Shown in pieces: positions 1 to 40,564 of a stretch of DNA of 40,564 bases; the first letter of the stretch is position 1, and each line of letters starts with the position of its first letter. The notes under the pieces were generated by a model, which saw only the letters and a list, made by a program, of their open reading frames with translations, was not told the DNA's origin and searched no databases. The translations under genes were made by a program, and so were the position numbers. The DNA is from a virus, in IMG/VR virus record IMGVR_UViG_3300042453_001972, positions 1 through 40,564 of that record; one strand, given 5' to 3'.

Positions 1-84
1 GTCTATGCCTGCGAGACCGCTCAGCTCGCGCGCACGGCCGATATCAGCGAGGTCCGTCAGGGCGAGCAGATCGCCTGGGCGTGA
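1..84 (+). CDS. 3' part of the small gene that spans the circular junction
   Basis: These bases repeat the last 28 codons (stop included) of the gene at 40312-40521. The reading frame is open from base 1 and stops with TGA at 82-84. It is the same gene cut by linearisation, not a second copy. See the entry at 40312-40521 for the whole product (69 residues, unknown function). Confidence 0.85.
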   Translation, partial: VYACETAQLARTADISEVRQGEQIAWA

Positions 85-127
85 CGCTGCCGGCTGGCGA
101 TCGGTCGTCGGTCGCCAGCAGGGAGCG
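1..127. repeat. Terminal direct repeat, copy 1 (assembly overlap of a circular genome)
   Basis: Bases 1-127 are identical to 40438-40564. A repeat of exactly 127 bases with no mismatch is what a k=127 de Bruijn assembler leaves at the ends of a circular or terminally redundant molecule. It should be collapsed, giving a 40,437 bp circle. It is probably not a biological terminal repeat, because it lies inside a coding gene and far from the terminase genes. Confidence 0.9.
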
Positions 128-155
128 CCATGCTCCAGCAATCAGGGAGGCCCCG

Positions 156-335
156 ATGGCCGACTTTCTTCTCCTCGCTTTCGACTTCAATTCCACGACC
201 GTCGAGGTCGTCTGCCAGTCGCAGCGCGCGGCCGACCGCTACTATGGCGCGCGCTCCGTCAATGTGCAGAAGTCGCTTGCGCCAGAGTGGGTCGAGCGCA
301 TCGAGGCCGAAGGCTTCACGGTCGCGATTAACTGA
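156..335 (+). CDS. Small hypothetical phage protein (59 aa)
   Basis: I do not recognise a family. The start at 156 is chosen because AGGGAGG (144-150) sits at good spacing before the ATG; an upstream ATG at 81 would overlap the preceding gene and has no better site. The product is a soluble 59-residue protein with a beta-strand-like start (ADFLLLAFDF), one Cys, and no membrane segment. It lies in the rightward operon of small genes, 71 bases after the junction-spanning gene and before a DUF1828-like gene. Its composition is balanced and unlike the Arg/Ser/Pro-rich shadow frames, which supports it being real. Confidence 0.65.
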   Translation: MADFLLLAFDFNSTTVEVVCQSQRAADRYYGARSVNVQKSLAPEWVERIEAEGFTVAIN

Positions 336-343
336 CCACCCCA

Positions 344-364
344 GGGCGGCGCACCGCGCCGCCC
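344..364 (+). other. Perfect 9-bp hairpin between two rightward genes
   Basis: GGGCGGCGC (344-352), a three-base loop ACC, then GCGCCGCCC (356-364) form a perfect GC-only stem eight bases after the stop of the upstream gene and 23 bases before the next start. No run of T follows, so it does not look like a classical intrinsic terminator. It may protect or attenuate the mRNA. Confidence 0.5.
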
Positions 365-387
365 GCACCATCCGAAGGAGAACGACA

Positions 388-993
388 ATGACCCACGCCG
401 ACAACCTCGCCCTGATCGCTGAGACAGCCCGCAACGAGCCGGTCGCGCTCGTCGATGGCATCGCGCACCTCTACAAAGCCGACGAGGTCGAGATCTGCGA
501 CCAGACCGGCGCGGTCACGATCCACGCCATCGCGGCGGAGATCAGCCGTGGCCTGGCCAGTGCAGAGGTCTTCGGCGGACGCGCCTATCTCCGCACACCC
601 ATGTTGTTGCCCTCTGGCGCGTCAGTAGTCGTGGTGATCGAGCAGGAGGGCGCCGGCCGCTTCGGCATAACGGACCTCGGACAGGGGTACGATGAGGCGG
701 AGACGCTCGGTTTTGGTCGCATCTATCGGCGCCAGGCCAAGCACGTCGCTTGCCATCAGGGATTGGCGGCCCATCAGGGCGCGTTGGCGGTACATGATCT
801 AGGCCCGGAAGAACTCACCGGCGCGACAATGGCGCTCGCCAGCGCGGTTTTGCGCACAATGGAGCGCGCAATGCGAAAGGAGAACCGGATCCGGTCCAGC
901 CACCAGGTCCGCACCAATGGCAGGCGCTCGCGCGCGCTCAACGAGGACGACATCGCCATCGTGGCGCGCGCGCTGCGCGATGGCAATCTGTGA
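388..993 (+). CDS. DUF1828-like protein (201 aa)
   Basis: The start at 388 has GAAGGAG (374-380) upstream. The N-terminal half has the pattern of DUF1828 domains, which are seen in phages and mobile elements: a segment TPMLLPSGASVVVVIEQ at about residues 70-86, where family members have a 'TPF..DGD.I.VYVE' strand, followed by GITDLGQ at 93-99. The C-terminal 50 residues are basic (many Arg) and could touch nucleic acid. The family's function is not established; some members sit next to toxin or defence genes. It overlaps the next gene by four bases (GTGA), so the two are translationally coupled. Family assignment is by motif only. Confidence 0.5.
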   Translation: MTHADNLALIAETARNEPVALVDGIAHLYKADEVEICDQTGAVTIHAIAAEISRGLASAEVFGGRAYLRTPMLLPSGASVVVVIEQEGAGRFGITDLGQGYDEAETLGFGRIYRRQAKHVACHQGLAAHQGALAVHDLGPEELTGATMALASAVLRTMERAMRKENRIRSSHQVRTNGRRSRALNEDDIAIVARALRDGNL

Positions 994-1211
994 CCCCCGC
1001 CGACCTCCGCGTCATCGGCCGCCTGCTCTATGGCCGCCGCTGGCAAACGCCGCTTGCCCAGGCGATCGGCGTCCACCCGCGCACGGTAGCGCGCTGGGAG
1101 CGCGGCGAAACCGCAATGCCGGAGGATCTGTTGGAGCGGCTGCATTGCGCGGCGCGGCTGGCCGTGGATCGGTCGCACGCGGCGTTGGCGCTGGCCGAGC
1201 GGCTGCGCTAG
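990..1211 (+). CDS. Small helix-turn-helix protein, possible Cro-like regulator (73 aa)
   Basis: Starts with GTG at 990 overlapping the upstream TGA. Residues 21-40 (PLAQAIGVHPRTVARWERGE) are a clear XRE/Cro-type helix-turn-helix: a hydrophobic helix, Gly turn, then a recognition helix with R.V.RWERGE. The remaining residues form a C-terminal helix that could dimerise. It probably binds phage operators. It is the last gene of the rightward block, and its stop codon is shared in CTAG with the convergent endopeptidase gene. The paired GGGCAATCCC sites at 40241-40281 are one possible target, which is inference only. No ligand or protease domain is present, so it is not a CI-type repressor. Confidence 0.65.
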   Translation: MTPADLRVIGRLLYGRRWQTPLAQAIGVHPRTVARWERGETAMPEDLLERLHCAARLAVDRSHAALALAERLR

Positions 1212-1597
1212 GCGGGATAAGCCGACCAGGGCAGTTGGAAGTGCGGCCCGTCAAAGAAGCCCTTAAAGTTCCCGCCCCATTCAACCGGCACCTTTTCCGC
1301 CTTCGCCGCCGCCAGGATCTCGACGGCGAGCGCCTCATACGCCGGGCGGTCCCATCGCACGCCACCTCGGCCGTCCTCGACCGCGAGATCGACGGCATGA
1401 CCAGTTAGGTGGCGGCTCCGCATGGTCCTCGACGCGCCGGAGGCCGCAAGCTCGGCCTGCCGGTCCATGCTGCGGACGCCCTCGGTGATGCGCCACGGGA
1501 TCGCCCCATCGCGCGCTGCGCGCTCCAAGACGCGGACGAGGTCTGCGTGAACGCCGACGAGGCGCAGCCGGTCGCGGGCGGTCAGGCTGCGGGTCAT
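1208..1597 (-). CDS. Endolysin: M15 peptidase (L-Ala-D-Glu or D-Ala-D-Ala type), 129 aa
   Basis: Zinc endopeptidase cutting the peptide part of peptidoglycan for host lysis. It shows the M15 signature: SRHLTGHAVD at residues 61-70 (zinc ligands H63 and D70) and EWGG at 106-109 followed by DGPHF (ligand H119). The length is normal for single-domain phage M15 endolysins, and no signal peptide or cell-wall-binding domain is seen, so export would depend on the holin encoded next door. The start at 1597 is chosen because it overlaps the holin stop in ATGA and cuts off an Arg-rich shadow extension. It is the last gene of the long leftward operon. Confidence 0.85.
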   Translation of the reverse strand: MTRSLTARDRLRLVGVHADLVRVLERAARDGAIPWRITEGVRSMDRQAELAASGASRTMRSRHLTGHAVDLAVEDGRGGVRWDRPAYEALAVEILAAAKAEKVPVEWGGNFKGFFDGPHFQLPWSAYPA

Positions 1598-2109
1598 CGC
1601 TTCTCGACCCCGAGGAGGTCTGTCTTGCGCTGCGACCCGGCGCTGGACCCGAAGTAGTAGGCCACGACGCTGGCCCATGCGGTCCCGAGGCTGCCGAGCA
1701 TGATCAGCAGCGCGTCGCCGCCATCCACCGGCTTGCCGTGGACAAGCATCCATCCGAGAACGCTGAAAAACCCGGCCGTGACGAGCAGCGCAAGCAGGCG
1801 CGGCGTCCAGCTATCGCGCGCATCGACCTCGCGACGCCGGGCGCTGTCGCGGTCTTCGGATGCGAGGCGATCGAGATCGATGTCGAGTTCGCGCATTCGG
1901 ACCGCGAAGTCCTGATCCGCCTTCTTGAGCGCGGCCAGCTGCTCCGGCGTGGCGCCGGCCAGCGCCGCCGCGATGTCGGACTCCTTGGCCTCGGGCTTGC
2001 CAAGGACGGCCGCCGCCACGGCCTTCGTGGCGACGCCAGCAAGCGGCCCGCCGAGTGCGGTGGCGAGGACAGGCGCGACCGATCCGACGATTTTCTTCCA
2101 GTCGATCAT
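1594..2109 (-). CDS. Holin of the GTA 3TM type (171 aa)
   Basis: Resembles the 3TM holin family of gene transfer agents and alphaproteobacterial phages. A hydrophobic N-terminal stretch (about residues 7-36) is followed by a charged helical middle (40-100) rich in Asp/Arg. Two clear membrane helices follow at about 107-127 and 134-154, then a basic tail. It should collect in the inner membrane and open it so the M15 endolysin can reach the wall. It overlaps both neighbours by ATGA, so lysis genes are made in a coupled block. The family call is from layout and residue pattern, not a search. Confidence 0.75.
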   Translation of the reverse strand: MIDWKKIVGSVAPVLATALGGPLAGVATKAVAAAVLGKPEAKESDIAAALAGATPEQLAALKKADQDFAVRMRELDIDLDRLASEDRDSARRREVDARDSWTPRLLALLVTAGFFSVLGWMLVHGKPVDGGDALLIMLGSLGTAWASVVAYYFGSSAGSQRKTDLLGVEKR

Positions 2110-2360
2110 CGGCGACGCTCCGCCTCTAACTGGTGTTGCAGGATCGACGCCAGGGCCGTCAGGAGGCCGCTGGCGTGCGCGAGATCAATCTGGACGATCG
2201 ACAGCACCCCGTCGCGCTGGACCGCCACGGCGACCGGCTTCTCGGGGTTGTGCGATGGGTAGATCATCGCCAGCGACGGCGACGAGTAACCGGGAATACC
2301 GCCCGTGGTGGCCGGGGCCTGGACCGGCGTCTCTCCAGCCTGCGGGAATGTCGAGGTCAT
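2106..2360 (-). CDS. Hypothetical protein in the lysis cassette (84 aa)
   Basis: Not recognised. The N-terminal 30 residues are Pro/Thr/Gly-rich and probably disordered. The middle has a short beta pattern (KPVAVAVQRDGVLSIVQIDL) and the C-terminus is an amphipathic helix ending in a charged tail. No signal peptide or membrane segment. It lies between the holin and a small Cys-containing gene, overlapping both by four bases, so it is expressed with the lysis genes. It could be a minor virion or lysis accessory protein. Confidence 0.6.
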   Translation of the reverse strand: MTSTFPQAGETPVQAPATTGGIPGYSSPSLAMIYPSHNPEKPVAVAVQRDGVLSIVQIDLAHASGLLTALASILQHQLEAERRR

Positions 2361-2566
2361 GTGGCCACCACCTTACCACGACGTCGCCGCTTGACCGGCC
2401 GGTAGGCTGCAGGATCGACGCAGAACCCGAGCGGGCCGCGCCTGGGCTCGAAGGGCTTGCCGGGCGGGTTGGTTTCGCGCAGCTCGCAGATGTGGCCGAC
2501 GGCGCATTCGCCCTCGTGGCGGTCGGCCCACGCCTCGTCATCGCTTGCGTTTCGGCGGCGCGGCAC
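2357..2566 (-). CDS. Small Cys-containing protein, GTG start (69 aa)
   Basis: This gene has no ATG and is easy to miss. The GTG at 2566 is preceded by GGGAGG at good spacing. Its stop (2357-2359) overlaps the ATG of the next gene in ATGA, as nearly every junction here does. It overlaps the 3' end of the phosphoesterase gene by 29 bases. The product is acidic at the front, has three Cys (in GECAVGHICEL and GFCVD) and ends in a basic KRRRRGK cluster. The Cys could bind a metal. Function unknown. Confidence 0.6.
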   Translation of the reverse strand: MPRRRNASDDEAWADRHEGECAVGHICELRETNPPGKPFEPRRGPLGFCVDPAAYRPVKRRRRGKVVAT

Positions 2567-3704
2567 GGTCGGCCTCCCAGCGCTGGCGCTTGAATGCGAG
2601 GATCTCGCAGGCCTCGGCCAGATCGGCGTAGCACTGCACCGCCGCCGGTCCTGCGCGGCCGGGATCGACCACCGCGGCGATGGTCGCGCCGTGCTGCTGC
2701 GAGGCGTACTGGTGCCGGTCTGCGTGCGGGTCGAGGAACTTGTAGCCACGCGCGCGCACCAGCCAATGCGGCCGGGACGTCTTGTCGGCGTCCTCGCCGC
2801 TGAACAGTTCCCAGTGGTGTTGATGCCCCGCCGCCAGGATGTCGGCCTCTCCTGCGCTGAACCGCTGCGCTCGCATCGGGCCGTGTAGCGGGTTGTAGAT
2901 CGACGAGCCCTTGAAGTCGTGCGAGGCCCAAACGCGCAGCACGTGGCCGCCGGCTGCGACCTCGATGCGCGCCTGCCAGTCCTCCAGCGCCGCAGACCCG
3001 CGCGCCATCCAATCAAGCGGATCGCCTTGCCCGTGCGATTGCGACCAGATGTCGTGGTTGCCCTTGATCAGCAGCAGCCACGGAACAGCGCGCCAGAACC
3101 ACTCGGCCAGCTTCCAAGCGCGGTCGCGCGTCACGTCCTGATGCGCGTAGAGCCGCTGGAGCTTGCCCGACCAGTTGTTCGTGACGTCGCCGAGCATGAC
3201 GCCGTGGACATGCGGGCGGCGCATCAGCTCGATGTCGCGCTTCAGGAGCGGCCAGTTGCAGCCGTTGTCGTCGAGGTGCGGATCGCCCACGAAGGCCAAC
3301 AGATACGGGCCGTCGTCGTGCAGCGAGAAGCGCATCCATTTGCGCGCCGCCGCGTTCTCCGCGCGCTTGCCGAAGCGCTCGGCCAGCTGGTCGATCAGCT
3401 GCTCGACCGGGATGTCGTCGTCGGGGATCGCCGGCGGATCAAACCGCGGCGCGACCGGCTGCACCGGCGCCCGGCCGGGCCAGAGCGACCAGTCGATCGA
3501 CCGGCCTGCAGCGGCCTCGACGCGGCCGATCTTCTCGCTGCCCCATGTTCCCGGCAGGCCCAGCGCGTTGGACGCCACCGCGAGCGCGCCGTGGCGCCCG
3601 GCACCGGATGTTCTGCCGGGCGGCGCGTGGCCCGCGCGCAGGGCCGCCTCAATGGCCTCGATGCGCCGCAGCGCCTCTTCGCGGCTGAGCTTTGGCGTCG
3701 GCAT
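2538..3704 (-). CDS. Calcineurin-like metallophosphoesterase with N-terminal helical domain (388 aa)
   Basis: All five metallophosphoesterase motifs are present: GDPHLDDN (140-147), GDVTNNW (172-178), GNHD (215-218), SHDF (261-264) and GHQHHW (293-298). It should be a two-metal hydrolase of phosphoesters; the substrate could be nucleic acid ends, cyclic nucleotides or a phosphoprotein. Residues 1-70 look like a separate helix-turn-helix-like domain before a Pro-rich linker (73-98). The start at 3704 shares TGATG with the upstream stop and removes an Arg-rich shadow. Unusually for such an enzyme it sits between fibre and lysis genes, so it is probably made late. Confidence 0.8.
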   Translation of the reverse strand: MPTPKLSREEALRRIEAIEAALRAGHAPPGRTSGAGRHGALAVASNALGLPGTWGSEKIGRVEAAAGRSIDWSLWPGRAPVQPVAPRFDPPAIPDDDIPVEQLIDQLAERFGKRAENAAARKWMRFSLHDDGPYLLAFVGDPHLDDNGCNWPLLKRDIELMRRPHVHGVMLGDVTNNWSGKLQRLYAHQDVTRDRAWKLAEWFWRAVPWLLLIKGNHDIWSQSHGQGDPLDWMARGSAALEDWQARIEVAAGGHVLRVWASHDFKGSSIYNPLHGPMRAQRFSAGEADILAAGHQHHWELFSGEDADKTSRPHWLVRARGYKFLDPHADRHQYASQQHGATIAAVVDPGRAGPAAVQCYADLAEACEILAFKRQRWEADRAAPPKRKR

Positions 3705-3970
3705 CAGGCACCGCGACCCGGCAGGCGCCACCGGACGCCATCGGCGGCGACGCAGGCATGGCCGGACTGGCCGACCAGCAGGATCGTCCATGACGAACCA
3801 TCTCGCGTCGAGAACACGATGACCTGTCCGCCGCGGGCGTCGCCGATCGCGATCGGGACTTCTTGGTGGTCGTCCTTCAGGACGCGGGCGAGATCCTCAA
3901 GCGGCGCGCAGACGGAGGCGTTGGCGATTGCTGGCGTCGCCGCCAGCAGGAGGGCGACGAGCGCACGCAT
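3704..3970 (-). CDS. Predicted exported protein (88 aa)
   Basis: The N-terminus (MRALVALLLAATPAIANAS) is a signal peptide with a likely cleavage site around residue 19. The mature part is about 69 residues with two Cys (C21 and one in GHACVAADG), which could form a disulfide in the periplasm, and a beta-rich middle (GGQVIVFSTRD, SWTILLVGQ). No lipobox is seen, so it is not an obvious outer-membrane spanin. It lies between an XhlA-like membrane protein and the phosphoesterase, so a lysis or superinfection role is possible but unproven. Confidence 0.6.
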   Translation of the reverse strand: MRALVALLLAATPAIANASVCAPLEDLARVLKDDHQEVPIAIGDARGGQVIVFSTRDGSSWTILLVGQSGHACVAADGVRWRLPGRGA

Positions 3971-3973
3971 GGA

Positions 3974-4189
3974 TCACCTCAGAGGTAGGAATGGGAGAAG
4001 CTTGATGGCGAGAGCAGATATAGAGCCGGAGATCGCCCCGACCGCCACCAGCACCCGCCAGCCGCCGCCCGCTGCGTCGAGCGCCGAGCGCACGGCCTTC
4101 AAGTCGGCGGACATGGCCTCGACGCTCTTCGTCAGCGCCTTGACCTCGGCTTCCAAGCGGCCGAATTCGCGCGGATCTATCTCGCTCAT
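3974..4189 (-). CDS. XhlA-like small membrane protein (71 aa)
   Basis: An acidic coiled-coil-like N-terminal half (residues 6-40, heptads in RLEAEVKALTKSVEAMSADL) is followed by one membrane helix (about 45-68) and a short end. This layout is that of the haemolysin XhlA / holin-accessory family in alphaproteobacterial phages. It would sit in the inner membrane with the coil in the cytoplasm, perhaps tuning the holin or acting as a spanin-like helper. It overlaps the fibre gene by ATGA. Confidence 0.6.
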   Translation of the reverse strand: MSEIDPREFGRLEAEVKALTKSVEAMSADLKAVRSALDAAGGGWRVLVAVGAISGSISALAIKLLPFLPLR

Positions 4190-5064
4190 GGGGCGATCTC
4201 GGTGACGGTCATGATGCTGGATGCGACGCCGCCGAAGCGGCGATTGCCGCTGCTGTCGGCGTTCATCCGCAGGGTGCCGGAATTGTTGCAGCCCGCGCGG
4301 AATTTCAGCGTCGTGGCGCTGGTCGTGCCGGCGGTCATGCGGTGACGCATCACGAAAATGTGGTCGTTATTCGACGGGTGGTTGTTCGACACGGCCGCTA
4401 GTGCATTGGCCGTGGCGTCCTGATGTATCGCGCCGATCACATGCCCGCCGGACCCGTGCGAAAAGAACGCCGAGACCTCGATCAGCAGCAGGTTGCTTGA
4501 GTTCGTCGGCGTGATGGTGACCGTGAGAAACTCGCCACCCTCTGTGCTCTGTGGGATCGTATCGTCCAGCGGCGTCGTCGTCGTCGTGGAGACGATGGCC
4601 GATGACGACGATGCGACCTGCTGGATGACCTTGCCCGTCGTCACCGTCGCGCGCTTCAGCTTGTTGCTGTCGCTCGCATCAAGGATCAACACCTGATCGC
4701 TGGCCGCGAACGTCACCGACGCGGGCGAGATGTTCGCCAGCTTCGCGGGCGTGAGGGCGCGCGTGTCGTCGGTGCCGTTGTTGCTTTCGGTCTGCGTCGC
4801 GATCTCGATGCGCCCGGGCGCCATCTCGGTGGCGTCGGCAACGCCAAGGTTCGTGCGCGCGCCCGCCTCCGTGCTCGCCCCGGTGCCGCCATTTGAGACC
4901 GAGAGCGGGATCGCCGCCGGGCTGCTGGTGATGGTCGACAGGTTGAGATGCGTCAACAGGTCGTTGAACTTGTCGACGAGGTCGGCCAGTTCCGGCCGGG
5001 CTTGTTTCGGATCGTCGGTGGCGCTGTCGAGGTAGACCTTGGTCGCGGAAGCGGGAAGGGTCAT
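4186..5064 (-). CDS. Tail fibre-like protein (292 aa)
   Basis: The N-terminal part resembles tail-fibre stems: NGGTGASTEAGARTNLGV (about residues 59-76), then a TDDTRALTPAKLA segment like those in many side-fibre proteins. The C-terminal 150 residues are Ser/Thr/Asn-rich with beta-strand alternation and a 'SHGSGGH' loop, as expected of a trimeric receptor-binding head. It follows the tail-tip protein directly (4-base overlap), the usual place for a host-recognition protein. The receptor cannot be told from sequence. Confidence 0.65.
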   Translation of the reverse strand: MTLPASATKVYLDSATDDPKQARPELADLVDKFNDLLTHLNLSTITSSPAAIPLSVSNGGTGASTEAGARTNLGVADATEMAPGRIEIATQTESNNGTDDTRALTPAKLANISPASVTFAASDQVLILDASDSNKLKRATVTTGKVIQQVASSSSAIVSTTTTTPLDDTIPQSTEGGEFLTVTITPTNSSNLLLIEVSAFFSHGSGGHVIGAIHQDATANALAAVSNNHPSNNDHIFVMRHRMTAGTTSATTLKFRAGCNNSGTLRMNADSSGNRRFGGVASSIMTVTEIAP

Positions 5065-7859
5065 GACGCCTGCGGCCCTCTCAGTTCGATGTCAACAGTA
5101 GCATTTGCGAGAGTATTTGACGAGTTGTAAATCTTGAACTCTGCGGCAGGCTCCCCGTTGACGGTCTGGGTCTTCGAGATAAGTTCCCACGACCAACCCG
5201 CCCCCACGTTCTGCAGCGCGAGGATACGGGCCGTCGAGATCGCCGCGAGCTGGCCGCGCGCCCCGATCTTGAAATGCCCGGCGGCGACCGATGAGAACCA
5301 CGACGCCGTTTCGGTGGCGGTGTTCACGTCCTCGTATGTGTCCGTGTACGAGGACGACGAGATGATCGTAGTCAAGCCCGACAGGACCGGCGTGGTGTCG
5401 GCCACGCTCACGCGGATCTGGACGTAGCGCTTGCCCTCGACCAGCGCCAGCGAGACCCACGAGCCGACCACGGTGCCGTCGGCCTGCGTGCCGGTCTTCA
5501 TTTCCAGGGTCGTCGTGCCGTTCGCCACGGCGGTGACCAGCGGCGTGAATGTCACGTCGGCCCCGAGGTCGATGACGGCGGTCTCGTAGCGGATCGGGCT
5601 GTTGTTCGTCAAAATGTTGTCCCACGTCGCGGGAAGGCTCGACCACGCGGACGGGAGGTTCGACCAGTTCTGCGACGACGTCGCATGAAGCGCGTTGTCG
5701 GTGTCCAGGAAGCACGACGTCTTCGCGCCGGGCCATGCGAGCGACTGCTCGATCCGCTGAACCAGAACGTCGCGCAGCGGCGGGTCGCCAAGGACGGCCG
5801 AGTTGATGAACGTGGCGGACGTGCTTTCGTTGCCGCTGCTGTCGACCGTCTTGATCGCGAACCAGTAGGTGCCCGAGGCAAGATCGGCCGTCTCGTATGG
5901 CGACGAAATCAACAGGCCGTCGTGAAGCGCGGTCATGCTGGACCAGTCGGTCGTCGACGATGCCTTGTAGCGGATGCGGTAGCCGCCGCCAGAGCGGACG
6001 TCCGCCGGCACAGATGCCAGCGACCACGTGAACCGCCGCGTGCCGTCGGCGATGCGCGCGACTTGGAACGTGTCGGGGCGGGGCGGCGTTGCGGTCTTGC
6101 CGACGACGACGTGGCCGGTGACGGTGACCCATCCGCTGACCACGCCAAGCCCCGAGATCGACCGGACACGCACGTCGTATGCGGTTCCGTCCTCGACCGG
6201 CGAGATGTAGCCGACGGTGACGGAGGACGACGACAGGACGCTGTCCCAGGTGCTCTCGGTGGACTTCTTCCAGGCCAACTCGTAGTTGGCGATCCTGGCG
6301 TCGCTCGGCGCGGTCCACGTGGCCTTGATCCGCGACAGGACGGAGCCCTCGGACAGTTCAAGGATCTCGGCATCGCCCGAGGCAAGCGTCAGCGTGGCCG
6401 GTGCTGAGATCGAGAACGGGTTCGGAAGCTCGGTGTCTGGCGCGGGATCGACGTCGACCTCGTCGGTCGCGGCAGTCCAGTCGTAGACGGTCGAGGCCGT
6501 TTCGCGCAGCGTCAGGTCGACGCCGAGGCTGCCGTCGTCGGCGGCCACGAAGCGCAGGCCGGTGACCTCGAAGGCTTTCGCGGTCCAGCCCAGGCGCGTG
6601 TTCGTGATGGCGACGGTGTCGCCTGGAACGAGGCGATAGGCCGTCAACTTGGCCTGCAGTTGCACGCTGATCTGCTGCCGGGCCTTGCGAAGCTCGATGC
6701 GCGCGATGCGCTGCGCGGTCGCGGCCGAGGTCGTGAAGGGCAAGTCGATGTCGCGCCACAGTCGCTCGTCGCCGTCCTCGGTGTAGCCGGTCGAGCTGGT
6801 TACGGGCGGGAAGTCGCTGGACTGCCATTTGTTGTCGGGCGACACGAACGTGCCCTTGACCCCGTTCGCCAGCTCGCGTCGCGACAGCCGCGAGGACACG
6901 CGGATCGGGCCGCGCAAATCGGCTTCGGTGAGGGTGATGCTCGGCGCGGTGTACGCGCCAGCGAAGATCGACCACCGGCCGCCGATAAACGACGCGCGGC
7001 CAGCCATTGCGCCGGTCATGGAAGCGATGATGTCGCGCGGGCGCTCCGAGGCCTCGAACGTGCCGTTGCAGGTGTAGCGGTCTTCGGTGCCGCCGGCGGC
7101 CAGCGTCACGTTCTCGTCGCACACATTCGCGGCGGCGATCAGATCGGCTTCGTCGATGCGCGTCGCGTAGTCCACGCCCAGGCCGCGTATCGGGTCGGTT
7201 AGGTAGTCGGCCAGGCAGAGCGCCGCGTTGGCGCTCCAAGCCGTTGTCGCGGTCCGAGGATCGTAGACCTTCTTGCCCTTCACGATGGCCGTGATGTTCG
7301 GAATGCCGGATGCGAACAGATCTGAATTGTGGGTCAGCCGGACATAGATGCAGGCCCTGCCGCGCTGCCGGTGGTCGGCGGTCCATTTGTCGGACGCCTC
7401 GGCGATCAGGTCTGCGAATGCGGTCTGCGCGTCGGTGCCGAGGGCCTTCTTGATCCGCACATAGCCCGCATACCGGCCGGTGGCGTTGCCGTTCACGTCG
7501 AGCGGCACGACCTCGTCATCGAAGTAGATGTCTCCGATCTCCTCGACCTCGTGACCGGCCAGCGTGATGATGAGATGCAGGCGCGAATTGCCGTCGGTCG
7601 TGTGCAGGAAGGTGATGGCGCCGCCGGTGCGGACTTGGCCGTAGACGACGCGCCACGGCGTGATCGCTTGCCTCACGGACTGCGTGCGCTGCGCGCCTGC
7701 GAACGGGTCGGAGAGCTTTGGCTGTTTCGGGCGGAACACGGACCCGGCAATCGAGGTCAGCGTGATCGACGCGACGAGCCCGATGCCAGCAGAGATCAGC
7801 GCCGACCCGAGGCTGCCGCCCGTCACTGCGGCTGCGATCACCGGTGCGATGAATGCCAT
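5061..7859 (-). CDS. Tail tip protein J (host specificity, 932 aa)
   Basis: Central fibre/hub protein of the siphovirus tail tip. It starts with a hydrophobic stretch (residues 1-42), then a J-type body with the motifs TPWRVVYGQVRTGGAIT and NSDLFASGIPNITAIVKGKK, then a 'RPRDIIASMTGAMAG' region typical of phage tail tip proteins. Fibronectin-III-like modules occur from about residue 500 (IKATWTAPSDARIANYEL and a second copy near RFTWSLASVPADVR). The C-terminal third is beta-rich. The start at 7859 leaves one base after the upstream stop. The length is near that of lambda J. A diverged fragment of a related J gene occurs at 36138-36196. Confidence 0.85.
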   Translation of the reverse strand: MAFIAPVIAAAVTGGSLGSALISAGIGLVASITLTSIAGSVFRPKQPKLSDPFAGAQRTQSVRQAITPWRVVYGQVRTGGAITFLHTTDGNSRLHLIITLAGHEVEEIGDIYFDDEVVPLDVNGNATGRYAGYVRIKKALGTDAQTAFADLIAEASDKWTADHRQRGRACIYVRLTHNSDLFASGIPNITAIVKGKKVYDPRTATTAWSANAALCLADYLTDPIRGLGVDYATRIDEADLIAAANVCDENVTLAAGGTEDRYTCNGTFEASERPRDIIASMTGAMAGRASFIGGRWSIFAGAYTAPSITLTEADLRGPIRVSSRLSRRELANGVKGTFVSPDNKWQSSDFPPVTSSTGYTEDGDERLWRDIDLPFTTSAATAQRIARIELRKARQQISVQLQAKLTAYRLVPGDTVAITNTRLGWTAKAFEVTGLRFVAADDGSLGVDLTLRETASTVYDWTAATDEVDVDPAPDTELPNPFSISAPATLTLASGDAEILELSEGSVLSRIKATWTAPSDARIANYELAWKKSTESTWDSVLSSSSVTVGYISPVEDGTAYDVRVRSISGLGVVSGWVTVTGHVVVGKTATPPRPDTFQVARIADGTRRFTWSLASVPADVRSGGGYRIRYKASSTTDWSSMTALHDGLLISSPYETADLASGTYWFAIKTVDSSGNESTSATFINSAVLGDPPLRDVLVQRIEQSLAWPGAKTSCFLDTDNALHATSSQNWSNLPSAWSSLPATWDNILTNNSPIRYETAVIDLGADVTFTPLVTAVANGTTTLEMKTGTQADGTVVGSWVSLALVEGKRYVQIRVSVADTTPVLSGLTTIISSSSYTDTYEDVNTATETASWFSSVAAGHFKIGARGQLAAISTARILALQNVGAGWSWELISKTQTVNGEPAAEFKIYNSSNTLANATVDIELRGPQAS

Positions 7860-7860
7860 T

Positions 7861-8274
7861 TCAGACGCTCCACGCAGCGACGATGCGGTGCGCGGGCACC
7901 ATGGCAAGGCCCGCTTCGCTCAGGCACGCCACGCGCGACCCCACGACCACGCCGGTCGCCTCGACGCCGCCGACCTCCACCAGCACGACATCGCCGCGCT
8001 TCGCCATGCGGACGTTGTTCATCGCCGGGCCGAGCGCCTTCGTCCACGCAGCGCGCAGGCCGCCGCCGGAGATCAGCCACAGCGTGTCGCGTGCTCCGGC
8101 CTCGTCGACGTATTGGCCGCGGTAGAGCGCTGCCGGGTCGGTGTCGGTCATGGCCAGCACGCAGTCCGCGGCGAACAGGCCGCAGTCATGCGAGCCCCAC
8201 TTGAACGGCTTGTCGCGCGCCTCTTCCAGCGCGGCGGCGAGGCGGGAGGGCCAGTCTTCGCGGCGGGTCAGCAT
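7861..8274 (-). CDS. NlpC/P60-like tail assembly protein, DUF6950 type (137 aa)
   Basis: The N-terminal motif FKWGSHDCGLFAADCV puts a Cys (C31) after His-Asp, as in NlpC/P60-related phage tail proteins. The later segments KRGDVVLVEV and the C-terminal VPAHRIVAAWSV also fit the DUF6950 pattern. In lambda-like tails the matching protein (gpK class) sits beside J and may cut peptidoglycan at entry. The start at 8274 (MLTRRED) shares TGATG with the upstream stop; an ATG at 8286 would add four residues. Whether the peptidase is active is not certain, as the catalytic His is not obvious. Confidence 0.7.
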   Translation of the reverse strand: MLTRREDWPSRLAAALEEARDKPFKWGSHDCGLFAADCVLAMTDTDPAALYRGQYVDEAGARDTLWLISGGGLRAAWTKALGPAMNNVRMAKRGDVVLVEVGGVEATGVVVGSRVACLSEAGLAMVPAHRIVAAWSV

Positions 8275-8828
8275 CAGCGGCCCCATGTGATCTGCGCATC
8301 CTGCAGGCTTGCCACGTAATCGAACCCGAGGTCGCCCGGGAAGTCGATCGCCTGATCCTCGGGCGTATACCGGCGCTCGCGGGCGCGCTCAAGGTCGATC
8401 AGCTCGCTCTCGTAGCTGATCGAGATCGTGGCCGTTTCGGGACCATCCTCGATCGCCGGAACGTCAAGGCGGCCCTCGAACTGGAGGATCGGATCGGCCA
8501 CGATGCTGCCGCCGGAGAAGAACGCGAGGTAGACCCGGCCGATGCGGCCCGAGCGCGCATCGCCAAGCGCGGCGGACAGGAGGTCCGACGGCACGCCGGA
8601 GAGCGAGACCGTCATCCCCGAGGCGCGGACCTCGGCGGTCTCGTCGATGCCGCTGATGCCCAGCAGATTGCCGGTGCCGGTCCAGGTCTTGCTGTCCCAG
8701 GACAGGGTGCCGATGCCGGACCAGAGCCGGACCCATCCCGATGCGAACTCGCCCTCGAACAGGATGCCGACTTCGACGGAGGCGGCCTGCAGCTGCGTGA
8801 TGACGCTGGCGGTGAGGTCGCGCGCCAT
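8274..8828 (-). CDS. Minor tail (tip/hub) protein (184 aa)
   Basis: A beta-rich protein between the distal-tail-like protein and the NlpC-like protein, the place of lambda gpL or GTA DUF2163 proteins. The N-terminal pattern, a helix then VEVGILFEGEFASGWVRLWSG, and the strand GTLSWDSKTWTGTGNLLGI are typical of such hub subunits. The rest contains a repeat of strand-turn-strand segments ending in an acidic helix (SYESELIDLERARERRY). No Cys cluster for an Fe-S site is seen. Placement is the main evidence. Confidence 0.65.
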   Translation of the reverse strand: MARDLTASVITQLQAASVEVGILFEGEFASGWVRLWSGIGTLSWDSKTWTGTGNLLGISGIDETAEVRASGMTVSLSGVPSDLLSAALGDARSGRIGRVYLAFFSGGSIVADPILQFEGRLDVPAIEDGPETATISISYESELIDLERARERRYTPEDQAIDFPGDLGFDYVASLQDAQITWGR

Positions 8829-9430
8829 TAGATCGCCTCGACCGCGCCGAAGGCGATGGAGTAGCGGAGGCCAGCGCCCTGAAGGCTCCAGCCGCTTTGA
8901 TTGCCAGCGAGCCGGAAAAGGCCCCTGGCGTTCGATGTGGTGACGACCGCGTTGTCGGCGGGGCTCTCGCGCAGGCGCGGCCAGATGTCGAGCGTGATCT
9001 CGCCGGCGGCCTCGGTGGCGTCGACCAGGATCTTGTAGAGCCGGTCGCCGACCTGCAGGTAGTCGCCCGCCTTGACGGTGGCGCCGGCAGAGAAGCCGTC
9101 AACGAGCAGCGTCTCGCCGGTCTGCGAGCCGCCCTTGACCAGTGGCGTTCCGGCCCAGGTTCCGCGCGGCGTGGCGCCGCCCGGGTCGCCCAGCCGGAAC
9201 GTGCCCCAGGCGCCGCGGAGCGAGGTCAGCGCAGCGATCCATTCCTCGGCCGCCGGACGTTCCATTTCGGCGATCGTAACGTCCGCCTCCCACCGCGCGC
9301 CCTGATGGCGGACGAGCTGCTGCTGCAGCGTGAACGGCGAGGTCGAGACGCCCACGACGTTGCTCGCGCGGAACTCGACGGCCGCATAGCCGCCGGAGGT
9401 CGGGAGCGCGATCGGATACGAGATCGGCAT
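8828..9430 (-). CDS. Distal/minor tail protein (200 aa)
   Basis: Directly follows the tape measure gene and precedes the hub gene, as distal tail proteins do. The N-terminal half has an all-beta pattern with repeated aromatic and Gly positions. The second half contains a segment (KAGDYLQVGDRLYKILVD, then ITLDIWPRLRESPAD) that I recall from many phage minor tail proteins. It shares one base with the next start. Structural role only; no enzyme motif is seen. Confidence 0.7.
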   Translation of the reverse strand: MPISYPIALPTSGGYAAVEFRASNVVGVSTSPFTLQQQLVRHQGARWEADVTIAEMERPAAEEWIAALTSLRGAWGTFRLGDPGGATPRGTWAGTPLVKGGSQTGETLLVDGFSAGATVKAGDYLQVGDRLYKILVDATEAAGEITLDIWPRLRESPADNAVVTTSNARGLFRLAGNQSGWSLQGAGLRYSIAFGAVEAI

Positions 9431-9433
9431 CGG

Positions 9434-11431
9434 TCAGGTCCCCATCGCAGCGGCGAAGCTGCCGCCGCGCATTCGCGCATCGGCGACAGCGTCGACGGTC
9501 TGGCGCTTGATCGCTGGCATGAGCGCGGCGATCTCGGCGCGGACGGTCTGCGCGACGCCGACGCTGATGTTGATGGTCTGGTTGACCACGGTGCCGCCCG
9601 TCTGGCCGTTCGGGATGATGCGGCCCGACTGCGCCGGCATGAACAGTTCCGGCCCCTGCTCACCGACCAGATAAGCACTGCCCGCCTCGACCGGCCCGCC
9701 GAGAGCACGAGGCCCGCCGAACGGAATGCTGGTCGATCCGCCCGGCCCGCGAATGTCGCCGGGAGCCCCACCGAATAGCCATGAGGACGCGGCAGATAAC
9801 CCGCCCATGACAAGCCTTGCCATTGGTTCCGTCACCGTCTGCCGCATCACGATGCGCGCGAGATCCTGCGCGATCCCGGCCAGCACGCCGCGCAGCTTCT
9901 CGCCGCGCAGGATCGCGTCCTCGAAAGCGGACTGGAACGTGAAGCCCAGATCGCGCGCTAGGTTCTCGTTCTGGCGCGTCTGGCGCTCGATGCCGGTCAG
10001 GTATTCGGTCTGCTTCTCGGTGGCCTTTCGGAATGCCTCGTCCGACATCGCGACCAGCTCGTTGTATCGCTCCTGGCTGATGATCGCCGCGTCGAGCGCC
10101 TGGGCCAGCAGCGCCTGCTGGTCAGCCCAGCGGCGGGTCGCGGCGGTCAGCGGGTCGAGGGTGTTTTCGAGGGAGGTGACGTCGGCGAGAAGGCGCTTCG
10201 ACGCTTCCTCGCGCGCGCGGATGGCCTCTTCCTCTATGCGCCGACGCTCGCGCTGCTTCTCAAGGATGCCGTCAAGCTGCCATCCCTGCTCGCGCTCTTC
10301 CTGCGTCCGATCTGCTGCGGCCTTTCGCAGTTGATCATATATCGGGATCTGCTCTCGCAGTGCCTTGATCTGTGCCTCAAGGATTGCGGGTTGAGTTGCG
10401 CCGACCATAGCAGCCGCGCCGAACTCGTCGCCCATGCCGCCGATGCCCTGCTGAATGAGAGCGTCGCGAATGGCCTGAGCTTCTCGAAGCTGCCCCTCAA
10501 GCTCCGCGAGCCGCCGCCGTGCGCGATCTCCGGGATCTCCAAGAGACCTTTCGGCGGCCTCGTCGTTGAACTTCTTGATTGCATCGGTGAGAGACTCGAT
10601 TTCGGATTTCGTCGCCTTCGCCGCATCCCGCGCCGCCCACATCTGATAGGCCACGCCGCCGATAGCCAGCGCCGCGCCGGCGACCGCGCCGAACATGCCG
10701 AACATGCCGAGCATCTGCGAGCCCTGCTGGACAAACGCCGTTACCGCCGAGCCGCCCGAGGCGACCTGAGAGGCGAAGTCGCCGATCTGATAGCCGGCCT
10801 GCTGCGCGACCGCGCCGAAGTTCCGACCCGACGTCGCAGCGGCAGCGGTGGCCGCGCCGAGCCCCGCCGTCGCCGTCGCAGCCGCCATGTATCGCTGCTG
10901 CGCGAGGCTGATGATCTGCGCGCCGCGCTCCTGCGAGATGCGACCGCGCTCCATCGCGGAGTTGACGCGGTCCACGATCTGCTCGTAGCGCAGTTGAGAC
11001 GCGAAGCCCTTGTCGAGCGATGCCTGGAGGCGGTCCATGCTCGCCGCAGACGACACGATGGTCCGCGTCATTTCCTCCTGAGAGGTCGATGTGCGGCGCG
11101 TCTGCTCGGACGTTCGGACAAGCGCCTGTTCGTATCGCGCCTGAGCGGCGGCGTTCTTCGCCGCTGCGTCTTCTTCAGTAATCGCGCCGCGCTGAACGGC
11201 CTCTGCGATCAGCTTCTGAGAGCGCGCGAGTTCGTTCTTCGCCTTGGCCGACCGACGCTCGGCCTCCTCGAACGCCTGAAGCGCCTGAGCGCCTGTCAGG
11301 TTCGCGCGCTCGACCTCGGCGGCACTCGACGCCATAGCCTCGTTCGCCCGATCGATCTCCTGCGCGCCGCGCGTGTAATCGCTCGCGTCGAGGCCAGCCT
11401 TGAGGATCGATTCCTTCGGCGCGTTGATCAT
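9434..11431 (-). CDS. Tape measure protein (665 aa)
   Basis: Sets tail length and is ejected with the DNA. It is the longest helical protein in the tail block. Residues about 20-185 are Ala/Glu/Gln/Arg-rich coiled coil with repeated 'RG.I...' helical units (81-105 and 161-182). Residues 240-266 form a hydrophobic segment (LGMFGMFGAVAGAALAIGG) that could insert in the inner membrane. A second helical region follows to about 520 and a Gly-rich end. By the usual 0.15 nm per residue, 665 residues suggest a tail of roughly 100 nm. It overlaps the chaperone frameshift frame by four bases. Confidence 0.85.
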   Translation of the reverse strand: MINAPKESILKAGLDASDYTRGAQEIDRANEAMASSAAEVERANLTGAQALQAFEEAERRSAKAKNELARSQKLIAEAVQRGAITEEDAAAKNAAAQARYEQALVRTSEQTRRTSTSQEEMTRTIVSSAASMDRLQASLDKGFASQLRYEQIVDRVNSAMERGRISQERGAQIISLAQQRYMAAATATAGLGAATAAAATSGRNFGAVAQQAGYQIGDFASQVASGGSAVTAFVQQGSQMLGMFGMFGAVAGAALAIGGVAYQMWAARDAAKATKSEIESLTDAIKKFNDEAAERSLGDPGDRARRRLAELEGQLREAQAIRDALIQQGIGGMGDEFGAAAMVGATQPAILEAQIKALREQIPIYDQLRKAAADRTQEEREQGWQLDGILEKQRERRRIEEEAIRAREEASKRLLADVTSLENTLDPLTAATRRWADQQALLAQALDAAIISQERYNELVAMSDEAFRKATEKQTEYLTGIERQTRQNENLARDLGFTFQSAFEDAILRGEKLRGVLAGIAQDLARIVMRQTVTEPMARLVMGGLSAASSWLFGGAPGDIRGPGGSTSIPFGGPRALGGPVEAGSAYLVGEQGPELFMPAQSGRIIPNGQTGGTVVNQTINISVGVAQTVRAEIAALMPAIKRQTVDAVADARMRGGSFAAAMGT

Positions 11432-12185
11432 TTCTTCCCCTCGATCTCGCCGCGCACGGCGAAGAACTCGCGATCTATCCGCATCAGAAGCGCCACCTCA
11501 TCCGGCCTCATCTCCGCGCCGGTCAGCCTCGACCACGCATCGAGATCGGCCCAGGACAGCGGCTCCGCGCCATTGAAGCCGACGCGGCGACCTTGGTGGA
11601 GATCCAGCCACGCCGACCAGATGTGCTCGCCCCAGGCAGGCAGCGGCGGCCCGTCGAGGCCCACAGGGCGGCGTCCTAGCTGCCGCGCGACACTCTCCAG
11701 GTGGTCGCGTTTGCGACCGCCCTTGCGCGGCAGGTCGAGGTCGAAACGGTGACGCGCGAAGGCGATCAGGTCGCCGTCGCGCTCAGCCAGTTTCCCAGGT
11801 CGCCTATGTGCTCCTCGACCTGTCGGCGCACCCACGCGAATGTCGGGTCGCTCATCAGTTCGCGCTTCGCCGCCTCGTCGCACTCGACATCGAGCGGGTC
11901 GCCGGCCAGCGAGTAGAGCCGCCAGCCGGTGATGAGCGCGACGAGCATCGCGACCTGCTCGGCCTCGATGTCATCGGCGGTGAGTTTCGCGGCGCGGCGG
12001 TCGAGGCGCGCGATGGCGGATGCGCGACGCTGCGCGCCCGCCTCGCGGCTGTCGAGCGACAGGCAGTCGATGTACGCCGGATCGCCATCACGCGACAGCA
12101 GCGGCGGGCGACCGGCGACCGGGATCGAGAGATAGCAGCGCGTCGGCTTGTCCACCGACGCGCCGAGACCAGCGAAACGTGACAT
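11428..12185 (-). CDS. Tail assembly chaperone GT, made by -1 frameshift (about 252 aa)
   Basis: The frame ending at 11428 has no ATG and no convincing own start, yet it sits just before the tape measure gene, where lambda-like phages keep gene T. It is reached from the upstream G frame by a -1 slip at GGGAAAC (11790-11796). Reading zero frame for 132 codons and then the -1 frame for 120 gives one protein of about 252 residues. The T part is basic near the junction (DLPRKGGRKRDH) and has W-rich (GEHIWSAWLDLH) and helical (MRPDEVALLMRIDREFFAV) segments. A GTG about 55 bases upstream in that frame is an alternative start without a good ribosome site. Confidence 0.7.
11766..12185 (-). CDS. Tail assembly chaperone G (139 aa)
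   Basis: The product when ribosomes do not slip: 139 residues ending at TGA 11766-11768. It is helical, with an acidic C-terminal part (VECDEAAKRELMSDPTF) and the VRRQVEEHIGDLGNWL helix near the end, typical of siphovirus tail chaperones that coat the tape measure during tail assembly. It lies between the tail tube gene (two-base gap) and the tape measure, the conserved position. The slip site lies eight codons before the stop, so G and GT differ only at the C-terminus. Confidence 0.75.
   Translation of the reverse strand: MSRFAGLGASVDKPTRCYLSIPVAGRPPLLSRDGDPAYIDCLSLDSREAGAQRRASAIARLDRRAAKLTADDIEAEQVAMLVALITGWRLYSLAGDPLDVECDEAAKRELMSDPTFAWVRRQVEEHIGDLGNWLSATAT
11790..11796 (-). promoter_or_regulatory. 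Programmed -1 frameshift site GGGAAAC
   Basis: On the minus strand the zero-frame codons read CTG GGA AAC, so the heptamer is G GGA AAC, an X XXY YYZ slippery sequence close to the GGGAAAG used by lambda G/T. A slip of -1 gives GGG AAA and enters exactly the open frame that runs to 11428. Position, frame and downstream frame length all agree. Confidence 0.75.
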
Positions 12186-12187
12186 GC

Positions 12188-13444
12188 TCAGGCCGCCGTG
12201 TCGTGGATGCGGATCGTCGTGGTGTCGCGGCCCGCCACGCTGCCGGTGTAGCGGAGCGCCTGGAACGGCAGCGAGATCGTCTGACCGTTCGCGCCGGACA
12301 GCGGCATGTCCGCGCCGCCGAGCTTGACGCGCGGCAGGTAGATGCAGATGGCGTCGGCGTTCGCCGCCGAGCCGCTGTCCACGCGCACGATCAGCTGTAG
12401 CTCGCTCTCGTTCAGGAAGGCATTGAAGAGGGCGAAGTCCTCGACGAACGCCGACACCGTGCCGGTCACATTCGCGCGGCCCAGGAAGATCTCGGGCGCG
12501 ATGTTCTGATTGATCACCGCTTGCATCTCGGCTTCGAGATCGAGCGCGATGTCGATGCCGGTCACGATGCCGAGCGGCGACGAGCCGGCGTCCGGCGACA
12601 GGATCAGACCGTTGGCCGAAGCGCAGGCCGAGGTCGTCGTCGCGGCGGTCGGAGCGGTGAAGTAGGGCGCGGACCCGGCGGACAGCGACACCGCGTTGCG
12701 CCCCATGATCGGGATCTCCACCGTCGAGAGGCCGGTGGCCGGGAGCGACAGCGAATAGCCGGACACGCGACATTCGGTGAACAGGCGCGAGAGGTCGAGA
12801 TCCTCACGGTACTCCTCGATGCCGAATTTCCTCGAGGTGAAGCTGCTGGCCGGGACGACGGTGGTCTTGCCGGGACGCGACAAGTTGAACGAGGTATCCG
12901 CCACCGCGTCGGTGGTCGGAGCGGGCGACACCGTCACCGTGCGGTTGCTCGTGCCACCGAAGGCCCGGATCACGAAGTTCCGATCGTTGTTCGCCGTCGT
13001 CGCGAGGTTCGTGAAGCGGATGATGTCGCCGACGCGCAGACCGCTCGTCACCGGGTCGCCCGCAGTGAAGACGAAGGCCGAGGTCGAGCTGTCGCTGGTG
13101 ACGCTGGTGAACTGCGTGTTGCTCAGCGACAGCGCCGACACCGCCGCGTCGCGGTGCGCGGCGACGAGCAACTCGAAATAGGTGGACGGCGAAAGCTCGC
13201 CCGAGATCGCGCCCTCGACGCGCCGCAACCCGTGGCGGAAGTCCGCGATCTGCCGATCGGTCCTGATTTCCTCGGACTGATAGCTGTCCTTCACCAGGTT
13301 CAGCGACGACGACACGCGCCGCAGCACCTGGCCGCCGGACGTGCCGGGGTCGGTCGCGGTGTTCGGCTCACTGTTGGCCGTGATCGACCCGCTGCTGTAG
13401 GCCTTGTAGACGATGCGTGACTGCACGCCTTCGGAAATGGGCAT
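12188..13444 (-). CDS. Major tail tube protein (418 aa)
   Basis: Forms the stacked hexamer rings of the tail tube. It is beta-rich, Ser/Thr-rich and acidic. The start (MPISEGVQSRIVYKAYSSG) and the RVSSSLNLVKDSYQSEEIRTDRQ segment (about 42-64) fit the phage tail tube family found in alphaproteobacterial siphophages. Its place after the tail-completion genes and before the chaperone pair is canonical. At 418 residues it is longer than lambda gpV; the middle (about 110-330) probably holds an extra Ig-like decoration domain exposed on the tail surface. Confidence 0.8.
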   Translation of the reverse strand: MPISEGVQSRIVYKAYSSGSITANSEPNTATDPGTSGGQVLRRVSSSLNLVKDSYQSEEIRTDRQIADFRHGLRRVEGAISGELSPSTYFELLVAAHRDAAVSALSLSNTQFTSVTSDSSTSAFVFTAGDPVTSGLRVGDIIRFTNLATTANNDRNFVIRAFGGTSNRTVTVSPAPTTDAVADTSFNLSRPGKTTVVPASSFTSRKFGIEEYREDLDLSRLFTECRVSGYSLSLPATGLSTVEIPIMGRNAVSLSAGSAPYFTAPTAATTTSACASANGLILSPDAGSSPLGIVTGIDIALDLEAEMQAVINQNIAPEIFLGRANVTGTVSAFVEDFALFNAFLNESELQLIVRVDSGSAANADAICIYLPRVKLGGADMPLSGANGQTISLPFQALRYTGSVAGRDTTTIRIHDTAA

Positions 13445-13456
13445 GTCGGGTCTCCT

Positions 13457-13891
13457 TTAGCCCTGGAAGCGATATTGGAACGGGATCGACGCGCCGCGAC
13501 CATACCACGCGCCGTTCGATCTAGCGGTATCCGCGATGCCGATGATCGGCCCCACGAAGGTCAGATTGCCGGCGCGTCGCGCGCGAAGCGCCACGACGGC
13601 GGCATTGAGCAGATCGAGGGTGACATCCTCGCCGATGCCGACCTCGGAAAACACGCGCACCGCGACCGCGCCGAACCAGAGCCGCTCATTGGCGAGCGAG
13701 CCGCCGCCGAACGCGCGCATCTCTTCGCGCGCGAACTCGACATGAGCATGAAGCCAGTGGCGCACCTCGCCGGGCGTCGGTGTGTCCGGATGCGCGTTCT
13801 CGTGCCAGACCACGCGGTAGATGTCGCCGTGCGGCCAATTCGCGTCCCAGACGGCCCTGATCGCGTTGCGGATCGTGCTGCGCAGGCTCAT
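13457..13891 (-). CDS. Tail completion/terminator-like protein, plain copy (144 aa)
   Basis: Probably the subunit that ends tail tube growth or joins tail to head, judged from position before the tube gene. It is clearly homologous to residues 288-429 of the next upstream gene. Shared blocks include IR.AIR..WDA.WPHG, YRV.WH.N, PGE.R.WLH..V.F, RV..E.G.G.D..LDLL and GAW..RG..IP..Y. The start at 13891 is fixed by the ATGA overlap with that gene; the open frame upstream is shadow. Having two such proteins side by side is unusual, and this one lacks the repeat extension. Confidence 0.65.
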   Translation of the reverse strand: MSLRSTIRNAIRAVWDANWPHGDIYRVVWHENAHPDTPTPGEVRHWLHAHVEFAREEMRAFGGGSLANERLWFGAVAVRVFSEVGIGEDVTLDLLNAAVVALRARRAGNLTFVGPIIGIADTARSNGAWYGRGASIPFQYRFQG

Positions 13892-15177
13892 GCCCGGTAC
13901 TCGTAGGCCCAGGGGATCGCGGTGCCGCGGACCATCCACGCGCCGTCTTCGGTGGCGCTGTCGAACAGCTCGGCCTCGCCGTCGATGAACGAGAGCCCGG
14001 CCTCGCGGCGCGACCGGAACACGGCCAGCGCGTCGTCGAGCAGGTCGAGCGCGTCGTCGTCGCCGTAGCCGGTCTCGGCCATGACGCGGATCTCGACCGT
14101 GCCGCGCCACTCGCGATCAGCGGCGTGGCGACCGCCAGCGAAGCCGCGGACGTCCTCGACGTCGAAGTCGACCGAGATATGCAGCCATGCGCGGGCTTCT
14201 CCGGGCTCTGGGACGCTCTCGTTGTCGTTCTGGTGCCAGAGCACCCGGTATCCGCTTCCGTGCGGCCAGCGCGCATCCCAGGCGGTCCTGATGGCGTCGC
14301 GGATCACGCGCAGGGTTCCGGGCGGCGCGACCAGCTCAATGACCGGCGGCAGCGCCCCGATGGCGATCGCCGCGGCGGCGACCTCGATCGCCTTGCCTGC
14401 CGCGATGGCGGGCGACGCGGCCGAGATGGTGACCGCTGCGGCAGGAACCTGGATCGACTTGCCCATCGCGAGCTGCGGCGCCAGGGCCGCCAGCACGACA
14501 GCGGCGCCGGGCGCGGCGATGGACTTGCCCGCCGAGATCGCAGGCGTTTCTCCGCCCATCAGGATCGCGGCGGTCGGAACCTGCAGATCGACGCCAGAGG
14601 AGGCTTGGATGGTGGGCGCGGCGGCCGACAGTGCGATGACCGCGGCCGGAGCCGAGATCGACTTGCCGCCCCCGACCAGCGGCGCGGCGGCAGCCAGAGC
14701 GATCGCGGCGGCCGGGGCTGCGATCGACTTGCCAGCGACCAGCGTCGGCGCAGATGCGGCCAGAGCGATCGTGGCCGCAGGGCAGGCAACGGATGCGCCG
14801 GTTGCGGCCTGGATGGTGGGCGCGGCGGCGGCGATTGCGATCGTGACGGCAGGCGCCGCAACGGACTTGCCCGACCGGACGGCGGGCGCCACCGCGGCGA
14901 GTGCGATGGCCGCGGCCGGGACCGAGATGGACTTGCCGGTCGAGATCTGCGGCGCGTTGGCTGCCAGCGAGATCGTGGCGGTCGGGCAGGCGACGTTGAC
15001 GCCGATCGCGCCGTATGTGTGAGCGACGAGGAAGAGAAGGCCCTGCAGGCCTGTCGGATACGGCCCGACGCTGACGCGCGGCTCGGTCGCGGATATCGTG
15101 ATCGAGGCGGACGGGACGTTGATGGTGGCGGGCGTCGGGTACAGAGCCGCAAAGCCCGGCGCGCGCGTCCTCAGCAT
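13888..15177 (-). CDS. Repeat-bearing tail completion-like protein (429 aa)
   Basis: A two-part protein. Residues 58-283 hold about ten units of 22-24 residues (an eleventh, decayed unit lies at about 16-38) of the form GKSI.(A/V)PAAAIALAA.AP...; each pairs a Lys-Ser-Ile/Val start with an Ala-rich strand and a Pro turn. Residues 288-429 are a tail-completion domain paralogous to the gene at 13457. The Ala-rich, strongly periodic part could form a beta-solenoid or a collar/whisker-like arm on the virion. An in-frame GTG at 14307 could also start the short domain alone. There is no stop or frameshift between the two parts. Function of the repeat part is unknown. Confidence 0.7.
   Translation of the reverse strand: MLRTRAPGFAALYPTPATINVPSASITISATEPRVSVGPYPTGLQGLLFLVAHTYGAIGVNVACPTATISLAANAPQISTGKSISVPAAAIALAAVAPAVRSGKSVAAPAVTIAIAAAAPTIQAATGASVACPAATIALAASAPTLVAGKSIAAPAAAIALAAAAPLVGGGKSISAPAAVIALSAAAPTIQASSGVDLQVPTAAILMGGETPAISAGKSIAAPGAAVVLAALAPQLAMGKSIQVPAAAVTISAASPAIAAGKAIEVAAAAIAIGALPPVIELVAPPGTLRVIRDAIRTAWDARWPHGSGYRVLWHQNDNESVPEPGEARAWLHISVDFDVEDVRGFAGGRHAADREWRGTVEIRVMAETGYGDDDALDLLDDALAVFRSRREAGLSFIDGEAELFDSATEDGAWMVRGTAIPWAYEYRA
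14329..15006 (-). repeat. Imperfect tandem repeats of 66-72 bp within a coding region
   Basis: The DNA coding for the Ala/Ser/Lys-Ile units repeats about every 66-72 bases, with words such as GACTTGCC and GCGATCGCGGCGGCC recurring on the plus strand. Units have diverged, mostly in the linker part. It is a coding repeat, not a CRISPR: there are no conserved short repeats separated by unrelated spacers. Confidence 0.75.
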
Positions 15178-15178
15178 C

Positions 15179-15931
15179 TCAGTCCCCGATCAGCGGCGGG
15201 CGGTTGGAGAACAAGTTCACCTTAGGGATCTGATCTCCAAATCCATGATGCCACCAAAGGAATGCTTCTGCCTGTTCTCGCTCATACTGCGACAAAACGG
15301 AATCGGCCATGATGCAACCAAACATTGTCGGAGAGTCGCCTACGGAAAGCGTTCCGCTTGGGTTGTTGATACCTGCGCTGAAAAGCGTGCTAACGTTGTT
15401 AATGTCGATTCTGTAGTCGCTTCCCGATCCAGTGTAGTATTGCGAATGGCAGATAACGGACCCAATGCTTCTTGAAGTTGCTGGCGCAAGAAACTGCACT
15501 CCACCATGCAGGCCGCCATATGCGTTGTTCGAAGCATAGTTGTAAATTGCTCCGTATCCGCTCGATCCGCCGTTCCCATTGTAAAACGGAACTAAATCGG
15601 TGCTTGTTCCGGCATCCAGCAAAAGCAAAACAAATGTGTATGTTGTTCCAGACAAAACGGAAGATGTTCCCAGTGAAGCACCAGCAACGCCGCCGACCCC
15701 GTTTGGGTATCCTCCGGAATCAAATTGGAGCAATGGTCGGTTTGCGTCTACCGATTGCGTAAGGTTTCTACCAAACCTATCCCGCCAAGATGAAATCTTG
15801 CCACCGGCCTCTAGCGTCATAGTGTCCGGAGCGCGGCCGTCCAACCACACGCGGATCTTGGACGACATCAATGGCGTCCACAGCCGCCCCTGGATCCGCG
15901 CGCTGTCGTAGTCGGTGAAGCCGCGCGGCAT
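15179..15931 (-). CDS. Concanavalin/LamG-like virion protein, possible receptor binder (250 aa)
   Basis: The pattern fits phage lectin-fold (LamG/ConA-like) structural proteins: WLDGRAPDT at 29-37, ISSWRDRFGRNLTQ at 46-59, ANRPLL at 63-68, many Gly/Ser/Asn-rich loops, and the usual closing helix EREQAEAFLWWHHG near the end. Such domains bind sugars on hosts or decorate virions. The start at 15931 follows the upstream stop by one base; an ATG at 15964 is inside the neighbour. The DNA from about 15180 to 15800 is clearly richer in A and T than its surroundings, a sign of recent acquisition. Confidence 0.65.
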   Translation of the reverse strand: MPRGFTDYDSARIQGRLWTPLMSSKIRVWLDGRAPDTMTLEAGGKISSWRDRFGRNLTQSVDANRPLLQFDSGGYPNGVGGVAGASLGTSSVLSGTTYTFVLLLLDAGTSTDLVPFYNGNGGSSGYGAIYNYASNNAYGGLHGGVQFLAPATSRSIGSVICHSQYYTGSGSDYRIDINNVSTLFSAGINNPSGTLSVGDSPTMFGCIMADSVLSQYEREQAEAFLWWHHGFGDQIPKVNLFSNRPPLIGD

Positions 15932-15932
15932 G

Positions 15933-16343
15933 TCAGGTGACGTCCTCGTTCCATGGCCGGACATACAGTTCGTTGCCGCTCGCGGCGAGCGTCACGCCCG
16001 CGTTGTTGACCACCGATAGCCTGAGCGAATACGGCGGCAGCCTGACCTGCACGACGTTGACCTTGGCCGACGCGCCGCTCGTCAGCGGCAGGACGTAGAC
16101 ATCGCCGCCGACCTTGTCGCTCGTATCGGTGCCGTCGTTGATCGTCACGCGGATCGAGACCGATCCTTTGGTCGATGGCGTGATCGAGCCGAGCTTGAGC
16201 GTGAACAGCGCGTAGAGATCGCGGTTGGTGCTGTTGTCATACGTGACGACTGCGCTTTCCGACGCATTCGCTAACGAGTTCGCAACCGTCGAGAGGATGT
16301 TGCTGCTGCGGGTGCTGGGCGTGGCCCATTTCGCGACTGCCAT
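15933..16343 (-). CDS. Structural protein, unknown (136 aa)
   Basis: A beta-rich, Ser/Thr/Asn-rich protein with repeated strand segments (LYALFTLKLGSITP, GSVSIRVTINDG, KVNVVQVRLPPYSLRLSVVNN). It has no signal peptide or enzyme motif. It shares one base with the upstream stop and is one base from the lectin-like gene, so all three are coupled. It looks like an Ig-like or jelly-roll virion protein; the family was not recognised. Confidence 0.6.
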   Translation of the reverse strand: MAVAKWATPSTRSSNILSTVANSLANASESAVVTYDNSTNRDLYALFTLKLGSITPSTKGSVSIRVTINDGTDTSDKVGGDVYVLPLTSGASAKVNVVQVRLPPYSLRLSVVNNAGVTLAASGNELYVRPWNEDVT

Positions 16344-16780
16344 CACCGACCTCCGCGCGCCAGGCCTACTGCCCGCGCGTCAACCGTCACACCATTGGCC
16401 TCAGCCCATGACGGATGCCGCGTGCGCCGCGACAGGGCCAGCAGCGCCTCGCCCTCTTCCTGGGTCAGGATCCGGCCAGCGACCAGCGTCGCGAGCTGCG
16501 AACGAGCCGATGGCCGCGACAGGTCGAGGCCGGGACCGCGGATCAGTTCCAGTCCCCACCGGACCACCGGCGTCGTCTCGGCCAGCGTCTCCAGGGCGTC
16601 GAGAAAGGTCGCCCCGGCAGTCGGCCCGAGCGTGTCGAGAATCGCGCCGATGCCGATCTTGGTTTCAACCCAGGTCTCGACCGCCGGCAGCGTCGGATCG
16701 GGCTGGTTCAGCGCCGCCGCAGCCTGCCAGTCGGGCAGGTCCGCGAGGTCGGTCTGCGCGAGGCGGTCGGCGAGAGTCAT
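16343..16780 (-). CDS. Hypothetical structural-region protein (145 aa)
   Basis: A mainly helical acidic protein. An Asp/Leu-rich start (TLADRLAQTDLADLPDW), a helical middle and a C-terminal segment ILTQEEGEALLALSRRTRHPSW resemble proteins I recall from alphaproteobacterial siphophages, but I cannot name a function. It overlaps the small coiled-coil gene by four bases and the next by one. It could be a scaffold or a chaperone for the neighbouring virion proteins. Confidence 0.6.
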   Translation of the reverse strand: MTLADRLAQTDLADLPDWQAAAALNQPDPTLPAVETWVETKIGIGAILDTLGPTAGATFLDALETLAETTPVVRWGLELIRGPGLDLSRPSARSQLATLVAGRILTQEEGEALLALSRRTRHPSWAEANGVTVDARAVGLARGGR

Positions 16781-16941
16781 GCGAGCCCCCGGAGGGTTTC
16801 GAGCGTCGCCTCGGTCTCGGTGATTTCGGCATCGAGTGCGGCGACGCGATCCGGCTCACCATTCCTGTCAGCGGTCGCCCGCGCAGAGTTGAGCGTGGCG
16901 AGTCGGTTCTGCGCGAGGCGGATCAGATCGGAGATGGACAT
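16777..16941 (-). CDS. Small coiled-coil protein (54 aa)
   Basis: Short helical protein starting MSISDLIRLAQNRLATLNSA, with heptad-like spacing of Leu/Ile/Ala over nearly the whole length. The ATG at 16941 overlaps the last base of the upstream stop region and its stop overlaps the next start, so the gene is held in a coupled array. No homology recognised. It probably helps fold or bind the 536-residue virion protein encoded just upstream. Confidence 0.6.
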   Translation of the reverse strand: MSISDLIRLAQNRLATLNSARATADRNGEPDRVAALDAEITETEATLETLRGLA

Positions 16942-18551
16942 CAGAACAGGACCAACAATTCCTGCGTGACCGTCGAGAGATGCGACTGGAGCAGGATCAC
17001 GTCGTACTTGTCCGATCCGTCGATCGCGGCGAACGCCGCCATTCGCTGACCGATCGCAGCGGTGCCGGATTGCAGGAAATCGGTCGAAACATGCGGCGAA
17101 AGCACTCGGTTCTTCGCGTCGAACCGATATATCTGATTGACCTGCGAGGCGACGTAGATGTTCAGATACGTGAAGCGGCCCTCGCCCCCATAAGGGGCAT
17201 AGCATCCTGTCGTGCCAGCACCGGTCGCGTTCTGCGCCCCGTCGTAGGTGATGGCGCCCGTCCATGTGCCGGTGATCGTATTCGCGATGTCGAGGACATC
17301 GAGCGTTGTCGCGCCGCCACGGAAGAAATAATTGAAGCTGTGGCGAGCATTGCGTGCGGGATCGGGCTGAATGCCGAACGACGGCGCCCACAAGCATCCT
17401 GCTGCATTGTTCGCCGGGCCAGCGCCGAAATACGCCGTGGACCAAGCATTCGACGCGATGCTGTTCGTTCCGTTGTTGATGGTCGCATCAGTGTAGTTGT
17501 AGGTGTAGGTCGTCGTGTTGCCGCTGGTCCGCAGGACAATCAGATTCGGCTGCTCGATCACGTATTTCGCCGTGCTGGATGGCGTCGTCGTCCATGCGGT
17601 GCCGAGCGTGTAGACCGGCGACGCGCCAGCCGTGTGCGAGGCGATGATGCGACGCTGGCCCACCGCAGCAGGGGTGCCAGTATCTTGAACGATGCGGATC
17701 TGAAAATTCCGGTATTCGTTCGCCACGACGACAGCGTCGCCGTCCGCCGCTTGTCCGGTCAGCGAAGACGCGCCTGTTGCGGTGGCTGTCAGGGCCTTCC
17801 GCGACACGATGTTCGTGTCGTATGTGAAGCCGCCCTTGATCATGCCCTCGCCGGGCTCGTTGTTGTAGGGCGTATACTGCTCGTCCATGACCAGCAGCGC
17901 GCTATCCGTGGCAACGGTAGCGACAAGGTTGGTGGTCGATAGATTCGCCAGCGTATTCGCTGCGACCTCGTAGCTGCGCCACGACGCCGCTGCGAGAGCG
18001 CCGCTCGAAAGCATGATGACGCGGCCCGAAAGCAGTTCGTATCGCGCGCCGGTCGCGGGCGTGAACGTGAAGGCGTTATCGACGGTGATCGTCGGCGTCG
18101 TGCCGGACGTATTCCCGACGATGAAGCGTTCCTCGACTTTGCCCGCCGTGGTGTCGGTGATGCGGATCTTGAAGCCGTAGTCACCCGAGCCGCCACGGTT
18201 CGCCAGCATGTTGACGCCGACAGCGGTCGGTAGCGCCGTCGAGAGCGCGAAGCTGGTCGTTGTCGCGCCCGCAGCGATGGTTCCGACAGCGGCGAAGCTG
18301 GGGACGAAGCACATTGCCGCGCCTGCCGCGACAGCAGCAGCGCCGGGGTTGATTGATAGCTGCCAGGACTTCGTGACGATGTTGTAGCGATTGAGGACCG
18401 TGGTCGAGATCAGGTTCTGCACGAACGGATGCCGCGAGACATCGCTTCGCATGTCGCAGCACATGAGCGTTCCGGCAGCATGCGCGTTTGGCGAGGGCGA
18501 GGTCTGCACCCACTCCAGACGGTCGATGACTTTTTTGAATGTGTTTGCCAT
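16941..18551 (-). CDS. Large virion structural protein (536 aa)
   Basis: Beta-rich, Thr/Ala/Gly/Asn-rich protein with repeated similar blocks: 'GKVEERFIVGNTSGTTPTIT...ATGARYELLSGRVIML' and 'VGQRRIIASHTAGASPVYTL...STAKYVIEQPNLIVL' are two copies of one module. It has several Trp and aromatic loops and a C-terminal helix. I recall similar proteins among virion components of diverse phages, often described as beta-propeller or minor structural proteins. It may be a collar, head or baseplate component. No enzyme motif. Confidence 0.65.
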   Translation of the reverse strand: MANTFKKVIDRLEWVQTSPSPNAHAAGTLMCCDMRSDVSRHPFVQNLISTTVLNRYNIVTKSWQLSINPGAAAVAAGAAMCFVPSFAAVGTIAAGATTTSFALSTALPTAVGVNMLANRGGSGDYGFKIRITDTTAGKVEERFIVGNTSGTTPTITVDNAFTFTPATGARYELLSGRVIMLSSGALAAASWRSYEVAANTLANLSTTNLVATVATDSALLVMDEQYTPYNNEPGEGMIKGGFTYDTNIVSRKALTATATGASSLTGQAADGDAVVVANEYRNFQIRIVQDTGTPAAVGQRRIIASHTAGASPVYTLGTAWTTTPSSTAKYVIEQPNLIVLRTSGNTTTYTYNYTDATINNGTNSIASNAWSTAYFGAGPANNAAGCLWAPSFGIQPDPARNARHSFNYFFRGGATTLDVLDIANTITGTWTGAITYDGAQNATGAGTTGCYAPYGGEGRFTYLNIYVASQVNQIYRFDAKNRVLSPHVSTDFLQSGTAAIGQRMAAFAAIDGSDKYDVILLQSHLSTVTQELLVLF

Positions 18552-18560
18552 CTGGAGACC

Positions 18561-18971
18561 TCAGGAAATGCACGCGCGCACGTTCGCGCGCCAGGAAGCG
18601 CGAGCCATCGCGCGGGCCATGATCTGCGGCTGCTCGTTGCCGAAAGCGGCGATGTTGTTGACAGTCGTCACCGTCGAACAGGTCGTAACCGTTGTGACAG
18701 TCGTGACCGTGCCGCTTTCAACGACCACCGTCCCGCGCTGACGCTGGAGCGACTTGTCGTAGCCACGCGGGGAAGCCAGCATCTGATAGATGCGATTGAG
18801 CATCCACCAGAGGCTTGTGTCCTGCGTCGGTAGCGGCGCGGCCTCGCTCGTATCCGTCGCGCTGCCGTCTGCTCCGTGCGAGACCTTGACACGCTGGTAG
18901 AGCACGCCGCCGATGTCGTCGGCGGCTGCTATCGCGCCCGAACCTGGAGTGATGGCGACGTTGTCAGCCAT
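18561..18971 (-). CDS. Conserved phage structural protein with Thr-Val repeats (136 aa)
   Basis: The N-terminus (ADNVAITPGSGAIAAADD, then GGVLYQRVKVSHGADG) belongs to a conserved phage protein family usually found among head and tail genes. A run TVTTVTTVTTCSTVTTV (about 86-105) is a short tandem repeat at protein and DNA level. The C-terminus is helical. Likely a minor virion protein; its exact role is unknown. It is ten bases from the large virion protein. Confidence 0.65.
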   Translation of the reverse strand: MADNVAITPGSGAIAAADDIGGVLYQRVKVSHGADGSATDTSEAAPLPTQDTSLWWMLNRIYQMLASPRGYDKSLQRQRGTVVVESGTVTTVTTVTTCSTVTTVNNIAAFGNEQPQIMARAMARASWRANVRACIS

Positions 18972-18973
18972 TA

Positions 18974-19405
18974 TCAGGCCACCGTGAACGAGAAGATGCC
19001 GTTGGCGTCCCAGATGATCTTGAAGTCGGTTCCAGCGCCGGCGCTCTGCGAGCCGTCAAAGTCGATGAACGCGAGCGGCGGATCGTTCGCGTCGGTGTCG
19101 TTGTAGATCACGCCGTAGCTCGCCGTGATCGAGCCGCCCGAAGCGGTCAGCGTGACGTCGTCGGCGTCGAAGCGCGCATCGTTGGTGGTGACCGTGGGCA
19201 CAGTGACGTTGGTCAGCGCCGGGCCGCCGGCGGTGTAGCCGGTGCCGGTCGTGGCCTCGGTGCCGCCGACGCCCGCGAGCGTGGTGTGCGTGGCGTCGAA
19301 GGTCGCCGCCGTGTAGAGCTTCACCTTGTAGGTGTCGCCCGAGGCATTCGATCCCTCGGCGAACAGCTTGGTGGTGTGGTTGTAGAGCGAAATCGTCACG
19401 GCCAT
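18974..19405 (-). CDS. Conserved phage structural protein (143 aa)
   Basis: Begins MAVTISLYNHTTKLFAEG and contains TYKVKLYTAATFDATHTTL and a closing IDFDGSQSAGAGTDFKIIW, a pattern I know from conserved phage proteins of unknown role in the head-tail region. It is beta-rich and acidic with no membrane segment. It probably forms trimers or decorates the virion. It sits between the neck protein at 19418 and the Thr-Val-repeat protein. Confidence 0.65.
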   Translation of the reverse strand: MAVTISLYNHTTKLFAEGSNASGDTYKVKLYTAATFDATHTTLAGVGGTEATTGTGYTAGGPALTNVTVPTVTTNDARFDADDVTLTASGGSITASYGVIYNDTDANDPPLAFIDFDGSQSAGAGTDFKIIWDANGIFSFTVA

Positions 19406-19417
19406 GACGGGGCCTCC

Positions 19418-20080
19418 TCAGAGTTTCGAGACGCGGATCGCGGGATACGTCATCTCCGCGCCAGCTTGGCGATCGCGGCGCTTGCCCTGCGCGCGGCGTA
19501 GGCGATAGGCGTTGTCCAGTCCAACGAATGCGTGCCGGACCTGGGCCATGTTGCCGAAGCGGCCCTTGGCCACCTTCGCGATGCTGTCGATGAACCGATA
19601 GCGGCTGTCATCGAGGATGAAGGCATCGCCGCGGCGTGTCTTTCCGACCTCCAGCCGCCGCGCATATGGGCGCGTGTTGGCGATCACGAACGAGCGCGTT
19701 TCGTGCTTGATCGCGCCGACCTCGGCCTCGACGCCATCGACCAGCAGGATGAACGAGCGCGCGTAAGCGCCGGTCGGCCCGCGCACCGCGCCGCGCTCCA
19801 GCGTGTCGAGGAGCCATGCGGCGATCTCGCGGAGGTACTCGTATTCGATGATGATCGTTGACTTGTCCGTCGCCGCGTCGATCGGCGCACCGCGCCGTCC
19901 GTCCACGATGGTTTCGGTGGTCGGCGCGATACCCGCGCGTTGCGTCTGCTCGGCCAGGACGCGTGCCTTCTCGCGGCGCGCGGCGTCTTCCAGCAGCGCC
20001 TCGACCTGAGCCGGGAACAGGTTCTTCGATGCCACCGTGATCTCGCGCGCGAAGACGCGCGGCGAGCGGTAGGCCCTCAT
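19418..20080 (-). CDS. Neck/tail completion protein, HK97 gp10-like (220 aa)
   Basis: Basic, mixed alpha/beta protein with an N-terminal helix (FPAQVEALLEDAARREKARV), a central strand pair (GAYARSFILLVDGVEAEVG) and a basic Arg-rich C-terminus. The segment NTRPYARRLEVG matches the pattern of HK97 gp10-like and related proteins, which carry an 'xxPYAxxxExG' signature. These proteins link the neck to the tail tube. It shares four bases with the head closure gene. Its length exceeds simple gp10 proteins. Confidence 0.6.
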   Translation of the reverse strand: MRAYRSPRVFAREITVASKNLFPAQVEALLEDAARREKARVLAEQTQRAGIAPTTETIVDGRRGAPIDAATDKSTIIIEYEYLREIAAWLLDTLERGAVRGPTGAYARSFILLVDGVEAEVGAIKHETRSFVIANTRPYARRLEVGKTRRGDAFILDDSRYRFIDSIAKVAKGRFGNMAQVRHAFVGLDNAYRLRRAQGKRRDRQAGAEMTYPAIRVSKL

Positions 20081-20409
20081 CCCCGGCAGACCATGTTGTA
20101 GCGTTCGACCGCCTCGGCGACGCGCACCGTCTCGACCGACTGCACGTTGAGCAGCCGTCCTTCGAGCAGCAGCTTGTCGTCACGGCGCGGAGGAGCCGGC
20201 CATTGCGCGGCGTCGATCTCGGCGTGGTGTGCGATGACCTGCCGGTCGCCCTGCTGGAGACCAGACCCCGGCACGATCTCCTGCGCGCGAAACTGGCGCG
20301 CGAAGACGCGCAGCGTGACCTCGTGCCAGACCTGGTTCGCGCCGATGCCGGTCAGGCGTCGAAGCTGCGCGACCTGGCCGAGCCGATCAAGCGCGCCGCG
20401 CGTGTTCAT
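20077..20409 (-). CDS. Head closure/head-tail adaptor protein (110 aa)
   Basis: Small beta-barrel-like protein in the second connector position after the gp6-like adaptor. The middle (DKLLLEGRLLNVQSVETV) is like the strand pair of phage head-tail joining proteins of the SPP1 gp16 / HK97 gp7 type, where '..ilL.Gr.y.I..v..v' is typical. The start at 20409 is set by ATGA overlap; the longer frame upstream is shadow. It would plug the portal after packaging and receive the tail. Confidence 0.6.
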   Translation of the reverse strand: MNTRGALDRLGQVAQLRRLTGIGANQVWHEVTLRVFARQFRAQEIVPGSGLQQGDRQVIAHHAEIDAAQWPAPPRRDDKLLLEGRLLNVQSVETVRVAEAVERYNMVCRG

Positions 20410-20810
20410 CGGACGTTGGCGCGGACCGAGACCACCGTCGATCCGGCGTAGGTGCCCGTCGAGACCACCGTCGCGCGCAGGCGATCGCCGATCGTGCCGT
20501 CGAGGGCGGTGTCGGCGGACAGGGTGCCAGCGGTGGCGGCCGACGTGCGAGGCGTCAGGCCGGACACGGTGACGACCTTCTGGGCGCCCGAGGTCGTGAA
20601 GTCGAGGCGGGCGATCTGTACCCACGAGACGCCTTGATCCAAGCTGGTCTCGACGATCGCGTAGACCGACGTGCCGCCGGAGCCGTAGCCCAGGCGCGCG
20701 GAGAGCGTGATGGCGGTCGCGCCGCCGAGATCATCGACGACGTCGCCGACCTGCGTCGCGGCGGCGCCGATCGAGAAGTCGCCGAGGCTGAAGGTGCCGC
20801 CGGTGATCAT
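20406..20810 (-). CDS. Virion protein, Ig-like (134 aa)
   Basis: All-beta, Ser/Thr/Ala/Gly-rich with no charged clusters. Segments SVYAIVETSLDQGVSWVQIA and FTTSGAQKVVTVSGL look like alternating strands of an Ig-like or jelly-roll fold. A similar beta-rich protein is encoded at 21400-21783 on the other side of the adaptor gene. It is coupled to both neighbours by four-base overlaps. It probably decorates the capsid or neck. Confidence 0.6.
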   Translation of the reverse strand: MITGGTFSLGDFSIGAAATQVGDVVDDLGGATAITLSARLGYGSGGTSVYAIVETSLDQGVSWVQIARLDFTTSGAQKVVTVSGLTPRTSAATAGTLSADTALDGTIGDRLRATVVSTGTYAGSTVVSVRANVR

Positions 20811-21400
20811 ACGATGACCTCGCGATAGGGGTTGAGCAGCGCCACGACGCCGTCAGGAAGCGGCCCGCCGCCGTTGCGCGGGTCGAGCCAGGATTGCGAG
20901 CCGATGCCCTCGACGCTCTCGCTGCGCAGCGCGGGATCGCGGCCGCGCGAGGCGTTCATCGCCACGACGAGCTGCGTGGCGGCGCGCTCGATGGCGGACG
21001 GAACGCCGGACGGCAGGTCGTAGCCGGCGACGTAGGTGATGACGATCTTCGCCGCTGGCCAGCGGGCGCGTTCGTCGCTGAGCAGGCGGTAGATGAAGCT
21101 GCGGTCGATCTCGTAGTCGGCGGCCACGAGCGTTTCGCCGTCCTCGACGACGCTGGAGACGCTCACCACGGGCCAGCGGGTCAGCTTGATGACCTCGGCG
21201 GACGTCTGCAGGCGCAGGGTCTCGGCGACGGTCTCGCGCGCGAGGGTGCGGCCGAGGTAGTCGGCTATCACGGCGCTGGCTTGGTCGATGCAGGCCAGCA
21301 GCCGCGCGTCCTCGCTCGTGCCCGCGATCGACAGCTCGCGCTTGACCGCTTCGAGCGTGGTCAGGCGCGAGGATGTTGCCGGGGCGAGAACTGAGAGCAT
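20807..21400 (-). CDS. Head-tail connector, HK97 gp6-like adaptor (197 aa)
   Basis: The first ring below the portal. The helical N-terminus 'TTLEAVKRELSIAGTSEDARLLACIDQASAVIADYLGR' pattern (about 14-51) is the hallmark of gp6-like proteins: L..vK..L.i....D..L...I..A...i..y.gR. A strand region (RLQTSAEVIKLTRWPVVSVSSV) and the ITYVAGYDLP..VP..I..A helix follow, also typical. The start at 21400 is supported by the TGATG overlap. It binds the portal dodecamer and the closure protein encoded next. Confidence 0.8.
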   Translation of the reverse strand: MLSVLAPATSSRLTTLEAVKRELSIAGTSEDARLLACIDQASAVIADYLGRTLARETVAETLRLQTSAEVIKLTRWPVVSVSSVVEDGETLVAADYEIDRSFIYRLLSDERARWPAAKIVITYVAGYDLPSGVPSAIERAATQLVVAMNASRGRDPALRSESVEGIGSQSWLDPRNGGGPLPDGVVALLNPYREVIV

Positions 21401-21783
21401 CAGATGACCGTGATGACGAAGCGGCCGGTTTTGGCGTTTCCGCCCTGCGCGAGCACGATCCTGACGCGATCGTCGGCGAGGCAGATCAGATCGCAGACGG
21501 TGTGCTCGGTGGACGTTCCTTGGAAGAAGCGATCGGTCCCGTCCTGCTCGTGGACGGGTTGCCGCGGCGCCCGGGTGCCGCTGGCGGAGATGTTTGCCTG
21601 CGTCCAAAGGCTCTGGCCAGTGCTCTCGACGGTAATCGTGAAGTCGACTGTCGCGTCGTAGGGGCTGGTCCCGTCGGCCACATAGGCGATGGACGAGATG
21701 GCGCCGGTGATGGTCGGCGAATGGGCCGTCGCCGACCCATCCGCCGCCGTGGTCACCGAGACGCTGAAGCGCTCGACCTTCAT
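21400..21783 (-). CDS. Conserved structural protein (127 aa)
   Basis: Beta-rich protein with VDFTITVESTGQSLWTQANI then ASGTRAPRQPVH, a pattern I recall from conserved phage proteins encoded between capsid and adaptor genes. It ends RFVITVI. It has two nearby Cys (VCDLICLADD). No enzyme motif. It may be a head decoration or connector accessory; it overlaps the adaptor start by one base. Confidence 0.6.
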   Translation of the reverse strand: MKVERFSVSVTTAADGSATAHSPTITGAISSIAYVADGTSPYDATVDFTITVESTGQSLWTQANISASGTRAPRQPVHEQDGTDRFFQGTSTEHTVCDLICLADDRVRIVLAQGGNAKTGRFVITVI

Positions 21784-21787
21784 TGGA

Positions 21788-22261
21788 TCACTCGACCACG
21801 TAGTCGAAGATCACGTCGATGTGCGTCGCCGTGGTCACGTTCGAGCCCGTCTTGCCGACCAGGATCGCCGTGCCGGCGTCGTTGGCGGTGTACGACGCGC
21901 CATCGGCGAGAACGGCGCCGCCCGTGCCGCCGTCGACGAGGACGGTCGACTGCGTCAGGCTCGCCTGCGCGAACGCGACCAGCTTGCGCGAGGTCGAGAC
22001 GGTCCCGAGGATGTCAACCGTCGTGACCGCACCGGCCGCGCCACCGACGGCGATCGCCTTCGCGGCGACCATGCGGTAGCTCTTGCCGGAGATCGCCGGC
22101 AGGAGAGTGGCGCCCGCGTTGATCTCGGCGATGGTGAACCGCTGGCGCTTGTTCAGCACCGCGCCGCCGGACACATAGCCGCCCGACGCGATGTTGAGTT
22201 CGCCGCCGACGACCCAGCGGGAGCCGCCCTGCTCGGCGTAGTTCTGCGTGTTGTAGCTCAT
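21788..22261 (-). CDS. Head fibre/decoration-type protein (157 aa)
   Basis: Starts MSYNTQNYAEQGGSRWVVGG, a start shared with proteins often described as head fibre or decoration proteins in phages. Gly/Ala/Val-rich beta segments follow, and the end 'TATHIDVIFDYVVE' is a strand. It lies shortly after the capsid gene, the common place for decoration proteins. The upstream 53-base gap holds two hairpins, one of which covers its ribosome binding site, so its level may be tuned separately. Confidence 0.6.
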   Translation of the reverse strand: MSYNTQNYAEQGGSRWVVGGELNIASGGYVSGGAVLNKRQRFTIAEINAGATLLPAISGKSYRMVAAKAIAVGGAAGAVTTVDILGTVSTSRKLVAFAQASLTQSTVLVDGGTGGAVLADGASYTANDAGTAILVGKTGSNVTTATHIDVIFDYVVE

Positions 22262-22265
22262 GAGG

Positions 22266-22307
22266 CACCTCGCTAGGTGAAAGGCGGCGAGCCGAGGCCC
22301 GCCGCCT
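22266..22307 (-). promoter_or_regulatory. Two hairpins, one covering the ribosome binding site of the head-fibre-type gene
   Basis: AGGCGGCG (22282-22289) pairs with CGCCGCCT (22300-22307) with a 10-base loop; on the minus transcript only three T follow, so it is at most a weak terminator. Closer to the ATG at 22261, CACCT and AGGTG (22275-22279 with 22266-22270) form a 5-bp stem that includes the GAGG ribosome site. Together they could attenuate or delay translation of the downstream gene. Confidence 0.4.
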
Positions 22308-22314
22308 CATCGGA

Positions 22315-22743
22315 TCAGGCCGGCGGGTTCGCCGTCGGAGCGGTGCGGGCGTGGCCGAGCACCCAGACGGCCGCGATCAGCGCCGCGCTGGCGTTGTTCG
22401 CGGGCGTGATGGTCGCGCGGACGTAGCGCTTGCCGCCGACGTAGCCGATTTTCCGGCACTCGTTGTCGTCGTCGAACTGGAAGCCGGCCTGCGCCTCGGT
22501 GCCGAGCAGGAACGTATCGGCCACGGCGGCGTTGTCGGTCAGGGTCGCGCTGTCGCCGTCCTCGATCAGAACGGTGAACGTCGCGTCGGCGTCGGCGATC
22601 GAGCCGGTCAGGATGACCAGCTCGACGCTCTCGTAGCCGCGCGTGTCGAGGATCTGCGAGACGAGGGCGGTGTTGCCCGCCTCGGAAACGGGCGAGATCG
22701 CCCGCTTCACGTCGATGTTGTTGTGGAGGTCTTTGGAGGCCAT
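22315..22743 (-). CDS. Capsid-region structural protein, probable decoration (142 aa)
   Basis: Encoded directly after the major capsid protein. The N-terminus (ASKDLHNNIDVKRAISPV) and the strands SVELVILTGSIADADATFTV and KRYVRATITPAN form a beta-rich, acidic protein of a type conserved in many siphophages at this place. I believe it decorates the capsid, but I cannot assign a named family with certainty. It has one Cys and no membrane segment. Confidence 0.65.
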   Translation of the reverse strand: MASKDLHNNIDVKRAISPVSEAGNTALVSQILDTRGYESVELVILTGSIADADATFTVLIEDGDSATLTDNAAVADTFLLGTEAQAGFQFDDDNECRKIGYVGGKRYVRATITPANNASAALIAAVWVLGHARTAPTANPPA

Positions 22744-22768
22744 TGCGATGGTCCTTTCTCGATCAGGA

Positions 22769-24034
22769 TCAGAGAGCGACGTTCTGGAGGACGATCGCCT
22801 CGGGCAGCACGACCTGACCGCCGACGCGGCGGCGGAAGATCATGCGGACCGCGCCGCTCGTGGCCTGCGTGTACGGGTCGCGCAGCATTTCCATCGCGAT
22901 CCGATCGACGATCACGTAGGCGCGACGGAAGTCGCCGAATGCCAGCGGCTTGTTCGACGCGCCGACGCTGGGCATGTCGGGAGCCTCGACATACGGCGCG
23001 CCGTTGATCGTGTTCGGGACGCCGCCGGACAGGCCCGGCGCCCACAGGTACTGGCCGGTGCCGTCCTTCAGGCGCCGGATCTCGCCGATGGTCGCGCGGT
23101 TCGCCATCCAAACGGCGCGGGCCGCGTAGTCGGTCTCCAGGTCGTAGAAGACCCGCAGGATGCCGTCGGCCGTCAGCGCCGCCGCGGCGCCGCTGTTGAC
23201 CGTCGAGATCGAGGCGTTGCTGAGGAAGCCGAACGGACGGCCGACGCCGGAACCCGACAGGAACGCGGCGCCCTCGGCCTTCGCGAACTGCTCGGTCGCC
23301 TCGGCGCGGACCTCGGCTTCCATGTTGAACGCCGTGTCTTCGAGCATCTGGTTCGTGATGTCGCAGAGCGCGAACATCTCGTGCGTCGGGATCTCGTCCA
23401 TGCCGTAGGTCAGGCCGGTCGTTTCCGACTTCGTGCCCTGCTCCTGGACCCACTGCGCGGAGAAGGTGCCCGTGCGCTTCGGCAGCTGGATGGCCTTCTG
23501 CGTGGTCTGGCGCGTGCGCGCGACCGCGCGGAACGGCGTGATCTCGACGACGCCCTTGATGATTTCGCGGACGTACTCGGTCGGCGCGAGGTAGCCGCCG
23601 AGCGTGTCGGGCGCGAGCGACAGGGTCTTCATCTCGGCCTGCACGCTGTCGAGCGACTTACGCTCGCTCTCGGACAGCGAGCCGTCGCCGCGCGCGATCG
23701 AGCGGACCACGGCGCGCATCCAGTCGTTGGCCCGGGCCTTGACCTCGTCGGCGGCCGGGGCGGACTTGCCCGAGCCCAGGCGGTTGAGCTTCGCGGCCAG
23801 ATCGGCGGCGGTCTCGCTCGCGTTCTTCGCGGCCAGCTCGGCCTGCACGAGCTTCTGGTTCAGCGTCTCGTACTTCGACAGGCTCGCCTCGATGCGGTCG
23901 AGCTTGTCGCGCACGACGACGTCGGCGCTGCCCTTGCGCTCGATCTCGGCGAGGCGCGCGTCGTTGGTCTTCTTGAAGGCTTCGAAAGCGGAGCCGACAG
24001 CGTCGACCGCGCTCTTCAGTTCGCTGGTGTCCAT
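22769..24034 (-). CDS. Major capsid protein, HK97 fold, with N-terminal delta domain (421 aa)
   Basis: Residues 1-85 are a coiled-coil delta domain (LKSAVDAVGSAFEAFKKTND onward) that acts as built-in scaffold; a Lys/Ala/Asp linker (88-135) is the likely cleavage region for the S78 protease encoded just upstream. The mature part starts near LAPDTLGGYLAPTEYV (140-155), a classic HK97-type motif, and runs through AQWVQEQGTKSET and the end RRRVGGQVVLPEAIV. The start at 24034 lies after a short gap behind the protease stop. No separate scaffold gene is needed. Confidence 0.92.
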   Translation of the reverse strand: MDTSELKSAVDAVGSAFEAFKKTNDARLAEIERKGSADVVVRDKLDRIEASLSKYETLNQKLVQAELAAKNASETAADLAAKLNRLGSGKSAPAADEVKARANDWMRAVVRSIARGDGSLSESERKSLDSVQAEMKTLSLAPDTLGGYLAPTEYVREIIKGVVEITPFRAVARTRQTTQKAIQLPKRTGTFSAQWVQEQGTKSETTGLTYGMDEIPTHEMFALCDITNQMLEDTAFNMEAEVRAEATEQFAKAEGAAFLSGSGVGRPFGFLSNASISTVNSGAAAALTADGILRVFYDLETDYAARAVWMANRATIGEIRRLKDGTGQYLWAPGLSGGVPNTINGAPYVEAPDMPSVGASNKPLAFGDFRRAYVIVDRIAMEMLRDPYTQATSGAVRMIFRRRVGGQVVLPEAIVLQNVAL

Positions 24035-24038
24035 TGGA

Positions 24039-24749
24039 TCAACCTTTCGTGGAGAGGATGGAAGCCGCGCGCTTGAGCGACGCGACCAGAGCCTCGACCT
24101 CGTCATCACGAGAGGCGTCGGCGTATTCGTCGCCTGCATCGCGCAGGTGACGACGGACCACCGCGACGAGGCTCTTGGCCTCGGCGATGGACATCTTGTG
24201 TTCGTCGCGCAGAGCGGCCTCGAGGCCGCGCGCGTCGAGAATGAGCGCGGGCGCGCTCTTGAGGTAGGCGAGCTTCGCGAGCGGGTTCATGGGGTCATCG
24301 ACCACCGAGACCTCGCGCAGATCGATGGCCTTGAGCCAGCGGCGCGGTTCTCCGGTGCGGCCCGTGCCCATCTTCGACCCGCCGGCAGGTACGCGGTATC
24401 CGATGCTCATGCCCTTGATGGCACCCTCGCGCAGCCGCGCGTAGGTCATCTTCCCTTCGTCGGTGTCGAGGCCGATGATCCGGCCCTCGACATGCAGACC
24501 GTTCTGGTCCTCGCTCATCTTCTCCCAGACGCCGACCGCGCCTTTGCTGCGGTCGTGGTTGTAATACATGGCAGGGAGCATACCCTTGCTCGACCACGAC
24601 GCGAGGCTACGCGCCATCGCGCCTGGCGTGATCATGTCGCCGCCTTCGTCGATGTTCCCGTAGACCGCGCCGTAGCCCGAGAACGAGCCCATCGGCTTAT
24701 CGGCCGCGAACTTGACTTCGAGCGCGATGCTCGCGACGCCGTTGCTCAT
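24039..24749 (-). CDS. Prohead protease, peptidase S78 (236 aa)
   Basis: Serine protease that trims the capsid delta domain inside the prohead. Likely catalytic residues are H65 (in MYYNHD), S115 (in IKGMSIGYRV) and an acidic residue at E146 (LREVSVVDDP). These fit the HK97 gp4 type in order and spacing. The C-terminal 80 residues are helical and charged and are probably removed by self-cleavage. The ATG at 24749 overlaps the portal stop in ATGA. The order portal-protease-capsid is the HK97 order. Confidence 0.9.
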   Translation of the reverse strand: MSNGVASIALEVKFAADKPMGSFSGYGAVYGNIDEGGDMITPGAMARSLASWSSKGMLPAMYYNHDRSKGAVGVWEKMSEDQNGLHVEGRIIGLDTDEGKMTYARLREGAIKGMSIGYRVPAGGSKMGTGRTGEPRRWLKAIDLREVSVVDDPMNPLAKLAYLKSAPALILDARGLEAALRDEHKMSIAEAKSLVAVVRRHLRDAGDEYADASRDDEVEALVASLKRAASILSTKG

Positions 24750-26329
24750 TCTCCGAGCTCCTCGATCCGATCGGCGATCCTGTTCGCCCACGCGCGGCCA
24801 GCGTCGCCGCCCCAGAGGTCCCATGCGATGCGCCCGTTGCTGGGGAAGCCCGGCTCGCCCGGGCGGAAGCCCTCGGCCTCCTTGTCGATCTCATGCCGAG
24901 CGAAGAACGAGACCATCCTCATGATCGTGTCGCGCGGCAGCCGGCGACCGTTGCTGATATCGCGCGCGCGAGCGATGCCTACAGCCGTGCCGCCGCGTCC
25001 GAACTCGTCGCGCCACGCCAGCGCCCGCCGCGCGTTCGCCGCCATCTCGTCGGTCGGCTTCCACGGGTTCTTCGCGCCGTTATCGTCGTCCTCGACGTCG
25101 ACCGGCGACGCCACGTCCGCATCCGAGCCCTGGCCGGCGACCTCGCCCATGTTGAGCGGGAAGAGAGGCTTGTCGAGGCCGTCCAGCGGGTTCCACCCGT
25201 CGTCCTCGCGCGCCTCGTTTCGCGTCATCCAGCCGCCGCGGATCGCGCGGTCGTAGTACTCGGCGCGATCCTTGAGGCTGCCGCGCAGCAGTTCGCTGGT
25301 GTCGATCGTGAAGCGGAGCCCCGCGCGCCATTCGTCGTCGGTGAGGAGCTGCGCGTTCAGCGCGGCGGTGAGGGCCTTGATCTCGGGCTGAAGCGTGTAG
25401 CGGACATGCGCCGCAAAGAAGGCCTCGGCGCTCGCGAAGGTCGGTGAGTTGTTGCCGGCGTGGCCGAGCATGATCGAGAACACGCCCATGAGGCGCGCGA
25501 TTTCCTCGATCTGGTGCTTGCGCGTTTCGAGGTGCTGCGCGTCGACGCCGGTCATCTGCGTCGGCGTGAACTTGAGGGCGCCCGAGGCCAGTACCGGCTT
25601 GCCGGTGTTCGCTGCCGATCCGTACATCGAAGCGATCGCCTGGCGCACGCGATCGCGCTGCTCCTCCGACGGGTTGCCGTCGAGCGTGAAAAGTCCGGTC
25701 GTGCGGACGCCGTTCTTGTGCAGAGCGGCTTGCGACCGCTCGCTGGCCTGGGCGAGACCGAGCGCTTGGCGCCCGAGCAGGACCGGATCGAGGCCGCGCG
25801 CGCTGTCCCACGACGGTGAGCGCAGATGGAAGACCTCGCCGCGCGAGAGCGTCAGGGTGCGGCTGTTCTCCAGGCTGATCGTGTATTCGAGTTCAAGGTC
25901 TTGCCGAACCACGATCTGCACGTTGTCGGGCTTGATCGGGATCAGCTCGCGGATCTGGCCGTTGACCACGTTCCGCCAGGACACCGCGCAGCCCGTCGAC
26001 GCCTTGTGCATCATGGTCGTGCGCGTCCACTCGCTCGCGTCCTGCCATGCGTTCGTCTTGCGCGCGAACAGGTCGTAGAGCGGGTGATCGGTCGCCGGCT
26101 TCATGCCGCCATCGACCGGGCGCATCAGCACGATCGGCAGCTGCGCGATGCCGTCGGCGATGACCATGACCGCGCGATAGAAGGCCGGAACCTGCAGCGC
26201 CGTCGAGATCGTGACGGGCTCGCCGGTCCAGGACTGGCTGTAGCCGAATGCGGCGTCGAGCCAGCCCTCGGTGAACTCGACCGCCTTCTTCTCGTCGCGG
26301 CCGAGCAGCCGCTCTATCCAGCTCAGCAC
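24746..26329 (-). CDS. Portal protein, HK97 type, with C-terminal extension (527 aa)
   Basis: Dodecameric DNA gate of the head. The core (about 1-405) shows portal family segments: STALQVPAFYRAVMVIADGI, MLGHAGNNSPTFASAEAFF and RAIRGGWMTRNEAREDDGW. After an acidic linker (about 418-435) comes an extra module (WKPTDEMAANARRALAWRDE ... GGTAVGIARARDI ... GRIAWDLWGGDAGRAW), known to me from the ends of other phage head proteins. The gene begins with GTG at 26329 and overlaps the terminase stop by seven bases; no ATG fits better. The ribosome site is weak, so translation is probably coupled. Confidence 0.88.
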   Translation of the reverse strand: MLSWIERLLGRDEKKAVEFTEGWLDAAFGYSQSWTGEPVTISTALQVPAFYRAVMVIADGIAQLPIVLMRPVDGGMKPATDHPLYDLFARKTNAWQDASEWTRTTMMHKASTGCAVSWRNVVNGQIRELIPIKPDNVQIVVRQDLELEYTISLENSRTLTLSRGEVFHLRSPSWDSARGLDPVLLGRQALGLAQASERSQAALHKNGVRTTGLFTLDGNPSEEQRDRVRQAIASMYGSAANTGKPVLASGALKFTPTQMTGVDAQHLETRKHQIEEIARLMGVFSIMLGHAGNNSPTFASAEAFFAAHVRYTLQPEIKALTAALNAQLLTDDEWRAGLRFTIDTSELLRGSLKDRAEYYDRAIRGGWMTRNEAREDDGWNPLDGLDKPLFPLNMGEVAGQGSDADVASPVDVEDDDNGAKNPWKPTDEMAANARRALAWRDEFGRGGTAVGIARARDISNGRRLPRDTIMRMVSFFARHEIDKEAEGFRPGEPGFPSNGRIAWDLWGGDAGRAWANRIADRIEELGE

Positions 26330-27972
26330 GGCATCGCCCACGCCGCCGCCGGTCCGGCGACGGTCGGGTTCAGCGTCATGAGGTGCGCGGCGTTGAATGC
26401 AGCCATCAGCGGATCGATCTTTCCGTAGCCCGAGGCGGCGCGCTCGATCATCATCGCGCTCGAGGTGGCGCGGACCTTGGCGTTTCCGGCGCACCACGCC
26501 ATGAGGCGCGAGCCGGAGTGTTTCAGCGAGCCGTCGACCAGCTTGCGCTCGACGGTCTTGGCCGCGTTCATCAATCGGATACCCTGAGGCACGCCGACGA
26601 GCAGCTTCGTCTCTTCCGAGACGCCGATCTCGGCCAGCGCGTCCACCGCGCCGCCGATGCCGGCGGGATCTGCGCCGACCATCGCGAGGCAGCCGGCATC
26701 CAGCACAAGCCCGACATGCGACTTGATCCACTCCAGATCGCCCGGCAGGCCGTCGACGACCGTCAGGTCGCCGTCGCGAGCGAAGTCCTGGTAGAGCGCG
26801 GCGTTTGCCTTTCGCCGGTCCAGCCCCTCGGGGCTGATCAGCGCATGAGCCCAGAGCAGCCATCGGCGCGTATCGCGCTCGCGCGCAATGACCGCGAAGC
26901 CGAACAGGTCGTCGAGGCCGCCGCCGTCGAGGCCGATCGTGGCGACCTCAGCGCGGTCGAGCAGCTCGTCGAGCGATCGAGGGCCGCCGTTGCCGCGCGA
27001 CCAGAATTGCGCGCCAGCCCAGCCGTCGGACCGTAAGGCCACGCCGATCTGGACGTTGAGGTGCTGCGATGCCCAGCGGCGAAGCTCGGCCTCGCCCGCC
27101 TCCTTCGCGGCCTCGAAGTCAGGGACGAGGCGATCGACGGTGATGCTACGGCCGTTGTTGGGCGTGACGAGATGCCAGTTGCCGGGATCCTGCCAGTCAA
27201 CGCCCTCGGGAAACTCGTACAGGACCGGCAGGAGTGGCGCGGCCAGTTGACCGTCGCGGACCTTGCGGGCCTTCGACAGTTCCGCCGCGAACACACCGGC
27301 AGGCGGGCGCTCGGACTGCGTGGTGATCTGGATCAAAAAGGCTTCGGGCTGCGAGATCAGACCGCCGCGCAGCTGACCGATCACGCGGTCAGCGTCGGCG
27401 GCCTCGGCGATGACGTGCGTTTCGTCGAGCAGGATGCCTGCAGGCTTCGTGCCGGTGACGACCTTCGGGTCGAAGGACTTGACCTTCAAGAACGCTTTCG
27501 TCTGCCGGTAGGCGATGCGCTTGAGGTGCGACTGGACGTGGAACTTGGCGGCCAGGACTGGCTCGGCCTCGATCATGCCGACAACCTGATTGAAGGCGAG
27601 GTCGGCAATCTCCTGCGTCGGCGCGATCAGCAAGAACTCGGCGCGCGGGCGCTGGTTGACCAAGAGCGCGGTCAACATGATCGCTGCGCCGGCGGTGGTC
27701 TTGCTGTTCTTCTTCGGCACGAGGACGAATGCCTCGCGGATTTTACGCTCTCCGCCGATCGCCGAGCCGAACAGCGCCCGCACGATGTCGCGTTGCCAGT
27801 CGCCGGCGGCCTCGCGCATCCGCGGGCGGCCGGGAACGTCGGGAAGGCGCAGCGCGTCGAAGATCATCGCCGCGCGGTCGGCGGCGTCCTTGTCGAGCGG
27901 CAGGTCCGGGACCAGGGACCGCCCCGACCGGAGCCGATCAGCCCAGTCGCGGCAGGCGGTGTCCCAGCCCAT
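26323..27972 (-). CDS. terL: Terminase large subunit (549 aa)
   Basis: ATPase motor and nuclease that packages DNA. The Walker A-like motif VPKKNSKTT is at 85-93 and Walker B GILLDETHV at 179-187 (D183, E184), with the coupling motif ITTQS at 216-220. The nuclease domain starts near TIGLDGGGLDD (346-355), where D349 and D354/D355 are candidate metal ligands. Length and motif order are those of the HK97-type (Terminase_1) family, consistent with a cos-type phage. It shares one base with the small subunit stop. Confidence 0.92.
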   Translation of the reverse strand: MGWDTACRDWADRLRSGRSLVPDLPLDKDAADRAAMIFDALRLPDVPGRPRMREAAGDWQRDIVRALFGSAIGGERKIREAFVLVPKKNSKTTAGAAIMLTALLVNQRPRAEFLLIAPTQEIADLAFNQVVGMIEAEPVLAAKFHVQSHLKRIAYRQTKAFLKVKSFDPKVVTGTKPAGILLDETHVIAEAADADRVIGQLRGGLISQPEAFLIQITTQSERPPAGVFAAELSKARKVRDGQLAAPLLPVLYEFPEGVDWQDPGNWHLVTPNNGRSITVDRLVPDFEAAKEAGEAELRRWASQHLNVQIGVALRSDGWAGAQFWSRGNGGPRSLDELLDRAEVATIGLDGGGLDDLFGFAVIARERDTRRWLLWAHALISPEGLDRRKANAALYQDFARDGDLTVVDGLPGDLEWIKSHVGLVLDAGCLAMVGADPAGIGGAVDALAEIGVSEETKLLVGVPQGIRLMNAAKTVERKLVDGSLKHSGSRLMAWCAGNAKVRATSSAMMIERAASGYGKIDPLMAAFNAAHLMTLNPTVAGPAAAWAMPC

Positions 27973-28262
27973 CAGTTCGCCAGCAGGCGCTCCCAGTCGG
28001 TTCCGCGCTCGGCGGTCGCGGCCAGCTCTTCGGCCTGCTGCTTCTTGCCGGGCGCTTCGGCGCGGGCGTGGACGTATGGGGCTGCCGCCTGGGCCATGCG
28101 ATCGCGGCGCGCGGCGTCGGCGGACGGGTCGCGCATGACGGAGAGCATGTATTCCAGCGGCGACAGGCCAACGAGCATGGCTTCGGTCAAGATCAACTTG
28201 GCCGGGGCCGCCTGCGACTGCTTCGGTCGGCCGGCGCCGGGACGGGGACCGCCTTTCGGCAT
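27972..28262 (-). CDS. Terminase small subunit (96 aa)
   Basis: A short protein just before TerL. The start MPKGGPRPGAGRPKQ is the basic Gly/Pro/Arg opening common in phage small terminase subunits, followed by a helical part (SPLEYMLSVMRDPSADAARRDRMAQAAAPYVHAR) typical of this group. It probably binds the packaging site, which may lie in the 170-base gap on its upstream side. Confidence 0.8.
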   Translation of the reverse strand: MPKGGPRPGAGRPKQSQAAPAKLILTEAMLVGLSPLEYMLSVMRDPSADAARRDRMAQAAAPYVHARAEAPGKKQQAEELAATAERGTDWERLLAN

Positions 28263-28433
28263 GTCAGGTCTCCAGTGGTTTCGGATGGCTGCCTAGATAT
28301 GCGGCAACTGCATCGCTGCGAGGGGCGGATGCTCATTCAGTGGGCGGGGAAAAGTCTCCGCGTGCCACCCCGTGCATTGCCGCCCCCTAAACCGCCCAAC
28401 ATTTGCCCCCCCTACCCCCTGTCGGGCAAGGAA
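28263..28433. other. Non-coding gap between small terminase and HNH gene, candidate cos/packaging site
   Basis: 171 bases with no gene. It holds C runs at 28383-28387, 28395-28397, 28406-28412 and 28415-28419, so the minus strand has four G runs with loops of 7, 8 and 2 bases, enough for a possible G-quadruplex. Packaging sites usually lie beside the small terminase gene, and an HNH gene next door is typical of cos phages. No cohesive-end position can be read from sequence alone. Confidence 0.4.
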
Positions 28434-28739
28434 CTATGCCTTGGACGCATGCCTCCGCGCCCTCGCCTCGGCGGTCTTGCGACCGTGGCAGGGCCAGCAG
28501 AGCGCCTGCCCGTTGGCCGGATCGGTCCGGCTTCCGCCGTCGCGGATCTCAACGACGTGGTCGGCCACGAGCCGCTTGTCCAGCGCAGCGCAGGACGCGC
28601 ACATCCCGCCGCTGCGACGGATGACCTCGCGGCTCCAGGCGCGGTGTTCGGGGCTGTCGTAGTAGCTGTCGCGGGCATCGACCGTGGTGGCGATCGCCCG
28701 CTTAGCAGTGGTGCGGAGAGGCTGGCCGATGGTCCTCAT
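28434..28739 (-). CDS. HNH endonuclease beside the terminase (101 aa)
   Basis: Zinc-supported HNH nuclease. CASC (48-51) and CWPC in the middle of the C-terminal half form the two Cys pairs, and LVADHVVEI (57-65) carries the catalytic HNH His, followed by the Asn in DPANGQALC and His in CHGRK. HNH proteins in this position assist terminase cleavage at cos in HK97-like phages. The length is normal for the family. It is the first gene after the candidate promoter at 28767-28795. Confidence 0.85.
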   Translation of the reverse strand: MRTIGQPLRTTAKRAIATTVDARDSYYDSPEHRAWSREVIRRSGGMCASCAALDKRLVADHVVEIRDGGSRTDPANGQALCWPCHGRKTAEARARRHASKA

Positions 28740-28766
28740 CGACGCGCCTCGAGCATCCTAGCTCCC

Positions 28767-28795
28767 CGCATACCCCTACCGTCCCCGCCTGTCAA
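28767..28795 (-). promoter_or_regulatory. Candidate sigma-70 promoter for the HNH/packaging/structural operon
   Basis: On the minus strand TTGACA (28795-28790) is a perfect -35 box, followed by exactly 17 bases and TATGCG (28772-28767), a weak -10. The -35 overlaps the stop codon of the upstream gene. Transcription would begin about 20 bases before the HNH start codon and run through the packaging and head genes. Confidence 0.4.
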
Positions 28796-29361
28796 GTTCG
28801 CCATTCGTTCGCCAGGATATCGAGGGCCTCGGCCAGCATCCGACTGGACCCGCCCCGCCGTTGCCGCAGCAGCTCGTCGCGCGCGGTCAGCCCCATGCCC
28901 AAGCCGCAGATGTCGACGGTCACCGAGTACAGCGCCCCAGGCGCCCCGAGCAGCCTCGCCGCCTCTGCCAAGGCCCTGCCAGCGGCAACCCTACGTTCGA
29001 TCGCCCCGATTGGATCACCGGCCGCCGTGCGCGGCTCCAGCCGAACCGCAGATGCGCCAGCCCGGCCGCCGATCTCGAACAGCGCGCGGAAGCGCTCACC
29101 GGCGGCGCGCTGGTCTGCGGTCAGGGTGCCGACGCGCTCCAACACGGCCAGCGTATCGACGACCCGCCACGGTCTTGAAGGCCTGCCCGCGCTGTCGACG
29201 AACGCCCTGCCACCGCCCCGCTCGGTCCGTTCCGGCTCTGCGGCCTCGATCCCATGCTCCGCATGCCTAGCCCGTTCCGGCGTCGGCTGGACAGCCGCCT
29301 CGCCAGAATCGACGCTAGGCCGGTTTTTCCGGCCGCCTGCGCGTTGTTTCGTTCTGGACAT
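28792..29361 (-). CDS. DUF6456-like protein (189 aa)
   Basis: The N-terminal 60 residues are charged and probably disordered. The rest has two helical blocks: 'VVDTLAVLERVGTLTADQRAAGERFRALFE' (about 67-96) and 'ERRVAAGRALAEAARLL', then YSVTVDICGLGMGLTARDEL. This order resembles DUF6456-type proteins of alphaproteobacteria and their phages, which may bind DNA (the last part being helix-turn-helix-like). It ends just before the candidate late promoter and could regulate it. Family call from memory of the pattern; function unknown. The upstream open frame is shadow. Confidence 0.5.
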   Translation of the reverse strand: MSRTKQRAGGRKNRPSVDSGEAAVQPTPERARHAEHGIEAAEPERTERGGGRAFVDSAGRPSRPWRVVDTLAVLERVGTLTADQRAAGERFRALFEIGGRAGASAVRLEPRTAAGDPIGAIERRVAAGRALAEAARLLGAPGALYSVTVDICGLGMGLTARDELLRQRRGGSSRMLAEALDILANEWRT

Positions 29362-29363
29362 GC

Positions 29364-29945
29364 TCAGGTAGCCCCGCCCGTCGTTTCGTCGTCCGGCGGC
29401 CCCGCGGCCGGGCTGCGGAGGGATGCGCGGATGTCGTCGAGGATCTTGTCGACGCGCTGGCGCTGGTCGGGCGGCAGATCGGAGTAGCGCGGCGGCGGGC
29501 TGTCGTCCTGGACCGGGAGCGCCATCACGCGGCGCAGCTGGTGCCGCAGGCGCTTGGTCTCGGCGGTCTCGGCCTCCAGATGCTCGCACAGTTCCGCGAA
29601 CGACGGAAACCACCGGAACTTGCGCGCAGCAACCCCGAGGCTGGATTTTGTGAACGCGCTGGCCGGGTATTCGAGCATCGTGGCGTAGGCCCGCGCCTTC
29701 CCGGTCGCATCGGCCTCGTCGGTTCTGGTTGCGGTCAGCGTGCCCAGTGCGGTCAGCCAGCGCAACGCCAGCGCCTCGGGCGCGGGCTTCAGCGCCTCAT
29801 CGACCGCCGCCAGCGCGCTCTGCGCTTCGGCCTTCAACCTCGAAGAAGCTGCCATCGGCGCCCCGGGCTGCTCGGTCTCGATCCTCGCGAGCAAGCCTTT
29901 CAGCGAGGACGATAAAGCCGTTGCGATTGCGAGATCCTGCGCCAT
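29364..29945 (-). CDS. Putative replication accessory protein (193 aa)
   Basis: Helical protein encoded after the DUF1376 replication gene. The centre (MLEYPASAFTKSSLGV, then RKFRWFPSFAELCEHLEAE) resembles the 'FFPTPAEL' helix of helicase-loader-type proteins, so a helicase loader or inhibitor role is possible. The tail is Pro/Asp-rich. It overlaps the upstream gene by 149 bases if the first ATG is used; an internal ATG at 29855 would shorten the overlap to 59 bases. The C-terminus runs into the next gene with two bases between. Confidence 0.5.
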   Translation of the reverse strand: MAQDLAIATALSSSLKGLLARIETEQPGAPMAASSRLKAEAQSALAAVDEALKPAPEALALRWLTALGTLTATRTDEADATGKARAYATMLEYPASAFTKSSLGVAARKFRWFPSFAELCEHLEAETAETKRLRHQLRRVMALPVQDDSPPPRYSDLPPDQRQRVDKILDDIRASLRSPAAGPPDDETTGGAT

Positions 29946-30726
29946 TCCGCGATCCTCGGTTCACATTGCGTTCTGCCGACCGGCGGACCCAGTTCCGCCA
30001 CGTCGCGCTCCAGTTGCTTTTGCGCCCAGCAGCGCCGGGCTTGGCGCGCCAGTAGTCCCTGAACGATCCCGCCTCGCGCTCCGGGTCGATGCCCTCGGCT
30101 TGGGCGAAGGCCCGATCTTCGTCCGATGGCGTCCAATCGACGGGCAGGCGCGATCCGCGGTCGGCGCGCGGCTCTGCGCGCGCTCCAGACTTATCAGGAC
30201 CGGGAGGTTGTTCAGAGTTGCAGGATGTATCCTTTACTGTACGGTCCCTGTCCTGTCCTGTCCTGTCGTCCGTTACGTTATCGTCTCGTAACGCGTCGCG
30301 AGACGGTGACGTTACCGTCTCGTCGCCGTCTCCAGCGTCAGCCGGTGCTGCGCGCTCGCGCCATTTGCGCTGCCGCGCCCTCGACTTTTCCCTTTGCTCC
30401 CAAGCCTCTAGCGCCTTCTCGGCCAGGACCTGATGGTAGATCCGCCCATCGGAGCACAGCACGAACCCGCGCAGCGCCATCGCCCTGACGGCGGGCCAGT
30501 TTGCCCCCGCGCCGCTCAGATGGGCCAGCAGCCGGTCGTCGTTGGGCAGCGACGCGGCGGGCACCTGCGCCCAGGCCTTTGCCCAGAGCGCGACCGCCGC
30601 CTTGAACTCGTCGCCAGTCGATAGGATGAACAGGTCGCTGTCGAGAAGCCGCTGGACGTCGAGCGGCATCCACGCGAAGCCGCGCAAGTTGCAATCGGCT
30701 GGCGTGAGTGGTTCTGGAGGTGACAT
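29797..30726 (-). CDS. DUF1376-type replication protein (309 aa)
   Basis: The N-terminal 110 residues match DUF1376 domains of phage replication proteins: W.PLDV..LL.SDL...STGDEFKAAVALWAKAWAQVPAASLP, then DDRLLA.LSG and GRIYH..LAEKALEAWE. A long charged linker (about 115-195) precedes a conserved 'WRAKPGAAGRKSNWSATWRNWVRR' block typical of these proteins. It probably acts at the phage origin with host replication proteins. The start at 30726 follows GAAAGG. The promoter at 30849-30877 drives it. The last 50 codons overlap the next gene in another frame. Confidence 0.7.
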   Translation of the reverse strand: MSPPEPLTPADCNLRGFAWMPLDVQRLLDSDLFILSTGDEFKAAVALWAKAWAQVPAASLPNDDRLLAHLSGAGANWPAVRAMALRGFVLCSDGRIYHQVLAEKALEAWEQREKSRARQRKWRERAAPADAGDGDETVTSPSRDALRDDNVTDDRTGQDRDRTVKDTSCNSEQPPGPDKSGARAEPRADRGSRLPVDWTPSDEDRAFAQAEGIDPEREAGSFRDYWRAKPGAAGRKSNWSATWRNWVRRSAERNVNRGSRNGAGSRNRNGFIVLAERLAREDRDRAARGADGSFFEVEGRSAERAGGGR

Positions 30727-30787
30727 AGCGGGCCTTTCAGTTTGCCCGGCAGCAGGCTCGGCGATATGATGCGCCGCGCGCTTGCGC

Positions 30788-30842
30788 CGGACCAGTTTGG
30801 GTGGTCCGTTTCGCCCCAGTCCGGTTCCCGCCGGGCTGGGGC
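30788..30842 (-). other. Two hairpins at the start of the leader before the replication gene
   Basis: CGGACCA/TGGTCCG (30788-30808, 7-base loop) and GCCCCAG.CCGG / CCGG.CTGGGGC (30813-30842, 6-base loop). The second begins exactly where transcription from the promoter at 30849-30877 should start, so the mRNA would open with a strong stem. On the opposite strand the same stem has a U-G pair instead of a C-A mismatch and is followed by ATTTGCATT, so it could instead end rightward transcripts. Confidence 0.45.
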
Positions 30843-30848
30843 ATTTGC

Positions 30849-30877
30849 ATTCTAGCCATGCGCGCTTTGCATGGCAA
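30849..30877 (-). promoter_or_regulatory. Promoter with inverted-repeat operator, leftward
   Basis: On the minus strand TTGCCA (30877-30872), 17 bases, then TAGAAT (30854-30849), both close to sigma-70 consensus. GCCATGC (30855-30861) and GCATGGC (30869-30875) form a perfect inverted repeat with a 7-base spacer, filling the space between the boxes: a natural site for a dimeric repressor that would block RNA polymerase. It serves the DUF1376 gene and those after it. Bases 30878-30988 upstream show nothing else I can name. Confidence 0.6.
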
Positions 30878-30988
30878 GTTGACGGCCACCTTCCTTGATC
30901 CACGATGCCACCGGACCGGGCGGATCACGCAGGATGGCTTGGCTTGCTGGGCGCGCCGTCACAGCCCCAGGAGTGCCCGGCCGGATCT

Positions 30989-31303
30989 CTAGCGCGGTCC
31001 TGGCGCGTCTGGCCACCAACGCCGCAGCGCAGCCACGGCCACATTCCACGTCGTCGCGTTCTTGGGCAGCCTCCAGATCGCCGCGTGATAGACGACCGTC
31101 GCACGGTCGCGGTTGAATTGCTCGGCGATCTGATCGTTGGTCATGTCGCGTATCCCCGCGTGAGCGATCGCGATCGACAGCGAGCGAGCCCTCGCAGTGA
31201 GCTGGCGCCGGTCCCGGCCGAAAACGCTCTCCGGATTTGCAAGACCGAATTGCAACGCCACGGTGAACGCGATCCTGTTGACGACCTCCAGGCGCCGGCT
31301 CAT
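30989..31303 (-). CDS. DnaA domain IV-like DNA-binding protein (104 aa)
   Basis: The C-terminal half resembles the DnaA DNA-binding domain alone: a helix 'RQLTARARSLSIAIAHAGIRDMT', then NDQIAEQFNRDRATVVYHA (55-73), where DnaA has a 'eIG..FGgRdHtTVlha' recognition element. The ATPase part is absent. Such phage proteins may bind DnaA-box-like sites, start replication or compete with host DnaA. It overlaps the GapR-like gene by ATGA. After it comes the 262-base control region of the replication gene. The call is motif-based. Confidence 0.55.
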   Translation of the reverse strand: MSRRLEVVNRIAFTVALQFGLANPESVFGRDRRQLTARARSLSIAIAHAGIRDMTNDQIAEQFNRDRATVVYHAAIWRLPKNATTWNVAVAALRRWWPDAPGPR

Positions 31304-31560
31304 ACGCCCAGCTCCAGCTGCACCCCGAGGCGCGCCGCGTAGAGGGCCAGCTGCTGCAGCCGCTCCTCGGCCCGCTGGCGCTTCTTGTCGTCGCGCCGGA
31401 GCTTGGCCACCGCCAACAGCGCCGCCGCATCGAACCCGGCCGATTTGATCTCGACCTTCAGATCCTTCAGCGCGTCCGCAGCCTCCTCTATCTCGCCGAG
31501 CACTCGGTCGAGGCGGTCGGCAAACCGGCTCAGGTCGTCGTTGGGCTTGGCTTCAGACAT
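31300..31560 (-). CDS. GapR-like protein, DUF2312 (86 aa)
   Basis: Small coiled-coil protein with the DUF2312 pattern: RFADRLDRVLGEIEEAADAL, then VEIKSAGFDAAALLAVAKLR (about 36-55) and RRDDKKRQRAEERL. In Caulobacter, GapR binds overtwisted DNA ahead of replication forks and helps topoisomerases. The length (86) is that of the family. The ATG at 31560 follows AGGAGGACGG at good spacing. A phage copy could support phage replication or mimic the host protein. It overlaps both neighbours. Confidence 0.7.
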   Translation of the reverse strand: MSEAKPNDDLSRFADRLDRVLGEIEEAADALKDLKVEIKSAGFDAAALLAVAKLRRDDKKRQRAEERLQQLALYAARLGVQLELGV

Positions 31561-31912
31561 TCTCCGTCCTCCTGATTGGCGCTTGATTGCGCCGCATGAT
31601 TGCAAGGTATTCGATGTAGCGCCCCATCTCCGCGCGGCGCTGCACAAGGTCGACCAGCCGCGGCGCACCCTCGACGAAATACCCGTTCAGCCCGCGGATC
31701 AGCGCCTTGCCCGGCCGCTGCTCTGTCAGCAGCCGCGGATTGAGGCCCGCCGCCGCCTGAACCGTCGCCCGCAGCGCCTCGATCGCAGGCCGCGCGCGCG
31801 CGTCGCCAGCGAGGCCTAGGCCGCGGTAGTAGATGCACCGGTCGCCAGGCTGCGCAACCTGCAGCCACTGGCCGAACGCATCAATCGTTGTCGCCTCAAT
31901 CGTCATCGTCAT
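31553..31912 (-). CDS. Conserved phage protein of unknown function (119 aa)
   Basis: Starts with two candidate ATGs (31912 and 31906; MTMTIEATT). The first 30 residues (IDAFGQWLQVAQPGDRCIYYRGLGLA) follow a pattern I recall from small phage proteins with 'F..WL..A.pGdr..Y..G.LA', and the last part has 'VDLVQRR.EMGRYIEYLAIMRR'. The role is unknown, but such genes often sit with RusA and replication genes, as here. It overlaps RusA by 17 bases and GapR by eight. Confidence 0.6.
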   Translation of the reverse strand: MTMTIEATTIDAFGQWLQVAQPGDRCIYYRGLGLAGDARARPAIEALRATVQAAAGLNPRLLTEQRPGKALIRGLNGYFVEGAPRLVDLVQRRAEMGRYIEYLAIMRRNQAPIRRTENV

Positions 31913-32300
31913 CGTCCTCGATCTCTTGAATATGCAGCCGGGTGCGCGGCTGCTCGCGGTCAATGTGGTGGTGGAGGTGCATCTCTCGAACCTGCCGGTC
32001 GTTGCGGTAGATCCGGCCCTGCAGCAGATCCAGGACCAGCGAGATGTCCAGATCCGGCCGCTGCGTCGAGTACCAGACATGCGCGGTCAGGCTTAGCCGC
32101 CCGCGCAACATCTGATCCGGCCCGAGCCGCGGCACCTGGAGCGCGGCCGCCTCGGCGTAGTCGAGCGCCTTCTGGCTCTTGATGAAGAACGGCCGCCCGC
32201 CGCGCTTGACCAGCCGCCGCGAGTTCGCCTTGCTCGCGGGCTCACCGGCGATCGTGCCGCTCCACCAACGCAGGGGCAGGACGCGCGAGCTGCGGATCAT
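31896..32300 (-). CDS. RusA-like Holliday junction resolvase (134 aa)
   Basis: The motif RPDLDISLVLDLLQGRIYRNDRQV (split: RPDLD, LDLLQG, ND) follows RusA, where three Asp bind magnesium (here candidates are the Asp residues of RPDLD, LDLL and RNDRQ). The end LHIQEI and an Asp-rich tail (six Asp) complete it. RusA resolves branched DNA before packaging and suits the RecT recombination system on the other strand. The ATG at 32300 overlaps the HTH stop; the longer upstream frame is shadow. Canonical RusA has 'DxDN'; here the Asn is Ile, a small deviation. Confidence 0.7.
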   Translation of the reverse strand: MIRSSRVLPLRWWSGTIAGEPASKANSRRLVKRGGRPFFIKSQKALDYAEAAALQVPRLGPDQMLRGRLSLTAHVWYSTQRPDLDISLVLDLLQGRIYRNDRQVREMHLHHHIDREQPRTRLHIQEIEDDDDDD

Positions 32301-32800
32301 GTCGCGCACATCCCGGCCGCGCACCCGACCTCGCTCCGAACCGTGTCGCGCCGCTGGTCGAACCTCGCAACCAGCGTCGGGCGGACGGCCGCATCCTCGT
32401 ACCTCAGATTGCCCGCCCACGAAGCCCACCGCGCGTCCGCGTCGATCAGGTCCTTCTCCCGCATGCCCGGGCGCTCTTCTTCCCGCTGCCGCGCGTCGTA
32501 CAGGCCGCGCTCGGTCAGGATGCGCACCACGGTGGACGCCTGCATCCGCAGATCGCGCGCGATATGCGCGACCCTGCGCCCGGCCATCGCCACGACCGCG
32601 TCGATCTGGTCCTGCCGCGGGCCGCGCGGGCGGTCGGGCAGGCCGAGCTTTTTCTTCCAATGGCCGACGTTCTGCTCGTGTGCCCATCCCATGTGGTCGC
32701 AGATTTCGCGATAGCTGCGGCCCTCCGTGTACAGGCGCCGGAACTTCTCGCGCGCTTCCGGCGCGTCGGTTGTGCGTGGGGCTCGGGGCTTGGTGGTCAT
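32297..32800 (-). CDS. GcrA-like double helix-turn-helix regulator (167 aa)
   Basis: Two DNA-binding helix-turn-helix parts are visible. The first (about 17-58: FRRLYTEGRSYREICDHMGW, then VGHWKKKLGLPDRPRG) resembles GcrA, whose pattern is '..L..EGLSA.QIA..LG.....AV.GK..RLGL.GR'. The second (about 65-100: QIDAVVAMAGRRVAHIARDL, then STVVRILTERGL) is a resolvase/MarR-like HTH. The C-terminus is charged. It is the second gene of the leftward control block and probably regulates it, or host promoters. The GcrA relation is a motif-level guess. Confidence 0.55.
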   Translation of the reverse strand: MTTKPRAPRTTDAPEAREKFRRLYTEGRSYREICDHMGWAHEQNVGHWKKKLGLPDRPRGPRQDQIDAVVAMAGRRVAHIARDLRMQASTVVRILTERGLYDARQREEERPGMREKDLIDADARWASWAGNLRYEDAAVRPTLVARFDQRRDTVRSEVGCAAGMCAT

Positions 32801-32824
32801 GCGATATCCTGATCGGTAACGTCT

Positions 32825-33034
32825 TCAGTCGATCGAAGACGCCGCGAACAGATCTTCGGTGTCGCCATCGAATCGCACCCCGTTAGCGGCGGCCGTGACG
32901 TTCTTCACGGCTTGCCGATAGTAGCTCGGCTTCAGCTCGGCGCCCATGCCTCGGCGGTCGAGCATGACCCGATCAACATCCTTCTGTCCAATGCGTGATC
33001 CGCATATCGCCCATGCGGGAAAAGCATTTCCCAT
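32825..33034 (-). pseudogene. C-terminal fragment of a DNA methyltransferase
   Basis: The open frame 33034 to 32825 ends in RRGMGAELKPSYYRQAVKNV, the closing motif of many phage N6/N4 DNA methyltransferases (usual form '..GRR.iGiELK.sYyrqAv.N'), where it forms part of the AdoMet pocket. The catalytic (D/N/S)PP(Y/W/F) motif and the rest of the domain are missing, and the upstream DNA belongs to the divergent operon, so about 55 residues remain. ATGs at 33034 and 32965 could start a short peptide. It may be a decayed gene or a small protein with a new job. Confidence 0.5.
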
Positions 33035-33081
33035 CTGCCGCCGATGCGGGCCAGATCCCGCCACGCCGCGACGGTGCGGCG
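33017..33081. promoter_or_regulatory. Palindromes in the divergent control region
   Basis: GGGAAA-AGCA-TTTCCC (33017-33032) is a perfect six-base inverted repeat, and ATGC/GCAT (33013-33027) overlaps it: a good operator candidate. CGCCGC (33064-33069) and GCGGCG (33076-33081) form a hairpin 18 bases before the first rightward start codon, just ahead of its GAGGAGG site. No convincing -35/-10 pair was found on either strand, although both operons must start near here. Confidence 0.4.
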
Positions 33082-33098
33082 GGAACTGAGGAGGATGA

Positions 33099-33335
33099 AT
33101 GCTCGCTTCTATCGTGGCCACCGACTGCGACGAGCTGTCAGTACATGCTCAGGTCAGGCCATATCAAGCGTGGGTCTCGGTGACCGTCCGAACCACGACC
33201 GACGCAAGCCGGGCGGCGACGCTGATTGTCAGCCCCGCGGTCGCGCGCAGCCTGATCGACGAGCTGCGCAACGCGGTGGCGGCGCTCGACGCCGAGATGG
33301 CCGCCAGCGCGGCACAGGTGGCCGATGCCGGTTGA
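33099..33335 (+). CDS. First gene of the rightward operon, unknown (78 aa)
   Basis: Has a strong ribosome site (GAGGAGG at 33088-33094) before the ATG. The protein has a beta-rich first half (VHAQVRPYQAWVSVTVRTT) and a helical second half (AVARSLIDELRNAVAALDAEMAAS). No family recognised. As the first gene after the divergent control region it is probably expressed early. It overlaps the next small gene. Confidence 0.65.
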   Translation: MLASIVATDCDELSVHAQVRPYQAWVSVTVRTTTDASRAATLIVSPAVARSLIDELRNAVAALDAEMAASAAQVADAG

Positions 33336-33408
33336 GCGCATCGCCGAGGTCGTGGCGGTGCTGGCGTTCGCGGCGCTGCTGGCCTTCGCGCTGCTGGCGT
33401 TCTCGTGA
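33325..33408 (+). CDS. Predicted single-span membrane microprotein (27 aa)
   Basis: ATG at 33325 opens a 27-residue product, MPVERIAEVVAVLAFAALLA then FALLAFS, almost wholly a hydrophobic helix. It overlaps the end of the upstream gene by 11 bases and its TGA overlaps the GTG start of the next. That chain of overlaps, and the clean membrane helix, support a real gene. It could be a small membrane regulator or toxin-like peptide. Confidence 0.45.
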   Translation: MPVERIAEVVAVLAFAALLAFALLAFS

Positions 33409-33599
33409 CCGCCGCGTGGCTCACCCTGGCGCTGGTCTGCAGCGCGACCGGCCCGGCCCGGGCGGATCGCGTGTGCCGGGGCGTCGAGATCAGGGCCGGT
33501 TCTTACGACGAGTGCCGACAGCAGATCGCCGGGCTTCGGCTGGTGCTGGCAGGCACGATGTCGTGGGTGATGTGGCAGGAATGCAGGAGGGAGACATGA
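33405..33599 (+). CDS. Predicted exported small Cys protein (64 aa)
   Basis: GTG at 33405 is chosen from the overlap with the upstream stop. A signal peptide (TAAWLTLALVCSATGPARA) with cleavage likely after ARA is followed by a mature chain of about 43 residues with three Cys, one in RVCRG, one in DECRQQ and one near the end (WQECRRE). It may act in the periplasm. Its stop overlaps the nuclease start in ATGA. Unknown family. Confidence 0.5.
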   Translation: MTAAWLTLALVCSATGPARADRVCRGVEIRAGSYDECRQQIAGLRLVLAGTMSWVMWQECRRET

Positions 33600-34465
33600 T
33601 CAACGACGGCTATCACGACGGCGTCCCATTCGACGCCTACCTCGCGCCCGGCACCTTCGGCCCGCGCGCGGTCAGCGGCTCGGATCTCGTCGCGTTCGAG
33701 ACCGAGTGCCCGGCGCATGCGTATGCGTTCTGGCGCGGCAACCCCGACCGGCAGCGGTCGGACGCCACGCCCGCGATGACGTTTGGCTCGGCAGCGCATG
33801 CGTATCTGCTGGAGGGCCCCGACGCCTTCCATGCGCGCTACGTCGTCAAGCCCGATGGCCTCAGCCTCGCAACGCGCGAGGGCAAGGCCTGGAAGGAGAC
33901 GGTCGGCGCGCGCGAGATGGTCAGCTTCGGCGACCACATGCGCATCCTTGACATGCAGGCCGCGCTGATGCGCAACCCCGCCGCCGCGAAGCTGCTGCGG
34001 GCCGGCGGCGTCGCCGAGGCCACCATGATCGCAACCGACCCGGAGACCGGCCTGCGTCTGCTGACGCGGCCCGACCTCTACATCGGCAAACTGGGCTTGT
34101 CGGTCAACCTCAAGACCACGCAATCGCCGCATCCCGAGGCGTGGCGGCGAACCTGCGCGAACCTGCGCTATGACCTGTCCGACGCGCTGTTCCGCCGCGT
34201 GGCGCGGCTGCTCGGCATCGAGAACGCATCTCATGCGTTCCTGGTCGTCGGATCGAAGCCGCCTCATCTCAACTACGTCGCGGCACTCAGCGCCGAGGCC
34301 GCATTCGCCGCCGACGCGCAGCTCGACCAGATCCTGCGCCGGTTCGCGATCTGCATCGACAGCGGCCACTGGCCCAGCTACGCCGATGGCGTCGTCGAGA
34401 TCGGCCTGCCGAGCTGGGCGGCAGCGAAGATCCAGCAATCCATCACCGAGGGAGACGCAGCATGA
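33596..34465 (+). CDS. RecE-like PD-(D/E)XK exonuclease, DUF3799 type (289 aa)
   Basis: Paired with RecT just downstream. Family segments include VSGSDLVAFETECPAHAYAF, MTFGSAAHAYLLEG (H68), the Glu of AEATMIATDP, RPDLYIG (D160) and VNLKTT (N171-L-K173). D160, position 171 and K173 have the spacing of E. coli RecE D748, D759 and K761 (from memory), but position 171 is Asn, not Asp. It should degrade double-stranded ends to load RecT; the substitution may lower or abolish activity. The ATG at 33596 follows CAGGAGGGA; the long frame upstream is shadow. Confidence 0.75.
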   Translation: MINDGYHDGVPFDAYLAPGTFGPRAVSGSDLVAFETECPAHAYAFWRGNPDRQRSDATPAMTFGSAAHAYLLEGPDAFHARYVVKPDGLSLATREGKAWKETVGAREMVSFGDHMRILDMQAALMRNPAAAKLLRAGGVAEATMIATDPETGLRLLTRPDLYIGKLGLSVNLKTTQSPHPEAWRRTCANLRYDLSDALFRRVARLLGIENASHAFLVVGSKPPHLNYVAALSAEAAFAADAQLDQILRRFAICIDSGHWPSYADGVVEIGLPSWAAAKIQQSITEGDAA

Positions 34466-35397
34466 CCGATGTCGCAGCCTACACCCCGCCCGCGCTTGCG
34501 GCGGCCAACGAGCCGGACCCGCTGGCCCCGGCCCAGTTTGAGCACTCGCAGCGCATTGCGAAGATGTTCGCGAGCAGCGAACTCGTGCCGCCGCACATGC
34601 GTGGCAAGATCGCGGACTGCCTGATCGCCTACGCAATCGCAAAGCGGACGCGCGAGGAGCCGCTCGTCGTGTTGCAGAATATCTACTTCGTGTCTGGCCG
34701 GGCGGGCTGGTCGGCGACGTACATGATCGCGAAGGCCAACCGCTCGGGCGCGTTCTCGCGGCGCATCAACTGGCGCGTTGAGGGCGACGGCAAGAACCTG
34801 CGCGTCACCGCATTCGCCACGCTGGCCGACAGCGGCGAGCCGGTCGAGGCCACCGCGTCGATGGCGATGGCCGAGGCCGAGGGCTGGACGAAAAACCCGA
34901 AATACAAGTCGATGCCGGAGCAGATGCTGCGCTATCGCAGCGCGACGATGCTGATCCGCCTGTTCGCGCCCGAGGTCATGATGGGATTGCCGGTCGCGGA
35001 CGAAATCGACTACGCCCAGGCGCGCGGGCCAGCGCCCATGCGCGACGTAACGCCCCACACGCCAGCCGCATCGCTCGCGGCGGCGCTCGACAGCATCGAA
35101 CAAGAAGCCGACATCACGACAGCGACGGCCGGGTCGGACGCGGACAACGTCCCCTCCTCCGTGGCAGCCTCGGTAGCTGCTCCGACCGTCGCGCCTGCTG
35201 ACGAGCTGCGCTCCGACCTGCGCGCCAAATGCCTGTCGCTGGTCGAAGCGATCCGCTCGGCCAAGTCGCCGGACGCGCTGGACAAGATCATGGTGGCCGC
35301 CCGGCCCGCGCTGGACGCGATCGCGCGGGAGAGCGAGACCGCGCATGGGTGGGTTCTCAGTGAGGCGAGCAAGCGTCTCGCGGAGACGACGGAATAG
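34462..35397 (+). CDS. RecT-family single-strand annealing protein (311 aa)
   Basis: Anneals complementary single strands for phage recombination. The core shows RecT segments: QRIAKMFASSELVPPHMRGK, EPLVVLQNIYFVSGRAGWSA, SRRINWRVEG, AEGWTKNPKYKSMPEQMLRY and IRLFAPEVMMGLPVADEIDY. The C-terminal 90 residues form an Ala/Thr linker and a helical tail that could bind host SSB or the nuclease. ATGA overlap with the nuclease shows translational coupling, the normal layout for RecET-like pairs. Confidence 0.85.
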   Translation: MTDVAAYTPPALAAANEPDPLAPAQFEHSQRIAKMFASSELVPPHMRGKIADCLIAYAIAKRTREEPLVVLQNIYFVSGRAGWSATYMIAKANRSGAFSRRINWRVEGDGKNLRVTAFATLADSGEPVEATASMAMAEAEGWTKNPKYKSMPEQMLRYRSATMLIRLFAPEVMMGLPVADEIDYAQARGPAPMRDVTPHTPAASLAAALDSIEQEADITTATAGSDADNVPSSVAASVAAPTVAPADELRSDLRAKCLSLVEAIRSAKSPDALDKIMVAARPALDAIARESETAHGWVLSEASKRLAETTE

Positions 35398-35411
35398 CCG
35401 CGCAACGCGGC
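35398..35411 (+). other. Short hairpin after recT and a 114-base gap
   Basis: GCCGCG (35397-35402, starting on the last base of the recT stop) pairs with CGCGGC (35406-35411) over a three-base loop. No T run follows, so termination is doubtful. The rest of the gap to 35511 is GC-rich, ends with a CTGGAGGCGAAG ribosome site for the next gene, and contains nothing else I can name. Confidence 0.35.
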
Positions 35412-35511
35412 GACCCAATCGGCCGGGCACTCTCGACCGGTGCCGCGACACCTGCGGCGGGCATGTGGTGGGCGGGCCGGGCGGCTTCCCGGTATTCTGG
35501 AGGCGAAGAAG

Positions 35512-36207
35512 ATGAGAATAGCGATAGCGATATCTGACGCCGAAGATGCGTCGCGGGGCGATGACGAGTGGTTGTCGGAGATAAAAAAAATAGGACAGAT
35601 TGAAGGATCTGAAGATATTGATATTCTGCAGGTAATGCGCAAGGGGACGTTTTGCGGAGCCAGCGCTTTATTCCCTTATGTAGAGAGATCTCACCGCAGA
35701 TTTCTTCTTTTCTCTATATGGTGCGCCGAAAAAGTCGCCCAGCACATGAGTGCGCCGTCTCGACGCGCGCTAGAAATTGCCAAAAAATATGCCTCTGGCG
35801 AGGTGACAAAAAAAGAATTTTTGTCAACGGGGCGTAGATTGTCATCGATCATAGAAAGAGTGCACGAAAAAACCATTGATCCTATCAATTTCGGTCGCGC
35901 AAGTGACGAGTCTTATATTTCGACGTGCGCCGATGAGGCGGTCAATTCTATCTATTGTTTTCGTCACAAGGGCTTCTCCGCCATGCATGCGTGGGAGAGC
36001 ATGATGATGGCCATTTATCCCGACATTCGGCCGGATATAGACGGCATCAGCGACGATGAGCTCCCGTGGGATAGAGCGTCTGCGGAAGAGTTCCTGAGGA
36101 TATGTCAGTCTGAGCCTGAGGATGACGATGCGTCATTTGCCCTTGACCACGGCGGTGATGTTCGGGATACCGCTGGCGAACAGGTCGGAGTTCATGAAAA
36201 ACGATGA
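35512..36207 (+). CDS. AT-rich accessory gene, paralogue of the gene at 36951 (231 aa)
   Basis: A helical soluble protein. The segment 'LLFSIWCAEKVAQHMSAPSRRALEIAKKYASGEVTKKEF' (about 63-102) aligns with 'IRLYAVWAARRVQYLMTDPRSISALDVAERFARG' of the gene at 36951, and the later EEFLRICQSE with LRRICQEIEA, so both belong to one family common in phages and of unknown function. The DNA is strikingly AT-rich and holds poly-A runs, unlike every neighbour: recent foreign origin. The last 23 codons read through a reversed piece of a tail-tip gene, so the native C-terminus has been replaced. Confidence 0.65.
   Translation: MRIAIAISDAEDASRGDDEWLSEIKKIGQIEGSEDIDILQVMRKGTFCGASALFPYVERSHRRFLLFSIWCAEKVAQHMSAPSRRALEIAKKYASGEVTKKEFLSTGRRLSSIIERVHEKTIDPINFGRASDESYISTCADEAVNSIYCFRHKGFSAMHAWESMMMAIYPDIRPDIDGISDDELPWDRASAEEFLRICQSEPEDDDASFALDHGGDVRDTAGEQVGVHEKR
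36138..36194 (-). other. Antisense fragment of a tail-tip J gene
   Basis: Read on the minus strand, this piece encodes NSDLFASGIPNITAVVKGK, which differs at one residue from positions in the J protein of this phage (DNA at 7274-7328, also minus). At DNA level about 43 of 57 bases agree and most differences are silent. So it derives from the J gene of a related phage, not from a recent copy of the local one. It lies inside the end of the AT-rich gene and supplies the GGAG ribosome site of the next gene. Confidence 0.75.
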
Positions 36208-36352
36208 CCTCCACCGCTCCGGCCTAGCCTTCGGCTGGCTGGAGGAAACGCAACCCCGCCGCTGGTCCGCCCGCCCCTACTGGCTGGCCACCGGCGCGAT
36301 CCTGGCCCTGCTGGCGCCGGTGCTGGCCATCCTGATCTGGGTGGCATCATGA
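36194..36352 (+). CDS. Small membrane protein (52 aa)
   Basis: Begins MKNDDLHRSGLAFGWLEETQ, then a basic stretch (PRRWSARP) and one membrane helix (YWLATGAILALLAPVLAILI). The ATG at 36194 lies inside the previous gene and uses a GGAG provided by the J-derived fragment. Function unknown; single-span proteins in this region often act on the host membrane. Next gene overlaps by ATGA. Confidence 0.6.
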   Translation: MKNDDLHRSGLAFGWLEETQPRRWSARPYWLATGAILALLAPVLAILIWVAS

Positions 36353-36540
36353 CCGGCGGGGCAGACGCGGCGCTCGACCTGATCGAGCAGCTCATCCGGC
36401 AGCGTATGGCGGTCCTGCACAAGCAGGGCCGCGACGCCGCCGAGATGCGCATCCGGCGCGCCTCGCATCTCCGCGCCGACGAGCTGGGGCTGTTGGTCGC
36501 GGAGATCCGCAAAGCGCGGGAGGCGATGAATGCCCAGTGA
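36349..36540 (+). CDS. Small helical protein (63 aa)
   Basis: All-helical, charged: LDLIEQLIRQRMAVLHKQG, then AAEMRIRRASHLRADELGLL. It resembles small phage proteins of unknown role; no Cys, no membrane segment. ATGA overlap with the upstream membrane protein and an 11-base overlap with the next gene hold it in the coupled array. Confidence 0.6.
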   Translation: MTGGADAALDLIEQLIRQRMAVLHKQGRDAAEMRIRRASHLRADELGLLVAEIRKAREAMNAQ

Positions 36541-36724
36541 GCGCGATGTTGCGACGGCGACGCGGATCGCGCTCGCCTACCGGGCGCATCGGTACGGCGT
36601 CGAGGCCGCGGTCGCGTGGATCGGAACGCCGGTGCCCGCGGACAAGCTTCAGGAGGCGCTGGACTGGATGGGCGCGATCCGGGAGGCGGGGCTGGAGATT
36701 ATGGAAGCGGAGGAGGGACGATGA
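36530..36724 (+). CDS. Small helical protein ending in EEGR (64 aa)
   Basis: Helical protein (SERDVATATRIALAYRAHRY, GVEAAVAWIG, DKLQEALDWMGAIREAGLEI). Its end, AEEGR, is coded by the sequence GAGGAGGGACGATGA that also gives the ribosome site and start of the next gene. The same junction occurs at three more gene borders. Function unknown. Confidence 0.6.
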   Translation: MPSERDVATATRIALAYRAHRYGVEAAVAWIGTPVPADKLQEALDWMGAIREAGLEIMEAEEGR

Positions 36725-36954
36725 GCGAACAACGCTGCACCGAGTGCGCTCACGCGCTCTGGCGGGTCACAGCCAATGGGCGGCTGCACCCGAGCGGCGA
36801 CGGGAGGTGCGCTGCTGAGATAGCCCCACTGCCGACTTTACCGAAGTGCAGGTCGTGGGCAATCAACCCGCGCAATGTCGGCGGATGGATTAACAGGCGG
36901 CAGGCTAACCACTCAGATTGCCCGCTGTTTGAGCCGAAGGAGGACGGACGATGA
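36721..36954 (+). CDS. Small Cys-rich protein, possible zinc binder (77 aa)
   Basis: Five Cys: CTEC near the start (C6, C9), one in GRCAAE, one in LPKCRSW and one in SDCPLF near the end. CxxC plus later Cys suggests a zinc site. It ends in KEDGR with the shared junction sequence. The start at 36721 overlaps the upstream TGA. Function unknown. Confidence 0.6.
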   Translation: MSEQRCTECAHALWRVTANGRLHPSGDGRCAAEIAPLPTLPKCRSWAINPRNVGGWINRRQANHSDCPLFEPKEDGR

Positions 36955-37535
36955 TCACGACGCTCAATCAGATCCGCAGCCACAAACCCTGCCGAGAGGG
37001 ATGGGAGAAATTGCTGCGCCATTTGGTCAAAACCGCAGCCGACGACGAGCCGCTGGAAATCGCCACGGTCCTGGACAGCAACGGGCTTGATGACGCTCTC
37101 TGGTGCCTGCGCGCGGTCGAAGGCCGAGATCGAGAGATCCGGCTCTACGCGGTCTGGGCCGCGCGGCGGGTCCAGTATCTCATGACCGATCCACGCAGTA
37201 TCTCGGCCCTGGATGTCGCGGAGCGGTTTGCGAGAGGCAAAAGCGGCGGCGCTGAATTGAGAAAGGCGGCGGAGGCGGCGTGGGCGGCGGCGGCGGCGTC
37301 GAGCGCGGAGGCGGCGAGGGCGGCGGAGGCGGCGAGGGCGGCGGCGGCGGCGTCGAGCGCGGTGGCGGCGTCGGCGGCGGCGGCGGCGGCGGAGGCGGCG
37401 GCGTGGGAAACGCGAACGGCGGCATATATTTCTTCGCGCGACGCCGCGAGAGCCGCGCAAGCCGACGAATTGCGCCGGATCTGCCAGGAGATCGAGGCTG
37501 GGCGAGACCCTTATCCGGAGGAGGATGGACGATGA
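36951..37535 (+). CDS. Ala-rich repeat protein of a phage accessory family (194 aa)
   Basis: N-terminal 100 residues are the family domain shared with the gene at 35512 (NQIRSHKPCREGWEKLLRHL, then LYAVWAARRVQYLMTDPRSI and LDVAERFARG). Residues about 100-165 are an Ala/Glu/Ser low-complexity helix coded by GCGGCGGAG-type repeats. The end LRRICQEIEAGRDPYPEEDGR is conserved in the family. The role is unknown; Ala-rich helices suggest a long single helix. Ends in the shared EDGR junction. Confidence 0.65.
   Translation: MITTLNQIRSHKPCREGWEKLLRHLVKTAADDEPLEIATVLDSNGLDDALWCLRAVEGRDREIRLYAVWAARRVQYLMTDPRSISALDVAERFARGKSGGAELRKAAEAAWAAAAASSAEAARAAEAARAAAAASSAVAASAAAAAAEAAAWETRTAAYISSRDAARAAQADELRRICQEIEAGRDPYPEEDGR
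37262..37410 (+). repeat. Simple-sequence tract of GCG/GAG triplets
   Basis: Nearly pure GCGGCGGAGGCGGCG-type DNA inside the Ala-rich gene. Because all units are triplets, slippage would change helix length without a frameshift unless single bases are lost. Such tracts also cause assembly and polymerase errors, so the length should be treated with care. Confidence 0.7.
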
Positions 37536-37744
37536 GCGACGACGACGAGAAGCTGGCCGAGCGGATCGCGCGCGAACGGTGGAACGCCGTCCTGGTCGCC
37601 GACGGCCAACGGATGACCGGCATCGCCGACTGGGACGGCCTGTCGCAGAACGCGCGCGACGAGGTTCTCGCCGACGTCGAGGCGACGCTGGACGCAATCA
37701 GGGCCGCCGGGCTCACGGTGGTCGAGAGGGAGGACGGACGATGA
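37532..37744 (+). CDS. Small acidic protein ending in EDGR (70 aa)
   Basis: Acidic helical protein: MSDDDEKLAERIARERWNAV, then a short strand and DGLSQNARDEVLADVEATL. The pattern 'ARE.W......DW..LS...R......A' is like small phage proteins of unknown function that occur in such arrays. The stop overlaps the next ATG and its last codons are the shared EDGR junction. Confidence 0.6.
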   Translation: MSDDDEKLAERIARERWNAVLVADGQRMTGIADWDGLSQNARDEVLADVEATLDAIRAAGLTVVEREDGR

Positions 37745-37998
37745 GCGACATCCCAACTTGGCATGAACGCGCAATGCGCCACCCTGACCACCAATCCGGC
37801 ATGATCAGCGAGGGCATGATCCGCGCGCGCATGGCCGAGGAGATCGCGGATTTGCGGGCCGAGGTCGAGCGGCTGCGGGCGGTGCTGCGACAGTGTGCCT
37901 GCTCTTGCAAGGCACTCAGGGAGTCCTGTCCGGAACTGGAAATGGACGGCACCTGCCCGCATTTGAGCGCGCAAGAGTCGCTGGAGGGAAAGCTATGA
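37741..37998 (+). CDS. Small coiled-coil Cys protein (85 aa)
   Basis: Contains IADLRAEVERLRAVLRQCAC (about 35-54), a coiled coil that recurs in two further genes downstream with nearly identical DNA. Behind it CACSC and later CPELEMDGTCPH give five Cys that may bind metal. It ends LEGKL with ATGA overlap to the next gene. Function unknown; the shared coil suggests these proteins can pair with each other. Confidence 0.6.
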   Translation: MSDIPTWHERAMRHPDHQSGMISEGMIRARMAEEIADLRAEVERLRAVLRQCACSCKALRESCPELEMDGTCPHLSAQESLEGKL

Positions 37999-38516
37999 GC
38001 GGCGGAAGCATGAATTATCTGTACATCTTGGTCAGGGATGCCGAATTCCACACTCACTCACCAGAGCGAAAGGCATTTCGCGAGCATCTCATGCTCGTTG
38101 CAAACGCTTTGAGGGCCATTGAGTGGAACGACAGCGGTGATGGAGACGATCAAGAGGTTCACAACATCATGGCCTGCATATCCCTGTCGGTATCGGAAAA
38201 TGACATGCTGCGCGCCGAAAACGCCCGCCTCCGCGCCGATGTTCCAGTGTACTCAAGCGAGATCGAGCGGCTGCGGGGGGAGATGCCCGTGGCCGAATCT
38301 CTAAGGGTCGATGCCAAGTGCGCGGAGATCGAGCGCGACGAGGCCCGCGCTGTTGTTTGGAAGCAGGCCAAAGATAACGCGGATCTGCGGGCCGAGGTCG
38401 AGCGGCTGCGCGAGATCATCAGGACCATTCGCGCACGTTGCGTGGAACTCGACGACGGCGACGCCGTTTCGGCAACGCTCGACATCACAAGCGCAGTTTT
38501 GGATAGCAAGCCATGA
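37995..38516 (+). CDS. Coiled-coil protein with shared DLRAEVERLRE motif (173 aa)
   Basis: The N-terminal 60 residues (MNYLYILVRDAEFHTHSPER, AFREHLMLVANALRAIEWND) form a separate part. It is followed by coiled coils: NDMLRAENARLRADV, SSEIERLRGEM and, near residues 131-150, DLRAEVERLREIIRTIRARC. The last coil is nearly the same as in the genes at 37741 and 38738. It ends in DSKP with the 'AAGCCATGA' junction. Function unknown; probably an oligomeric adaptor. Confidence 0.6.
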   Translation: MSGGSMNYLYILVRDAEFHTHSPERKAFREHLMLVANALRAIEWNDSGDGDDQEVHNIMACISLSVSENDMLRAENARLRADVPVYSSEIERLRGEMPVAESLRVDAKCAEIERDEARAVVWKQAKDNADLRAEVERLREIIRTIRARCVELDDGDAVSATLDITSAVLDSKP

Positions 38517-38698
38517 GCGTGATCAATCTCTCAGATCGCCGCCCGCCGGTTAAGTATACCGTGAGGATCACTCACCATTGGGACGACAGCCTGGAAGTAT
38601 TTGTCGAAGATGTGACTGACGACGAGCGCAGCCGTCAATCCGTTGCCGATGCGCTAGCCCGGGCCGCGCGCGTGTTCGCCAATCGCGAAAGACTGTAG
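38513..38698 (+). CDS. Small protein, unknown (61 aa)
   Basis: Starts MSVINLSDRRPPVKYTVRIT, a strand-rich first half (HHWDDSLEVFVEDV) and a helical end with Ala/Arg (SVADALARAARVFANRE). I recall similar small phage proteins but no function. ATGA overlap with the upstream gene. After its TAG stop a 39-base gap precedes the next ATG. Confidence 0.6.
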   Translation: MSVINLSDRRPPVKYTVRITHHWDDSLEVFVEDVTDDERSRQSVADALARAARVFANRERL

Positions 38699-38737
38699 CG
38701 AGCCGGGGTGGTGAAAAATATACGGAAAGATAATGGC

Positions 38738-39046
38738 ATGAGAGGACATCAACCAACCATGGGAACAGGGGCTCCCAGACAGACGCCCGATCAGGGCACT
38801 AGCGGAAGAAGATATACAGTTCGTGAGGGAGATTTGGATCTTCGTGCCGAGGTCGAGCGGCTGCGCGAGGTGCTGGAAGTCGTCCGAATCGACGGCCCAG
38901 ACGCTCAAAGTCTGGTCTGGTTGAGTTTCTCTCGTGAAGGAGGGGTGCGCGTTAGTTTCGTGGTGGGCCACAAGGAACGAATGGTTTCGCAAGCCTTGCT
39001 GGAGTTTGAGCAGATCCGCCGCAAGGCGCTGGAGACCAAGCCATGA
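38738..39046 (+). CDS. Coiled-coil protein with shared DLRAEVERLRE motif (102 aa)
   Basis: A polar Gly/Thr-rich N-terminus leads to LDLRAEVERLREVLEVV, the third copy of the shared coil, then a beta-rich segment (LVWLSFSREGGVRVSFVVG) and a helix ending LETKP. The start is uncertain: ATG at 38738 or GTG at 38708, which would add ten residues (no strong ribosome site for either). The stop overlaps the next ATG. Confidence 0.55.
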   Translation: MRGHQPTMGTGAPRQTPDQGTSGRRYTVREGDLDLRAEVERLREVLEVVRIDGPDAQSLVWLSFSREGGVRVSFVVGHKERMVSQALLEFEQIRRKALETKP

Positions 39047-39402
39047 GCGACAAGATCGCAGAGATTCGCGCAAGGCATGCAGCCGACGCCAATGATGCTG
39101 CTGTTCTCCACCCGGAGCTTTCGCCGACTTGGGCGCTGGCCGGGTGGAGAGCGCACGACGACCGGGGTTGCTTGCTGGCCGAGATCGAGCGCCTGACCCG
39201 CGAGCGCGACGAGGCGCGGGCCGCGCTGCAGCCGTTCGCCGCGCTTCCCCTTTGGCCCGACGATGCGGGCGAATGGATGGTCAACGAAGTTCGGTCCGAC
39301 GAAGATTGGGACGAGGAGAAGAACGACGCGCAGACTGACGATGTCTTCATCGCGCGCGGCGACATCAGAGCGGCGCGCAAAGCGCTGGAGGCCAAGCCAT
39401 GA
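39043..39402 (+). CDS. Ead/Ea22-like small acidic protein (119 aa)
   Basis: Begins MSDKIAEIRARHAADANDAA, then a central segment DDRGCLLAEIERLTRERDEA (coil) and an acidic part (SDEDWDEEKNDAQTDD). The layout 'I..RH.AD......D...LL.EI.RL..ERDEAR' is common in short phage early proteins of unknown function. It ends LEAKP at the AAGCCATGA junction. It probably belongs with the coil genes before it. Confidence 0.55.
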   Translation: MSDKIAEIRARHAADANDAAVLHPELSPTWALAGWRAHDDRGCLLAEIERLTRERDEARAALQPFAALPLWPDDAGEWMVNEVRSDEDWDEEKNDAQTDDVFIARGDIRAARKALEAKP

Positions 39403-39563
39403 TCCTCCTCGCCGCCATCTACCTCGCAATATGCGGCCTCGCCACCGCGCTGGCTGGCGTCGCGCTGCTGTTCGAGGCGCGCGGCGACCGGTTCGTTGCG
39501 CGACTCGGCGCTGGCCTGCTGATCGGCGGGCTGGCGGGCGTGGCGCTGGCGGTGGCGATATGA
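39399..39563 (+). CDS. Small two-span membrane protein (54 aa)
   Basis: Two hydrophobic helices: MILLAAIYLAICGLATALAG plus VALLF, then a polar turn EARGDRFVARL, then GAGLLIGGLAGVALAVAI. The ATG at 39399 overlaps the upstream TGA and its own TGA overlaps the next ATG, so it is a real link of the coupled array despite its size. Both ends are likely on the same side of the membrane. Function unknown. Confidence 0.6.
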   Translation: MILLAAIYLAICGLATALAGVALLFEARGDRFVARLGAGLLIGGLAGVALAVAI

Positions 39564-39769
39564 CCAAGGTGTTGCTCTGCCTGTCGTGCCTGAGGCGCAG
39601 GGCGCGGCGGATGACCATCGATGTGACGATGACATTGCCCGACGGCACGACATACGTGTCCAGGCAAACCATCCGACGCTGCGAGCGGTGCGGCGCGGAG
39701 TGGGAGAACACACAGGATGGAGATTGGAGGCCAGCGTATTACGCGGCGCGGAAGGATGCCACCCCATGA
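39560..39769 (+). CDS. Small zinc-ribbon-like protein (69 aa)
   Basis: Two CxxC pairs: C7-L-S-C10 and C41-E-R-C44 (RRCERCGAEW), with a basic stretch (RRRARRM) and a beta-hairpin (TIDVTMTLPDGTTYVSRQTI) between them. This is the plan of a zinc ribbon that may bind nucleic acid or protein. The start at 39560 is set by the overlap with the membrane gene. Unknown role. Confidence 0.6.
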   Translation: MTKVLLCLSCLRRRARRMTIDVTMTLPDGTTYVSRQTIRRCERCGAEWENTQDGDWRPAYYAARKDATP

Positions 39770-40032
39770 CCCACCGCCCCGCCCCGCTCGTCATCCGCTG
39801 GTGGCTCAGGCTCACCGGCTTCTCGGCGATCACGATGCCCTGGCGCGTCGCTTACTACGCGGCGTGGCCCCCTGACCACGGGCTCGTCGCGCATGAGGAA
39901 ATCCACCTCGAGCAGATCGAGCGATACGGCCCGTGGGGCTTCACGGCGAGGTATCTGTGGCTCCTGATCCGCCATGGCTACGAAGCGCATCCGATGGAGA
40001 TCGAAGCCCGCGAGATCAGCGGCCACCGATGA
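39766..40032 (+). CDS. Putative minimal zincin metallopeptidase (88 aa)
   Basis: HEEIH at 43-47 is an HExxH zinc motif, and PMEIEAREISG (76-86) gives a Glu (E78 or E80) in the place of a gluzincin third ligand, as in small phage and bacterial proteins with 'H..iH..Q...yG...F' and 'NP.E.EA' parts. LEQIERYGPWGFTARYLWLL between them fits. At 88 residues it is very short. Substrate unknown; it may be a host-directed protease or an inactive relative. Coupled by ATGA on both sides. Confidence 0.55.
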   Translation: MTHRPAPLVIRWWLRLTGFSAITMPWRVAYYAAWPPDHGLVAHEEIHLEQIERYGPWGFTARYLWLLIRHGYEAHPMEIEAREISGHR

Positions 40033-40196
40033 GCCTGCCGCCCGGCGTCCGGCTTGACGACCCGTGCGCCTACTGCGGCCGCCGTCTGGTCGACGTCATC
40101 GCGCAGGGCTGCGGCTCGCAAGAGGTCCGCGAGCCGGATCGGTATTGCCACATCGCCGCATGGGCCGCTCGGCAAAGGGTTGCGCGCAAGGAATAG
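40029..40196 (+). CDS. Small Cys protein (55 aa)
   Basis: CAYCGRR (C13, C16) and later CGS and YCHIAAW give four Cys and a His that could hold one zinc. The end is basic (ARQRVARKE). The ATG overlaps the upstream stop. It is the last gene before the 115-base gap with the promoter and paired operators. Function unknown. Confidence 0.55.
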   Translation: MSLPPGVRLDDPCAYCGRRLVDVIAQGCGSQEVREPDRYCHIAAWAARQRVARKE

Positions 40197-40227
40197 GTGG
40201 GTTGCGCGGATTGCGTGTCGGAAAAAG

Positions 40228-40256
40228 TGGACACGGGAATGGGCAATCCCTACTTT
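40228..40256 (+). promoter_or_regulatory. Candidate promoter before the junction-spanning gene
   Basis: TGGACA (40228-40233, one mismatch to TTGACA), exactly 17 bases, TACTTT (40251-40256). The expected start is about 40263, some 50 bases before the ATG at 40312, which has AGGAGG before it. One operator-like GGGCAATCCC (40241-40250) fills the end of the spacer, so a bound regulator would cover the -10. Confidence 0.45.
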
Positions 40257-40281
40257 CTGGTCATGAGCCAAGGGCAATCCC
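40241..40281 (+). promoter_or_regulatory. Two identical operator-like sites GGGCAATCCC, 31 bases apart
   Basis: GGGCAATCCC occurs at 40241-40250 and again at 40272-40281. Each is a short inverted repeat (GGG..CCC around CAAT), and the 31-base spacing is close to three helical turns, so two dimers would bind on one face of the DNA. One lies in the promoter spacer, one just after the start point. The binding protein may be the HTH product of 990-1211, which is unproven. Confidence 0.5.
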
Positions 40282-40311
40282 GCCCGGCTCCACTCAGAGG
40301 AGGAACAGCAG

Positions 40312-40521
40312 ATGTACTACGCCGTCGTCACCTTTGGTTCGCCCAACACCGACACGCCCGCGTTCCGGCGCAACCTGAACAGGGCCATCGCCGACGCCCG
40401 CGCCGCCATCGGCACCGGGTCGTGCAGCGCCGCGCGGGTCTATGCCTGCGAGACCGCTCAGCTCGCGCGCACGGCCGATATCAGCGAGGTCCGTCAGGGC
40501 GAGCAGATCGCCTGGGCGTGA
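40312..40521 (+). CDS. Small protein encoded across the circular junction (69 aa)
   Basis: ATG at 40312 with AGGAGG before it. The product MYYAVVTFGSPNTDTPAFRR starts with a strand, followed by a helical part (NLNRAIADARAAIGTG) and CSAARVYACETAQLARTAD. It is like small phage proteins of unknown function. In the linear record its 3' end is also found at 1-84. It is the first gene after the paired-operator promoter and leads into the genes at 156-1211. Confidence 0.65.
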   Translation: MYYAVVTFGSPNTDTPAFRRNLNRAIADARAAIGTGSCSAARVYACETAQLARTADISEVRQGEQIAWA

Positions 40522-40564
40522 CGCTGCCGGCTGGCGATCGGTCGTCGGTCGCCAGCAGGGAGCG
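40438..40564. repeat. Terminal direct repeat, copy 2
   Basis: Identical over all 127 bases to 1-127; see that entry. Joining the two gives a continuous reading frame for the gene at 40312-40521 and a continuous path to the gene at 156-335. Confidence 0.9.

Follow-up and report, generated by a model that had tools for sequence, protein, structure and literature searches.

Does a phage that encodes several proteins resembling the cell-cycle regulators of its host use them to seize replication timing, or do these genes serve the replication of the phage itself? The question is raised by a 2-kb gene cluster (positions 30989-33034) of the virus record IMGVR_UViG_3300042453_001972, analysed here over its entire length of 40,564 nucleotides (hereafter, the window). 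A sequence-only reading of the cluster had listed a DnaA domain IV-like protein, a DUF2312/GapR-like protein, a protein whose first helix-turn-helix (HTH) resembles GcrA and the C-terminal motif of a DNA methyltransferase. The two ends of the window consist of an exact 127-base repeat, so that it represents one complete virus record, with a genome of about 40,437 bp. The whole genome has a G+C content of 67% and contains no tRNA; its terminase is only about 45-50% identical to those of the nearest cultured relatives, and the right part of the window has no match at the DNA level among cultured phages.

The cluster is the front half of a leftward DNA-replication operon, in a tailed phage of about 40.4 kb. 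Several genes of this region had not been named in the earlier reading. On the minus strand, a RusA-type Holliday-junction resolvase (31896-32324) scored over the cut-off for PF05866 (E=6.5e-9, 36.9 bits against 22.8), matched phrog_140 (5.1e-9) and is 49-62% identical to the copies found in related phages. Further along the same strand, a DUF1376 replisome organiser or primosomal protein (29797-30699; PF07120 3.2e-11, phrog_22470 1.7e-35, phrog_3992 1.7e-31) is followed by a conserved 193-aa protein (29364-29945), 45-58% identical in relatives. The last two genes overlap by 149 nt (29797-29945); in five relatives the corresponding overlap measures 125-131 nt, with ATG or GTG at the corresponding place. 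A 119-aa protein is encoded between RusA and GapR (31553-31912, minus strand); it was called by coding score and ribosome site, matched no Pfam or PHROG family, and is unchanged in sister contigs. The divergent recombination operon lies on the plus strand and includes a RecE-like exonuclease (DUF3799, 33596-34465; Pfam 1.6e-17 and phrog_412 1.1e-58, both scores obtained on the frame 33044-34465) and a RecT single-strand annealing protein (34462-35397; PF03837 2.1e-5, phrog_561 7e-64).

The GapR assignment of the gene at 31300-31560 (minus strand) was borne out, since the product matched PF10073 (GapR_DNA-bd; DUF2312/UPF0335) with E=1e-9 and a score of 38.3 bits (cut-off 22.6), and its best PDB sequence match was the GapR structure 6jyk (E=4.7e-5). 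No match was found among cultured phages. The NCBIfam equivalog NucAsocGapRCau was not reached (26.1 bits against a cut-off of 140), and the protein is a member of the GapR family, not an established orthologue of Caulobacter GapR. A ribosome site precedes the gene, which overlaps the adjacent DnaA-like gene by 4 nt (ATGA); these features, together with the conservation of GapR in relatives, indicate that the two genes do not occur by chance.

The AlphaFold2 model of this GapR contains two long helices (residues 5-40 and 45-78) and matches the helical-monomer layout of GapR, in which a long first helix is followed by helices 2 and 3; the latter fuse into one in free GapR from Bosea (PMC6853979). 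Foldseek searches with the monomer model did not recover GapR structures. The dimer salt-bridge residues R26-E47 and R65, as well as Y82, are kept as in Caulobacter GapR (CCNA_03428; PDB 6jyk, 6ozx and 6cg8), whereas overall identity to host-type GapR is only 22-33% and a 2-residue insertion common to the phage clade distinguishes it from host proteins. Four of eight DNA-contact residues are still basic (K42, K49, R63 as K, K66 as R) and four are lost (K34, K56, K59, K60). The contact residues were listed according to the literature (PMC7373187, PMC7498317). With half of the basic contacts kept, the protein may bind DNA less strongly or in a changed manner, and phage GapRs offer natural variants lacking half of the DNA contacts studied so far.

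A tree of 79 GapR domains was built on few columns and is unsure in its deep order; in it, the 13 members of the phage clade form a single long branch (support 100). The remaining phage GapRs fall at two or more positions between host GapRs, and the gene was therefore probably captured more than once. The branch is under purifying selection comparable to that on RecT: dN/dS is 0.07-0.44 overall in the clade and 0.25-0.39 between the window and its relatives, and 0.22-0.55 for RecT. Work on GapR has so far dealt with it as a factor of the host chromosome. The host protein forms a tetramer on overtwisted DNA and enhances the activity of gyrase and topo IV. A role at replication has been described (PMC8510090, PMC7373187, PMC6853979). 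Erythrobacter phages R34L1 and R34L2 carry a GapR homologue, presented in 2025 as the first in a phage (PMC12185513). These are likewise phage-encoded, but were described as near host copies acquired by infection, whereas the protein of the window belongs to a core, divergent, phage-only branch.

The gene downstream (30989-31303, minus strand) encodes a protein of 104 aa, which matched Bac_DnaA_C (PF08299) with E=4.7e-7 and 30.2 bits, slightly below the cut-off of 31.5. A PDB sequence search gave no match, and its identity was therefore decided by fold. The AlphaFold2 model, built from the protein of the window together with five recurrent relatives in phages, reached pLDDT 91.8 and pTM 0.85, and Foldseek placed DnaA chains at all of ranks 1-10, with TM values of 0.72/0.78 to 3pvp and 0.69/0.76 to 1j1v over 92-94 aligned columns. 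The proposal of a DnaA domain IV-like protein thus holds, mainly by fold, and the 104-residue protein falls within DnaA. Taken together, membership of the GapR family and the DnaA domain IV fold are nearly certain for the two proteins.

The DnaA-like protein consists of domain IV only and lacks the AAA+ ATPase domain. In an alignment with the DnaA proteins of E. coli and twelve hosts, it keeps R399, R407 and D433, in common with domain IV of known structure (1j1v, 3pvp), but carries R434 and A435 at the two positions which are H434 and T435 in all of the host DnaAs. In E. coli, the R399A and T435M mutants of DnaA are defective in box binding (PMC5742627). Given the H434R and T435A changes in the recognition helix, the protein should not read ordinary DnaA boxes. 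None of these boxes occurs in the window, where only about 0.1 would be expected by chance, so that their absence is uninformative. Searches for close homologues returned only identical contigs, and nothing in genomes or cultured phages.

These residues bear on a reading in which a free domain IV acts as a decoy, competing with DnaA at host boxes or poisoning host initiation and thereby freeing the replisome. Other phage DnaA domain IV proteins mostly retain H434, and its combination with T435 or S435 in seven loci (L085, L102, L104, L141, L044, L064 and L169) makes such a role plausible for those proteins. The R434/A435 pair argues against box occupancy by the protein of the window, and loci with an intact domain IV showed no enrichment of DnaA boxes nearby. 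For the window, a decoy is accordingly quite unlikely.

The third protein (32297-32800, minus strand; 167 aa) had been compared to GcrA by its first HTH. Two HTH units are indeed present, in tandem, but the assignment to GcrA was rejected. PF07750 (GcrA) found no match in the window at E<=10, while a Caulobacter control was positive. With an HMM built from host GcrA genes, the protein was the best-scoring frame of the window, but only with E=0.012 and 10.7 bits. In hhalign comparisons, 52 residues of the first HTH were aligned and none of the C-terminal region of GcrA, where host proteins carry a conserved CxWPxGDP...FCG block. The likeness is therefore limited to a vaguely similar first HTH, and a second HTH stands in place of the GcrA C-terminal region. 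Pfam gave weak, generic HTH matches only (HTH_23/HTH_38); the best curated match, NCBIfam HTH_Cbp1 (5.7e-7), spans both HTHs and is far under the cut-off of its own model. Homologue searches detected identical contigs only, with nothing in genomes or cultured phages, and no target sites for HTH proteins were found. A separate candidate, that the protein is a shortened form of a 245-aa winged-helix protein of relatives with a similar RYED tail, received no support from profile comparison.

The methyltransferase motif noticed earlier is real, being the tail of phrog_16 (E=1.2e-4), but belongs to a stub of only 46 codons (32825-32965, minus strand), a relic of an N6/N4 DNA methyltransferase. The stub had no Pfam match, lacks the SAM-binding and catalytic motifs, and nothing methyltransferase-like lies upstream of it in the window; a CcrM, or any active methyltransferase, was thus rejected for the window. 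The origin of the stub is indicated by the sister contig L004, which is identical over the genes for the HTH protein, RusA, the 119-aa protein, GapR and the DnaA-like protein and has a single difference in the stub. Upstream of a shared GTCATG (window position about 32968) the two sequences are unrelated, with 29% identity over 710 bp, and L004 contains here an open frame with a match to N6_N4_Mtase (PF01555, E=4.3e-10) which runs into the same 46 codons. In comparison with the phrog_16 helicase-methyltransferase and PF01555 families, the window has thus kept the last 46 codons, while the rest of the gene, present as a longer frame in L004, is missing. The junction of the window type is also present, for 13 bases, in contig L002. 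The two junction versions indicate that the right side of the window, with the exonuclease and RecT, was joined inside a methyltransferase gene, leaving the stub, which on comparison of these sequences appears as the product of a module swap or recombination; a chimeric assembly is a less likely origin of the junction.

GANTC is the site of CcrM, and in the whole genome it was found 21 times, against 70 occurrences expected from its own sub-words (ratio 0.30). The most avoided 5-mers among those tested were GACTC/GAGTC and GAATC/GATTC, while seven control palindromes had observed/expected ratios of 0.74-1.18. The ratio was 0.29 in the pooled relatives of the phage group and 0.47 in GapR phages generally; in a mixed set of distant RecT loci the site is hardly avoided (0.86). 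The remaining sites are clustered, 8 of the 21 lying at 15300-17942 and 6 at 37921-39502. GANTC depletion is known from a subset of pelagiphages (PMC9516812). Such avoidance points to hosts which methylate GANTC. Considered together with a RecT-profile search, in which 12 of 13 matching genome contigs came from Proteobacteria, most of these from Alphaproteobacteria, it makes Alphaproteobacteria the probable hosts. It also argues for a phage shunning the methylation site of its host, not for one running its own CcrM circuit.

The idea that mimics of DnaA, GapR, GcrA and a methyltransferase together capture the host cell cycle and seize its replication timing may now be weighed. GapR and the DnaA domain are present, the GANTC avoidance is strong, comparable operons of other phages often include a methyltransferase gene, and GcrA genes are carried by the phages phiCbK (PMC3556154) and Atu_ph08 (PMC6630229). 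However, GcrA was found neither in the window nor in its relatives searched with PF07750, and was never over the cut-off in 50 GapR-bearing phages; the methyltransferase is reduced to a stub, and the DnaA-like protein has neither an AAA+ domain nor the residues that read DnaA boxes. The failure of the GcrA test and the state of the methyltransferase imply that no DnaA/GcrA/CcrM circuit exists in this genome. The remaining recognisable genes of the operon are those of replication and recombination, and an ordinary operon of this type, with RusA, DUF1376, exonuclease and RecT, speaks for direct action in phage DNA replication more than for imitation of host timing. Capture is therefore very unlikely. 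What is retained of the earlier idea is its kernel, namely that GapR and DnaA domain IV, often with an adenine methyltransferase, recur in unrelated alphaproteobacterial phages, and that the CcrM site is avoided.

On the reading that we consider rather probable, this is a replication operon that encodes a topology factor of the phage along with a DNA-binding domain of altered specificity. Phage GapR would clamp overtwisted phage DNA ahead of the forks and might aid host gyrase and topo IV, which would keep a small, fast-replicating genome from stalling. The changed recognition helix suggests that the DnaA-like protein may bind a site particular to the phage, located either at the origin or at the promoter of the operon itself, instead of ordinary DnaA boxes. 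The tandem-HTH protein would regulate the operon.

The components differ in their conservation within the phage group. A RecT search detected 36 loci, about 20 of which (L009-L028) show 64-77% identity in RecT and share the gene order exonuclease-RecT <-> RusA-GapR-DUF1376-193-aa protein. GapR is present in all 12 relatives covering its position. No DnaA-like gene occurs in the other phages of the group, and where the window has the tandem-HTH gene they carry genes for a 67-aa Cro-like and the 245-aa winged-helix protein. GapR is thus a core gene of the group, while the DnaA-like and HTH proteins are accessory.

This distribution also bears on the view that the proteins are purely regulators, with the DnaA-like and HTH proteins as repressors or activators of the early operon and GapR as a general nucleoid protein of the phage or a coactivator of late genes. 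Small size and DNA binding are common to the three, a late activator (phrog_836) is found among the neighbours of phage GapR, and DsbA of T4-type phages, a GapR homologue, has a proposed role in late transcription (PMC7824862). Yet GapR sits in replication operons and not by late promoters, and the relatives have another regulator at that place and yet retain GapR. Regulation as the sole function is, on balance, unlikely, and the replication reading is preferred.

Scanning viral contigs with a GapR profile yielded at least 550 confirmed relatives, flanked mainly by Holliday resolvases, replication initiators, DnaD-like loaders, primosomal proteins, SSB and DNA methyltransferases. DnaA domain IV was over the cut-off in 6 of 50 GapR-bearing viral records, and in five of these six the two genes lie on the same strand within about 2 kb. 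Under random placement such co-location has P of about 4e-6 (5e-5 without a near-duplicate), which demonstrates co-location and not partnership, since two early-module genes would also cluster. Besides the window, six or more phages or prophages, differing in type, have the two genes close to each other, next to genes for replication proteins, resolvases and methyltransferases. A Halocynthiibacter prophage has an MT-A70 methyltransferase between them, and a Mu-like alphaproteobacterial prophage carries DnaA domain IV, Mu Gam and GapR in a row (L085:6977-8290). An additional DnaA domain IV gene was found in about 27 genomes out of 240 class members and an additional GapR in about 14, the two being adjacent within 1 kb in two genomes. 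In phiLM21-like prophages of Sinorhizobium, single DnaA- and UPF0335-type genes accompany five GcrA genes (PMC12429752).

It is conceivable, though rather unlikely, that the pair forms a recurrent, repeatedly assembled cassette, in which DnaA domain IV marks the phage origin with a specificity of its own and GapR controls fork topology. A phage so equipped would start and speed up replication without DnaA boxes, independently of the DnaA/CtrA/GcrA timing of the host, and the window, with its re-specified recognition helix, would represent an extreme form. In any case, the presence of GapR as a core gene in one phage group, and its frequency in viral contigs across at least two lineages, suggest that supercoil control is a bottleneck which phages solve themselves. 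The recurring pairing with a free DnaA domain IV provides a testable system for the re-use and re-specification of the DNA-binding domain of an initiator.

Some arrangements outside this pairing were also observed. In several Alphaproteobacteria (L092-L094), a chromosomal stand-alone DnaA domain IV gene lies beside a conserved gene of about 270 aa, apparently as a host gene pair. Two tandem GapR domains are encoded by a single 250-aa frame of an alphaproteobacterial genome (G093:C4:19068-19556). Finally, a GapR domain ends a 361-aa phage protein (L104:4281-5366; phrog_4212, 9.6e-122) whose middle part is FtsK/SpoIIIE-like, and which is thus a GapR fusion.
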